Source: Corynespora cassiicola
Lineage: Eukaryota > Ascomycota > Dothideomycetes > Pleosporales > Corynesporascaceae
Direction: 5' to 3'
NCBI GenBank assembly: GCA_022059125.1
Contig: JAEUWY010000004.1
Coordinates: 310,001-374,000 of the forward strand
Length of the DNA: 64,000 nucleotides
This document shows, one piece after another, positions 1 through 64,000 of the stretch. Both the position numbers and the translations under genes were made by a program. Under the pieces are notes generated by a model. It ran no database searches, was not told the origin of the DNA, and saw only the letters and a list, made by a program, of their open reading frames with translations. The stretch's first letter is position 1; each line of letters begins with the position of its first letter.

Positions 1-1298
1 GACAGCAGAACACGACTATTGTACCTTCTAGCTCCTTTAACTTTAAACCGCCCTCCTCCACCTTCGAGTTTAGAAAGCCAGCCCTCCCCAAGAGTTCAAA
101 AAATTATGGCGTACCAAGTTCCCGTGGATTTGCCTTGTCACATGAACCTAGCTTCAAACCATCCTCTACCATTCTACCATCGCGCTATTCCGATCGAGGC
201 TACAATCACGAAGACACACGCAGTCTACCAACACAAATATTCGATGGGAAACCCTCCTTTCCAAACCACCCCCGTCAAGGCCCTTCAAAAGACATCGAAC
301 TCCAACAAATCGACGCTCGAATCAAGCCGGGAGCCATCGTCCACGGAGGCCTCTGGCAGCACTGGAACCGCCCCATGCCCAAGCCCGACCCTACTGGAGA
401 CTACAAAAGCGCCAAGGGCTTCCAAATCAGCCAGCACGGCAACGTAGGCTACTTTGAAAACCGCTTCGGAATCGTGACAGGCATCCTCTACGACAAGACC
501 GGCGACCCAAAAGCCATCGTCTGCCACTCGTACACGTTCAACCAGCAAGGTAACGCAAAGTTCGAACACAACGTGCGCGTCAATTTCGTGCGGCTCATGG
601 CGCCGCGTCAGGACTGGGATCCGTATTTACTGCCTGATTGCCCGCTTACGCAGACGCTGTGGGTAGACTCCACGGAGTGCAATTTCCAGCCCGCCACGGG
701 TGCGGGTATCTGTATGATGGGCGTTGCTATTCCCATAAAGATGCTTAGGTTCAAGGGCATCATAACTGCAGATAGCCTTGCACTGTTCCAGAAGCAGAGA
801 CAGGCATATCTCAAGCTGGCGACGCTGTCGATGGAGAGGCGCGAGAAGGTTGAGCTGGAGGAGATGAACTGGATGAGGCCGTGGATGAATAGGGATATCA
901 ACTGTTTTGTTAAAGACGACAATTTGGAGGGGAATAAACATCCTCTGTGGAGACAGAAGCTTATTCGTGAGACGGAGACGCAGTTGAAGGACCTGGCGGA
1001 TATGTATCAGAAAACGTTGCTCGCCCTTCTGGATCTGCGAAAGAATGTTGAGATGTCGGAAAAGTCGTATCTGAACAAGACCAGAGTAAAAGCAAGCCCA
1101 CAATTCAAAGTACCGAAATCGCCGGCCACTGCAGGTGTTAAGCGCCAGGCGTATCCGTCTGATGACGACCGTGAGCACCCAAGCAAAAAGCAGAAACAGC
1201 CAAATCAGTCTACGCAAATGCCGCCACATGAACCAAAAACTATTATAGCTGAAAAAGAAGATGAGGAAATGGAAGAAGGCGAAGTCAAGGAAGTATAG
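1..1298 (+). CDS. Hypothetical protein with DUF6590-like domain, 5' end outside the window
   Basis: The reading frame is open from base 3 to the TAG at 1296-1298 with no in-frame ATG before 375, so I treat it as truncated at the left edge. About 431 codons are visible. The first ~90 residues are Ser/Pro/Lys-rich. A globular part follows, with the motifs IKPGAIVHG, RFGIVTGI, HSYTFNQQGNA, DWDPYLLPDCPL and GIITADSLALF. The tail is basic then acidic (KRQAYPSDDDREHPSKKQK, then EEEMEEGE-like), suggesting a nuclear protein. The same motif order occurs in the gene at 3075-4175, and it resembles the fungal DUF6590 family by eye (inference, no search run). No function can be assigned. Confidence 0.65.
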   Translation, partial: QQNTTIVPSSSFNFKPPSSTFEFRKPALPKSSKNYGVPSSRGFALSHEPSFKPSSTILPSRYSDRGYNHEDTRSLPTQIFDGKPSFPNHPRQGPSKDIELQQIDARIKPGAIVHGGLWQHWNRPMPKPDPTGDYKSAKGFQISQHGNVGYFENRFGIVTGILYDKTGDPKAIVCHSYTFNQQGNAKFEHNVRVNFVRLMAPRQDWDPYLLPDCPLTQTLWVDSTECNFQPATGAGICMMGVAIPIKMLRFKGIITADSLALFQKQRQAYLKLATLSMERREKVELEEMNWMRPWMNRDINCFVKDDNLEGNKHPLWRQKLIRETETQLKDLADMYQKTLLALLDLRKNVEMSEKSYLNKTRVKASPQFKVPKSPATAGVKRQAYPSDDDREHPSKKQKQPNQSTQMPPHEPKTIIAEKEDEEMEEGEVKEV

Positions 1299-1717
1299 TG
1301 TATCGCACCTACCACGTAAGTAGCCAGGTGTGGTTGATATCTAGCTGGAAAGGGTATAGATAGATAATTGCTACAAATTCTATGTTCTGTCGATGACACA
1401 CAAGCGCTGCTTCGCCGTATCAAATCTAAACATTCAAGTCAGGAAACTATATGGCGCAAGTCGTCTCAAACTCTCGCCTCACATCCCAAACCGCCACCTA
1501 CCCAGCCCAGGACTCACGCTACCGTCACCACCTTCCACGCGTCCCTTTTTATGCACCACCGTCTTCCCCTCATTGCCCCAGTTCCACCCCACCATCCTCA
1601 TCTGCTCCCCCCTCGACAGTGGAATCTCGGCACACATGGTACCAATAGGTTGCAACATCCCGCCACCTTGACCATCATGTTCGTCCTGTCCTTATTAGCT
1701 TGAACCAACCCGAGTAT
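1299..1717. other. Intergenic, convergent 3' ends
   Basis: This stretch lies between two convergent genes and is rich in C and T. Open frames of 65-111 codons overlap here but show no start context, domain or splice structure. I see nothing else. Confidence 0.5.
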
Positions 1718-2452
1718 TCAAGATTTCCGCATACCCACCTCCAACTCCCTAACCTCACTCCCCTCCCTATCCCTCTTCTTCTCCTTCCCCTTAGCCTTAG
1801 CTTTCTTCGCTCCCCTCTCTTCAACCCCCTCAACCTCGCTAACCTCCCTCTTCAACCCCTTCTCCCTTTCCCCCTCCCCCTCCCCCTCCCCTGTCTCCTC
1901 TACCCCCAACCCTGCAAGCGCTCCCCTCTCAATCCTTGGCCAAGCCGTCTTCCCTCCATCCACGCCCACCGCTTTCAACCCACCTTCGACCTGCACACGC
2001 AACTCCTCGTACTGCACCTCGAGGTCCTGCATGCGGGCAGCCCAGCCCTGGCGTGCGGTGGCTTCGTCGGCGTCGGCGGGCTGCGCGGCGGCGCTGCGGA
2101 AGATGCGGGCTAGGAACTCGAGTTCGCGGGCGACGAGGATGAGGGCGTTGATTTGGAGGGCGAGGGTTTGGGGGATGAGGGCTGTTGGGAGTGGGGTTGT
2201 GGGTGGGATGGCTGGAGCGGTGGGGGAAGCGGAGGCGGAGGCGGATGTGGATGTGGAGACGGAGGCTGGTACGGAGGCGGATGCGGATGCGGATGAAGGG
2301 GCGGAGGGTTTGCCGCGGGTAGAGGGGGTGGAGCGTTGGGAAGATGGCTTGGATGCAGGCTTGGATGCAGATTTGGATGCTAGCTCAGATGCGGACTTGG
2401 GAGATGACTTCGGAGTAGGTTTGCGAGTGCGGGCGGCTGCTTTGCGGGGCAT
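1718..2452 (-). CDS. Basic Ser/Ala-rich low-complexity protein, unknown function
   Basis: This is a 244-codon frame starting at a true ATG (2450-2452, reading MPRKAAARTRKP). Residues 1-80 are Lys/Ser/Pro/Ala-rich with KSAS-type repeats, like an intrinsically disordered nuclear or chromatin-associated tail. Residues ~85-165 form a probable helical segment (ALQINALILVARELEFL, then MQDLEVQYEELRVQVEGG). The C-terminus is highly charged (GEGEGEGEREKG, KKAKAKGKEKKRDR) and looks like a nuclear localisation signal. Because low-complexity G/C-rich DNA gives long frames on both strands, the gene could be spurious. The ATG, the central amphipathic helix and the charged tail favour this strand. I do not recognise a family. 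Confidence 0.5.
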   Translation of the reverse strand: MPRKAAARTRKPTPKSSPKSASELASKSASKPASKPSSQRSTPSTRGKPSAPSSASASASVPASVSTSTSASASASPTAPAIPPTTPLPTALIPQTLALQINALILVARELEFLARIFRSAAAQPADADEATARQGWAARMQDLEVQYEELRVQVEGGLKAVGVDGGKTAWPRIERGALAGLGVEETGEGEGEGEREKGLKREVSEVEGVEERGAKKAKAKGKEKKRDREGSEVRELEVGMRKS

Positions 2453-3074
2453 TGTGTAGGATTGTAAAAAGAAAAACTAACGGGTATGTATGAAAACTAT
2501 CGAAAAGGATGGGCAGCAGTGTCCCGGTATCTATGGATGTCAACGGAGTCGTAAACTTGGCGTGAATAAGCAACGCAAGTATCGGTATCTGAGAAGAGAT
2601 ATAGATGGAGGTGGTGGTCCAGTCGAAGATGTCTGATTTAGTGTGGGTTGTCCGCTAATCGACGCAAGACATGAAAGAAACATTGTCTCGCTCTCCTTTG
2701 TCCTCTCTCGTCAAAGCCTGGATCGTGCTCATCAGTCCCTTGACCAATGCCAAAGAAGCTGTTCGCTAAATTTAGCCCTTTGTCCTGCAGAACCCAGTGC
2801 AGAGATAATACGGTTGATGCAATTATTGTACGCAAGCAAGACTCCAGAATGATGCTGTCGACTACCTTCGTTGAAAAGGTAAAGGGAATTGTAAGCGATC
2901 TTGGGACGTATAAGATAGGCCATGTGCGCACAGTATCATAATTTCATCATTCCAATCAGCCGATAAGTCGACAGTGCGCTTGTACAGTACAGCAGGTCTG
3001 GCATTGAATCCATTTTTTGGGTGGAGACACAGGTAAGCCGCCTCTTGCGATTCTCTTTAATCTATTTGCCCAAC
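2453..3074. other. Intergenic, divergent promoters
   Basis: This region separates the divergent starts at 2452 (minus) and 3075 (plus). The sequence CAGGTAAGC at 3029-3037 has the form of a 5' splice donor just upstream of the plus-strand ATG, so a 5'-leader intron or an extra exon is possible. Nothing else stands out. Confidence 0.4.
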
Positions 3075-4175
3075 ATGGTCTGCGCGGCTCATATCAGGAA
3101 GCAACGCAACGGCGACTTTCGTAACGCACGGGACACTTATGACGCTCGAGCTCGTGCGCAATACCGACAGATCGAGAAGTATGCCCCAGAGAAGCCCAGG
3201 GATGTAGTCCGACATCGACAGTTCAAGGACTGGGACGCTGTGAGGAGGATCCCCAGCACCGAAACGGTGTTGTTGGATTATGACGACAGCTCCCCTTCAC
3301 CATATACAGGCAGAGAATTTCGGAGGTCTCAGAGGTCTCAGAGCCCTAGGCACAGCTCTAGACATAGCTCTGTGCACAGCCCTAGGCACAGCCCTAGGCA
3401 CAGCTCTATGCACAGCTCTAGGTACAGCTCTAGGTACAGCTCTAGGTACAGCTCTAGGCACAGCTCCAGGAGCAGCTTCGGTTCCCGGCGTTCATCGGAC
3501 CCAGAAAATATCAAGAGCTACATCAATGAGCTTTACTGTGAGAACAGGCGGCAAGACAGGCTTTCAGATGTTCTGGATAGTCCAGAGGTCCAGAGTGACC
3601 TCAGGAACCGCTGTGATGGCCTCTCGAGGGAGGACTGCGCGAGGCAATTCGACCTCACGCTACCATACGTATTGGGGATGCTCAAGCACATGTATGAGCG
3701 GTATGATACAGTGACAGCGTACAGTATGGGGTTGTTGGAGCCAGGCATGATCATCTACTACCTTAGCCCGTACATGTTGGGCGTGAAACAAGAAGACGCG
3801 GGCGCAGGGACCGCATGGGTGGGAGGTGAGCGCTTCCAAGCGCGGGTCCATTGCAAAGGCAGGTTTGGCATTGTGGTGAAGAAAGGGAGTTGCGGTCTTC
3901 AGGTTGCTGAAATGTTCACCTTTGGTGGCAATGGCCTGGAGAGCAAACCAAGGAAAGTGTGGCCCGAGTACGTTGGGCTTCGCACAGCCGATCACACGGA
4001 AGATTGGGACCACCCTTCCCCATACAAGCCGCTCGAGGTAGGTTCAGCGGCATGCGACATAGATCCGGGCACGTCGGTACATCTAATGCCCGCCAAGGTC
4101 AGTCTGAGCAATCAGATCCTGATTGCGGGGAGGATCACTCCAGACTCCCTTGACTGCCTCAAAAAGCTGATCTAG
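3075..4175 (+). CDS. DUF6590-like domain protein with SSRH/SSRY tandem repeats
   Basis: The ATG at 3075 gives 366 codons (MVCAAHIRKQRNGDF...). The frame is open a further 18 codons upstream but has no ATG there. Residues ~90-133 are eleven tandem tetrapeptides of the form S-[S/P]-R-[H/Y], encoded by a 12-bp minisatellite, giving an RS-like low-complexity stretch. A helical region follows (residues ~140-210). The C-terminal half carries LEPGMIIYYLS, GRFGIVVKK, EMFTFGGNG, EDWDHPSPYKPLEV and GRITPDSLDCLKK, the same ordered motifs as the gene at the left edge. The RS-like tract suggests nuclear or RNA-associated work, but that is only inference. The product is unknown. Confidence 0.7.
   Translation: MVCAAHIRKQRNGDFRNARDTYDARARAQYRQIEKYAPEKPRDVVRHRQFKDWDAVRRIPSTETVLLDYDDSSPSPYTGREFRRSQRSQSPRHSSRHSSVHSPRHSPRHSSMHSSRYSSRYSSRYSSRHSSRSSFGSRRSSDPENIKSYINELYCENRRQDRLSDVLDSPEVQSDLRNRCDGLSREDCARQFDLTLPYVLGMLKHMYERYDTVTAYSMGLLEPGMIIYYLSPYMLGVKQEDAGAGTAWVGGERFQARVHCKGRFGIVVKKGSCGLQVAEMFTFGGNGLESKPRKVWPEYVGLRTADHTEDWDHPSPYKPLEVGSAACDIDPGTSVHLMPAKVSLSNQILIAGRITPDSLDCLKKLI
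3342..3473 (+). repeat. Coding 12-bp minisatellite, 11 units
   Basis: Eleven near-identical units of the type AGCTCTAGGYAC run in frame, giving the tetrapeptides SPRH, SSRH, SSVH, SPRH, SPRH, SSMH, SSRY (x3), SSRH and SSRS. Three adjacent units are identical (SSRY), which suggests recent slippage. The unit length is a multiple of three, so copy-number change would not break the frame. Confidence 0.9.
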
Positions 4176-5101
4176 AATAGGCCGCGTGTAGGCGAGTAGG
4201 ACAGCAGGCTGGGCATGGATGAAGACTTTGACCGATAGGCGGCGATCTGCTTTTTCCAGTTGGTAGATGTGCCGCATCAGGCAATGGGTACGTGTTAGTG
4301 GGCCTGGATGGGAAGCATAGTAATTAGAATATCGTAAATCAAAGTACTGATGACCAAGACAAGAAAGGCTTGCGAAAACGTGATGACAGCAGGACGCGTA
4401 ATCGGAAGAGGGAAGGGTGAAAATTATGAAACGTCAAGACCGAAGACTCGGCCCTTTGGGCAGTGGGAAAAAGCGACGACGAAATGAAAGAGGCAAAGAA
4501 AGGCAAAGTGGAAATATGCGAGGCGGACTCGACGCACTCGAGGAGCGAGAGCGAGGGGCCGACGCGGTGGTGGCTGCCATGGAGGGCCTTGGGGCTGTGT
4601 CGTAGCGGGTCAGACTATGAGACGCGTGGTGGTGCATTGCGCAAGCCCATCCCCGATGGTTGACCTCAGAATTACTCGACCGTGGTGAACCGGTTCATGT
4701 TCGACGGTCGAGTTGGGCTTGCGATGGCCTGGGATCCGTCGCGGCGGGGAACGGGGAACGGGAAGAGAAAAGGCCGTGGTGAGGTAGGTTGTCATGGGGG
4801 GTGGGTGGCTGGAAGGGCTGGAAGGAAGGCGGGAAAGGTTCTGAGGTGCGGGCTTGTTCCAAGAATAGCGCCTCGGCTGGGGCTTGGCGACTGCGGCCCA
4901 TGGCATTGGTCGGTCCGTGCGCTGGGGTCCCATTCACAGCCTCGAAACGCGTGTTTGCAGCATCCGGCTCGCTATATTCCATACAGCCCCCCACAGTATT
5001 CCATATACCGCCCCCCACGAGCCTCTCCAACCTCTTCGCTCCTCCCCTCCAGCCCGGATGACCTTTCCTCGCTCCGACCTTTTCACACACACTGTGACAC
5101 C
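4176..5101. other. Intergenic, pyrimidine-rich promoter of the downstream gene
   Basis: Several overlapping open frames (62-194 codons) exist on both strands but none has a plausible start, domain or splice pattern. Positions ~4985-5060 are C/T-rich, as is common just upstream of highly expressed fungal genes. No other feature was seen. Confidence 0.45.
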
Positions 5102-6917
5102 ATGCTAGACGCGAATCTACCGAGTATGTCCCGCCCCCGCTCTCTCCCGAACATGTTCGCATGCTAACCCGCCCGCAGCCTTCTTTCTCAAGCCCACCGA
5201 CAAGAATGCGAAGCACAATGAGGCCTTTTACTTCACCCAGCACGGCTCCGAGGCCGAGGCCTACTACTCCCTGAAGCACGTCGACCCGGCCTCCAACGAT
5301 GCGAAGAACACCTACGCCGTCGCCCTCTTTGACTCGTACAACCCGGAAATTCTCTACGGCGAGGTGCTGTCAAAGCCCGGCTGGACTCAGCCTTCTCTTT
5401 CACAGGAGGAGATCCGGAAAAATGGAGGAGTGGCGCCCCCGCCGCAGCCCATCTTCCCTACCGAATTCGCCATTCAACTCTACAACCCGGAGCAGCAGAT
5501 CATTGTGAAGCAGCAGACGACATGGAGCGGCACCGTCTCGTACGAATTCAGCATGCCACAGACGACTTTCAGGACGCCCAGCGCCTCCGATCTCGATCGC
5601 AGCCAAGGGGATCCGGCTTCGGATGCTGCAACGCCCAGGGTGAACTTCGTTTGGCGAAAAGAAGGCCGGATCGGAAAGAACATGACATGCTACATGACGG
5701 GCAAGTCGACCGACCCGACTGGCAAGAAGGCTAAGAAGAGCAAGGAGCCGGACATCGCCGTCGCCCTCTTCTCCCAATTAAAGGAAATGACCATCATGGA
5801 ATCCAACCTCTACCGCGTTGAGATGGAGGATTACAAGGGCTTGGAGGTGGCGCTTTTGCTCGGAGCGGCCGTCATCCGAGATATCTTCTTCGGAAATGCG
5901 AGGGAAGCCTACCACATCATCGCCCCGAATACCAGGAAGAACAGCGGCGGCCTAAGGGGCAGAAAGGGATCGTCGCCTCTGGAGCCCGCCACCGTTACAC
6001 CCCCTGTAATGACCCCACAACCGCCACCGCAACAGCCACAGCGTCAGCCACAGACACAGCAGTGGCCTCCCGAGAAGCAAGGTTGGCATGAAGAGAAGCC
6101 TGCACAGCAGCAGCGGCCGGCTCAACAATCCACGCAAGCTGCGAGGAATGGTGCGCCTCCTGCCTATGCAATGCAAAACCAGCAACCGTCACGTAATGAT
6201 GCCAAGCGCTCTTCGCTTCCGCCCCTGCAAACTGGCAGTCAGCCGACCCAAAGGCTTGATCCACGGGCCCAATGGGACATTGACGCGGAGACGGCTCGCT
6301 TGAAAGCGGAGGTCGAGGCCGAGGCGCGTGAGCAGCGGCGCAAGGAGGAGATCCAACGCCAGAAGAGGAGAAAGCAGGACGAAGAGCAGGCCAGGAAGAC
6401 CAAGGAACTCCTCGAACGAGAAGAGCGCGAGCGGCAGAGGAAGGAAAAGGAGGCAAGGCGACGACAGGCCGAGGTTGACAAGGAGACTGAGCGTCTGCGC
6501 AAGCAGTTTGGCGACCAGAGCAACTTGCTGCCTCAGGCCCAACGACCCCAGCAACGACCTCAGCAACGACCTCAGCAACAACCTCAACAACGACCTCAGC
6601 AGCAGCAGCAGCCTCAGCAACGACCCCAGCAACAGCAACAGCAACAGCACCACTCTGTTCGTTTCCAGACCAATCTCCCGACTCAACGTCCCGCACAGGC
6701 TCCCGCCCAGCCTCCCCGGCCAAGACCCTCTCCCCAACCGCAAAACCCATACCTCATGCCAGGCACCGCTCATCGGCCATCGGCATCGTCGAGTTCCTTC
6801 TTTAGCAATGGCCTGCTCAAGGCGGACAAGATGAAGAAGAAGAGTCTGTGGGGGCTCCGCAGCTCGAGCGAAAAGGAGGCCAGTACCTTGAAAAAGAAGC
6901 AGAGCAGCATGTTTTAA
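5102..6917 (+). CDS. Conserved fungal protein with C-terminal coiled coil and polyQ tract
   Basis: This is a two-exon model: 5102-5123, then 5179-6917. The 55-nt intron has donor GTATGT, branch TGCTAAC (5162-5168) and acceptor CGCAG, and splicing joins MLDANLP to TFFLKPTDKN in frame, giving about 586 residues. Residues ~8-260 look globular (NEAFYFTQHGSEAEAYYSL, NMTCYMTGKS, ALLLGAAVIRDIFFG), a layout reminiscent of tubby/LURP-type barrels, though I cannot confirm that. Residues ~360-450 are a strongly charged coiled coil (Glu/Arg/Lys/Gln heptads). A Pro-Gln tract of QQRP/QQQQ type follows at ~455-500, then a Ser-rich basic C-terminus. Filamentous ascomycetes appear to keep such a protein as a single-copy gene, but its role is unknown to me. 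Confidence 0.8.
6541..6651 (+). repeat. Coding CAG/CAA repeat (polyQ/PQQR)
   Basis: The DNA repeats CARCARCGACCYCAG-like units, encoding alternating PQQR and pure Gln runs in the C-terminal part of the coiled-coil protein. It is a probable site of length polymorphism. Confidence 0.8.
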
Positions 6918-7223
6918 AAAAGATATCCCGGCATTGGCGTTTATTCTTCTTCGCTTTTTTCGTTTTTTTCCTTGTGTTCTCTCTAGGAATTTAGGTCATG
7001 GGTGGTGTTGACAGGGCTTTGGGGTCTGCATTTACGGGGCGTTGGATACGAATTTCATAGATGTCATGGGGGATTTGAGCATGGAATGCTGGAATCAATC
7101 GATGCATTTTGGTTGTGATTGACTCTTGTCTATCTTTGTGAGTGATTCATAGTGTGTATTGGGGTGGTGTAGGACAATAGAGATCGAGTGATTGAGGAGG
7201 AAGACATATTGTCGGCCTTTGAT
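6918..7223. other. Intergenic, convergent 3' ends
   Basis: The T-rich run after the TAA at 6915-6917 fits a fungal 3' UTR/polyadenylation region. No gene was seen. Confidence 0.5.
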
Positions 7224-8540
7224 TCAACTAAGCGACAGGGAAGAATGCCGAAGTTCCAACTCTGAAGGATCCATCTCCTCTATCGTAAGCCGATCATATC
7301 GGCCTTGAGAAAAAAGCACGTGATCGTTGGAATCATCAATGAGCCTTTTACCTCGCGCTTTCTCATCGAAGTGCATGTCAGCCTTCTCGAGGGTGTCACA
7401 AGTAGCGACCATCTCTGTGTTCCAATGGTCGTACTGCCCAGAAATTCCCTTTCCCCTCTGCTTTTCAATGACCTGATAAAATATAGTCGGTGGTTCTTCC
7501 ACGTAGTGTAGCAATCGAGCCGCAACCTCGGGGCTGTTCTGAGTCACGAAGGTGATCCTGAGGACTGTATTGCTGGGCAGAAGTGTTTCGATCCATTCGA
7601 TCTGATCCATACCCCCATTTGCCTGCAGCTCTTTGCAAAACTTGTGTATCTGTGCGCGAATTCCTGCGTGAAGAATGATGGACCAAGTCTTCAACAGCAT
7701 TAGATTGGATCGGGAATGGAAAGGACCTATCCATTCATCTCGATCCCTAAGCCAAGTTCTCGAAACTTTGATGTAATGGATGGCCTGACTGACCGGATTT
7801 TCGGAGACGGATTCGATGTCAGATTCCAAACGTCTGCAAACGATGAAGTTGACATCATTAACGCCTTCTCGTGAGATATCCACATGAATTGTCTGGATAG
7901 AACCGTCGTTGAATGGAATCCGCACCGCTTCGATTGACTCGTTCTTGTACTACAGTCCGAGGGTGTCGAACAAAGCCTTGCGATCCCCGCTGAATATGCT
8001 ACCATTGCAACATGCAATTTTCTCCAATTTCTGACGCAGTTTGCTCAGCAGAAAAGGCGATGTGGTCCAAGTTGGAGATTTCGGCCTCTTTTCCCAGCTC
8101 GTACGTAACGAAAAGGTTGCCCCTTCCTCTAGAGCTCTTGCCTCGCCCTCACCGTCACGGAACTTGAGAAGGGATCTGAGATGATGGAAAACTTTGCCAG
8201 AAGGCAAAGCCCTCATTAGCGGCCGAAGAAAGGCACAATCCTCTCTCATGTGGTCATTCAAGTGTTTGTTCCGGCAGGCTACAGAGCAGTATCGTTTCCA
8301 GCAACACTCCGGACAGGTGACCATTCTGCCTTCGATGCATTGATTCTGGCAAGGGGGTATACATCGATCTGGCGGTTCGAATGTCCCGCGGTTTCTCTGC
8401 GCTTCTTCGTATATCGAGACGTCTGAGGAATGGTGTGAAGAACTGGCTAAGGCGCTGGCTGAGGCACTGGCTGAGGCGCTGGCTGAAGCGCTGGATGAGG
8501 AACTGGACGAGGAGCTGGACGGAGGACCAATTGAAAACAT
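7224..8540 (-). pseudogene. MYND-type zinc-finger protein gene interrupted by one in-frame TAG
   Basis: On the minus strand one frame runs from the ATG at 8538-8540 (MFSIGPP) to a TGA at 7224-7226, broken only by TAG at 7950-7952. The first part (~196 codons) begins with a Ser run and a Ser-Ala repeat, then a MYND-like finger: CIPPCQNQC, CPECCWKRYCSVACRNK, HMREDC. It ends GDRKALFDTLGL, then stop. The same frame resumes at once as YKNESIEAVRIPFNDGSI and continues 233 more codons (NFIVCRRLE, WIGPFHSRSN, CDTLEKADMHF). I found no GT-AG pair that removes the stop and keeps the frame. A single nonsense change (from TGG, CAG or TAC) or a base error is the simplest reading. A truncated 196-residue product is possible. 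Confidence 0.7.
8441..8513 (-). repeat. Coding GCTGGCTGAGGC-type repeat (Ser-Ala)
   Basis: Tandem ~12-bp units encode the alternating Ser-Ala tract near the N-terminus of the MYND protein. Confidence 0.75.
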
Positions 8541-9432
8541 CTTGTCTAGTTCTTCTGAACGAATATGTGGAGCGATAGACGTGGGAACAACAGTGTTGTC
8601 GTTGTAGCGATGGTAGCGTATCTCCGCGCAGCATTGAGCGGTAAAGAGGGGATAAATGGATCTTGACGTGGAAGTGAAATAGCAAGGCACGAGTGTAAGA
8701 AAGCTGCAAACATCTCCCCAGCCACTCCTTCCATCTTTAACTGACAGCGCTTTCCCTACATGGTTGCTGTAGCCTTCTCATAAGAAAGTGAATGATATCC
8801 GAGCGTCGGATGATCCTTTCTAGCCTTCCACGAACCAGAGATTTTGTGAGCATATGCATACAGTCCCTCCAGCTCAGGTACCTAACGCCGTACAGCATTA
8901 TTGGGCTATTCAAAGGATGCGCTAGACATCTGAGCTGGGAAAAAGACTTATTCGTATTCATATGCAACTCTGATGGGCATTCTGACGTGGTGCATCAAAT
9001 GGCTTACGAGCCACAAGAGAGTCCCAAAGATGCCCGAACGACAGTCCTGGAAGAATCGATAGCGAAGACCTTGGAACATCGGAAGTCCGCTGATTGGACT
9101 GTCAAATTGCCTCTCGTACAAGTCGACTTTAGTTGGCCCGTAAATCATGTTTGCAAGTCAGCAAGCCAGAAGAGTTCCTCGGGACAAATGCGTCAGCACC
9201 TTACTTCAGGCAATAAGATGAGCTGAGCCAAGACCGTCATCACATCCAGGAAAGGGGTGTAAAGCCATCCTAGACCTTCTGCGGAACGCAACTCTGGCGC
9301 GCTACGTCAGCCGACACACTATAATTCGCTGCGCCTCTCCCTCCTACAAGCCATCTAAACACCTCCATCTTCCATCCGCACCAAGACCCTGCATACACTC
9401 ACCCCAAACTCTACAACTCCGCGCCATCCGCG
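8541..9432. other. Intergenic, divergent promoters
   Basis: This is the upstream DNA of the MYND gene (minus) and of the monooxygenase (plus). A 144-codon plus frame at 8792-9226 has an ATG but no recognisable domain, signal peptide or splice structure, and its codon use looks random, so I leave it out. Confidence 0.4.
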
Positions 9433-10778
9433 ATGAAGATCGTAGTCATAGGCGCCGGCCTCGGCGGCCTAACTACCGCTTACGTCCTCGCCCGCCAAAA
9501 CCACACCATCACCGTCCTCGAACAACACCCCTCCCTCTCTGCCCGCGGTGGCGGCATGATGGTGCGTCCCAACGCCTCCCGCTTCGCGTTGTCCTGGGGC
9601 CTGGGTCCGGAGTTCGATGCCATAGCCGACGAATCGCCGACGACGTTGCTGCGCGATTTGCGCACTGGGCGACTCGCGGTCCGCAGGCTGGCCACGGATA
9701 TCTCGCAGTTTCCGGACTGGGGCGTGAAGAGAGACGATATGATGAAGTTTTTGTACCGGCGGGCTGTAGAGGCGGGTGCGAAGGTCGAGTTTGGAGCTAG
9801 GGTTGTGGATTTCGTGGAGGGGGAGAAGGGAGTGGTTATCTTGGGGAAGAATGGGAAGAGTTGGGAGGCGGATTTTGTGGTTGCGGCGGATGGGATAAGG
9901 TCGCAAGTTCGGAGGCGGTTGTTGGAGGCTGAGGGGATGGAGGCGGAGCCGGTGATGTCGAGGAGTACGCATTATGGGATTGAGATACCAGTCGAGGAAC
10001 TTAGGAAAGAGAAGGATGCCGCGGATTTACTCAAGGAGCCGCATTTGACGGTGCATTTGGGGAAAGAGGCTTATGTTACTTCAAGGCTGCATGTGAAGCA
10101 GGGCTTGTGGCTGGGTTTATTCAGTATTCACGAGGATCCGGTTCCAGGGGAGGCTCTATGGAACGAGGTAAGAGCTTATACAGCAATCATAGTATCTAGG
10201 AGAAGTCGAAAACTTACGAAGAGCAGGAAGGCGATATTGTCCGACTCCGATCCTTATTCTCAGCCGTTTGCCCGTCGCTACGTGCCGCACTCGGCATAGC
10301 CGAACGTTGCGATAGATGGAAGATCGCAGAGGTTCCAGATCTACCTCACTGGACTAGTAAGAAGGGGTTCATTATCATCCTAGGCGATGCAGCGCATCCC
10401 ATGCATCCTACTGCCGCGCAAGGGTTTTCGCAGACCATTGAAGATATTGCTGTGCTCGAACACCTTCTCAGGACGCGGCCCCATCTTTCGGTTCCTTCGA
10501 TAACGCGGTACTGGGAAAGTATCCGTCAACCGCGTGTTGAGAAGGTCAAGTTGTACGCGTATGCAAATATGCAATTGTTCTCAGGGCAGTTGAATGACGC
10601 CGTATTGACCTCGGAGAAAGAGCAGCAAGAGAGTAAGAGTGCAAAGAGTTTAAAAGGTGTAACAGCAAGTCCCAGTGCTCCGTATCAATCAGCGGCGTTT
10701 TTGAAGTGGGTATTGGACTATAATGCAGTGAAAGAAGCAAAAAACGGTACCATTGACCAAGAGAAGCCGAGGCTCTGA
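9433..10778 (+). CDS. FAD-dependent aromatic monooxygenase (salicylate hydroxylase-like)
   Basis: Exons are 9433-10167 and 10227-10778; the 59-nt intron is GTAAGA...GAGCAG, phase 0. The product is 428 residues. It belongs to the class A flavoprotein hydroxylases, which use NAD(P)H and O2 to hydroxylate aromatic or polyene substrates. Visible hallmarks are the Rossmann GAGLGG at residues 7-12, the distal VVAADGIRS (DG motif, ~147-155) and the FAD-ribityl-binding GDAAHPMHP (~298-306), in the expected order and spacing. There is no signal peptide or membrane anchor, so it is probably cytosolic. A P450 lies 650 bp downstream on the same strand, a pairing common in secondary-metabolite clusters. 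The substrate cannot be read from the sequence. Confidence 0.9.
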
Positions 10779-11430
10779 AACAGGGCTAAATATATGAGTT
10801 TTGGAACTTTCATGTTACGATATATCCTGGCTCTCGTGCTTTTAGATAAAAGACACTTATACCGGCCGTGGACCCATGTTATTTGAAAGTAGTCGAGTAA
10901 TGTCTCGCCCTTCAGTTGGATATATAACAGCGATAAAGAGTTCTCAGTGAAGTTACATCTCCTTCGCTCCTAACTTGCGTAGTTGAGCTATGCTTCTTGC
11001 ACAACGAGCGGGTAAGTCACAGTTTGACAAGTACTCGGAGGCATAATCATCTAATTTTGGGCTTTAATCAGACGGATTTCGACAGCTCCGAAAAATCCGA
11101 AAGCACGGCATGATAATCATACTTAGAACTGATTGCGACAGGGGTGTGACGTTTGAAGATGTACAGCCGGTATTGTCGGAGATGGAAAGAAAGAAAGCTC
11201 GGCCTCACTCCACTTTGGCCCGCCCCGCTTCCCCACATTGGCGCACGCAAGCTATGCGACCAATTGGAATTCGCTTGCTGGATCTCTTGGCGGCAGTGGG
11301 ATACTTGAGCATCCCCCCGATACTTTTCAAGATGAGACCATACGACTCGGGGCATTTGATGTAAGATGTATAAATACCCCACTTCAACTACACACTCATC
11401 TCACTCTCACCAATCTTCCATCCTGTAACA
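10779..11430. other. Intergenic between monooxygenase and P450
   Basis: It holds the promoter of the P450, including the TATA-like box listed separately. Frames of 60-104 codons on both strands look like chance. Confidence 0.5.
11369..11376 (+). promoter_or_regulatory. TATA-like box of the P450 gene
   Basis: TATAAATA lies 55 bp before the P450 ATG, and a C/T-rich leader (CTCATCTCACTCTCACCAAT) follows, as expected for a fungal core promoter. Confidence 0.55.
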
Positions 11431-13133
11431 ATGCTACACATACTAATAGTACTACCTCTTTTCGCTCTCGCCGTTGACTATGCGCGTATGCTCTGGCAGC
11501 GACGCACACTTCCTCCTGGACCAATCCCTCTACCGATCGTCGGTAATCACTTCCAGACTCCCTCATATAAGCCATGGATTACATGGGAAAAGTGGGCGCA
11601 ATATTACAACACCAACATGATGACTATATGGATCGGTCGCTATCCACGCATCATATTAAGTGATGCATGGGTCGCATCTGACCTTTTCGAGAAGCGCTCC
11701 GAAATCTTCTCCAGCCGCCCACGACTGATTGCAATGGGCGATGCCCTCGGTATATCTGATTTGAGCCAAACAACATTAGGATATGGAGATCGCTGGCGCT
11801 TACACAGAAAGACGATGGTAATGATGAGTTCCCCTCAAAAACCTCAAGTCTGACATTGAAGCACAGCACATGGCTGTTGGCACACAGGCAATACGCAACT
11901 ATCGTACCTTTCAAGCCCACGAGTCAGCTATCCTGACTCGAGACTTTCTACTAGAGCCCGATGACTATGTTCTCTCAATTGAACGCTATTCAGTCAGCGT
12001 AGCTTCTATAATCGGGTGGGGTAGGCGAATTGACCGTAAAAATGACTACGTCGCGCAGCTAGCACTTAAGATGATGGAATCCGTCGACTACATTATCCCG
12101 GGAGTATTCATCATCGAAGCTATCCCTGTGCTAATGCATCTCCCTAAGTGGCTTTATGCATTGCCGACGCAACTTAAAATGGGTACTGATGTAGTTATGC
12201 GCTACTTCTACTCGTTGACACAAGAAGGGGCTGAGGCAAAACAAGACAACTTCTCCAAATATGTGCTTGGAGTACAACAGAAGAGCCGCATGACTGATAT
12301 TGAAGTGGGAGGACTGGTGGGTAATTTGATTGGTGGCGGCGTGGACACTACGAGCAGCACCATCATCTCCTGCATTCTAGCCATGGCTTACTTCCAAGAC
12401 GTACAGGCCAAAGTGCATGCAGAGCTTGATGCTATTATTGGTCATGATCGCTCACCCAACTGGTCGGATCTGGATTCTAATTCACTCCCCTATCTCGCAG
12501 CCGTGGTCAAAGAAACACTACGCTGGCGAACAGTAACTGTACTTGCAGGAATTCCCCACGCAAATACTAAGCCGGTCGACTATGAGGGCTATCACTTTCC
12601 AGCTGGAACGAATTTCACTGGCAACATGTGGGCAATTCATCGTAATCCACGAGATTTTCCTGACCCAGATCGTTTTGCACCTGAGAGATTTATCGAAGGT
12701 AGTAAAATGCCCTACCCCAACAAATATGGCATGAATCCATTCGGTTGGGGCAGGAGACAATGTTCTGGACAGCCTCTAGCAGAACAAGGACTATGGTACT
12801 CGCTAGGGAGGATTATATGGGCTTATAAGATATTGCCTGCATTCGACGAGCAGGTAAGTCCCTATCCCTTAGCATTCTCTGGTGCCCTTTTGGCCCGAAA
12901 TCATCTGCTAACAACCAACGTAGGGTAACGAAGTCAAACTGGATATTTTCGCATACACAAAGAGCGAGAACATGCGACCCGAACCATTCAAAGCGAGATT
13001 TGTTCCTCGATCTGAGAGCATACGGAAGATTATACTTGATGAGTCCGTAGATGCAAGGGAAGCACTGAGGGTGTATGACGGGGAAACTAGAGTAACACTT
13101 GAAGACGCTATTAGCCAATCGTCCAACGCCTAG
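11431..13133 (+). CDS. Cytochrome P450 monooxygenase
   Basis: Exons are 11431-11817, 11867-12853 and 12924-13133; introns of 49 and 70 nt (the second with TGCTAAC) are both phase 0. The 527-residue product has a hydrophobic N-terminal anchor (MLHILIVLPLFALAV), the proline hinge LPPGPIPLPIVG, the I-helix GGGVDTTSS (~285), the K-helix KETLR (ExxR, ~343), FAPERF and the heme loop FGWGRRQCSG (~420-429) with its Cys ligand. It is an ER-bound heme-thiolate oxygenase. The segment HMAVGTQAIRNYRTFQ resembles the OrdA/CYP64-like group of fungal secondary-metabolism P450s, but the family assignment is tentative. Its neighbour upstream is an FAD monooxygenase on the same strand. Confidence 0.93.
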
Positions 13134-13367
13134 TCGGCTCTATCTATCAAATGTGAGAATTTCCCGATACATATCTCACGTTTCGATCCGTCTGGGAAGT
13201 CTGAGCTTTGACATCGTGGCGCATGCGACTGATCAAAAATCTGCCTTGGTGCGGCTGAGGTTCTTAGGTGCATGTGTTTTTTCAGCTGAACATACAACCA
13301 TTATTCTTCATACTCAGCCTTGGAACTTACTTCCACTAAATATGCTACTAACATGGTCCAGGCATAG

Positions 13368-14237
13368 CCTTGTGTATGGTATGCGCCTTTGGCTAGTGCA
13401 TTCACTTCTGGGTTTTCCGACGGTTACAGGTGCCGTACCAAACATTCTGTGGGTAACTCACGCTATCACCCAGGCATAAGTACAGGCCAAGTATATTTTG
13501 ACCGAATTTATCGATCTAATTTTCATCTGTCACCTAATTTAAAAAAAAAAACCCCTCGCAAAACCAGGCTGCCTGAAACCACAACAATACGGCGACCCGT
13601 GTCTAGCGACCGACAAACAACAGCAGTTGCAGCTGAAAGTGGCTCGCGATTCGTTGATTACGAAAATTATTCATCAATCTATTCAAAACAAGAAGATGAG
13701 GATTTTAGCATATTCTCGAACAACGTGATTACCGAGGAGCATGAATCAATCCTTGGCTACACAAAAAGTTCCTTCGGACCCATTTCAATCTCGGACATAG
13801 ATGATAATAACACCGCAGGGCTAACATCGACCTATAACTCTATATCTGTTACCAAACCAGTCTCATCCATAACAAAACCCTCTGGAATATTGTCTACAGC
13901 GTCAACATTGAGAACCTCGTCGGAATCTTGGAGTACAGTTTACCTAACCGCAAGCGAAACCATAAATCCACCTTTACCAAAGCCTGTAAACATCGGCGTG
14001 ATTGTAGGAGGCGTTTTCGGCGATTCAGATGGCGTCATCTTCCTTGTGATAGGTGCCATTTTTGTTATCAGAAGAACGAGGGTTGGCGGAAAGAATGGTG
14101 GCGGAGAATTTGGAGGGGGTTTGCCAATTTTGGCCCCAGAGCAGGCTAGTGGAGGCGGTGCACAGAATATGAATACCAATACATCGTCTTCTTTGGGATT
14201 GCCGGAGATTGTGAGCTCAGGTCGGACAGTGCGGTAG
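13368..14237 (+). pseudogene. Ser/Thr-rich single-pass membrane protein, 5' end unresolved (remnant?)
   Basis: The frame is open from 13368 to 14237 but has no ATG before the C-terminus. A good branch site and acceptor (TGCTACTAAC then GGTCCAG, ending 13361) sit just upstream, yet in this frame a TAG follows immediately. The protein part has a Ser/Thr-rich ectodomain (~130 residues), a transmembrane segment (NIGVIVGGVFGDSDG followed by VIFLVIGAIFVI) and RRTRV at the cytosolic edge. This is the layout of fungal Mid2/Wsc-like surface proteins. Two Asp residues inside the membrane segment (FGDSDG, where GGSGG-like would be expected) suggest decay. The neighbour at 14631 has the same layout. Confidence 0.4.
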
Positions 14238-14630
14238 GCATATTGATGGACGCACGGCTTTTTCGGGCGCGGCTCTGTCGTTACTATACAGCTGTGTTCA
14301 GGCATGAAAATGATGAGGTAATGCAATTCATAAATTGAAGGCCTTTGCTATGTGTGAGCGAGCACATGTGTTCAAGTGCAAAATCTGTCCTCAGCCTTGT
14401 GTTCGCAAAAGCAATACAGGGATTTCGAACGTCACCATGCAGCCAAATCACTGCTTTACCTTATCATCAGGATACAAAATCTAATTATATCATCGATAAT
14501 GGTTTCACGGCATGGTAAATTTCATTCAAATACAGTGGCCCCCAAATCATACATACAACAGCTATCTGCCACAGGCCAGCGCTAGCCTTTAGTCATTTCT
14601 TCTTTTCCTCTGCTTAACAACTGGATCATT
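14238..14630. other. AT-rich spacer between two membrane-protein genes
   Basis: I see no gene or clear motif here. Confidence 0.4.
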
Positions 14631-15266
14631 ATGACTTCGGTTTTTAGAAGTGAAATTGTTGGGACTCTTGATAGTTCGAATTCTCCCTTGGTTGTGACAT
14701 CGGTTCAGGAATTCATCACTATTATCGAATCGAATGATGCTCCGCCTTCCAGCTCAATTTACCTCTCACAGGGTTCCTTGGCTTACACTATTCCAAACAT
14801 TTTTTCAGGTGATTCCATACATAGATTTTTATCTATTTTCATCTTTTCAAGGTTAACAAGAATAGATTCTGAAACAATATCGGCGCGCACATTTACAGCT
14901 CAAACCGCAATTCAGACCTCGTCTACATTAGATAACCGCCAGTCTTCCGTAACCTTGCTAGATCTAACAGGCCCTTCGGCATCGCCTACGAATACAGATT
15001 CGAACCATATCTCTAAATCTGTGAATACTGTAGCAATAATAGGTGGTTTCATAGGAGGTCTCATTATCATTGGAATCGTTGTTGTCACAGTCGTGTGGAT
15101 TATTCGACGCACACGCGTGAAGAACAAGTTGAGTCAAGTTGATGAATCAGCAGCAGTGCTACCTGAGCGTTTAACGAAGGCGATCGATACTGGATCTCCA
15201 GATTATGGGCATGCGGACGGCACGGTAAGGGATCAATCGGAGCTGGTGACGGTGAGACCTAAGTAG
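14631..15266 (+). CDS. Small Ser/Thr-rich single-pass membrane protein, paralogue of its neighbour
   Basis: The ATG at 14631 opens 211 codons. Residues 1-120 are Ser/Thr/Ile-rich with no obvious signal peptide. A long hydrophobic segment (VAIIGGFIGGLIIIGIVVV then TVVWII) at ~130-158 is followed by RRTRVKNK, the same border motif (IRRTRV) as in the gene just upstream, and then by a short cytosolic tail. GTGATT at 14810, after TTTTCAG, could be a donor, so the exon structure is not certain and a 5' exon with the signal peptide may be missing. The layout suggests a cell-surface sensor or anchor of the fungal Mid2-like type; the function is unknown. Confidence 0.45.
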   Translation: MTSVFRSEIVGTLDSSNSPLVVTSVQEFITIIESNDAPPSSSIYLSQGSLAYTIPNIFSGDSIHRFLSIFIFSRLTRIDSETISARTFTAQTAIQTSSTLDNRQSSVTLLDLTGPSASPTNTDSNHISKSVNTVAIIGGFIGGLIIIGIVVVTVVWIIRRTRVKNKLSQVDESAAVLPERLTKAIDTGSPDYGHADGTVRDQSELVTVRPK

Positions 15267-15707
15267 TTGAAGGGAAATTATTTATTTAAAAAGAGAATAT
15301 AATTTTTTTTGCGCTGCTCTGTAATGATTTCCATTTTTCTTATCAACATGATATTGATAAAATGTTTTTCTTCTTGATCTGAGGGGGGGCATGAAACCGT
15401 GATTAAAAAGCAGAACAAGCCAACTAACGTGCCTGGCAAAGGCAATATTCCGTCAACAAATACATCCAACATCTTGATTTAAATGCTTTTTATATCAATC
15501 CGCCCGTTTTATACTTGGAAGTGACCTGTCGGATACGTTTGCTGGTTTCGGCGTTGTGCCTGGATCCCACTCGGGACGGAGTTGTAAACGTGAGTCAGCT
15601 GGGTGTGACTCAGGCATCTGACTCGGAAACAAACAATATCCATCCTCGTATCATCAATCTCAATTCTTCATCAATTCTTCGTCGATGAACTCAAATCGTC
15701 GTCAGAA
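15267..15707. other. AT-rich 3' region and promoter of the AHAS gene
   Basis: The first 200 bp are AT-rich with T and A runs. The last 120 bp before the ATG hold three TGASTCA-type sites (separate entry) and a pyrimidine/ATC-rich leader. Confidence 0.55.
15591..15625 (+). promoter_or_regulatory. Cluster of three Gcn4/CPC1 (CpcA)-type sites
   Basis: TGAGTCA (15591-15597), TGACTCA (15606-15612) and TGACTCG (15619-15625) lie within 35 bp, 83-117 bp before the AHAS ATG. TGASTCA is the known binding site of yeast Gcn4 and Neurospora CPC1, which induce amino-acid biosynthesis genes, including branched-chain genes, on amino-acid starvation. Two exact and one near-exact copy in one short stretch is unlikely by chance. 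Confidence 0.8.
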
Positions 15708-17711
15708 ATGTATCGCCAGAAATTAATCCAGGGTATCACACCTTTGTTCAAACATGCTTGTTATAAGCCGCGTTCTACTAGCAATGGTTTGCAATTGTTC
15801 GGGCGCTCAATTGTCTCATCACGACGGTATGAAAATTATGCTACAGCACGGGTAGTAGCAAAACCATCGGAAACTGCAATGGAACACTCTGAGCGATGCC
15901 TAGAATCTGATCCAAATCAAATTGGAATGACGGGCGGACAAATATTCCACGCGATGATGCAAAAGCATGGCGTCCGAACTATCTGTATGATACAACCCAT
16001 GTTTCCCATTGCCCAAAGACCTGCTAATTCATTCAATCAAACAGTTGGGTATCCTGCTGCCCTGCCGATGTTCGACGCCATTTTCAATTCTCCTCACATC
16101 AATTTCATCCTCCCGCGACACGAGCAAGGGGCCGGACACATGGCCCAAGGCTATTCCCGAGCAACAGGAAAACCAGGAGTGGTCCTCGTAACATCAGGAC
16201 CAGGGTGTACAAACGTCATTACACCGATGCAGGATGCGTTGATGGACGGCACACCGCTCGTCGTAATCTGCGGACAAGTCGCAACATCGCGTATAGGCTC
16301 GGATGCATTCCAGGAAGCAGATATCGTGGGCATAGCGAGCGCATGCTCGAAATGGGCGGTGACGGTAAACAACGTATCCGAGCTTTCGCAGCGGATCGAC
16401 GATGCGTTCGAGATTGCGACATCTGGACGGCCTGGCCCGGTGCTGGTTGCGGTTCCGATAGACGTTTCGGCTGCGAGGTTGACCAAGATAACGCCGACTA
16501 GGAAAGCTGTGCTTCCTCCACTCGCCCTGAAGGCAGCTGAGAAACGCAACGAGGGTCAATTGAAGCTTTCTATATCCCGTACGGCTAAGCTGATCAACAA
16601 TGCAAAGAAACCGATCATATTAGCAGGTCAAGGGGCACAGGCATCAACCAGCGCCTTAAAGGCGTTGAGGAGTTTGGCACTAAATGCTCGAATTCCCGTT
16701 ACAACCTCGCTCATGGGACTAGGCGCCTTTGAAGAGAATGATCCGCTATCGCTTCATATGGTCGGCCTCCACGGATCAGGCTTCGCGAACAAAGCCATTC
16801 AGGAAGCGGACGTGGTAGTTGCTCTAGGCGCCCGATTCGACGACCGAGTGACGGGAGAAGTCACCAAATTCGCTCCAGCAGCGGGAAAAGCTGCCAAGAA
16901 CGGATCTGGAGGCATAATCCATTTTGACATCTCTCCCAAGAATGTGAATAAAGTGGTTCAAGCAACAGAAGTGGTGATTGGAGATTTGGGAAATACGCTG
17001 CCAATGTTGCTGCCTCATATCAACACAAAGGTTCCACGTGACGAGTGGCTTTCGAAGGTCCAAGACTGGAAGAAGCGGTATGACTGGCCGCATAAACAAT
17101 TTGCGTCGAATGAAGCGCGAATCAAACCGCAAACTGTGGTTTCCCTCCTCTCGAAGATCACAGACCCCTTCAAGGACCGCACTATTATAACGACTGGCGT
17201 GGGACAACACCAAATGTGGGCAGCGCAATACTTTCGCTGGCGCTACCCACGCACTTTGATTACCTCTGGAGGCTTAGGTACTATGGGGTTTGGCTTGCCA
17301 TCTGCGATTGGTGCAAAGATTGGTCATCCAGAATGTGAAGTGATCAATATTGATGGGGATGCATCATTCTGTATGAGTCTGACCGAGTTGGCAACTGCGT
17401 CTGAAAATGGTATCGCCGTCAAGACGATCATTCTCAACAACAACGAACAGGGGATGGTGACTCAAATACAAGATCTTTACTACAAGAGTCGATATGCGCA
17501 TACACATCAGAAGAATCCGGATTTTGTCAAGGTTGCATCATCGATGGGGGTAGATGCAAGAAAGGCCGAGCGACCAGACGAAGTGGAAGAAAAGCTGAGG
17601 TGGCTTCTGGATACTGGGGGTCCTGCGTTGTTGGAAGTTATGGTGGACGCAAAAGTACCCGTTCTGCCTACTGTCCCTTCGGGAAAGGGGTTACACGAAT
17701 TCATGTTTTGA
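15708..17711 (+). CDS. Divergent acetohydroxyacid (acetolactate) synthase catalytic subunit, Ilv2-like
   Basis: Exons are 15708-15984 and 16045-17711. The 60-nt intron (GTATGA, TGCTAAT, AACAG) has a length divisible by three and would read through if ignored. The 647-residue product joins pyruvate to pyruvate or 2-oxobutyrate, the first step of branched-chain amino-acid synthesis, in mitochondria; residues 1-60 are a basic Ser/Arg-rich leader. Catalytic Glu is kept (RHEQGAGHMA, ~118), as are GDASF and LNNNEQGMV for ThDP-Mg. Sites bordering the herbicide pocket differ from yeast Ilv2: the Gly-Gly before Ala117 is lost (FGYPAALP), P192 is Ala172, K251 is Ile231, M354 is Leu334, W586 is Ile567 and F590 is Tyr571; A200, D379 and V583 are kept. 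This looks like a second, inhibitor-insensitive copy rather than the housekeeping enzyme. Confidence 0.92.
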   Translation: MYRQKLIQGITPLFKHACYKPRSTSNGLQLFGRSIVSSRRYENYATARVVAKPSETAMEHSERCLESDPNQIGMTGGQIFHAMMQKHGVRTICMIQPMFPIAQRPANSFNQTVGYPAALPMFDAIFNSPHINFILPRHEQGAGHMAQGYSRATGKPGVVLVTSGPGCTNVITPMQDALMDGTPLVVICGQVATSRIGSDAFQEADIVGIASACSKWAVTVNNVSELSQRIDDAFEIATSGRPGPVLVAVPIDVSAARLTKITPTRKAVLPPLALKAAEKRNEGQLKLSISRTAKLINNAKKPIILAGQGAQASTSALKALRSLALNARIPVTTSLMGLGAFEENDPLSLHMVGLHGSGFANKAIQEADVVVALGARFDDRVTGEVTKFAPAAGKAAKNGSGGIIHFDISPKNVNKVVQATEVVIGDLGNTLPMLLPHINTKVPRDEWLSKVQDWKKRYDWPHKQFASNEARIKPQTVVSLLSKITDPFKDRTIITTGVGQHQMWAAQYFRWRYPRTLITSGGLGTMGFGLPSAIGAKIGHPECEVINIDGDASFCMSLTELATASENGIAVKTIILNNNEQGMVTQIQDLYYKSRYAHTHQKNPDFVKVASSMGVDARKAERPDEVEEKLRWLLDTGGPALLEVMVDAKVPVLPTVPSGKGLHEFMF

Positions 17712-17804
17712 TTTTGAGTAGAGTCCTAAAAGTCTGTTCCTATCACACTGATATTTTTCCGTCGGTAAGGTGACATTGCCATCACACGTCGATTCATACA
17801 CCAT

Positions 17805-19526
17805 TCAACCAATCGACAACTTCATACCCAACCCCGCAATTCTATCCTGAATTCCGCCCAAGATCTCACTTGCCCGGTCCTTGAACTCAGCTTCGTACTC
17901 CAATTCAGGCCTTTCCGTGCCTCCAACACAGCTCCAGCTCGACGCCCTCTTCGGATCACTGATACCCATATATTTGGGCTTCCCGGGCCACGCGCATAGC
18001 TGTCGCGTAACAAGCTCGCCTTTCTCATTGTAAGTTTCCGCATCTATCGCCTCAGGCGCCTCATCCTTCTCGACCCAGTCCACCAACGCGCCCAGAGGAT
18101 CAGAGGGTACAGGCCCATTTCCAAACGCGCAGTGTCCGACACCCGGGGCAAGGAAGAGGCGGTAAAACTTGTCGACTTCGTTGGCGCCTCCCATTTCGCG
18201 CTCGACGCGCTGGCGGTAATCGACGGTAGCCTGGTAGGGAATGAGTTCGTCATTGATGCCGTGCCAGGAGAGTAGCTTGGTGCCTGCATCTCGCAGAGCT
18301 CGGAGATCGGGGTCGTCGGTCAAGATGGACCGGCCGAACTCGGTCAGGGCATGGACCCACAGCGGCCAGTAGTCGCTCTCTTTGATAGAGGATAGGTCGT
18401 ATTTGGGATTGCGGAATATCAAAGTCTTGATAAATTCTCCAGAGACAGGCATTGGGTTTTGCGATCGTATATCGTCGGCTGAAATGGATATGTTTGCAAT
18501 CATCGAGTGGTCGGTGCCATGGTCGATTCCGTACCATAGAGACTTTCCCCAAGGCGCAGTGGGTCCTGTTGCAATACTCCATACAGTCTCGGCCATGGAA
18601 GGCGTTACCTTTTGCTTTTGCCCGTCGCATTCGAATTCTTCGCCGATCAAGTCTCTTGCGTCGAACTGACATTCGTCGGGGTCAATGATGACGCCATCCT
18701 TAAATCCGTCGATCATGTCGCATGCTTCCAAGACCTTGTTGCGGAAAAATGAAAATTCGCAGTTCGAGATGTATTCGTTGCGCTCTTTCATAACCAACTG
18801 GGGCCAGAAGGCACCCATAGCGAGCGAGACGAAATCGAGGGCGGGAGCAGCGGCCATGATGCCATCCAAGAGCTCGGGGTGTTTTTGTGCCATCAAATAG
18901 CCCTGTCTTCCTCCTCCAGAGCATCCATTCCAGTACGTATGATGTGGCTTCTCACCATAATACTGCTCGACAATACTCTTACCGACAAGTACTTGCTCGG
19001 GAAGACTCTTGGTGGCAAAATTTTGCCATAGGTTCCAATTGATCGTACGGTCGGGGTTAAGAACCCAATCTAAACTGAGCCAACTAGTCTCGTCGTGGCC
19101 CCCATCTGTCGTTACACCGGCATAGCCTTGTTTAACGGCGCCAGCGACCATGCCGAAACTCATGCTCGTGGAAAAGCCTCCACCTCCAGTTGCTTGCAAA
19201 CGGCCATTCCATTCATCTCTTTTTGTTGGAAGCCACAAGCGGACCAGAACATCGTCGTCGGTACCAATGTGTGTCATGTGGATTTTTACCTCGCAAAAAT
19301 TGAGGTCTTTCTGTCCAGGTAGCACTCCCATTGAAGGCACTTCATGATTCTCCTGTGTGGTGGCGGAGATGGATAGTATCTTGATTCCATCGAGTTTCGG
19401 ATGAGAAAATGCCGATGCATCGCATATCGGATCTGGTGGTGATGGTGATGATGATGGTTCCGCCTCTCTTTTGGCGTATGTGCCACGTAACGCGAGCAGT
19501 GGCAGTAGCAGGCCCACGCGAAGCAT
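17805..19526 (-). CDS. Secreted tannase / feruloyl esterase family hydrolase
   Basis: The product is 573 residues, from the ATG at 19524-19526, with a cleavable leader (MLRVGLLLPLLALRGTYA). The family cleaves ester bonds of gallic or ferulic acid in plant polyphenols and cell wall. The nucleophile motif NGCSGGGRQG lies at ~200-209 (Ser ~202), with the Cys next to Ser that pairs with the Cys in VGHCAFG, the CS-D-HC arrangement of this family. INDELIPY supplies the Asp and GHC the His. Length fits the family. It is convergent with the AHAS gene, only 94 bp apart, with no overlap. Substrate (tannin versus feruloyl) is undecided. Confidence 0.9.
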   Translation of the reverse strand: MLRVGLLLPLLALRGTYAKREAEPSSSPSPPDPICDASAFSHPKLDGIKILSISATTQENHEVPSMGVLPGQKDLNFCEVKIHMTHIGTDDDVLVRLWLPTKRDEWNGRLQATGGGGFSTSMSFGMVAGAVKQGYAGVTTDGGHDETSWLSLDWVLNPDRTINWNLWQNFATKSLPEQVLVGKSIVEQYYGEKPHHTYWNGCSGGGRQGYLMAQKHPELLDGIMAAAPALDFVSLAMGAFWPQLVMKERNEYISNCEFSFFRNKVLEACDMIDGFKDGVIIDPDECQFDARDLIGEEFECDGQKQKVTPSMAETVWSIATGPTAPWGKSLWYGIDHGTDHSMIANISISADDIRSQNPMPVSGEFIKTLIFRNPKYDLSSIKESDYWPLWVHALTEFGRSILTDDPDLRALRDAGTKLLSWHGINDELIPYQATVDYRQRVEREMGGANEVDKFYRLFLAPGVGHCAFGNGPVPSDPLGALVDWVEKDEAPEAIDAETYNEKGELVTRQLCAWPGKPKYMGISDPKRASSWSCVGGTERPELEYEAEFKDRASEILGGIQDRIAGLGMKLSIG

Positions 19527-20291
19527 CTTGTGTTTTTTCAAGGATGTGAAAAAGATCCAGGCAAGTTTGAGGGTAATAAAGCGAAGGGTCGTATTGTAGT
19601 GTGTGTGCAGAAGTCGAAGGCGGAGGTTGAACTTGTAGGATTGAGGGTCGGCTACTCAAATCGACTCATCCCGCGCTAGCTAGAATCCCTGCTCAGTCGA
19701 ACTACTACATTGGCCTCAACGGGCTAGCGCATGGCATGGGCATCGATTTTGTTTTTGAAAATCTGCCTTGTTGGCGATATTAATAGCTGCTCAGATGAGA
19801 TGATAAAGAAGCAGCTGTACGTGCGGTGGTTTGTCATATTAGTTAGCTTGGCGTGTTCTGTCAACCCCACATTCGTGTCCCGCCACCCTGGGAGGAAATA
19901 AAATCATAGGTAGCCTTATAGACAACGCCGACATCCAACGACTAAAGGAGTTCATAACTAGACATAAGAAATTCTAAAGTCTCGAATTGGAAGACATGTG
20001 TTTTTTAACCCTTCCATAAGCCAAGGCCACGGTTGCCTGTAGCCTCGTTTCCATCTGTTGGATCTTTCTGCACGGGCCTCCTAGACCAAAGAGACATAAA
20101 CTTCGAGGACTATGGACTTAAAAATAAGATTCAAGATTCAATGAGCAATTTGCCTTTTTTTGTCCTTCGCGTACATCATAATGTGTCATTTGCCACGTGA
20201 TCAATTCGTGTCAGCTTACATTAACAACCCCCCAATCATCAAAAAGTCCAGCGCACAGTAGACTACATGGAGATACTCGCCACCATCCGTA
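19527..20291. other. Intergenic
   Basis: This is promoter DNA of the tannase gene and 3' DNA of the cupin gene. No gene or repeat was recognised. Confidence 0.45.
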
Positions 20292-20962
20292 TCAAGCTCC
20301 AGCGCTCACTTCCTTCCAGATCCTAGGTAAAGCTCCCTCAGCCCCATAGATGGGATCAGTATCTGGAATCGGCACCTTGGCCGCAACCTCCGCCTTCCGC
20401 CTCGCCGTCTCCACATCATCCGTGCAATAGTTCATATCCCACTTGGGCGCATCCTACACCCATGTCAGTCCTTAACCTCTCTCCTAGCTATCGCTCCACA
20501 TACCTCGACATAAAAACCAACATACTCAAACTCCCCCTCACTCTCTACCGCACAATGGCTCACCCCGGCCTACTTCCCATCAGCCTCCCGCTCTACTTTC
20601 GACGATCATAGACAGTGCACACTCACCGGTAAAACAAAAACATCCCCCACCTCAATATCCATCTCCACACCTCCAGCCGCGCCATCCTCGGGCCTGCAAC
20701 CCAACAGGTACCGACATTTGCCGTGGATCACGACATAGCATTCGTGCACGTTGGAGTGGAAATGCGCCGTCTTGTACGTCTTCCACTGGCCGCCCTTCTT
20801 CCAGCCGTTCTGCTGGAGTAGCGATAGGATGGCGTCGTAGGGAAAAGTGGAGAGGGCTTGGCGGTAGACGAGTACGGGGAGGGAGGAGTTGGGGATGTGG
20901 GGAGTTGGGGGGATGTGGAGGAGTTCGGGGAGGAGGTTAGGGGTTGTGCGGCGGGGGGCCAT
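20292..20962 (-). CDS. Small single-domain cupin protein
   Basis: The gene has three exons on the minus strand: 20627-20962, 20504-20569 and 20292-20453. The introns of 57 and 50 nt (donors GTGAGT and GTATGT) are both phase 0. The 187-residue product carries the two cupin motifs: HFHSNVHECYVVIHGKCRYL and, across the first intron, GDVFVLPAGVSHC. The two His of HxH, the Glu of HEC and the His of SHC are the usual metal ligands. The C-terminus (DAPKWDMNYC, IPDTDPIYG, LPRIWK) matches a widespread fungal family of stand-alone cupins of unknown role, related to bacterial YjlB-type proteins. It is cytosolic, with no leader. Without the two introns only the first half would be seen. Confidence 0.85.
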
Positions 20963-21358
20963 GATTTATATGGGTGGTGGGTATTTGAGGGACAAGGGCA
21001 TTTGAGTGTTGGTGGTGGTAGATGGGTTGATAAGTTATGTAGAATTGGGCTTGTGATGGTACGGATGGGTGCGGGTGAGGTTAGCCTAGTTATGACGATA
21101 GACCCCGCGACGGGTCGAATGGATATCGGGATGCCTCCCGAAAAGCGATGTAGCCGACTTTATTAACATCGGTAAGCTTCCCGATGTATCTATAGAATCC
21201 TCCATCTCTGTGGAGATCAATCTGCGAGTATCTAGTGTCGTACGCCGTGTACACTGCTGTATTTCTAGGACTTCACGCATTCAAGTACAAGTAATAGTCA
21301 TAATTCGTTTCATTGATTTCTCTCAGGATTTCAGCTTACTAAACCCATATCTCAGGAT
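20963..21358. other. Intergenic
   Basis: This is upstream DNA of the cupin gene and 3' DNA of the small secreted protein gene. No feature was recognised. Confidence 0.4.
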
Positions 21359-21732
21359 CTATTCCTTTTTAACCACCCTCTTGAATCCCTGCTGAGCGAC
21401 CTGGTCCTGAGCAGCTGCAATGGTAGCATCTGCGTTAGGGTCGGCAAAGCCGCATCCATTCTTTCCGTTCTGGAACTGGGCAGCCTCAGCACTGCAGACA
21501 CCGACACCTGATGCATCGGCACAGCATCCAGAGCTGCAGTCAGCGTCCGCGACACAACCGCCGGTGATGAACTGGGAGCCGTCACCCGAGCCGACGTTGG
21601 AGGCTCCGGCGTTGTTGGGGGTGATCTGGGCCAGGGCCAGGGTGGAGACTTGGTGGTTGTTAGGATATTAGTTGCTTTTGAGAGGGAGGTATAGGACTTA
21701 CGGGCGAAGAAAGCGGCGAGAGTGAAACGCAT
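21359..21732 (-). CDS. Small secreted cysteine-rich protein, BAS2-like effector candidate
   Basis: There are two exons on the minus strand, 21702-21732 and 21359-21648, with a 53-nt intron (donor GTAAGT, branch CCTAAC, acceptor CCAAG). The 106-residue product has a signal peptide (MRFTLAAFFALSTLALAQ). The mature part is ITPNNAGASNVGSGDGSQF, then ITGGCVADADCSSGCCA, GVGVCSAEAA and GKNGCGFADPNADA, with six cysteines. The order N-A-G-x-x-NVG-x-G-x-G-x-QFITGxC, then CC, then GKxGCGF is that of biotrophy-associated secreted protein 2 (BAS2) of Magnaporthe and its relatives in plant-associated fungi (recognised by eye). It is expected in the host-fungus interface. The unspliced frame hides the protein, so it is easily missed. 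Confidence 0.82.
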
Positions 21733-23088
21733 CTTGAATAATTGTTGGAATTGGTGTTGTTGATGTGAATGGGTATAAAACTTGATAATAGAGAGATACG
21801 ATTAAAGAATAAATTGCTTGAATGAACGACGCCGGGTCGGTTGCAGTCACAGACGCAATGAATGTATAGTTGAAGAAGTACTGAGAGGCTGATGAACCAA
21901 GTGATTGCTGATGCCTTTTGATGAGGGATATGCTGCCTCTTATATGTGCCTCGTGCCTCGTCTGTGAAGACGCTATTCCCAAGACCTCGCCTCCATACAA
22001 TAGCCTGTGCCCCTTCCTTCATCTCTGTGCTCTTGCACTACTGCGTGATCGCCTCGCCAGAAAGTATACAAACAGGCGGCCTCATACTGCCTAGAGAGAG
22101 GTCTTCGGCGTTACTCGTAGCAGATACCCGCGCATTCGGCAATTGGCCGTTTCAATTGCGTGCGCGATATTCAGGCACAATGCCGACTTCGCAACGCTGG
22201 CTCGAAAAGGCGGTTCTGAGCCAATTGTAGTGCGTCGATGGGTGGTGCATGATCCATGCGCATCTGTGACGCGAGGCGTCGGAAGTTCTTCTGACAATGT
22301 GAGTTCCGAAGCTAGTCATGTGACATATATCCGTGGGGCCTTTTCTATAATTGAGAGCACTGACAGGTTTGACATGCTCGGCAACTGATGGTCGTCTCTT
22401 TGATGGAGCCAACGGCGACAGAAGCGATATCGGGACATTGTACGACTTTAGCTCTGCATTTCCATATTGCTTCCCTTCCGGATCGGTCCTACTATTTCGG
22501 ATTTCGCCCTAATGCTCCTGGTGCCTGCGGAGGGCCGGATTAATCAACAGCGGAATGCTTCATCCCATCGTGCGGAGCCGGTCACCGGTTCTGTATCAGT
22601 TCCCAAGCGCCCGGAACCTGGATTTCGAAAGCTTCGAGGTGGCCTCGTGTATATCCCTGATGCTAGAAAGACCCAACAGGTTCTGGGAGACATGAGCATC
22701 CTCGTTGGAGCAACGCAGGCGATGGTTACCTTCGGAGAAGTACGAGTGGTGCGGGGAAGCTTGGTACCCCGCGCGCCATTCTCCGCCGAATCCCACGTCT
22801 TGGCAGGTACCAATTGTAGAAAGGAGGGGGCCCAACAACGTCATCGCGAATGACTTTTCCTGCTCACGAGAGAGCAAAGCGGAGAGAAGCGCGGGAAAAG
22901 CTTCGGTGTGAATGTAACCTCAAAGCTTGGGTACAGGCCTTGACCTAGCTTGATCGTGGAAAGATGTGCAAACGCGGGGTGTTGATGTCCGACCCGCTGC
23001 ACCTTTAAGAGAATGGCGGTCTGCTGTGCCTTCTAGGGCGCTGCGGTACTCGGCCTGCTCCCACTTCCTCACTATTGTCGGGGTCGAT
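21733..23088. other. Intergenic, divergent promoters
   Basis: This 1.36 kb stretch serves the effector-like gene (minus) and the GH92 gene (plus). A TATA-like ATATAAG lies on the minus strand near 21935. Frames up to 128 codons at 22467-22853 overlap on both strands and show no domain or start context. Confidence 0.45.
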
Positions 23089-25704
23089 ATGTTTGACTTC
23101 AGGATCGCGGCGGGTCTGAGCCTAGCTTGTGCGATTGGCACATCGGCTCAAGATGTCGACTATGCGCAGTGGGTGAATCCATTCATCGGCTCGGAAGGAG
23201 CCATTCCGGGATACGCATGTGGGTCAACAACAAATTGGGCCTAGCGATAAAACGACTGATTCTGGGCAGATGGCGGAGGCGACGTCTTCGTCGGCGGCGC
23301 CGTGCCATTTGGCATGGTGAAGCTTGGTCTTGATTCCTACGAAATCCCCATCAATCAGAGCGCATTGAATGGCGGGTGGACACCGCAGGGAAAAGTGACT
23401 GGTTTCAGTCTGATGCACACGTCAGGAACTGGAGGCGCACCCAAGTATGGCTTTCCGTCGCAAATGCCATTGACGACAATCGACGAGCCTGTCAACCTTT
23501 TGGATAATTTGACCTACTGGCAAGATCGAGTAAGTCGCTCATGTCTAAGGGCACCCAGCGGCTTTTGAAACTGACTAGAATCCAGCAAGGCGAGGACACT
23601 GCGACAGTAGGCTATTTCCGCACGCTCCTCGAGTCGGACGTGACGGTAGAGCTCGCGGCCACTCGGCATGCAGGCCTGTATCACTACACCTTCCCTTCAG
23701 CGGATGAGAAGCACATTCTGGTAGACTTCTCACATTATCTGCCGAATCCCCGTCGCGCGTACGATTCGCAGTTTTACACTGGCGGCGAAATTGAGATCCA
23801 CCCAAACTCTTCTTCGTATAGCGGCTTCACATCCATTGCAAATGGCTGGTGCTTAGGACCTCCCGTCACCGTATACGTATGTGGTGAGTTCGATACTACT
23901 CCAGATGAGGCGAGGGCATTCAAAGGCAAGAACACATTTCCTGCTAGCCGTCACTTCCGCACGTTCAATAATGCGACGACTCCGCATCCCACGTATACCG
24001 GCTCTTCCGCCCGCTCAGGCCCTCAGAGTGATCGCGTTGGAGCCATCTTTTCCTGGAACGGTACCGACGAATCGACTGAAATCAAATCGCGCGTGGGTAT
24101 CTCATACATCTCTGTGGAAAAGGCTTGCGCATACAAGAACGAAGAGATGTCTTCGTGGTCGATTGAAGAGACCGCACAAGCAGCAAGGGACGAGTGGAAC
24201 CGCGACATCTTCTCCAAGATTCGTGTTGACACTTCCGACTCGGCAAACAAGACCAGACTTGCGCTGCTATACTCCAGCTTGTACTTCATGCACCTGATCC
24301 CTACACAGAGGGTGGGTGAAAACCCGCTTTGGGATTCGGACGAGCCATACTGGGACGATTTTTACACCATGTGGGATCTGTTCCGAAATCAAGTTTCTCT
24401 GTGGCACCTGATCCAGCCAACGTATTACGAAAGCATGATCCGGGCTTTGATCGATATTGCCAAGAACGATGGATTCTTGCCAGATGGCCGGTCTGGAGAT
24501 TATAATGGATTGGTCCAAGGAGGATCTAACGGCGACAACGTTCTGGCCGATGCGTACGTGAAAGGTCTCCGCGGAGCGATCAATTGGACCGAGGGTTATG
24601 CTGCGGTCAAGAAAGATGCCGAAGTCCTGCCCTACCATGACGAAAATCCAATTGATCTTCAGGGCTCGCTGAAAGAAGGCCGAGGAGCTCTTGATGATTG
24701 GATTCCCTTGGGCTATGTTTCAGCCGACAGGAACACGCGTGCGGTCTCCAAGACGGTTGAATACGCACTCAACGACTTCGCCGTAGCGCAGATCGCCGCC
24801 GGCGAGGAGCCCGGAGATTACGACTTGTACATGAGGCGGTCTGCAGGTTGGCAGCTGAGCTGGGACCCCGAAGCCGAGAGCAGAGGCTTCAAGGGATTCG
24901 TCATGCCGAGATATTCCAACGGCACGTTCCACTCGACGTACAACATCACCAACTGCGGCGAGTGCAATTGGGAAGACGAGAGTTACGAGGGCACGGCTTT
25001 CGGTGAGTCTGTCGGACATTCCAAAGGACCGGATACTAATTGGCAACGCAGAATATTCTTTTGTGATCCCGCACGATGTCGAGCGCATGATTGAGCTAAT
25101 GGGCGGCCCGCAACATTTCGAGGAACGGCTCGACTATGTTTTCCAGCCCAACACGTCGGGCGTCGACCTCGGCGCGAACGGACTTGGAATTACGACCATC
25201 AATAACGTAGCGAACGAGCCCGACTTCCAAACCCCGTTGCTGTACAATTACCTTAACAAGCAGTGGAAGTCAGTCGAGCGCTCACGCCAGCTATCGAATG
25301 ACTTTTACTTCAACACGTCCAACGGCATTCCCGGGAACTCGGATGCCGGCGCGCTGAACTGCTGGCTGATCTGGCAAATGCTTGGCATGTATCCGATCGT
25401 CACGACCCCCGTATACTTGCTGGAAAGTCCGTGGTTCGATGACATCAACATCACAGTCAATCATAACCACACCCTCCGAATCAGAGCGGAGGGCTTGGAT
25501 GACGGCGATGGTAGGCAGGGATTTTACGTTCAGGGTGTAAGCATCAACGGCCAGGAGTGGAATAAGAACTGGTTTGAGCATGAAGATGCCGGTGGCATCA
25601 TGACCGAGGGAGGGGAGATACTGTTCCAACTTGGGCCGGAGCAGACCATCTGGGAGACGGGATATGTGCCTCCCTCGCCTGCGCACATGGTTTTGGACGT
25701 GTAG
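23089..25704 (+). CDS. GH92 alpha-mannosidase, secreted
   Basis: There are four exons: 23089-23218, 23270-23529, 23586-25002 and 25052-25704. The introns of 51, 56 and 49 nt have donors GTGGGT, GTAAGT and GTGAGT, and the frame is continuous throughout. The 819-residue product has a leader (MFDFRIAAGLSLACAIGTSA). Family GH92 enzymes are calcium-dependent exo-alpha-mannosidases, mostly alpha-1,2, trimming mannans and N-glycans. Hallmarks are VNPFIGSEG, IPGYAYGGGDVFVG across intron 1, VQGGSNGDNVLADAYVKG (~440), YEGTAFEYSFVIPHDV across intron 3 and GNSDAGALNCWLIWQMLG (~697). The length is normal for the family, and several N-glycosylation sites fit secretion. No missing key motif was seen. Confidence 0.93.
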
Positions 25705-26807
25705 TGAAATTGAGCTATCGCTAATCTCCCAAGCCATTACCACCAACCTTATTGCTTCTTACCGGATGTATTTTCGTGGATAAACTCTCGTGTCACTTTG
25801 CTATGGATTGTATGTGGTGTCGTGAGCAGCATGTTGTCGAATCGGCTGAGGCTGTAACCCGAAGGACAAATCTACTGTCCATACCAGGAACTCTATGTTT
25901 AGAAATCCCCTCAAAGCGAACCAGTAATGTATAATAGGGCATACGGACATCGGGCTGCCCAGTTCATGTGATACATAGCCTGATTACACATTGCTCGAGC
26001 CTTGTTTGCAGCTGAGATGTCGACGTAAGACAGGATACTTTCGAATCTGCCTTGCGATGGCGAAACATGAGTCAAGCATGTTTGATTGGGCATGAGATAA
26101 ACTAGAAAATATTGGTGTATTGGTGGCGACGCTGGCAACCGCAAAGATATTCCGTTTCCGGCGCCTGTGTTTTCGCTTACTAGCTTATCTTTCTACGTAT
26201 TATTTTCTTTTCCCGATGCCAAGTGTGGTTGTGTACCCACATGATTTGCCGGAGAACTGTATAGAAAGTATAATTTTAGACTACTCCCAGCTTGAATATT
26301 ATGCATTTGGCTTGTAGATTATATAGTAACACAAAATTTGAAAGTCAGATATACATTTACGTGTCTTTGGTGAGAGAAAGCACTTAACCAGTGTTATTTG
26401 CACTGATGAATCAATCTGGTCGGATGTATTTTCTCGTCGCTTCTTGAAACTCAGGGCGAAGCCACTTGCTGTACAGTCATGATTTTGGGGCCAATACACA
26501 GATCTAGATCTGCGGGATTTAATCACCATGGAATATGCATACTCGTAGTGGCTCTCACAGTCGGAAAACACGAACATTAGCCGGAGGTGGCGTTCGAACA
26601 AGAGTCTGGAATCGGTTACCCCAAGCGAGAATCATTTTGGTGATAAATGTGGAACCCTGGAAGCCAATTTAAATAGGTAGCAAGGCTCTTCATAGCAAAG
26701 AATTTTATCAACGCGATATTTAACTCCTCTTTTCATACTCATCATTTATTTGATCGAAAAATCAATATTGACACTATATATTACCATATCTACCATACAG
26801 TAAAACC
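25705..26807. other. AT-rich intergenic region
   Basis: There are 1.1 kb between the GH92 gene and the NLR gene. AT-richness rises toward the NLR start (TATATATT-like sequence at ~26770-26790, a plausible core promoter). No gene was recognised. Confidence 0.45.
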
Positions 26808-29800
26808 ATGTACCAAATTAAGGAAGAGAATCTGGCTCCCACCGCGGATTCTGTATCTGATTACCAAGCAAGCCTCTCAGCCATTACTACCATTCTCAAT
26901 TCTGGTATTACGGTTCTGGCCAGCCCTGCCGATGAAGTAATTCAACTTGACATCATCGCCGTACACGGTCTTTTAGGATCTCCAGAGGGTACATGGACGG
27001 CAGATAATGGAAACATGTGGCTCAAACAGTTGGGAGAAGAGCTCCCTTTTGCGAGGATCTGTACATTTGGATACGACTCCAACGTCTTCACTAGCTCTCT
27101 CATGGATATAACAGCCGCAGCGACGCTCTTACTGAACGAATTGAATCGAGTACATGCAGAATTCGGTTCACAGAGGCCAATCATGTTCATTTGTCACAGC
27201 CTCGGTGGCATAGTCGTCAAGAAGGCCCTTACTATAGCTCATCACCAGACACCTGACTTTTACGAGAGAGCTCTCTCTGCTATCAAAGCAATCGCCTTCC
27301 TGGGTGTGCCTCATGCAGGTTCCAGCATGGCTGGTCCAGCTTTCCGCTTGGCGAGCCTCAACCCCTTCCGCTACTTGTTCCCCACCAACAACAGGCTTTT
27401 GAACCTTCTGCGAACAGATTCTTCTGAATTGCATGAGATCTCAAGGTTTTCAGAGAATAGGCTGAGCTCGATGAAGATTCTGAGTTTCTATGAGACGAAA
27501 ATGACCAATGGACATCAGGTACGAACCCCCACACGAGCAATTGCTTTTTCGAGCTACCTGTGGTAACTGACAATATATTTCAGATTGTAGACCGAGATTC
27601 AGCTAGGATCCACACGGAGAAATTACTTCCAGTTGAAGCAGATCACATTTCAATCTGTAAAGTTGAAGAAAAGAATGATTCCCGCTGGAATACCGTCGTC
27701 GAGCCTATAATCAGACTTGCCAAGGAAACAGTATATTCGATGGAGAAGAAACATCACTCTGGTATGTAAATGTTCTCAAGTTATCTTTTTTTACTCATAG
27801 AACCCCAGAAAGCTCTTCCATGCACAATGACAAGTCAGTGATTACTCAACTCATCTACTCGGTGAATGCCGCAGATACCATAAAGACCATGGGAAAACCC
27901 ATTCAAGGGTCTTGCGACTGGATTCTGGGCCATCGCGAATTCGTCCAGTGGCTCGATGGAGACCGTGGCCTGCTGTGGATAGAAGGCACCCCCTCGTCTG
28001 GTAAAAGTTATTTGTGCAAGTATCTCGTCGAATACTGCCAAATGCACAACGCACCCACGAACACATGTTACTTCTTCTGCAACTCTAACCTTCCAATGCA
28101 CATCACAGTCAACTGTATCATTCGATGCATTATTCATCAGCTCTTCGTCCAGAATCCAGGGCTTTTCAAGCACGCACTGCCAGCATGGGAGGTAGAGAAG
28201 GAAAAGATGATCGAGTCCAACAGTACATTGGTTGAAATTTTGGAGGCTTGTTTGAATGATCCGAATCTTGGACGTACTTTCATCATTATTGATGCTCTGG
28301 ACCAATGTTCGGATGAGAAAAACATTCACTACCTCGACTGGATTACCTCGGTTCTAGATCGGAAAGCAGAGGGAAGTACTGCTCTCCGAGTGATTATTAC
28401 AAGCCGCACAGGATCTCTTACACTACCCCTCGGTTTCAACCGTTATCGTACTGCTCTTTCATCCTCCAATATTGCCAATAGAAGCCACCAGAAACGGAAC
28501 AAATTCTTCCTCCGACTGGATGATGAAGACAAGACAAAAGAAGGCGTAGAATCATACTTTAGGAACGGCGTAGAAAACCTCGGCAAAGATGTGGGAACCA
28601 CCGACAGCGTCATTCGTGCGTTCAGGAATCATTCTGTGACTTCATACCTATGGGCATCTACGGCTTTAAAAAAGCTGTCCCAATGCAACCCACTGTCATT
28701 GGGAAAGGCCGAAAACATACTCTCATCACTTCCACGCGGACCCGATAGCATGTACAATACCATCTTCAACTGGGTCTCGATAGAAAACCGCAGCGCAGTC
28801 CGAGCCATACTGCAGATTATCGTCGCCGCCAATGAACATGTCACTATTGATGATCTTAACTGGATCTGCGCGGTTCAAGAAGCTGAAGAATGTAATGAAG
28901 ACTTGGAAAACCTGAAGAAATTCAAAGTCGATAGGAGCGAGATGATTCGAGACTTGTGCGTATTTTCCATCAAGTCCAACAAGGTCGAACCCAGTCACGC
29001 ATCTTTGATCGAGAAAGTGACGAATATACCGAGCAACCCGGAGAGTTCTCCAATGTGGTACCACATTACCATCCAGGAATCAAAGCTTGCAATTCTCAAG
29101 TATTGCGTTTTGCGCCTTGACTTGTTCGACAGGTCTCTCAAGAGTGGTGCAGTTGATAGAGAGTCACTCTCATTCCTACCGTATACTCTTAAATACTGGC
29201 ATTCTCATTTCTCGGATATCCAACAAGATGTGCATCCTACTCTTTTTGAGAAGATCAAGGGGTTTTACACCAAACCAGAGCTTTTCAAGTGCTGGCGTGA
29301 GGCTTACAACATGTTCCGCCAAAAAAAAGAACGCGAAAGGATCTTCCAGTCTATATCCGAGGCCCAGAAAATGACCATGAGTACCGAGTTGGTTTTGAAT
29401 GAACTAATTGCAGAGAGTCGACTCATAAAAAGAATATCCACTGCATCAAAAGAGTGGATGTCGTTGCATTTACGGCACTCATCTATTTTCTTCAGCTTAC
29501 TCACTGATAACTCGCATGCTGATTCACTGATCAGAATCAATGAGAAGCTAGAAGATGGATGGACACCTCTCTGTATTGCAATTGATTCCGGTGATGTGGC
29601 AGTGGTTCAGAAGCTCCTCAATCAAAACGGTATCAATGAATCGCCGATGGAAGATGGCAGAGTGGCGCTGCATCTGGCAGCTGATGCAGATGATTTTCTC
29701 ATTGCTAAATCGATCATCGAAAATTGTGTGTACTCCGATATCGATGTACGCACAAAGCCAAAATGCCTTACGCCTCTGCATATCGCAGCCGCCGGTGGGA

Positions 29801-31137
29801 AGAGGTCTATTGTTGAGTTGCTTCTCACGAAAGGCGCGAGCCATGCGCTTGTAGATGACACTGGCTCAACCCCATTGCATCTCGCTGCTGCCAATGGGCA
29901 TCAAGATACATGTGCTCTCCTCATCAGAAATGGATCTGCTTGTCTCGCACGTGACGAGAAGGGTAGAACCCCACTTGTTGTTGCGGCAGAAAAAGGGCAG
30001 ACAGCTGCTGTCATCTTCTTCCTTGAAGATGCGTCACCGGAGAACAGACCTGATGATCACCACAACATTCTCCATGCTTCAGTACGCTCGAATAATCCAA
30101 TAGTGATTGAGAAGTTGCTCGATCGCGGCTTAAGCGCAACCGAAAAAGATGAACTCGGGCTTACCCCATTCGCCTACATCGATTCATCATGTGAAATACA
30201 GATCATCGAGAGATTTCTCAAGCAAGGCGCCGACATAAATGAGCAGGGTAAAGATGGATTGACCTTGATTCACCGCTTAGCTGCTTCCAATATGGTGGAA
30301 AGTGCGAGATACCTGCTCGACAAGTACTCTGAGCGGATATTAGTCGAAGCGCGCGGAAGAAGTGTTTTGCATTCTGCTGTTTTCGGGGGTGCACAGGAGA
30401 GCATGCTCAGGTTACTTGTCGACAGAGGGCAGGAAACCAATGCTGCGAGCAAAGATGGTGACATGCCGATACACGTCGCAGTAAAGGCCTGGAGAAGCCA
30501 GAATACGGTCAGAATCTTGCAAGAGCTGGGTGCTAATATTGATGCAAAAAATGGACTGGGTGAAACCCCCCTGCAAATGGCGGTACAGAGACAAAATGCG
30601 GGCCTCGTCGTACACCTCGTGCGCAACAAAGCAAACCCCACAGTCATGCGGGAAGACGGTGTGGATATATTAACACTGGCAGAGATGTCTTTTCTCTTAA
30701 GATTCCACCAGCACCGAGAAGCCCGACTAGACTCGTATCGGTACTCAAGTTTCCTAATGACGCATGCTCCAGTTGAAGACGACAACTTATATCAGAAGGA
30801 GGATTGTACGGTAGGAGAAGTGGATCTAATGAAGATCCGCGATATCAAAGAGGCTTTATTGGGATGCTTGAAAGGCCTGCGTCTAGCAGAGAAACGGCAT
30901 GGATTTGAGCTTCAGATCACCATGAAAAGAATGAACATTCCGCAGGATGATACTCCAGCACCACAAGTAGCTGAAAAAGCCGAGGCAGCTACAGAACAAG
31001 CATTACCATCAGCACCGATAAGGGGGGAAGGTGAGGAAGGAATAGATGGTAGCAATCCTCCACCAGAGAAAAGAGTGGAATCGCCTGCGGACGGGGTAGT
31101 AGACGCCGGCTCAAAAGTTACTGCGGACAGCTCATGA
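26808..31137 (+). CDS. Fungal NLR: alpha/beta-hydrolase - NACHT - ankyrin repeats
   Basis: Exons are 26808-27518, 27584-27761 and 27809-31137, about 1,405 residues. Intron 1 (65 nt) is phase 0. Intron 2 starts GTATGT at 27762; only the second AG (27807-27808) keeps the frame, since the nearer TAG at 27798-27800 gives a stop. Domains: a lipase-like alpha/beta hydrolase (residues ~45-215: DIIAVHGLLGS, nucleophile ICHSLGGIVVKK at ~132, FLGVPHAGS); NACHT NTPase with P-loop GTPSSGKS (~356-363) and Walker B TFIIIDALDQ (~454); a helical linker; then about eleven ankyrin repeats (~880-1265, e.g. TPLHIAAAGGKRSIVELLL); and a polar tail. This is the tripartite effector-NTPase-sensor plan of fungal NLRs acting in non-self recognition and regulated cell death. 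The ligand is unknown. Confidence 0.9.
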
Positions 31138-31617
31138 TGAATTTCGGTTTGTTACAAGGCGGTGGTCCAAAGGGATACATAAGAAATACATATCCAAGTT
31201 ACAAGGAGCAAAAATAGCTTAGGTTGTGCCTTTGAGAAGAACTCGCTCAAGTGGCGAAACCTAGCCATGCGATTAGTCATTACCTCCACCCTCCTTCCCG
31301 CCCAGCCTGCCCCCACAAAACACCATCCTCTCTATCACGCAGTGACCATCATGCACATACCCTTTTCAAATATTCCGTCGTTAGCCACTATGATTGCCCC
31401 ATCGAGCCACTGCAGCGTGCGTGTGACGCTCGCAGCAAAGACTGGGCCCCGGAGATTGAGGCCAACGATGTCACAGCCAATCACGTGTGCGCTGATGCAC
31501 TACCTTCCTCATTGAACACGCAGCATGGCTCTTCAGCTCCTCTGGGCACCTCCTGAGGTGGCGAGTCTCTCTAAAATACCTCATTCCCGGATTGGAGCTA
31601 TTGCAGATTTCGAGAAT
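31138..31617. other. Intergenic
   Basis: This is 3' DNA of the NLR gene and the promoter of the esterase. Short open frames at 31251-31556 look like chance. Nothing else was seen. Confidence 0.45.
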
Positions 31618-32750
31618 ATGGGTTTGCGAAACGTTGCGCTGCTGCTGCTCGCGAGCTGCATGTTCATATGTGGCACGGTGCAAACCGAAGCACGCTCACG
31701 GAGTCGAGTAGAGTCCGGATGTGGAAAGTCTCACATTTTCCCTGGCTGGACAAAATATCGCTTCGGCCTCAAGAGTTCTGGGAGGAACAGGAGCTACTCA
31801 TACCATCTGCCGGCTGGCTACGACAAGGACCGCAAATATCCCGTTGTCGTGGGCTTTCATGGATCGAGCAGTATAGGTTTGTTCTTCGAGTTGGATACGA
31901 AGATGAGTGAGATGAGATATAGCGGTGATGTATTGGCTTCTCCCACCAAGTTGGAATCGCAAAACTGACTGCGCCTTAGAAAATCATGGTGTATCCGAAT
32001 GGTATCGGTGGAAGCTGGGCCGGCCCCACATACCACGCGGGCACAACCGTGCAAGAGGATATCCAATTCGTAGCAGACGTGATTGAAGACGTGGAGAGTA
32101 CAGCATGCATAGATGACAGCAAAGTCTTTGCTGTAGGGTATGTTCTTTCGACCCCTACGCCTCTTCTTCAGAGTACTCGGCCAAATGCTCACCCACTACA
32201 GCATGTCCAACGGAGGAGGCTTCATCGGGACTCTAGCTTGCGACTCTCTCGGAAGCGCCCTCTTCACCGCATTTGCCTCTCACTCTGGCGCCTTCTATAC
32301 CGATGTCAACGGTCCCGGAAACTGTTCCCCCTCAAAGCCCTCGATCCCCTTGCTCGAAATCCACGGCGCCGCCGATAAGACCGTCCGTTACGCCAGCGGC
32401 CAAGGCGACGGCGGCCCCCAACCTCCCATCTCAGACTGGTTCGCCTCCCATCCCAAACCTGCCCACACGCTCTCACCAAGCTAACCCTCCCGAGGCTGGA
32501 CTGGTGGTCTCACCGCAACAACTGCACCTCCAAAACCGAGCAAACGCCCGAAGAGGGCGTGCACCACTATTCCTGGACCTGCAACGACAAACCGGGCCTC
32601 CTGCAGCATTACAAAGTTGACGCTCTGGGCCACTGCTGGGCCGACACCGAGCCCAACCTCTCCCAAATCTCCGTCCCCCAGGGCCCGGCCCAGATGCGCG
32701 CTAGCGAGGTCATGATGGATTTCTTCGACATGGTGGCAAGGGGTGTGTAG
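31618..32750 (+). CDS. Secreted CE1-type esterase (feruloyl esterase C / PHB-depolymerase fold)
   Basis: There are four exons: 31618-31929, 31980-32137, 32202-32438 and 32495-32750. The introns of 50, 64 and 56 nt end in TTAG, ACAG and CGAG; the third has donor GTTCGC and a perfect CTAAC. Splicing gives 320 residues and removes every internal stop. The ATG at 31618 starts a leader (MGLRNVALLLLASCMFICG). The fold is alpha/beta hydrolase of the LpqC/esterase-PHB-depolymerase type. The nucleophile is AVGMSNGGGF across intron 2 (Ser ~159), the Asp lies in EIHGAADKTV and the His in LGHCW. Relatives release ferulic acid from plant cell wall or cut short polyesters. Unspliced, the gene looks broken into three frames. 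Confidence 0.88.
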
Positions 32751-33135
32751 TGCCAGCGTCCAGTGTCCCAGGAACCAAGAATACAAACATGATTTAGCGC
32801 GGCACGTTCTCTGTCCCCAATTTTTTCCCTTCCTTGTTTGTGGTGGAACCCTTTCCGCAAAGCTTACCAGCGTAGTGGATCCCGAGGTGGGGGTGGGAAG
32901 TGCAACATGTAGCGGCATCGCCAAGATTTGCGAACTTCACAGAACAAGTGCGCAGATGTCAGCACAATTGCATTCGTTCCACTTGGTGGAAGATGAGCCA
33001 TCACAGCGTGGGTCATGCTAAAGTACATTACAGTCTATATCGACAACGCACCGGGGAATCTCTGAAATTAAAGGTAATAGGGAAAGTATCAAGTCATGTC
33101 GCCTAGGCGACGCCAGCGAGAGAAACCGAAAGCTT
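32751..33135. other. Intergenic, convergent 3' ends
   Basis: No feature was recognised between the esterase stop and the permease stop. Confidence 0.5.
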
Positions 33136-34972
33136 TTAGAAGTGAGGCGCGTTGAGCACGAGGCCCATGAGCACACCTCCGAGCGTACCTGCAACCGGGA
33201 TGGTCATGATCCAAGAGAACAGGAGCAATCCCACTCTCTGCCAGTTGACCGCCTTGATGGTTCCGTTGCAGAGACCTACACCGACAGTCGCACCCGTGAT
33301 GCACATGGAGGTTGAGACGGGAAGCGAATATTGCGAGAAGACGAGGACGGTGATGGCGGCACCCATCTCCATGGAGCAACCTCGAGAAGGCGAGTGGTAA
33401 GTGATCTTGTTACCCATGACCTTCATGATGTTGTATCCATAGGTGATCAGACCAAGCGAGATGGTAGCCGACAGAACGGCCAACTGCCACACGGGAACCG
33501 GAGCCTTGGACTTGGCAGCCTCGCCAGTAGTCCAGGCTGAGTAGATGACAGCCCATGGGCCGACAGAGTTACCGATGTCGTTGGCACCATGGGCGAAAGA
33601 GGCAGTGCAGGCAGTGAGGACCTGAACGAAGGAATACGTGTGCTCAACTTCGTTGGGGTACTGAGGAGCGTGCGCATACACGCGCTTCATGCGGTCGCCA
33701 TCAGGAGTTCCGGCAATACCAGTCTGAGCAGCGTGGATGTCATAGTGAACGCCATAGAGAGCACCAACCACGATCATGGCGGGGATGCGCTTGAGGGCGA
33801 TCTTGATGTTGGCGAGCTCGTAAATCTGACCGGGGCCCATGGGGTTGTTGTGAAGGGTGCGCATTGCCCAGCCCAGGGGGCCGCGCTTTTGGCGCATCTT
33901 GGCGTGAAGCTTCTCTTCGCCTTGCTCGACAAGCTCTTTGTGGGTGTATTGGCGAGTCTCGGCGGCAACGACCTTCTTCTCGTTCTCGGCAGCCTTAACG
34001 GAATCGTAATCCACGGAACCTTGGGAGCTAGCAGGGAGGTCATCCTCCTCCTGCACGACAGCGTAGTTGGGAACGGCAGCAGCCTCAGCGCCCTCGGTGT
34101 AGGGGCGGCTGAAGAGAAGAGGGCCCATAACAAAGTGGTACCAGCGGACGCTCTGATCCTTCTTAACGACCTTGGCGTGCACGTATGGGACGAAGAAAAT
34201 GGCAGACAGCACGGCGAGACCGACACCGCAACCCATGGTGACCGAGACAATGTACCACTTGGGCTTCTTGTTCAAACCGAGATTAGGAGAGCCCTTGTAG
34301 ACGACGGACAGGGTGCAGATGGTGCCGGCGATGAGGAAAAAGAAGGGTGCAGTCCAGACAGCCCAAGGCACGGGATTCTTGCGAAGATGCACCACCACCT
34401 TGATGAGCATGAAGATGATAGCTCCAAAACAGGCAGCAATGGCGGGGGCCATGCCCAGACCAGCGAAAATGGCACCAAGTCCCTTGCCGTTGTTCCATCC
34501 CCACTGGACTTCAGAGGCACCGGCAACTGCAACACCGACACCAGCAACGGCCGAGATGAGCGAATAAGTCGAGGAAACGTGAGCCGAGTGTCGTGTGCAC
34601 CACATGACCCAAGACGACGCTGCTGCAAGGGCACAAGTGAAGGCCAGCATCTGGACGCCAGCGTTATCCTTGAAGGCTGAACTAGGGATAATGCCGTTCT
34701 TGATTGTGTCAGCCGTACGAGCGCCGACGGTTATAGCCCCGAGCATTTCGAAGATTGTGCCGAAAATCATGGCCTGCCTGTACGAGATGGATCTCGAGGA
34801 GACACTGGTTGCCCACGCGTTGGCTACATCGTCTGCAGCAAAATCAGCATGGGCCAAAATTGAGGGTCAAAGAGTTGGTTGGGGAGCACTGACTTGCGCC
34901 GTTGTTGTAGGCATCGAGCATGGCAAAAAGCGTGCCGATGACGAACACATAGGTGTACTGGTCGAGAGCCAT
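33136..34972 (-). CDS. pho-4: Phosphate-repressible Na+/phosphate symporter (PHO-4/Pho89 type)
   Basis: Two exons on the minus strand, 34894-34972 and 33136-34832, flank a 61-nt intron (GTCAGT...CTGCAG) and give 591 residues, the usual length of Neurospora PHO-4. It imports inorganic phosphate with sodium across the plasma membrane at high affinity. The duplicated PiT signature is present: NNGANDVANAWATSVSSRS near the N-terminus (spanning the intron) and HGANDIGNSVGPWAVIYS in the second half. There are about 10-12 hydrophobic helices and a large cytosolic loop in the middle (~290-400) with charged, probably phosphorylated stretches. Expression in such fungi is induced by phosphate starvation through a bHLH factor; a candidate site is listed upstream. 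Confidence 0.95.
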
Positions 34973-35521
34973 GGCGAATGGACCACGCTGCGCTAGACGA
35001 CGAATCGGCAGGGGATAAGCAGCGAAAAGAGCTTATCAGCTTCTTGGTCGTGACAAGAGAGCAGACAAGAAAGCGCCGAGGTGGTTGGCGAACGATGGAT
35101 GGGGGACAAGAAATCAGGGCGGCCGACAAGCAATATATGTGCCCCAAGTTGGGTGCAGTCTCCCTTGGCTCGCCAGGGCCTGTTGAACAGGCAAACCGAA
35201 GAGATGGCACAGTTTTCCATCCATTCTATCGCACGTTGCTTGAGCCTGGCCCCTGATTGGCTCCCGGCCGTGAGCAGCCACACGACACGGGCAGGCCGTC
35301 TGGTCAGCTCGGCCATAGCGACTGGAAACGGCCTCGAACAGCACCATGTCGACGCCTTCACGAGAGAGCCCCGGAGCTGGCCAACTTGGCCGAGTCTTGG
35401 CCCGAGTAGCTTATACTGGCGGAACCCGGTGCGCGACGCCTTGGTGGAGAGCTTCATCCCTATCACCGGTAAAAAGCTTGGCGATCTTGGCGATCCAGTC
35501 CTATCAGAGCCCGTATCCATC

Positions 35522-35527
35522 CACGTG
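35522..35527. promoter_or_regulatory. CACGTG E-box upstream of the phosphate permease
   Basis: CACGTG followed by GG lies about 550 bp upstream of the pho-4 start. CACGTGGG is the high-affinity form bound by yeast Pho4 and by Neurospora NUC-1. CACGTG also occurs elsewhere in the window (for example near 7317, 31485 and 48334), so a single copy is only suggestive. Confidence 0.4.
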
Positions 35528-36810
35528 GGCGCTCGTGCTGGTTCCTGTGGACCACATCCCGTCCTCTCCAACGGCGGCGGCAACACTCCAATATGCCTGG
35601 GGCTCCCTCTACATCCATCGCGCTTCATATCCGCGCCTGACGTGACATGGTCTCCGCCCTTCATTTGCTGGGACTCGCCTGCGTCGTTGAGTTACATCGT
35701 CAGCTTGTTGTGGGGGGCCATTCCTGCTCTTCTATTCCAGAACCACGGCGCATGATGGACTCGGCAGATGCAATATCGCAACGCTCCACTCGAAGGCCTC
35801 CAAGGTGATAGGTATCCAGCCCTCGAGTACGCGGTCTCATGTGACACCCTCTCCTACCGGACCTCCCCGACCTGGGCTCGCCATCCCCGGTGCAGGGACT
35901 AACTTAAGGTCGTGCAAATGGACGCCTACGAGAATACCAGCAACCGACTTCTCGGATACAGCGGCGCCTGGCAAGCCCACACCCTCCTATCTCTTTCCTG
36001 ATTTCGCTCCTCGCCGGCGCATGCGAACCACGCTTCGCATGCGCCAACTGTCACTGGCGGAGCCCAAGGCATGTTCGAACATACGCCAATAAAGAAGAGA
36101 CTAATAGGCGAGGCCTCTGTGGGGGGAGTGAGTCCACTGTGGCGCTGTCGTCGACCTCAAGAGTCTTTTCGCTGCGATTCAGCCCGGTTGCAGTGCCCGT
36201 GTGCGAGGTGTGAACATCGAATTAGCTATTTGCCTTCTCCGTCTTTCCGTTCGTGGTCCTTTTGATCCTGGGCAGCTTCGCATTTCTTGATCTTTTGATA
36301 GCTCACTCAGGTAAAAAGTGGAGGGGAAAGGTCCGCGGTGTTGCCCTGGGACGGAAGGGTTGACAATATCGTCTTTCGTTGCGCAATGATCTTCGCTCCA
36401 GCCTTTGGCTTCATTAGCATGAGAGCAGCATCCTTTGCATGCCTCAGATTTCCGAGATACACCCGATCTTCTCTCCTGATCCCCATGTCAACACTGTGGT
36501 GGTCAAAGAACCGAGTGAAGAATGCCTATAATGTTGCCATCTTTCTCAAGCGTACAGGGGAGCCAATGATGCGTTCGGTCCTATTGGAAACATCTGCTAC
36601 TTCCGCCACCTATTCAAAAGCAGGTAGAGGACAGAGTGCTGATAATCATACCGATAGATTCACCGCAACCAGAACTCAAATCACTTCGCCATGCTGATGT
36701 GGACCCCTACTCATAACGGGCATCATATCGAACCTGAACAAGAGGGTTTCAGAAGGCAGTGGCCATCATCCGGTCGGTCCGCAACGCCCAGCTCTCCCAC
36801 GGTTCCGCGC

Positions 36811-36850
36811 AGCTCCACGCAACTCCACGCAGCTCCACGCAACTCCACGC
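36811..36850. repeat. Short tandem repeat, two 20-bp units
   Basis: AGCTCCACGCAACTCCACGC is present twice in direct tandem, itself a 10-bp near-repeat, giving four copies of ARCTCCACGC. It is non-coding as far as I can tell. Confidence 0.85.
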
Positions 36851-38515
36851 AGCATGGGCCTCTCTCCAGGAGTTGAGGACTTCGTTCTACAATGGCCGAG
36901 TGGAACGACTCAAACAACGGCTGGGTCATGTCGGTCGGTTTTTCATCTCTGGATACTTCAAGTCGCTTTTCCAGTTCTTCGCGACAATGGCCGTGCTAAT
37001 ATCGTCGGTGGGCTTTAGCATAAGGGGCTATTGCTCTCATCTGATGAATTGGTCAGAAATGTGCCGATTGCATCATCTCTTTAAACGTAATCTTTTCGGA
37101 GTGGGTGCGTCCCGACCGTATGCAGCGGATGACAGGTTGGCCTTCATGCTTCTACATGCGTTCCAAATGGTGCAGGCTGATCTTTGTCGAGCACACGGTA
37201 TGTGAGTATGGTGTCGAAGGTACCGCTTATTCGCATCCTATCGCACCATCAGAAAGGTCGCTTTCATGTCCACTTCGGGCCTAAGATGTCGTCAATTTTG
37301 GACAGACAGTTGTGCGACACCCAGCCGATTTAGAAAAGAATCGCTCCCCTCAGAAGTTGTGATGGAACGCGAAGGAAAGTCAGCTTCGCGGGATTCCCGG
37401 GACGTGCTGGCCCCCGATCGCCAAAGCTAAAGCGATGAACAAGGACCCTTACCGCCCCGAAAGCGCCTGCTCAGAAACGAATCTTGTACAGAAGCAGGAG
37501 TTTTGAGCCACGCGTTGAGGCTCTGCGCCTTAGCCTTGAAACGAGAAAGGCCCTGGTGCTGATGTGGCGCATCGGTAGGCTGTTTCAGGTTTTCGGCCCG
37601 CTGACGGGCCTGACGATCTGGACCAACGACCTCCGAATATGGACATGGCTGTCTCCCAGAACAGCTCCTGGCGAACGAAAACGGCCATTTGATGTATTAC
37701 TGAGACCCAAGGAGAGACTTCTAGGGCGCATTACTGCTGCTCGGCTTCACTGTTCGTTGCTTGCGACGATCACTTCCAGCAAGATGACAATCATTATCCC
37801 GAATCACACCGAAGTCGCATCTCAATACCAATCACTGCAGATCGCTCATGCCCCCCTTTCCACCCAAGATATCGATTCTTCTCTCCTTTTCCCCCTTCTC
37901 TTGGGTCGTCGTCATCTTTATCAGGGCCAAGACAAAAGACCTACGTAGCCATATTGTTTGTGCCCAACCCCTTATATGACCTCAGAGAAGCAGAAGGCGC
38001 AGTTAAATTCGGAACGTGGCGGAGCTTCACATTCAGTCCCGGATGTGTTGTTCTCCAGTTGGCGTATACAGATTCATGTTCGCAACAATGCGCCTTGCCG
38101 GCGCCACACTTTCCGCATCGCCCCTAGCAACATGAAACGCGCGCCCCATTCGCTGTCTCCACAACTGAGCTTGTGCAAATTAAGCTGTGGTTGATAAAGC
38201 TTGGTGCACAGAACACCTGAATCCCGGGGGTGTGATTTGGTAGATTGACGTCGTGTGCGACGGAAATGGTTGGAGATTTTGCAAATCTCTCGTACTGACA
38301 GATGTACCAAGACGTCCAAGACATGTGAAGAGTGGGTACTTGGGTATCTGTATATCTCCTTTCATGTTCCCCTAGCTGATAAACTCTCCAACGCATTTCT
38401 TATTCTGTCTGTCTCGAGTCACTCAGATTCCTTTTTCCGCTAAAATTTGAAGACCGGGTCTTCGCGTCGCTCTCTTAATCCTAATCCTAATATCTCCTTT
38501 TGTCCCTCATTCAAT

Positions 38516-39598
38516 ATGAACGCTTCAGCGACCATCCGTTCCAACTATGTCAGGCAGTCAAGGATACTTATACAGCCTCTTCCCTTCGCAGCCGTTACGC
38601 CCATTCCAGAGATTGAGCCTCGACCACCGAACCAAGCCAAGCTTCGCGACTTCAAGCCCCTCAACTATGCCGAACACCGTGAGAGGTGCCACAGGGAGCG
38701 CTTCGAAGGAACGGTCGCCTTCGATGTCCACACAAACTCAGATACAGATCTGAGTTATATCGACGACCGATACCTGGAGGACCAGTCGTACATGGAGCTG
38801 GATGGCGAGAAGGACACGTTCCGCCAACGGGTCAAGAAGATGTTCACAGTGTTTCCTTATCGGGACCCCATCTACCTGGTAGCCATCATATTTACACTTG
38901 GGAGCTTGGATCTGGTCATAAATGCCTTCTTCGACCTGATCCCAAGAGCAGTCCCGGGCGTCATATTCGAGAACGAGAAGGAGATTGCAAGCCCTTCGAC
39001 AATTCTCATTGGTGCCATCTTCTTCTTTGTAGCAGGCATTTTCGACATCTTTGGCGCTCTGAACGCTGACGCCGGCACCATGGAATCCGACAAAGAGGCC
39101 GGGAACGTCAAATACCGCCCCGCGCTCCTAGGATCACCTGGTTTCAAGTGGATCCCCCCACGCGAGAAGTTCCTCGAACTCCTCCTGGGCAACCTCGCCT
39201 TCCAAGCCGGCCTCCTAGTCCTCTTCGGCGGCGTCATCTTCCTATTCGCAGGCGTCGTCGACTTCCCCGGCGTCGTCCCCGAAGAATCGCCCGACTTTGC
39301 CGTCATCGTCTTCGGCCCCCAAGTCATCCATGGTTTCTTGTTCTTCGTTGCAAACCTTTTGCTTGCCCTCTTCGACCAGGAAAAGTGGTACAAACCAGCA
39401 TACTGGGATCCCGAGTGGCAGGGCGCTGCCCTCAATACAATCGGCGGCTTCGGCTTCATGGTCGTGGGCCTGGAGCTCTTCAACCGAGGAGAAGTCGAGG
39501 TCGCCGAGTTTCGCGCCGCGGTGGCGGCCATGGTGGGAAGTTGGGCGTTTTTCATAGGGAGTCTTGTGCGGCTGTATTCTGTCATGGAGTTTGCGTGA
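38516..39598 (+). CDS. Six-transmembrane fungal membrane protein, unknown function
   Basis: The ATG at 38516 (MNASATIRSNYV) gives 360 residues without introns; the frame is open upstream but lacks an ATG there. Residues 1-110 are hydrophilic. Six hydrophobic segments follow, at about 120-145, 160-185, 225-252, 263-290, 310-330 and 335-355 (for example YLVAIIFTLGSLDLVI, ILIGAIFFFVAGIFDIFGA, GGVIFLFAGVVDFPG). A conserved-looking loop DQEKWYKPAYWDPEWQ precedes the fifth segment. The topology puts the N-terminus in the cytosol (inference). I know similar unnamed integral membrane proteins in filamentous fungi but no function. Confidence 0.82.
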   Translation: MNASATIRSNYVRQSRILIQPLPFAAVTPIPEIEPRPPNQAKLRDFKPLNYAEHRERCHRERFEGTVAFDVHTNSDTDLSYIDDRYLEDQSYMELDGEKDTFRQRVKKMFTVFPYRDPIYLVAIIFTLGSLDLVINAFFDLIPRAVPGVIFENEKEIASPSTILIGAIFFFVAGIFDIFGALNADAGTMESDKEAGNVKYRPALLGSPGFKWIPPREKFLELLLGNLAFQAGLLVLFGGVIFLFAGVVDFPGVVPEESPDFAVIVFGPQVIHGFLFFVANLLLALFDQEKWYKPAYWDPEWQGAALNTIGGFGFMVVGLELFNRGEVEVAEFRAAVAAMVGSWAFFIGSLVRLYSVMEFA

Positions 39599-40852
39599 AT
39601 CAACCAACCACACAGACAGACCCCGAGTATCATTATCATTTTTCTTCTACCAAAAAAATTCAAAAGATTTTATGCTTTAAAAAGATTGTTCGTTCCCGAT
39701 GTAGCTACACATTCTTTTTCCTTTTTGCTTTCTCGGCTTATGATGGCTGGTCGGATCGAACTGGTTGGGCCGGGATTGGGTTTGATCCGACTACTCATGC
39801 CCCAGCTCACGAAAGTTTAATGGCTATCTCGATTCCACTCGTTACCTACCGCGCCCATCCGAGCGTCATCGCGAGCACTGCTCATCCATGATGTCATACA
39901 TCCTCCAGTGACTGTTGTCCCGCCCCCGACCCACACTCCTCAATGACGCGCTGCTTCGCCTCTCAGTGTAGACACGTTAGCACGCACAATGTTTTGGAAA
40001 ACTGGCACATGTGCGTAATGCCCCGCCGGCCAGTTTGCAGCACGAATTGGGAGGACCCACATGTGTGTCGCGGATTCTCGTTCGCGCCAAGATGGTCGAG
40101 TCGGTGCCTTGAGCGAAAATGGAACGGGTGGGTGCGAGGGTCGGAACGGATTGGGGGTGGGAGGTCAGGGCTGCCGACGCTGGTTTTCTTGGAGAAGGGG
40201 CTGTGCTGAAGGGGGCGGGTGTTTGCGGGGAGTGGCTCGTGGCCTGGCTAGAACTCGTTGGTGTGGTTCTGAGGACTTGCTTCGTATTGTGAGAATAGTG
40301 CTACGGGCTAATCCTCTAAGGGATTGCTGTATGAATGGACGACGCCATTCTCAATTATTGGTTATGCTTCGGTATGTCTCCAAATGTGTGGTCATATGAT
40401 TTGTTGCCGGTGGCTTTTTTCCTGGAGTGGAGACGTATCCTAGACTGCCTATATAGGTCCTGCTGTATTGTACAAAATCAAACTACGTAAACCACTTCTC
40501 TCATTCATTAACCCGTTTTTCCAACTCCCACATTGCAATTAGACATTGTAAGAGAGGCCACCTGTCCACCCAGTAGCTCGCATTTGGACAGATTACCACA
40601 CTGTATCCAATCTTGATCCATCATCCCCCACCCAATATCTAGGTCCATATAACAAACCATAACTAGAAGTCCACTGCAAGAAATCTACCATCAAAATCTA
40701 TTGAGCTGACAGACATCTATACGTCATCTAAAACCGCCGTGTATCATATCTTCATTCGACAAAGAGACTAAAACTCCGTCAGCCTGGTATTTGATTGGCA
40801 AAACGTGATGAGTACCTCCGCCAACTGTTCGTTTGGACAAATCCTCGACGAA
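39599..40852. other. Intergenic, convergent 3' ends
   Basis: There are A/T runs in the presumed 3' UTR of the membrane-protein gene, then a G-rich stretch at ~40.05-40.25 kb. Short frames (73-112 codons) are unsupported. Nothing else was seen. Confidence 0.45.
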
Positions 40853-42067
40853 TCAGTGGATTCTGGAGCACATTTCGTCAATGTGGGAGTGTGCTGCATT
40901 TTCGCGACCAGCCGCAGCGCAGCGATTGCAGAACAACCTATCCTTCAGAGCGCATCGGAACCTCAGATGCCCGGCTTGGCCGCAGCAGGTGCAATATTTG
41001 GAGATTCCCCAGGTAGTCAGCTCAGCCTGGCTGGACACCTCGAGATCCTCGACTACGCTCTGCAGTGACTTGTCCGATGGAGGGATGTTGTCGAGCACCA
41101 TCTGGACGGCGGCGATGATGGTATAGGCCGCGTCGTTGCAAGCGGTATGAGGGTCGCGGTACTGAACGCCGAAGAAGCCGGCCAGAGTCTGTAGGCCGAT
41201 TTGATGCCCCCGGCCACGAATTCCGACGTCGCGAGCGATCTGTTGAGTGTCGAGAGTGGCTACCACCGTGCCCAAGGCGGCCGCGTCGAAACCAACTGAG
41301 TCCTGCAACATGCGCAAATCATTGCTCACAGCGTGACCCATAAAGAACACCGGGCAGTTTCCCTTGGATGGATCGTTCGGGTCGAGCGGCCAGGCAAAGG
41401 CTTCATTCAGGGCGCTCTTGACTTCCGAATGGGTAAGAAACCTCGTGTTTCCGAAATGGTTCTTCTCCGGATCGCCAGGGCACCACTGACGGTTGACAAA
41501 GTGAGCATTGCTGATCAAGCGCAGGTGGTAGAAATACATGCGCTTGAGGATGTTCTCGCCGTGGGGTCCGGGATCCTTGAAAGCCTCAACCATCTCGCGA
41601 CGCTCGAAGCTAACGAGGCCAACCTCCGTGAGCAAGCCGTGATCGTGCTCGAAGCTCTCGCAGTCGAGCACGTTCACGACTGCGTTCTGGGCAATCTCTG
41701 GTGCACCGTCTATGTGCATGCCAAGAGCGAAGCGCAACAGATCGGCGTGGGACCTGGTGGATGCAAACTGTCGCGCAACATCCATGGGTGACTGAGGCTT
41801 CAGTTTGATTTTCACCCCAGCAGCTGGTACCACAGGTCCAGAAAGAGGCGATAATGGCACAAATGTCGGGGCGTGTGCGGACAAGTGCGATTTTCCGAAG
41901 CCCCAATGGGGGATACTGGGCGGCAGGGAGTAATTGCTGTAGTCCGACGAGTCTGAAGAATAGCCATATTGGTACGATCCGCCATGATACCCATTAAAAT
42001 ATCGTGGCTGTAACAGGCTATGGGGGATGTATTGAGGGCGGGTGTAGGGAAACGGTTGGTATGCCAT
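40853..42067 (-). CDS. RNase-H-like 3'-5' exonuclease-domain protein (Gfd2/YDR514C-like) with zinc knuckle
   Basis: The start ATG is at 42065-42067 (MAYQPFPYTR), 404 residues, no intron seen. Residues 1-110 are Tyr/Ser/Pro-rich and disordered. The exonuclease-like core carries VLDCESFE (D135/E137), GHAVSNDLRML and PHTACNDAAYT, matching the DEDD carboxylates with a His just before the last Asp. This fits the Gfd2/YDR514C-type family of fungi. The C-terminus has a Cys-rich unit, CTCCGQAGHLRFRC followed by CNRC, like a CCHC zinc knuckle, pointing to RNA or single-stranded nucleic acid as substrate (inference). A decayed relative lies at 61-62 kb. Activity is unproven for this family in most fungi. 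Confidence 0.75.
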   Translation of the reverse strand: MAYQPFPYTRPQYIPHSLLQPRYFNGYHGGSYQYGYSSDSSDYSNYSLPPSIPHWGFGKSHLSAHAPTFVPLSPLSGPVVPAAGVKIKLKPQSPMDVARQFASTRSHADLLRFALGMHIDGAPEIAQNAVVNVLDCESFEHDHGLLTEVGLVSFERREMVEAFKDPGPHGENILKRMYFYHLRLISNAHFVNRQWCPGDPEKNHFGNTRFLTHSEVKSALNEAFAWPLDPNDPSKGNCPVFFMGHAVSNDLRMLQDSVGFDAAALGTVVATLDTQQIARDVGIRGRGHQIGLQTLAGFFGVQYRDPHTACNDAAYTIIAAVQMVLDNIPPSDKSLQSVVEDLEVSSQAELTTWGISKYCTCCGQAGHLRFRCALKDRLFCNRCAAAGRENAAHSHIDEMCSRIH

Positions 42068-43107
42068 CGCTTGTTGCTGTATCGAGTTTCGCCCCAAAGG
42101 TTGTTAAGATCTTTCCGCGGTTAACGAGGCCAAAGTTGTAATCGGAGTGGTTAGTGCGTAGAAAATTAGCGTTGTATTGGTCTTAAAATTCATTGTTCTC
42201 GCACGGAGCAGGCGGCGTAGTTATAATCTGTAGATTGGCAAGCGTTTCAGGCATTCACTTGCTTGTCAAAAGACATCATGGTATTTCACACAGGAGAAAC
42301 CAATTGCTGAGCGTAAAAAAAAAATTAGAAATAGAGATATGAAACATTATTAAAGGTATTCTGTCGCTATAGTGTTCTCTGTTAAAATACACCTTTTAGT
42401 ACTATTTGAAAGTATACTAAGTGAACAATTCAGAAAAGACATTAAATGAACTGTATTCTGCTCTTTCATGATACGCATACTACAGAAATTGCGGAGAATA
42501 CACTCTGTAACAGTCCACTCCTTTAGTTCAAGCATTTTCTGGCTTTTAAGGTAGATATTCTAGGCCATTCAATAATTTTGTGCCTGAATTGTAGCTGTTA
42601 GCAGAATACGCAGAATACGCAGAGGCTATTCAACAGAATCAAGGCTATTTTTATCAAAATCCGCTGGTGTAGTATTCTTACATCGTTGTCAATCCAAGCT
42701 CTGTAATGTGACTACTATAGCTTGTCTGGGTTGAGTATATGCTGTTGGTTAACCTGCTCTAACTTAAGAACAGCATGCCAAGTATCCCAACTTTGAGTCT
42801 AACCAGGCATTGAAAAAAGATAAATTATTCTAAGTAGCCAAGAGATAAAAAAATAAAAAATGATCATCTTTTCTTGAAATCCTAAGGTTAGCATAATCTT
42901 CACTGATGAAGCCAGACTGCAGCTACATACAAAACCGCTTTCACTTCCGTCCCTCTCACCTCACCTTCACCGCACCCCTCGCTTAGGTCTTAGCGAGAGC
43001 AAACGCAGCAGACATTTCTTCCAGAAAAAGACTTCGTCTCGCCAGTTTCCTCTTCAGACTCTTGCCCTGCCTCTACCTGTCGCAATCACGTAGTTGCTGT
43101 AGCTCCC
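42068..43107. other. AT-rich intergenic region
   Basis: Positions ~42.28-42.95 kb are strikingly AT-rich, with A and T runs and a tandem CAGAATACG (42603-42620). It contains the possible transposase scrap listed next. The C-rich stretch at 42.95-43.1 kb is the promoter/leader of the downstream gene. Confidence 0.5.
42845..42940 (+). mobile_element. Possible relic of a Tc1/mariner transposase
   Basis: At 42887-42928 the DNA reads KVSIIFTDEARLQLH, very like the block around the first catalytic Asp (V-I-F-T-D-E-A) of fungal Tc1/mariner transposases. The upstream sequence in this frame has stops (TGA, TAA) and high AT content, as expected for an old, mutated copy. No terminal inverted repeats or further DDE blocks could be recognised, so the call is weak. 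Confidence 0.25.
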
Positions 43108-43848
43108 ATGGCGATCACTTTCGTTAGCCACATCCACCACCATCTTGCTTCTTTTCTTCCCTACCCACCCAGGGACACCGACGACGATATCGTCATGACT
43201 GATGAGGATGATTGCCTGCCGATGGAGGGCATCATGTTCGAACTCGACGAGCCCGGCTACTTCGGTAGCATCACCCCCCAGGCCCGTCCCGCCGGCACCA
43301 GCGTTCCTTTGCTCAGCCGCCCCAGCGGAGTGCACAAGAACGTTTCGAGCCGCAAGCTTTCCCCTTGCCGCAAGGCTTTAGGTCGTCTTGCCCCGGGGAA
43401 GCAGAGCGAGCTCTTGCGGACACTCCAGGGCTCCGCGGCGATGACAATTCCCCCACCAGATCCCATGGATCTGGTCAGCGCCAAGGAGATTGAGGCTGAC
43501 AACCTCAAGGAGAAGTCTCGAGAATGCTTAGATCTTTTCAGATCCCTGCTACATGCACTGGATGCCGATGACGTCGGCGAGAAGGTCATGGCCGCGACGG
43601 ACTGCCTGCGAGATCTTCTCGACGATCTCGAACTTTGCGACCTGGACGATCCAGAAGAGATTCTTCTTGCTGACTGCGTCCCCCGCGGCGCATATGTGGA
43701 CCTTCTCGAGGATCTCCAGCGTTTGGAGGAGACTTCGCTCTCTAGTGTCGCCCCCCAGCTCGTGGTGACCTGCTCGAGGATCGTCATAAACCTCGACAAG
43801 GCTCGCGAGGCTGCCAGACGCAACGATGAGTGGGAGGAAGCATTGTGA
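43108..43848 (+). CDS. Acidic helical protein, unknown function
   Basis: The ATG at 43108 is in good context (CTCCCATGG) and opens 246 codons. Residues ~20-60 are Asp/Glu-rich (DTDDDIVMTDEDD). A basic Ser/Arg/Lys stretch follows at ~70-95. The C-terminal 120 residues are Leu/Asp/Glu-rich and should form amphipathic helices (ECLDLFRSLLHALDADD, CLRDLLDDLELCDLDD, YVDLLEDLQRLEE). There is no signal peptide or membrane segment. I do not recognise the family. Confidence 0.6.
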   Translation: MAITFVSHIHHHLASFLPYPPRDTDDDIVMTDEDDCLPMEGIMFELDEPGYFGSITPQARPAGTSVPLLSRPSGVHKNVSSRKLSPCRKALGRLAPGKQSELLRTLQGSAAMTIPPPDPMDLVSAKEIEADNLKEKSRECLDLFRSLLHALDADDVGEKVMAATDCLRDLLDDLELCDLDDPEEILLADCVPRGAYVDLLEDLQRLEETSLSSVAPQLVVTCSRIVINLDKAREAARRNDEWEEAL

Positions 43849-45091
43849 CTCTCCTTTGTTGGCGGGTGTTTCTTCTCATGTTCTCCGCGACACTGCTTTC
43901 GACACCTACTTTCCCTGCTCGAAGGTTGTTCGAGCGCACTGATGCGATGCCCACAGATCCCTGAGGGTTGTTCTGGGAACCGCCACGATGAACATTTCTG
44001 TTTTTGTTATGCTTCATTTCCTATGTTCGCGAAAATTTCTCTTCTTTCATTTGTATTTCCTTTGTACAGCATGCTTTTCAAACAAACGTTCATGTATATA
44101 GCCCATCTGTCTGGTGCCTATGGTGCCATTCCGAGGGGCTATATTAAAGCAGTCATCAATCGGTATGTTGGCGTCAGTGAACTTTGATTACTCCATCCAT
44201 GCACTCTATGTAAACTTCCATCATTTTTGTGTGTTGGGACATATAAACCGTCGAACACCACCTCTACGCCTTTGACGATTATTTTTATCAAGTCTCAAGG
44301 ATGAAGAAGATAAAATCAGTACGCATTGCGGAAGTCATTTTATCTCAGTCGTCGTCCATTTCGTTGGTGTTTTGCTGAGCGACAGAGCCGTGGTTTTGAG
44401 CCTCAACCTCATCACGAACATCACCTCCAGAGCTATCAAGTCTCCACCATGTAAATTTCCAGCCCTGTTTGTCCTATTTTTGAATTTTACGTTTGCTCTT
44501 AGCCATCCCTCTTACCAAAAACTACAAAGCTATGCATATTGACCCCAGTTCACGCCATGAATAAAACTCCTTGAATATTTGAGCTGTGGGGTGTAGATGA
44601 AGAAGGCAGACTGTCGATTGAATTCTTTGCTCTCACCACCACGGCCGCTAAACTATCACATGGTTTCCCTATCATTCCCTGATCGTCCTTTTATGGATAC
44701 CCATTACCGATGAATCGGACAAAAACTGAGGGTTATGGAAGTGGGGTGCCACAACATCGCACGGGCCGTGCCGCAATCGACGTCCCGTGGCTTAACCCCA
44801 CAATTGCATCGACCAACAGCTCACAAGTAGACGAGAAAAAGCAATTATTCGGCTCTGCCCAGCCCTGTCAGGTACATGCACCAGAATGCGGGGTTTCCGA
44901 TCGGAACACGGAAGCTCGACGTTGATAGTCGCCGGCTCGGCCCCGCCATCCCGAATGCTTGTCTATATACCACGAGCGCACGCAGACCGCCACACCATCT
45001 CCCACGCCCGCCAGCAAAGCAATTCAATCTCTCAATCATACCATCAAAAAAAACCCCACCAAATCCGATTCCCAACCCCAAAACCGCCACC
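43849..45091. other. Intergenic
   Basis: This is 3' DNA of the helical orphan and the promoter of the Ayg1-like gene. A minus-strand stretch ending at 44344 reads like an acidic C-terminus with a possible intron acceptor, but no complete gene could be built (see rejected items). Confidence 0.4.
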
Positions 45092-46303
45092 ATGCCAAAC
45101 GGTTCCTGGATCCTCGGCGACCTCTTCCAAAAGGACTACGGGCACGCCGGCTCCATCAAAAACCTCTGGGAAATGCGCTGGATGTTTCCCTGCCGACGGG
45201 GCGTCTACCCCTTCCACGACGGCTCCTACCAAGACTTCGAACCCATCTTCGATGCCCTAATCGAGAAATCCATAAACGACCCCTACAGCGACGCCTACAC
45301 CTCTGCCTTCGTCCCCACGGCGCAAGCCCTCGCAGCCAAGGCCCAAGAAGCTGAATCCAAGGACATCGAGGAAGCAAAAAAGTTGTACCTCCGCGCCAAC
45401 GCCGTCTTTCGGCTGGCACGGTTTCCGTACATTGGCACTCCCATGAAGGAGCAGGTGTTTGAGGAGCAGAAGAGTGTGTACATGCGGGGAGCGAGGTTGT
45501 GGGATGTTCCGATCGAGGAATATGTTGTGCAGCACAAGCATGCTGCGAATGGGGATGGACGGCAGATTCCGGTCTACGTGCGACGGCCAGCAGGTGAGGG
45601 GAAGGTTCCGGTTGTGCTACTCATCACGGGGCTTGATGGGCATAGGCCGGACAATACGGAGCGCACCGAGGAGCATTTGAAGCGTGGGTGGGCGACGGTG
45701 ATTTGCGATATCCCGGGCACGACGGTGGATTGCCCGGCGAATAAGCGGGATCCGTTGAGCCCTGATCGGCTGTTTGCAAGCATTTTGGAGTGGATTGCGG
45801 AGAGGGACGAGTTTGATGAGAAGAAAGTGATTGCGTGGGGGCTGAGTGCGGGTGGCTACTATGCCATTCGGCTGGCGCATACGCACAAGGAGAAGCTGCT
45901 AGGTAGCATTGGGCATGGTGCGGGGACGCACCATTATATCGGGCGCGAGTGGTTGGAGCAGATTGCGAAGCATGAGTACCCGTTTGGATTGGAGAGGGCG
46001 TATGTCACCAAGTACGGATACAAAGACTTCGAGGAGATGATGGACAAATGTCAGGACGAGTTTAGTCTGGTAAGCGGCAAAGGCGAGGGTGTTGCCGTTG
46101 TTGGGGATGGAATGAAATCGTCGAGGTTACTGCTCATAAATGGGGTCCTTGATGGATGCATGCCAGTGGAGGACAGCATGCTGCTGGCTGAGTATGGAAG
46201 CCCGAAGGAGATGCGTTTTCTTCAAGGGAGACTGCACATGGGATATCCCGAAGCGAACTCGATTGTCTATCCTTGGATGGAGGAGGTGATGGGGAGCAAG
46301 TAA
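45092..46303 (+). CDS. Ayg1-like alpha/beta hydrolase (pigment polyketide-shortening type)
   Basis: The ATG at 45092 is preceded by a clean leader (CCGCCACC); 403 residues without introns, close to Aspergillus fumigatus Ayg1. That enzyme shortens the heptaketide YWA1 to tetrahydroxynaphthalene in DHN-melanin synthesis. Family features are visible along the whole length: WILGDLFQKDYGHAGS, YPFHDGSYQDFEP, LLITGLDGHRPDN, the nucleophile WGLSAGGYYAIRLAHTH (Ser ~252), an Asp in INGVLDGCMP and a His in RLHMGYP. No melanin PKS or reductase gene lies in this window, so a role in pigment here is inferred from the family only. Many fungi keep several paralogues in other pathways. Confidence 0.88.
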   Translation: MPNGSWILGDLFQKDYGHAGSIKNLWEMRWMFPCRRGVYPFHDGSYQDFEPIFDALIEKSINDPYSDAYTSAFVPTAQALAAKAQEAESKDIEEAKKLYLRANAVFRLARFPYIGTPMKEQVFEEQKSVYMRGARLWDVPIEEYVVQHKHAANGDGRQIPVYVRRPAGEGKVPVVLLITGLDGHRPDNTERTEEHLKRGWATVICDIPGTTVDCPANKRDPLSPDRLFASILEWIAERDEFDEKKVIAWGLSAGGYYAIRLAHTHKEKLLGSIGHGAGTHHYIGREWLEQIAKHEYPFGLERAYVTKYGYKDFEEMMDKCQDEFSLVSGKGEGVAVVGDGMKSSRLLLINGVLDGCMPVEDSMLLAEYGSPKEMRFLQGRLHMGYPEANSIVYPWMEEVMGSK

Positions 46304-46501
46304 GGTTGATTGAGCTACACCGGCAATTGTGACTAATGGACACTACGTAGACCTTTATTACGAATCATATGGTGTTGGTGAAACGAGTCAATGTCCAATT
46401 GTTTACCATACGATCAGGCCAAGTATGCCCTCTTGTGTTGTCACCTTCTACTGGAAATATGCATTCGGCGGCGCCTTTTCGTGGAGGTTCGTATTACTGC
46501 A

Positions 46502-48075
46502 TTAAGGGTATTCATCGTCATCTTCGACGGGCGTGTTTTCGGCGTACTTTCGGATGATTTCGCCCAGTTTCCGCCTGCCGTCTTGCCTCTCAAACACCTG
46601 TGCATGGTCGCAGGTTGGCCACCAGATGGCCTCCAGTCCATGTCCTTTCCAGTTCTTGTCCTTCCATGTTGAATTCTCGCTTCTCAGGTCCACGCCTGCA
46701 ATGTATTTTCCCACTGTCTCTGTATCCACGATGAGGTCCCTCCCACCGAGCGAGACGGTAACATCGCGGCCGCGGAGCTCTTCTCTCCACAGTATGTTTT
46801 GTGCCCAGAAAAAGTGACGGGCAAGCGTGTGCGCCACCATCATGTCTGTGGAAGCAAAGTAGTAGAGCTGGTGTTCGTTCGCACTGCGCGGCTCTCGCGC
46901 TGTAAAGTTGTACGCAACGTCTGGGAGGTGTAGGAGGAATGTCACTGGATCAATCAAAACCATGGGCCCAATCTTCTCGGCTGTGTACGGGATCTGAAGG
47001 AGGTGTGTAGTGATAACCGAGCCATACGAGTGGCTGGCAAGAACGACTTTGTCAAACCCATGCCTATCCAAGATAGCGCTGACCTGACGGCATATCTCCT
47101 CCCTGTCCAAGATGGGGCCAGTTATTCGGAAGCTTATGGGCATGATCTCTAGTGCTATAATGCCAACCTCGCCATCCTCCGGGCTGATGGCATCGCCTTT
47201 GGTGATCTCAGTCAAGAACTGTGCGTACGAATACAGCCCCATGCTAATGCCATGTATGAAAAGGACAGGCAGACGGGTCTTGGATGTGTGAGGGCGATAC
47301 CAGTAGCTGATGTCCCTGGCAGGCGACTTCTGGCGGGTAAAAAATGAAGCGAGGCGAGGCGGGAAGATGGAGAGGGTGGAGCGGAACGGGGTGCGATGGA
47401 GGATAAATCCATTGTAGCGAAGATAGGCTGCGGTGAGGGTATCGACGAGAAGGACAATCTGGAAGAACGAGTTAGTAATATCATAGCAATAGAGAACAAG
47501 CGACCTACCATGTACCACAAAAAAGGCCTGTGCTGCATCTTGACCTCATCGACGGTCAACCTCAGCCCTTTGGCGTTACCCTTCCCGGGCTCGATGGTGC
47601 GCCCCAGCATAGTTTGAATGCCGTCCACATACTCGTTCAGCTCTTCCTCTTCCTCCCCCCTCGCCTGGCCCTTCAGCTCGTCGTTCCCTCTGTTCAACAG
47701 CGCCCAGCGAAAGAAGTCCTTCACATTGTCCCTCCGCACCTCGTACGGCCTAGCGCCCAGGAACCACTTGGAAACATAGTACTCAGGGTTGGGAATATGG
47801 TCCCAGCACTTCCAGAACAGAGATTTTCTTTCCTCACAGGCGAGCGCTGGAGGATGATGTGCAGAAGCTTGGAGGGAGCGCTTGCGGGGTAGATAAACCA
47901 GCAACCAGAAAGCGGTCTCGATAACACACCAAGCAAGCAGCGCTTTCCCGGCGCCTGAAGATGGAGGGTCTGCGATGCTATATGCGCAGTAGAAGATACT
48001 CAAGGGCGTGATGAGGCGAAGGGCAAGGATACTGATGCGGATGAAGATGTACTCGGGAATGGAGGTCCCGATCAT
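46502..48075 (-). CDS. Membrane-anchored alpha/beta hydrolase
   Basis: Two exons on the minus strand, 47509-48075 and 46502-47458, with a 50-nt phase 0 intron (donor GTAGGT, branch TACTAAC, acceptor TTCCAG), give 507 residues from the ATG at 48073-48075. Two N-terminal hydrophobic segments (ILALRLITPLSIFYCAYSI, ALLAWCVIETAFWLLVYL) suggest ER or other endomembrane anchoring. After a ~130-residue linker comes a hydrolase domain with LFIHGISMGLY, the nucleophile ASHSYGSVIT, an Asp probably in LIDPVTFLL or GGRDLIV, and a His in CDHAQVF. This is an unnamed family common in filamentous ascomycetes, probably lipases or esterases. It is convergent with the Ayg1-like gene. Confidence 0.85.
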
Positions 48076-49837
48076 TATGGGCGACGTTAGAGAGCTTCGG
48101 GAGCGTTCCAGGCGTATTAGCAAGCTGTGCGACGGCTATCGCGGGCTCGATACGCGATAATGCACGGATTCAGCCGTGTTCCATTTGCGTGGTGAGGCGG
48201 CAGAGCGACGGCGACCCGGGAGACGTCATGATGGCAGTGCGCGTGCTGCGGCCTCAACTGGGCAGCCCGGGTGGACCTGTTTCATCCCGCACCAACCCGA
48301 CTCGGGTAAGCCCGCTTAGTCATGCGTCCATGGCACGTGGCCATCAACATTCACACCGCATTCAATTTCGGTGATCTAGGACAGCCGGCCAAGGGGTTCT
48401 TCTTTGTCTGTTGCTGATCGAAAATCCCGGCAAAATTAACAATGGCATAGGAGTTGCCGAGAGCCCCGAATGGCCCCATTACCAGTCAGTTCCACTTACA
48501 GTCCAGCCTCATGGGCCTTTTCAACCGCCCGACGAGCCCTATAGGCATGTTATTGGAATTTTTGTAGAATAAAAGCCTGTTTTAGCGGGAATTGGTGCTT
48601 GTTCAAGAGAACCTTATGCGGACAGCTTGTCAGGTGGTCACCATAACGACCTCGAGAGCGTCAAGCGCACAAGGTTTGCAGATGCAGTAGCTGGGCACTT
48701 TTGGAACTTTGTATAAAAGGCCAGAACTCGCTTCAGCTTCCTAAGAAGGTCATATAGTCAAGCAATACAAGGCATATCCACTGATGAAAACTCGGAACAG
48801 ATCTCGATGCCTGAGATGTTAGATCTTTGACCTTGCCGCGTTTCGACAGAACCTTGCCAACGTGCGGAGAAATGAACAACATGAAATATGTGCACACAAA
48901 TTTGCGTTATTTAATACATCAATACTATCGACTCCAAAATGCTTGCTCCGGGTAGGTGTCTCAAACCCTGGCTGGGAGGGCTTGGCATTAAAGCAAGCTG
49001 GAGGTAGGCGATCGTGATGGGCTTTATAGAGGCATAAATTTCATGTAATCTGTTTCTACCGAGAAATTTATTGGACTGGTCTCTATCGCGGGAATTATAG
49101 AGGGAGTTGTCCGTTCACAGCACACTGGGACTGAGGCAGCGCTGTAGGTCATCTTGTTAGGCTCTTGCATTGCGCTACAGGCGTATCACCCGCGACAGGC
49201 TATTCGCGACAGCCAGAGTTTCTAACGATAAACTCGTATGATTTGTACTATCTCCCTTTTCACAATGAGAAACGGTCCTAGCCATATCGGGCGCTAAATC
49301 CTGAGTGACGACGACTCCCACCTAGTGGTGCTGTCGATCCTGAGGCACAGTGGGTATCCATTTTATCACAAGCTTTGAAAACACCAACATCCAAATTTCA
49401 GACTATCAGCGGGTTCCATGAGGCAATGTCTCAACATCGTAGCGGTGCGTTTTAGGATACACTTTGGAAAACGCCCTTGACTACAAAAGACTGCCGCGAG
49501 AGAGGTTGAATATTAGGGCTGAAATCAAGTGTTGCTGCGCACGGCTATGATCCTTTAGTAATGAGCATCGATTGGACATGGAAATTACTGCTAACAATGC
49601 AAAGTGATTTTCAGCTGCTGATGACCTTTGAGGGTGGGAAGTAGTAGCATGTCAGACATTGGGTATAAATATCACAGGCAATCCTATTCTGGTCAGTAAG
49701 CTTTCTGGTATTGCTCATTCAGTTACACAATTTAAGTTTGTTTTCATTCTATCATCGTCCGCGAAGATCCATTTTTGCTATCAACTTTCATTCTTTCCCA
49801 TTCTCACAATACTATATACCCCTCCAATAACGCCAAC
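48076..49837. other. Long intergenic region (1.8 kb)
   Basis: The first ~400 bp (GC-rich) are the promoter of the minus-strand hydrolase. The rest is AT-rich and gene-free as far as I can see, ending in the promoter of a small secreted protein gene. Confidence 0.45.
49664..49671 (+). promoter_or_regulatory. TATA-like box of a small secreted protein gene
   Basis: TATAAATA lies 174 bp before the ATG of the secreted protein, followed by a T/C-rich leader. The distance is long but acceptable for a fungal gene. Confidence 0.4.
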
Positions 49838-50175
49838 ATGCGCCTCTCCATCTCCACCATTCTCATTGCCTTCTTTGCAGCTAATGCGATAGCTGGTACG
49901 TCTTAGTCTTCATCATTTCTGTATCTTGAATAACAGTCTGAAAATATTGACTTGCTGTCTTAGCCCCCGCCCTCGAGAAGCGCCAGTGCGATAATGCCCG
50001 GGGTGTCTGCAACAACAAAGGCGAATGCGCGGCTATTGATGGCGCTGGTTCTGTCCCTGACGACGCTTGTCTTCCTGGAGGCACAGGCAATGGTGCGCCT
50101 CCAGCCAATGCTGCTAGCGGAGCTGGGGGCAATGGAAACCGAAACGGGAATGGCAGGGGTAATAACAGGCAATGA
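49838..50175 (+). CDS. Small secreted protein with Kex2 site and Gly/Asn-rich tail
   Basis: Exons are 49838-49895 and 49964-50175; the 68-nt intron is GTACGT...CTTAG. The 89-residue product begins with a clear signal peptide (MRLSISTILIAFFAANAIA), then APALEKR, a Kex2 dibasic site, so the mature chain would start QCDNARGVCNNKGECAAID. There are four cysteines in the first ~35 mature residues and then a Gly/Asn-rich tail (GGNGNRNGNGRGNNRQ). Size, processing site and Cys content fit a secreted effector or peptide; no family was recognised. It lies alone in gene-poor DNA, next to a decayed F-box gene. Confidence 0.75.
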
Positions 50176-50818
50176 GAGGGGTATTCAAATGTATCACAAC
50201 ATGAGCTGAAGCACCTACTATTAGAGAAATAATTTTTCTAGCAGCTTCAAATCCGCTCATATTACAGCCGACAATAGAAATGCCAAAGATAGCATATAGT
50301 AGTAGTGGAGTATTTCCGCCTCTGTTGTCTATGTGTTAAAAAAATTGAATCAAAGCTACTATCATTCTTTTTTCCATCTGTGTAGTTTTGCGTAGTCATA
50401 ACCTACTGTAAATGGCTTTCATTTTCCATGTATATGAAAGACAACTACAATAATTTTTGTCCTGATTAACATCATGACCGACTGTCCACCTTCGCTGCTT
50501 GTTGGCGACTGCGCTTGTTCCCTTCCCAATGTTGAAGGCCTGGTACAATTGGGTTCTGGAAGACAAATTAGCATCATTAGAGCCCTTAGAATACCGCACC
50601 TATATCTAAATTGTTTGAAAAGTACCTAACAAATTTTTTTGGATAGCCCGTTATAAGTGGCAGTACGAAATACGCTAATCCAAATCAGGTGTTGACCCGT
50701 ATTGCCTCAGCATATTTCCCGGCGGTTCATCCCCGACGCTTCTAAAGAACACATCCTTAGCACTTATGCGCATTCTTGTACTCGTACTTCTGTGTTTTGT
50801 CTTCTCACAACGAGTGCG
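50176..50818. other. AT-rich intergenic
   Basis: No feature was recognised. Confidence 0.45.
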
Positions 50819-52544
50819 ATGGATTCCCTCCCACAAGAGCTAGTGGATTGCGTTAGCAGCTACCTGGATCGGGTTAACCTTGGAAACACTCTCCTAGTCT
50901 CCCGCAGGTTCCAGTACGCCGCAGAAAGGTATTCTCAAGCTCTCTAGAAATCCACTCTGACCTTGGATAATGCCCCCAAATTTCTATCAATCTACAATGG
51001 CCGTCGCTACCGCTACCTCCGGAGTGTCTCTTTTGAAACCAGCTTCCGCGCTCTGGACCTTAAAGATACAGAAGATCGCTGTCGCGACGCAGCAGAAGAA
51101 CTCAGAGCTTTGGATCTAGACTTCACTCGTCAAATACAATTTCTGTTTTCAACATTGAAGAAAATAGAAACATGCTTGGATGGAAACGAACCGACAAGTA
51201 TTCGCCTCAAAATATACACGCCGACAAGGGACATAGATCATCACTCACTGTGTTTCCATCGCTACCTTTTCAGCTGACGTATGTATTTGCTGTCATCTTC
51301 AACTCTACCAATCCTTTCATTTGTGCAATCATTTATCATAATAAGTCCAAGACAACAGTTCGGCAACAATATGGTTGATCCGTCGCTGCTAAAGCTTGAC
51401 CTTCGCGTACTTTTAGACCTCGCATGCAGGCTTCTCAGGCTGGAGTCCTTGAGGTGCAAGATCGGAGGTGACGAATGGTTCGGCAGTTTTAAATCAGAGA
51501 CGTTAAGATATATCACTCAGGATTGGGCGGGGCCTCGTCGAGCCTCGCGGCACGATTTCAGTAATGCTTTCAGGCTCGCCGTATTTCATTCTAGCGTGCG
51601 CCACGCGCAGCTCGATTTCCTTTTCCCGTTCGACATTGTCGAGAGCATAGATCAGCTTGGATCTCTTCCTAACCTTACTAAACCGGCAAGTTATGATCCC
51701 TTCAGTTCTTGCCTCCGTCTCATCACTTATCAACTTCAGACTCTGGATTTACGCATGGTTGCCGATGAGACGCTGTTCTGGCCTGTCGATGGAGATGGAA
51801 GCACGCCTTCCTGGCCAATATCTAGAGAATATCAGCATAATGTTCCACATTTCCACCCCTTCAGGATCTTGGTACTTCCGCGGACTACCTGGAGTAGGGG
51901 CTACAGAGGGATTCGACGTTGATGATGCGTACCCGCCTCATACAACCATCTACAGAGATGCCAAAGATGACGACGAAATTCGCGATATGATTTGGAAACA
52001 TAACTGTGCCTCTACAAGATCCCCTGACGAACTCAATGATGAGATGCTCGTACCGTTTCTGGTTGCGTTCGCCAAGGCCACTACAATGTCGATGCCTTCT
52101 TTAAAGGAATTTAAGCTCCAGCCGCCACTTCGGTTTTATTTGCCAGCAGATATAGACGTGTATCAGGGCTTCGATTCTAGCCAAGTATCAATCACCGAAT
52201 GTTCCTACCTAACGTGGGGTATAGCATACACAAGACCTGGCATGAAGGCTTTTATAACATTGCCAGGCGAAAATTTCTCTGAGCATCGCCACTTATGGTG
52301 GTTAGTAGGAGAATGGCGGCCTACTCCTGAGCTGCACCAAAGCTTTCAAAAATTGGCGAACGGCAAGGAGAGGGCCTGGCAGAGTATTTGGGTGATGAAG
52401 AATGCGGTGGATGTTTGGTTACACGAGATTATTTCGAATAGGAATACGATAGGTTTTCGACGAAGAAGTCACTTCTGCAAAATAGACTTCCTAACTCACG
52501 TACGCAACTTTCAGCTCTGCAAAAGGACTGAGATTCTTTTCTAG
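50819..52544 (+). pseudogene. Decayed F-box protein gene (two nonsense codons, one frameshift)
   Basis: It starts with a good F-box (MDSLPQELVDCVSSYL, then RVNLGNTLLVSRRFQ). In one frame it continues past TAG at 50945-50947 (RYSQAL, stop, KSTLTLDNAPKFL) and TGA at 51275-51277 (CFHRYLFS, stop, RMYLLSSSTLP). The relatives I know have Trp at the second point, so TGG to TGA is likely. The frame then shifts by one base between 51815 and 51822 (after PSWP), and the family sequence resumes in another frame (YLENISIMFHISTPSGSWYF) to a TAG at 52542-52544. Blocks such as IGGDEW, QLDFLFPFDIVESIDQ and LWWLVGEWRP follow a large fungal F-box family known mainly from expansions. Two nonsense codons plus a frameshift make it non-functional as read. 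Confidence 0.8.
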
Positions 52545-52697
52545 TAATGTTTGAGGCCCTACCTATTAGTCTACTTATAAGCACTGTTCTTCCACTTCTA
52601 TTATTACATATTATCCCTCTCCTGTTCTCACATCCACCGGGGACTTTGCCGGCTCTACAAAAAGGCGTCCGGATTTATGTTATACACGACCACCCAT

Positions 52698-53657
52698 CTA
52701 CGCACCCAAGCTCCAGCCCTGCAACTCAGCCGTCGAATTATATGCCTCCAAATCAAAGTAGTGCTCCCTCTTAGCACCCCCCTTCCCAAAGTTCTCCGAG
52801 GAAATATTCAAAATCGTCGCCGAATTCTCCGACAAAATTCCCGGAAACTGTTCGTTGAACATGGCATAAAGCTCCTGGGGCGTAAACGCATCCACGCCCT
52901 TGTTCTGCACCTCGTCCTTAAAGAAGTTCAGATAGTCGCGGCTGTGTTGCACACTCGTTACATTCCGGAAGCTCTGCGCCGCCGCAGCATGCCCCGGGAT
53001 GACGCGTCGAGGACGCAAGTGGTCGATATAGTCCAAAGTCGAGATCCACGACTCTGTAAGCTCGACGTTAACAAGATCGGATAGCCACAAGTGCATGTCC
53101 TGCGAAAACACAGTGTCGCCTGCGATGAGCGTCTCGACAGACGGAATCCAGAACATGGTCTCGTCAACGGTATCACCGACCAACGGGCTCAAAAGGTGGA
53201 TTGGCGTATCCTCATCCCCTGGCAGCGTGAAGAAGGTGAAATCGTATGGCGAGGGCAGAACCGGGGTCGAAGGGACATTGTCTGCGCCCAAGATACCGCC
53301 CCAAGCTTCAATCTGCGTCGCTGCCTCGTTCTCAATGTGCGCCACCGACTTGGAGCTCGCGTAGTATTTTGTGTCTGGGAAGTGTGCGAATAGTGCTGCG
53401 CCGCTGAGGTAATGGTCGGGGTGGAAGTGCGTTGTGAATGCTGCGATGAGGGGCTTGTCTGTTGTGTTGGCGACCCAGGCGGCGAGGGCTTGGGCCTGAG
53501 GTACGGCGAGGGGCATGTCGATGAGGACGGCGGCTTCGGAACCGATGACTAAGGAGGAGACCATGTCTAGAGAGGCGCCTCCGTTGATGAAAGTTTCGAC
53601 GCGGAGGCAGGAGGCCGAGGCAGGGGCCGCCGCGAGGGCGAGGGGGGAGAACTTCAT
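52698..53657 (-). CDS. Secreted metallo-beta-lactamase-fold hydrolase
   Basis: The ATG at 53655-53657 opens 319 residues with a short leader (MKFSPLALAAAPASA). The fold is shown by THFHPDHYLSG (the HxHxDH zinc motif, ~75-85), LIAGDTVFSQD with the bridging Asp, and RRVIPGHA with the later His. The substrate is unknown; fungal secreted members include lactonases and other hydrolases. Four or more N-glycosylation sites (NTT, NVT, NIS, NST) agree with secretion. The gene has no introns. No neighbour hints at a pathway. Confidence 0.85.
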   Translation of the reverse strand: MKFSPLALAAAPASASCLRVETFINGGASLDMVSSLVIGSEAAVLIDMPLAVPQAQALAAWVANTTDKPLIAAFTTHFHPDHYLSGAALFAHFPDTKYYASSKSVAHIENEAATQIEAWGGILGADNVPSTPVLPSPYDFTFFTLPGDEDTPIHLLSPLVGDTVDETMFWIPSVETLIAGDTVFSQDMHLWLSDLVNVELTESWISTLDYIDHLRPRRVIPGHAAAAQSFRNVTSVQHSRDYLNFFKDEVQNKGVDAFTPQELYAMFNEQFPGILSENSATILNISSENFGKGGAKREHYFDLEAYNSTAELQGWSLGA

Positions 53658-55320
53658 GGTGAAGGTACGGGAATAGGAGATTGGAAACGCAGTGCGGTTC
53701 TCTGTACAAATTGAGCTGATTGATGGTAATTTGATGTCTTATTGTTCTCTACACACTTCATCTTATATACAGCACTGTCTATCATCGATTTACCTATTCC
53801 TAAGCACCTGCCACAATTCCGCTCAAGAAGCATGCTGCTCATTTCCCTCTTCAAGAATTTTTTCCCGCATATTCCTAATCATGGGCGCTATTCAATTATT
53901 GGCAAATACTATACCACGAGCAAAGGAAGAAAAAGTTGAGCCTCGTTCATAAGCCACTCGTCGCAAATTCCGCACTCTAGCTCCGATCATCTCACTGGCT
54001 CTAAGGGGTTAGTCGGGCCGAGTCCGGCTTTCTAAGCCGGCGTCGGACAGTTTCCCGATACTGCAAGATCTCAATTTGCACTGATCATCTATATCGATAC
54101 GACCTAGGTATTATAATTTATTTGGGCTGTGCTAGCTAGACGCGGTGCGATTGGTTTGTGATGCGAGCCAAGCTGATTAGTGATGGGTTGACGGTTTTGG
54201 GGAAGTGGATGTGAAGCGAATCTGTAGGTTTGTGAGCGCGGAATTGAAGCGGAGGCCGTGCGTTCGCAGGGAAAAGCGAGTGGCGGAATAGAAGTACAGT
54301 ATGTTCTTTGAGATAGTCATACAGATGTTCATATGTGAACCTTTGGGAATTTTTAAATCTTTTGCGTGCAAAGGCGCTCCTTCGGCCCAAAGCTTCATCT
54401 AGCTGCGCTGAACTAGTGACTGGTTTGAGGCTATTAATTAAGTGTGATACAGAGGAGCACCTGCGAAAGTACCCCTATATTGAATTTGAGCTTGCGTTCA
54501 CTTTTTATTTGAAGTCTTCTGTGTTGTGGTGGTCCATAAATTTCTGTCTCGGATCGTAGACATGGAATCGGAGCAGCTTAACAAAAAGGCAGCGTGCACT
54601 TCGATCGTCGCAAAACTATAATAACGATAATTCTCCAAAGTTCTCAATAGGCGCATATAAGTTTATCAGGCAATCTCATCTAGGCTGTTATCTCCTGGAC
54701 GATGGGGTTGACTGGCTGTCCTTGTTGATTAGGTAACACGCGTATTACGTCCCTCCCTGAGGGCTGTGCCAAGCCACTGAATCGACGCCACAATTCAGCT
54801 GTCTTGTGGAAATCGGGCGCCTAAAGGTAAAACGACATAGCTGCTGGCAATTGAATCCCTGACATTTCGAAAACAAGGCAACCTAATTGTCGAATATTCT
54901 TCCAAAATAGGCATTACTTGCGAGACGCCGTAGCTCGAGGCAAAAAGAATCGAGTTTTGTCTTCGAAAATATCGATTTGCTTCCTGCATATGGCTCTAGA
55001 AAAGGAAAATATGGCGAGGGGTGGCATCAATTCGGAACTCACTCTCCTCATATCCCTTTGAATTTGTTTGGCAGGAGACTCTGTGCATATGCTGCACCCT
55101 TGACCTTCGCGGGAGGAAGGATTTTGTGTCAACGTAATACGCGTAACGCACGGTACTTGATGGGAGGATTCAGAATAGAAGTAGCTGGAAATATAAAAAC
55201 AGTATGAATAAATCATCTAGATTACTATCTAAATCTTGACATTCTCCATCATACTGAATCTCCCCTTTAGCATTCACAGCGTTCTAAGGGGGCATCCTCT
55301 AATCAAGGAAGCAATCCACC
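53658..55320. other. Long AT-rich intergenic region (1.7 kb)
   Basis: It holds the hairpin listed next and otherwise no gene that I can support. Open frames up to 100 codons look random. Confidence 0.45.
54018..54046. repeat. GC-rich inverted repeat (hairpin)
   Basis: CCGAGTCCGGCTT and AAGCCGGCGTCGG flank a 3-base loop (TCT); 11 of 13 positions pair. It is a GC-rich island in AT-rich DNA. It could be a binding site for a dimeric Zn2Cys6 factor (CGG/CCG half-sites) or the end of an old element. Confidence 0.6.
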
Positions 55321-57007
55321 ATGGTCGGCATCAATTGCAAATGGGTTACCCCATATCTATTTGCTATCTTTATATCATCATATCTTTGTAGTACCCAGCA
55401 CACAGTTCGAGCTATCACAGGATTCCGTCCTGTAAGTCAAACCATCTTCATTCCTTTCATCCTGACTTTCTATTCTAAGCCCGAGTCACCATCTGACAAC
55501 ATATTTAGTGCGACGCCTTAATCTCTGCAGGATTTACTGATCGAGTGATTCTTGCAACATCGGAAGATTACGAAGACCGCGTCGCAGGAACATGGGCCGC
55601 GAATGCGCGATTCCGTCCGTGGTGCTTTGTCCAACCACACAACACACGAGAACTTTCCGGCATTATCAAAGCTTTGGAGTCCGCCGGCTCAGGCGCCGGT
55701 GACTGGCATATCGCCGTACGTAGCGGCGGCCATCATTTTGCGGGAACCAATGGCATTGCCAATGGGGTTACGATTGATCTAGCTGCGATGAACAGTTCGT
55801 CATTTGATCCCGAAAACAAGATCGCTAGCGTGGAACCCGGCGCTCGGTGGAAAGACGTATATTTCAACCTCCTGGATATTGGCAATGTGACTGTAACCGG
55901 CGGTCGCGATGGAAATGTCGGAGTCGGCGGGTTCCTGGTAGGCGGTGGGAATTCGTACTTTAGTGGCCGCACTGGATTCGGCGCCGACAACGTCGTCAAC
56001 TTTGAAGTCGTCCTCTCCAACGGTACGATCGTGGATGCGAATACGAACGAACACCATGAGCTCTGGAAAGCTCTGAAAGGTGGCGGTTTCAACTTTGGCA
56101 TCGTCACTCGTTTCGACATTCAAACAATGCCGGCTGTGGATCTAGCATTTGGAAGCAGTGTCATCAGTTTCAACCACTCAGACCGAGTCATTGATGCTTT
56201 TGTCGAGTTTGCAGACTTGTCTGAGGAGCTAGGGGCTGATGCTATGATTGTGGTCTATACGCACGATATGGAGCTCAACGAAGAAGACGTCATAGTTGTC
56301 GTTCGCGCAAATACTGAGGGTAACCTGAACACTACAAGCTTCGACAAACTCAATGCTATTCCCAATATCTCCAGCGAGTGGGCGCATCGATCACTGGCTG
56401 ATATAGCGAACAGCTCACAGATCGAAGGCAATATAAAGTAAGTCGAGAGTGGCCCATAACTCGGGGGTACACAGCTAGTTGTAGCTAATCATCATCTAGA
56501 GTATCAGGTGCAGCTCTGACATTTCTTAACTCTCCTTTCATCTTTCGCTACGCTGTAAAGTTGAACAAGCAGCTCATCTCCCGATTCTCCAGAAGTTTGG
56601 GAGCGGAGAACTTTGGGGCGCAAATGTTCATCCAACCTTTACCAAAGTATTTTGGCGATATTGGAGAGAGAAAAGGCGGTAATATTCTGGGCTTGAATCG
56701 GATTCCCTCGAATGCCGCAATTTGGTCAGCTGGAATCTGGATCAAGAATGGGACCGATGCAGATTTGGCGGTCGTTCAGGCGGAAGTGCATGCCATGGCT
56801 GCAGAGCTTAGATTTTTCGCGGAGAAACAGGATACAGCAGTGGAGTTTGTGTACTTGAACTATGCAGACCCAAGTCAAGATGCATTGGGGAGTTATGGGC
56901 CAGAGAATGTAGCTTTCATGAAGGAAGTGGCGAAGAAATATGATCCACAAGGCTGGTGGCAGCGAAGGACACCTGGCGGGTTCAAGCTTTCTCGGGTCGA
57001 CGACTGA
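55321..57007 (+). CDS. Secreted FAD-linked oxidase (berberine bridge enzyme-like)
   Basis: Exons are 55321-55431, 55509-56437 and 56500-57007; the introns of 77 and 62 nt join FRP to CDALISAG and IEGNIK to VSGAA in frame. The 515-residue product has a hydrophobic leader (residues ~8-25). The FAD-binding-4 domain shows AVRSGGHHFAGTNG (~107-120; the first His would carry covalent FAD), SVEPGARWKDVY, GVGGFLVGGGNSYFSG and GGGFNFGIVTRF. The C-terminal BBE part is seen in YADPSQDALGSYGPENV. These enzymes oxidise sugars, alkaloids or polyketides. It lies 640 bp from a protease gene on the same strand. Confidence 0.92.
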
Positions 57008-57651
57008 GTATGTATTTGTCTGATAATTGGCTTGCGACCACCCCATTCGCTCATCAGTCGCATGTACATTCGGGGACATTGAGAATATGTATAGCTGCAT
57101 TGTGGAGCCTGTAGAGCTATTAATTCAACAACATTGTCCCTGGTGTAGCCCCGCAATCGCAATCTACCAGGATAGGAAGGTCAATAACGAAGAAACGCGG
57201 GTCCAATATGGCCTCAGTAGTCCCATTTATTTCTAGACCGTTGTCGTATGGCTGCACCCAAAACAGCATCATTGGCTGGTCGATTCCGCTACTGTGTGGA
57301 GAATTTTCGCTCAATCGATTTTCATCAGAGGGCCAGAAAGCCGAAAAGTGAGCATAGTAGACAATTGCTCTTCAACACATGTTACCTAATTTGATTCAAG
57401 GGTAATCGTATTCGCACCGGCACAGAATAAGGGCTCTGGTGGATATCGGAGCTTGGAAATTATCGTAAAGGGTTCAGATCGTCGATTCCAAGTCTTGGCT
57501 TACGGGGAACCTTTCTAAATCGAGCGGTCTAACCTGAATAACTGACCAGGGGGAGCTGTATCGTTCCAAGAACGAAGACTAGAGAATGGCACGCAAGTTA
57601 TAAAATCTATGGTTTTCCCAGCTCAACAAATGCATAGCACAAGTACCCAAG
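57008..57651. other. Intergenic
   Basis: This contains the promoter of the subtilase gene with a TATA-like box (listed). No gene was recognised. Confidence 0.45.
57599..57606 (+). promoter_or_regulatory. TATA-like box of the subtilase gene
   Basis: TATAAAAT lies 46 bp before the ATG at 57652. Confidence 0.5.
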
Positions 57652-58919
57652 ATGTCTCTCGTTTACAGTTTTGTGTTAGCTCTGACGGCAGTATTTATTT
57701 TTCCGGTCATTTCAGCATATCCGTCACATAACGCCAAAGTACTGACTAGAGCCATAACTGGCCGCTATATTATCGGTTTAAAAGATAGTATAGACAGTAT
57801 AGCACATGTTCAATGGGCGGATTCTATTCACAAAAGGAACGTTGTCAGGCGCGACGGAAGCGAGCCATCGAGTGGCATTGAAACCATGTTCCGCCGAATC
57901 AACGCATATGTTGGCCATTTTGACCCTGCAACGATAGAAACCATCAAAGCCAATCCTGACGTAAGCTTTCACCTGTGTGTTGTTTACCAGCCTCTGATCC
58001 GTACCAGGTTGTGTATGTTGAAGAAGATCAGGTATTCGAAATGTCTCAAATTGAATCCTCGTCAGCCCTGATCACTCAGACCAACTCAACATGGGGTCTC
58101 GACATGATTTCTCATCGTGAGCCTAACGTTACTGGCTACGTTTACGACAACACAGCTGGTGAAGGGCATTATGGTTATGTTCTAGACTCCGGTATCAACA
58201 TAGAGCATGTGGAGTTCGGCGGTCGTGCGTCTCTGGGTCATAATGCGGTTGGCACACCTGAAACGCACTATGATCACAGTGGCCACGGCACGCATGTCGC
58301 GGGAACTATCGGATCCACAACGTATGGGGTCGCAAAAAGGTCGAGTTTGATATCTGTCAAAATCTCCAACGAGACCGGTTATTATTTTTCCGGCATGATC
58401 GATGGCTTGGATTGGGCGCTTGAGGATGCCATTAACAATGATAGAGTGAATAGATCTGTCATCAACATCTCTGGTGGCGGGCCATATTCGACAGCTGTTG
58501 CTAATGCGTGCCTGCAAGTTTACCGAGAGGGCATTACTATTGTGGCGGCAGCAGGCAATGGAAATCGCACGACTACATGGCAATCACCCGCGGGAAATAC
58601 TGGAGTAATTGCTGTCGCAAGCGTTGACCACAACCGTAAGAGAGCACCTCTTTCGAACTGGGGGCCAGTCATTACAATTTTTGCGCCAGGGGAAGACACA
58701 CTATCTACCTGGATTGGAAGCGCAACAGCTACACATGTGACGAATGGGACATCGATGGCAGCACCGCATGTAGCGGGCACAGCGCTTTATCTCCAAAAGC
58801 TCGAGGGCCTCTCTACTCCCGACGAAGTCCGCGAACGATTGATTGAACTCTCCACCAAAGATGTTGTCAAAGATCCTCAAGGATCGCCCAATAGACTGCT
58901 TTACAATGGTGCTGCATGA
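57652..58919 (+). CDS. Secreted subtilisin-like serine protease (proteinase K type, S8)
   Basis: Exons are 57652-57960 and 58008-58919; the 47-nt intron ends at the second AG (GTACCAG), since the first CAG would break the frame. The 406-residue preproprotein has a signal peptide (MSLVYSFVLALTAVF), an I9-type propeptide (GRYIIGLKDSID ... TIKANPDVVYVEEDQ) and a catalytic domain with Asp163 (YVLDSGINIEH), His196 (SGHGTHVAGTIG) and Ser352 (NGTSMAAPHVAG), together with the oxyanion region (AAAGNGNRTT). All key residues are present. It degrades extracellular protein for nutrition or host penetration. Confidence 0.93.
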
Positions 58920-59117
58920 GCCATCGGCGAATGCTAGAGCTTCATCCGTACCTATATCTCACGAGTGTAGTAATTCAGAATCACAATGCGCTCATGTAGC
59001 TTATAAGTCAATTTTATGATGAAGAATATACAACAGATACCAGATGCAATATATAATAGTACAGAATAAGAATAGACTCTGTCATTACTTGACAGTCACC
59101 TCTTTCTACAGCGGCGA

Positions 59118-59852
59118 TTACGTGCAAGCAAAGCTGAGCAGTTGAAAGAAACCACCCGCTACTCCATGCACAGCACCCGCGACAGCACCTAGTCCGTCCA
59201 TCAGGTCCTCGCATAGTGGGTTGTCCGACTTCTCTACTTCGAGGTCGGCCTGCATGTTAGGCGGGTTATCGCCCTTGTCATAGATTATGGCCCAGTATTG
59301 GGGAACTTCGCATTGCGTGTACTTCTCTGGTTCATCTTTTCTGTATATTAGCTCTCTGCATCTTCTACTCTGGGCTCTAAGCATAACTCACTTGGACAGA
59401 AAACCATGGGATTGGGGCAAGGAGGATCATTCGTAATCTCTTCGCATTTGGCGATCTCTTTGATAAGGGCCTTCCACGCGTCGAAAAGGTCGTCTCGCAG
59501 ATCGCTGTTGTACGAGCCATGAGGCCCGAGGGTGAGTTCAATGTTGTCGGTGCTTTCACTGTCGTGGATCTGTCCCTTGATTGTAATGTCGTTCGTCTCA
59601 CACAGGTTCTCCTGGCAAGCTTCTCCCAATTTGTCGAAAATGTCATCAATACTGATTGCTCCAATTTTTACAGTTTGCTTCGAAACTAGTAAGGGTCAGC
59701 ATACGGGTCGAGTGTCAATCAATGGAGCACCTGCATTGAACTTTCAAGTTGCCATTCTCGTCGTAGACCTTCTCATCACGCTTCGAGAGCACCACCGGAT
59801 TGGCGCAGACAGCTGCAACCAGCGTAGCAGAAACGAGACTTTGGTAACGCAT
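59118..59852 (-). CDS. Cysteine-containing secreted protein, unknown family
   Basis: My three-exon model on the minus strand is 59731-59852, 59392-59651 and 59118-59335, giving 199 residues. It starts with a signal peptide (MRYQSLVSATLVAAVCAN). Recognisable parts are SIDDIFDKLGEACQENLC, ELTLGPHGSYNSDLRDDLF, EEITNDPPCPNPMVFCP and KYTQCEVPQYWAIIYDKGD, with a C-terminal LLSFACT. About nine Cys remain after the leader. In both introns the acceptor nearest the branch site gives the wrong phase, and I used the next AG, so the exon edges are uncertain by a few residues. No known domain was recognised; it may be an effector or a secreted binding protein. It lies 200 bp from the subtilase, tail to tail. 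Confidence 0.6.
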
Positions 59853-61071
59853 AGTGATGGTAAAGACGTGTAAGGGCTAGAACGTAAAACCTGATTCTTC
59901 TGGGCGATTGCTGAGTAGGACTTGAGAGATGATGGGTTTGATGATATGAACAATTTCGAAGGCCTCCTGAGGGTCAGTTTATATATTCGCAGTAGAGCCG
60001 GCATTTGGTAGTACAGATCGCTTCCGCCCATCGTCATCAGTATCGTCCTTCATCATCACCGTCTCTCGATCTTCATCACCAACACGAGCTCTGCCTTGCG
60101 CACCGACTCTTTCTCAAGAATTTACTACTCCGTTTACCTTTTGGAGGTAGCTTGTACAACGATTCAGGTTCATGGCGTTCGGGCTCTGATTGGGAGGGCC
60201 AAGATCTACAGTCAGTGCGGCATTCCTACAAGATTATTTCCCTTTTGAATGGACCAATCCTTGTGTTCCCCGACGTACGTACGAAAGAAGCAAAGGTGTG
60301 ATGTAGGCCAAGGTCAGGCCACCAGACAATTTGGCGGACGTCCGTCGCTCTGGGGGCTCATGTTCTTGAGGCGGTGCTCGGGGATTTTTTTTCGGCTGTA
60401 GATCAACGTTCCAAAAACAGAACATGACGTCACAGTCTACCCCAAACTTAGGCACACTACACTTCCCCGGATCTGGTGTTTCAACTTTCAGCCCCCAAGA
60501 GCACGATCTCAAGGGAACAAGGTGGCCACTGTCAGGGATCAAGTATCGTTTGCAATGCGGCACAACGGTGGCAGTGCAGTACTCTCATTTCAATTAGCAA
60601 TTGCGATGGGTATACCCTGCAACCCCTTTATCTCCAACATGTATAAGAATCTCCACCAGGAAATCGCTTTTTCACAACCGTGATGTAATTGGCTATCAGG
60701 AAGCCACAAACTAATATTGCTTGTTAATCCCGTTTCGCACTCATTCTGCTTTTGGAAAGAAGTTGATTGTGTGGTGTACACACTAAACGCACCCTCGCAC
60801 CATCGCTTCTGGTGACTGAATATAACAAGTGTAAAACTCTTCTTTCAACAGTCATGGATGGAGCAGCACGTATTACGTTAAACAGATACGTTATCAGGAG
60901 CTCAGACTGTACGACTTCCACACAAAGTATGGAAATAATGACGTTTTCGTGAATTTCATTCGTCAGTCTCCGTATCAAGCATCAATTTATCTATCTTTCA
61001 ATTTTGTATTCATTTCTGTTTTTACATATGCTCAGATAAAGACCCCAAATGATTTACATCCCACTCTTCAC
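59853..61071. other. Intergenic
   Basis: This is upstream DNA of the secreted protein gene, then AT-rich sequence. Frames below 110 codons look random. Nothing was recognised. Confidence 0.45.
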
Positions 61072-62348
61072 TTAGCTAGCGCCTATTTCTTGGGCCAAAG
61101 GCCTCCTGCCGAATGGACAATCGGTAGTAATGTGGGTGAATGCTTTATTATATCGGCTTGGATCTGTTGAGAGCGTGCAAGGCTCACATGGGATAACGAC
61201 TTCGACCCTATGATGACTTGCGACAGTAACCTGGCAGAGCTCAGGTTTGTGCGAGTCGGACAAATGATGAACTAATGGATCCTTGAAGCACTTCTCACAT
61301 CCTTCGCCCGGTTTCCACCATGATCGTGAACAAGGAGTGTCTCAGAAGTGCAAAATGTACAGTGTATTTCGATTCCATCTTTGGCTTTCGCGTTATCCTT
61401 GAGATAGAGGTGCATATTCTTTAGCTTGTCGCTAAAGTTGATTGGCGTGGGGTTTGGTTTAGCGCAATGGGGATACTTGGCCATAAAAAATGCGGCAACA
61501 ATTGTGCCAAGGACATCGTTGCCAGCATTATGCAAGCCTACCACATTGATGCTATATGCATTCAACAAGTCCTTCAGTGATCTGGACCTCGGTCCTTTGT
61601 AAATCCGTTGTTCTTTCGCAATGACCTGAGTGTCTACAGCTGCGATGATGACACTGATCTTTTCCAAGTCTATGCAGAAAGCCTCCTTGGTTTTCTGGAT
61701 GTTGTTTCCTACTACATGTCCCAGAAAAATGATAGGTTTAAGATGGCTATCTTTGTTTTCATGAAGAAAGCTTAGCAGTAGTCATCGCGCTTCCATCCAA
61801 GTGACAAATCGGAATTTTCCTAATACGAATGAATTGTTTTCTCGATCTCTATTGTATAGGTACGAATTCCTTTTTATTCGGGAGTGGGTGATTTTCATGT
61901 TTCGAAGGCAGTCTCTGAGCTTCGCCGTACTATGAAAATCACTTGCGGGTATGGTTGCGATGCCAACCTCTGTAATCCGGCTTTCGTCGAATTCGAACCA
62001 TTCAACATCAAGACAAACTACTACAGCTTCTTCCATTTTTTTGGTTCTGAACCCAACTCCATGGAGTAGACATTCTAGCTTGTACCAAGAGACAAGTACA
62101 TCACTCTGGGCGAGCCCAATAGATTTGTTCCTGAGCCATTCGCGCACATGATCCGCGACAAACTTCAGGTCCTGGGTGTCCTTTTGTTTCTCAATTTCAA
62201 GGATCTCATCCTCGATATAGGTTGGAAAGCCTGACAATGGGGAAGATATTGATATTATTCGATCGTGGGCGTTTGTTTTCTGAAAAAGGTTAACTGTGAT
62301 CAAATTTCTTGACGACGACGGATATACCTGATGCAAGGTATCGATCAT
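61072..62348 (-). pseudogene. Decayed second Gfd2/YDR514C-like exonuclease-domain gene
   Basis: One minus frame runs from the ATG at 62346-62348 through the exonuclease core, broken by TGA at 61782-61784. Blocks match the intact relative at 40.9-42.1 kb in order: CLDVEWFE (for VLDCESFE), ITEVGIATI, then after the stop IIFLGHVVGNN (for VFFMGHAVSND), AAVDTQVIAKE and GLHNAGNDVLGT. The second catalytic Asp is Asn here. A Cys block (HCTFCTSETLLVHDH) is followed by a frame change at 61300-61320, after which CEKCFKDPLVHHL appears in another frame. A likely 48-nt in-frame intron (62278-62325) lies near the start. The 5' end is uncertain, since the frame stays open to ~62440. Stop, Asp-to-Asn change and frameshift together indicate a pseudogene. 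Confidence 0.65.
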
Positions 62349-62687
62349 TAATTGATATTGTTCTACTTTTAACCCAAAGGAGACTAAAATTGGTGAAATA
62401 ACAGGCTTAGTTACATACGATAAGATATCGAGCCGAAAGCTCTTTCACACAACGCAAAGACGCATGGGCCAACCTATATCAATTGTGTGTGGCGTCATTC
62501 CCCGGCTTTCCTATAAGCGTCACCGCACTTCAAAAGCTCATTTTTATATAGAAGGCTGTGCCCCGCGCTTCTTTTCTCGGGATTCCTCCAGAAATTGCAC
62601 ACAACCTCTTCGAACTCATCACGACGTTCGAGAGCACACGGCTACACTGATACATATCCATTCTCTCGCCCTAGCTCTCCCCCTACC
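62349..62687. other. Intergenic
   Basis: This is upstream DNA of the decayed gene and of the gene at the right edge. It may hold an extra 5' exon of the decayed gene (open minus frame to ~62440). Confidence 0.35.
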
Positions 62688-64000
62688 ATGTTCTTGGGGA
62701 GGGTACAGGGGCTTCAAAAAACCCCGTGGAGGGGCCCTTTACGGGGGGTGTCCACTGTAAGCCAATGTCGATCATTACCATGATTGCGCTGACTCCCAGG
62801 AGTCCCAGAATCTATTCCCCGGTTACGGAAGGAGGTACAATTCAAGGGTAGAGCCTTACAGTAAGAGACTCAACCGACAAGTCTTCCGCGAGGAACGACA
62901 GAAGTTCGAGATTCAGCACGAAAATTACCTTCGTGAAGTGGAAACAAAGAGAGCTCATGACCAAGCTCGTAAAGATCTTGAATGGGCGGCTCGTGCTGAT
63001 AGAATGGCAAGGGACCCCGGATCTCTTCTTAATTGGAGGCCATTGGTTTTACCTCCGGGGGCATCGCCAGAAATTATCGCATACCATGAGAATGGTAGAA
63101 AGTGGGCACGAATCCAGGCATATCGCAACATCATCAACCCCAGGTTGATTGAGCTACAGAATTCTCATCAGGATGCCGAACGCTTTTTAATAATTGGTAA
63201 TAACCTTCTGGATTGCTTCATGATCATTGGTCCGGACCTAAAGATTATATCTGATAATTTAATGGACCGCTCGACCCTTCGAGGAATCGCAGGAATGTCC
63301 TGGGATTTTGCTGGACTAGGATGGTTGTATTGCTTTCTGTACAACCAGCCGGGCCATGAAGTTCCACCATCGATGGCTAATCTCTTTCATGCATTGGTCG
63401 AGATTCTTCTCCTCGTCGGTTTTACTCGAGAGGAGCTTGAGCGCGAGGCTCAGTATTTTCACTTTCCCACATATCTACCTCCACAAAGGAATTACACTCC
63501 CTCGGCGCCTCAAGTTTCTGTTCCTGTTCATCTTACAGCAGCAACTCATTATCAACATAATTATTCCAGTCACGTCTTGACAGACGACTTGAGCCGGCCA
63601 GCCGTTATATCAGCCACCATGGTTCCTACTCCAGAGCCTTTGCCAACATTTTCTCTCCAACAGCCAATTCGAAATGAGCCAGCAGTAGAGATTGGTCATG
63701 ATCTTGCTGAACCTTCCGTTCTCAATACAAGCAGAGAGTCTGAGGGACAGACTCCGAGCCAAGATGAAGCCAATTCAGCTGCTTATTTGAGCCACGATAA
63801 CTTGGACCAGCCTGAGCCTAAAATGGTCCCTCAATCTTCTACTATCGCCCCATTCAACGTTGAAGCGTCTAACGCAAACTCTGTCACCACTGGATTCCAG
63901 TACCCCCATGGAAGTTCTTTGGCTGAAAAGATCCCTTTTCCTTCCCCAGATGTTTCGCCCTCGATATCGGCCAAGATTATCGACAGGACTCCCAAGTTAG
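62688..64000 (+). CDS. Hypothetical protein, 3' end outside the window
   Basis: Exon 1 is 62688-62756 and exon 2 runs from 62800 to beyond the window end. The 43-nt intron is GTAAGC, branch GCTGAC, acceptor CCCAG, phase 0. About 423 codons are visible with no stop. The N-terminus is basic (MFLGRVQGLQKTPWRGPLRG). Residues ~35-90 are charged and probably coiled (RQVFREERQKFEIQHENYL). A middle part may be globular (EIIAYHENGRKWARIQAYR, FLIIGNNLLDCFMIIGPDL, GMSWDFAGLGWLYCFLYNQP), and the rest is Ser/Pro/Gln-rich and disordered. I do not recognise a family; a nuclear regulatory protein is possible but unproven. Confidence 0.65.

Follow-up and report, generated by a model that had tools for sequence, protein, structure and literature searches.

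A second gene for acetolactate synthase (ALS, also AHAS) lies in the window, by which we mean the whole 64,000-nt stretch analysed (C4:310001-374000). Its sequence shows an intact though divergent paralogue of the mitochondrial catalytic subunit of ALS, belonging to a small group of proteins in which the substrate/inhibitor channel is remodelled. Rather than a fresh copy of the housekeeping target, it would seem to be an old paralogue whose channel has been refashioned. The likeliest single reading, which we put forward tentatively, is that it specifies an inhibitor-insensitive ALS standing outside any biosynthetic cluster.

Structure of the ALS paralogue

The gene occupies positions 15708-17711 of the window (forward strand) as an intact reading frame of 648 codons, stop included, that stays open through the intron as well; the spliced protein has 647 aa (Table 1). 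Since the 60-nt intron is in frame and has no stop, the list of open reading frames gives a single 700-aa frame. The GT-AG stretch between 15985 and 16044, which a preliminary description of this DNA had proposed as an intron, was confirmed, and we infer that it is spliced, since splicing at this codon (HI/F-GYP) is also possible in the housekeeping ALS of contig C2. The TPP_enzyme_N, TPP_enzyme_M and TPP_enzyme_C domains all scored above the Pfam cut-off when the unspliced frame was used as query. Also as described earlier, the catalytic Glu of the RHEQ motif, which we take to be yeast E139, and the GD-x-N motif binding ThDP-Mg are preserved. The N-terminal leader, with 8 K/R against 1 D/E in the first 45 residues, is likely of the mitochondrial type.

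The nearest protein is an acetolactate synthase from a C. cassiicola of the Philippines (P0002; 98% identity over 85% of the query). GC3 is 0.51 in the paralogue and 0.77 in the C2 copy. The TpA/ApT index (0.52, against 0.65 in the window) is not raised, so that the gene bears no sign of repeat-induced mutation.

Table 1. Positions in the window of the ALS paralogue, its altered residues and neighbouring genes
Feature	Position	Strand	Remarks
FAD-binding monooxygenase-like gene	9325..10778	+	neighbour, listed for context only
Cytochrome P450 gene	11374..12928	+	neighbour, listed for context only
Exon 1, ALS paralogue	15708..15984	+	residues 1-92, from the start codon; basic leader at the N-terminus, likely mitochondrial
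Intron, 60 nt (inferred)	15985..16044	+	GT...AG, in frame, without stop
Exon 2, ALS paralogue	16045..17711	+	rest of TPP_enzyme_N, TPP_enzyme_M, TPP_enzyme_C; stop codon
Shortened loop GYPAALP (GYPGGAILP in other ALS)	16047..16067	+	G115-G116 missing
Catalytic Glu codon	16122..16124	+	RHEQ; kept
Ala at yeast P192	16281..16283	+	not diagnostic of the paralogue group
Ile at yeast K251	16458..16460	+	1jsc alignment; likeliest HB-35018 attachment site in other fungal ALS (cited part of PMC12947280)
Leu at yeast M354	16767..16769	+	diagnostic of the paralogue group
ThDP-Mg binding motif GD...NN (GD-x-N)	17355..17441	+	kept
Ile at yeast W586	17466..17468	+	diagnostic of the paralogue group
Tyr at yeast F590	17478..17480	+	diagnostic of the paralogue group
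Tannase/feruloyl esterase-like gene	17808..19655	-	neighbour, listed for context only; transcribed towards the ALS paralogue (convergent)

The genome has a separate housekeeping ALS

The PF00205 profile matches nine places in the genome (44.35 Mb in 23 contigs). When both ALS proteins were compared by tblastn with eight of these loci, two ALS genes emerged, one on C4 and one on C2, about 59-61% identical to each other; the remaining loci tested gave about 23-35% identity or no match, and the C16 match (E 8e-7), the ninth, did not enter the comparison. The C2 gene (L002, C2:4060523-4063951, at about 4.061 Mb) carries the GQVP and QWQ motifs and is the conserved second Ilv2 that the preliminary description had suggested seeking. 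Its existence means that the C4 paralogue is not the sole ALS gene. A search for a duplicated regulatory subunit returned a single Ilv6-like locus in the genome.

The paralogue resembles housekeeping Ilv2, be it the C2 copy or the ALS of A. fumigatus (9yjz), in its three Pfam TPP domains, catalytic Glu and ThDP motif, and shares with the C2 copy the position of the intron. It departs from housekeeping Ilv2 at M354, W586, F590, K251, the GYPGG loop and further near-invariant columns. The C2 protein itself has a Gly at the A200 site, as do 2 of 243 reference rows, itself included.

Residue changes in the channel

Residues were numbered after yeast Ilv2 (1jsc chain number + 57). In this alignment the paralogue carries P192A, K251I, M354L, W586I and F590Y, and all five replacements reported earlier were thereby borne out. 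The GYPGGAILP loop is two residues short, as had been noted; the gap aligns with G115 and G116 rather than with G116 and A117, the latter being retained. Residues A117, A200, Q202, D379, R380, M582 and V583 are preserved, as are the TTGVGQHQMWAAQ and GVGQHQMWAAQ stretches. We take G116, A117, P192, A200, K251, M354, D379, V583, W586 and F590 to be the positions at which resistance arises in yeast Ilv2; a literature search for this ten-site list found no source. Six of the ten differ in the paralogue (G116, P192, K251, M354, W586 and F590), not seven as first counted, and A117, A200, D379 and V583 are kept.

Three changes set a small group of ALS apart

To see how these changes are distributed, we used an alignment of 259 rows made up of the paralogue, the C2 copy and all 257 proteins listed by three protein searches. 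The searches were seeded with paralogues, and the spread of the group is known only among the matches listed. Within these, P192 is replaced in 154 of the 252 rows with a letter in that column, Val (125 rows) being commoner than Pro (98 rows); at K251 the Lys is missing from 20 of 254, including a group that keeps W586. Because ordinary-looking ALS are among the rows so changed, neither position is diagnostic, and the use of all ten sites as diagnostic was rejected. Val being the commonest residue there among the matches listed, P192 alone is also unfit as a resistance marker.

The other three positions behave differently. Among the matches listed, M354 is changed in 7 of 258 rows, F590 in 8 of 259 and W586 in 9 of 259 (Trp in the other 250; Ile in the C4 paralogue), and the three changes coincide in exactly 7 of the 259. 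These seven are the C4 paralogue, P0002 (C. cassiicola), P0009 and P0150 (both source lgn), P0138 (source jgi), P0008 (Dendryphion nanum) and P0149 (Pyrenochaeta sp. DS3sAY3a), with the common signature M354L/Q, W586I/L, F590Y. The preliminary description had named the same substitutions in the housekeeping Ilv2 of all relatives as a finding that would speak against its reading; this holds in part, for P192 and K251, in ordinary-looking ALS. The trio was seen in the seven paralogue rows only (among the matches listed). Dendryphion nanum also has an ordinary ALS (P0134) with M354, W586 and F590 in place. Outside the group, Trp586 is missing from P0202, an odd sequence, and from the otherwise housekeeping-like P0003.

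Within the group, K251 is kept by P0008, P0149 and P0150, and P192 by the same three and P0138. The GYPGG loop has its full length in 190 of the 191 rows that cover it among the matches listed, the C4 paralogue being the one short row; GYPGG is kept in P0008 and P0149, and the loop falls outside the coverage of the other four members, the P0002 model starting downstream of it.

To assess how far the changes concentrate in the pocket, columns were scored as near-invariant when 97% or more identical in 250 reference rows; 11 such columns belong to our own, partly provisional list of pocket columns. All seven paralogues depart from the reference at twelve near-invariant columns: besides M354, W586 and F590, P0002, P0008, P0009, P0138, P0149 and P0150 share with the C4 protein changes at nine more. 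Changes common to all seven affect 3 of 11 pocket columns and 9 of 259 others (p = 0.009). Taken alone, the C4 paralogue is changed in 4 of 11 pocket columns against 33 of 258 other near-invariant ones (one-sided Fisher p = 0.049), and the other six, taken singly, give p values from 0.07 to 0.18. The enrichment is modest, and these tests count columns in related sequences. From these figures, the pocket appears to be favoured, yet the whole protein has drifted.

Ancestry and constraint

A maximum-likelihood tree was built from 54 of the 259 rows. A branch with support of 100/99 separates the seven paralogues from the 46 reference rows and P0003; P0149 and P0150 are placed apart from the other five paralogues. 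The housekeeping ALS of the same genome falls among other Pleosporales ALS, away from the C4 paralogue. The tree is unrooted, its bootstrap had not fully settled, and the long branches of the paralogue group leave its place unsure; the old age of the group is accordingly no more than probable. The C4 protein is under constraint: compared with P0002, one of the 248 near-invariant columns is different, against 12 among the 297 variable columns (p = 0.008).

The neighbourhood holds no recognizable core biosynthetic gene

The 6.4 kb upstream of the paralogue contain the P450 and FAD monooxygenase genes; downstream come the tannase-like gene, a GH92 gene, an NPHP3-ankyrin gene and a phosphate transporter gene. 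Immediately upstream (13368-15266 in the window) are two adjoining frames with Ser/Thr-rich stretches and no Pfam match, which from their sequence appear to have a single membrane segment. Frames in 26772-31137 of the window encode an esterase of the DUF676 type, an NTPase of the NPHP3 type and ankyrin repeats, reminiscent of fungal NLR (heterokaryon-type) proteins.

Six families of core enzymes were searched for, with all first-look candidates scored: ketosynthase (KS), condensation, UstYa, terpene synthase, DMATS and isocyanide synthase. None gave a match within 1 Mb on contig C4. On C4 the ketosynthase match closest to the paralogue lies 2.1 Mb away, at 2.446 Mb, and the closest UstYa match 1.2 Mb away, at 1.509 Mb; condensation, terpene synthase, DMATS and isocyanide synthase have no match anywhere on C4. 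A crude motif scan of frames longer than 100 aa in C4:230-424 kb, which motifs split by introns can escape, found no KS, A-domain, NRPS carrier, DMATS, UbiA or AT motif. Three DDxxD-like strings in this interval lie in short frames and were read as chance occurrences. The AMP-binding search, in which 14 of 97 candidates were scored, gave one match on C4, at 884 kb (557 kb from the paralogue); with that share of candidates scored, NRPS-like genes may exist outside C4:230-424 kb, as may synthases of the chlorflavonin type elsewhere.

Genome-wide, condensation and KS matches come no closer to each other than 89 kb, so that the search brought to light no PKS-NRPS hybrid like the one behind harzianic acid. 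The PKS/NRPS gene that the preliminary description had proposed to look for in an extended assembly appeared neither as a core match near the paralogue nor as a hybrid elsewhere (AMP-binding: 14 of 97 scored). The six families, the motif scan and the scored AMP-binding candidates thus gave no cluster with a core enzyme around the paralogue. Two ketosynthase pieces with identical scores (C6:231150-232087 and C20:2747812-2748749, the latter about 9 kb from the contig end) are a recent duplication or redundant assembly.

Relation to known ALS copies

Among papers on ALS in Corynespora, none was seen to deal with this gene, to judge by titles and the first lines of abstracts. Extra ALS copies have been used in genome mining for fungal ALS inhibitors as signposts to producers (cited parts of PMC12616698 and PMC12947280). 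According to the cited part of PMC12616698, ALS copies occur together with a core enzyme in the clusters of inhibitor-producing fungi: those for harzianic acid, chlorflavonin and pterrespiramide/HB-35018, and the further, unexplored families 107, 39 and 296. The same part states that PtsB gave yeast resistance to pterrespiramide A and that omission of ptsB made no clear difference in an A. oryzae host. The C4 gene resembles PtsB and the sdt-cluster ALS (pterrespiramide A/HB-35018, Aspergillus) in being a second ALS copy in a fungal genome. Compared by description, not by pocket residues, it is unlike PtsB, which sits in a PKS-NRPS cluster, in having no core match near it and a genome with no PKS-NRPS hybrid found. 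A likeness likewise exists to the extra ALS of the harzianic acid and chlorflavonin clusters, taken in those producers as the resistant target (PMC12616698 and PMC12947280, parts cited); these are cluster-borne, and the C4 gene is set apart from them by description rather than by sequence.

As to the residues, the cited part of PMC12947280 has HB-35018, an inhibitor of fungal ALS, bonded at the equivalent of K251 as its likeliest attachment site and lying near the equivalents of W586 and P192 and, by the offset of our analysis, of F590, Q202 and R380. Mutations of Pro192 are given there for 75% of resistant yeast clones, with P192S shifting the potency of HB-35018 only 4-fold. The paralogue has also lost the Trp whose replacement makes plant AHAS herbicide-resistant (W574L; yeast W586). 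That enzyme is described as fully competent, with Ki values between 38-fold and 35,000-fold higher (cited part of PMC9188596). According to the same part, W574L is a single mutation of a housekeeping gene under herbicide use; the C4 gene is a natural paralogue with many further changes.

What the paralogue may do

An inhibitor-insensitive ALS appears likeliest because loss of W586, M354, F590 and K251 would remove the main inhibitor contacts and loss of W586 is compatible with activity. The paralogue would still make acetolactate. Natural ALS inhibitors could not seat in its channel, which offers no Trp586 stacking partner and no Lys251 nucleophile and has Met354 and Phe590 replaced. Synthesis of branched-chain amino acids would then be kept running while the housekeeping ALS is blocked, and the paralogue, alone and outside any cluster, would be a resistant target for inhibitors that come from the environment or are made by genes elsewhere. 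Catalytic activity, insensitivity and protective role are all deduced from sequence. A broader proposal, which we regard as rather doubtful, is that an old Pleosporales ALS lineage, unlinked to clusters, has acquired a generally inhibitor-proof channel (M354L/Q, W586I/L, F590Y, and in Corynespora also the loss of K251 and even of the GYPGG glycines) and by itself shields its bearers from environmental inhibitors, a form of target-replacement resistance kept by non-producers.

The main rival, itself on the unlikely side, is a neofunctionalised carboligase, its channel remodelled for other substrates or for acetolactate/acetoin. The Trp favouring 2-ketobutyrate, which presumably sets that preference at the W586 position, would have been given up, and insensitivity would be at most a by-product. 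Changed substrate use is expected to produce the same channel changes, nearly as well as insensitivity does. Plant W574 contacts the first pyruvate, W574L raises KM about 4-fold and loss of the Trp changes KM and kcat (cited part of PMC9188596); moreover, nine of the twelve near-invariant columns changed in all seven paralogues are outside the pocket list, and the group sits on long branches away from other ALS. Against a new reaction speak the unchanged ThDP motif, catalytic Glu and GVGQHQMWAAQ stretch, and the surroundings, where only the FAD monooxygenase, P450 and tannase-like genes were recognised and no pathway for another product is evident. The inhibitor-insensitive reading has to face a different difficulty in the loop: two glycines are lost from GYPGG, uniquely among the 191 loop-covering rows (matches listed), which could damage catalysis and casts doubt on activity. 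It is further weakened by the occurrence of the P192 and K251 changes outside the group and their absence from some members, by the lack of a linked inhibitor-producing cluster (among the families and candidates scored) and by the modest pocket enrichment. Should the short loop abolish activity altogether, the gene would be an impaired or decaying copy, a relic or a protein with a non-enzymatic role. We judge this improbable, given a full-length frame open even through the intron, the retained catalytic residues, differences from P0002 that avoid near-invariant columns and the unraised TpA/ApT index.

The preliminary description had cast the gene as a duplicated target protecting its producer, as in the harzianic acid system. 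This view survives in part, in that a second ALS exists and the inhibitor pocket is changed (with the modest enrichment given above), and the clusters named above provide precedents (PMC12616698, part cited); it lacks support in that no cluster was found and the gene stands apart from its own genome's ALS in the tree. Self-resistance to an inhibitor made by this fungus would have to involve an unlinked or non-canonical cluster, possibly with the neighbouring P450 and FAD monooxygenase genes. The six core families have no match nearby, the scan of C4:230-424 kb showed no core motif and the genome yielded no PKS-NRPS hybrid. As the defining neighbour, a core biosynthetic gene, did not turn up in these searches (AMP-binding: 14 of 97 candidates scored), we consider self-resistance quite improbable.

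If intact, pocket-changed ALS paralogues exist outside clusters, extra ALS copies will also give false leads when used as signposts in genome mining, and moulds could already possess an intrinsic insensitivity to antifungals directed at ALS.

Other altered ALS in the alignment

Two further departures from the usual pattern were seen. P0003 (source lgn), the housekeeping-like ALS mentioned above, has Ser192, Arg251, Glu379 and Leu586, with five near-invariant columns changed, Trp586 included. A separate group of 13 rows (source lgn; P0152, P0154-P0158, P0161, P0164, P0165, P0172, P0208, P0234 and P0256) combines R192, I251 and E379, yet keeps W586 and F590. Two of its members were placed in the tree, among Sordariales ALS on a long branch; the group is possibly another naturally inhibitor-altered ALS.
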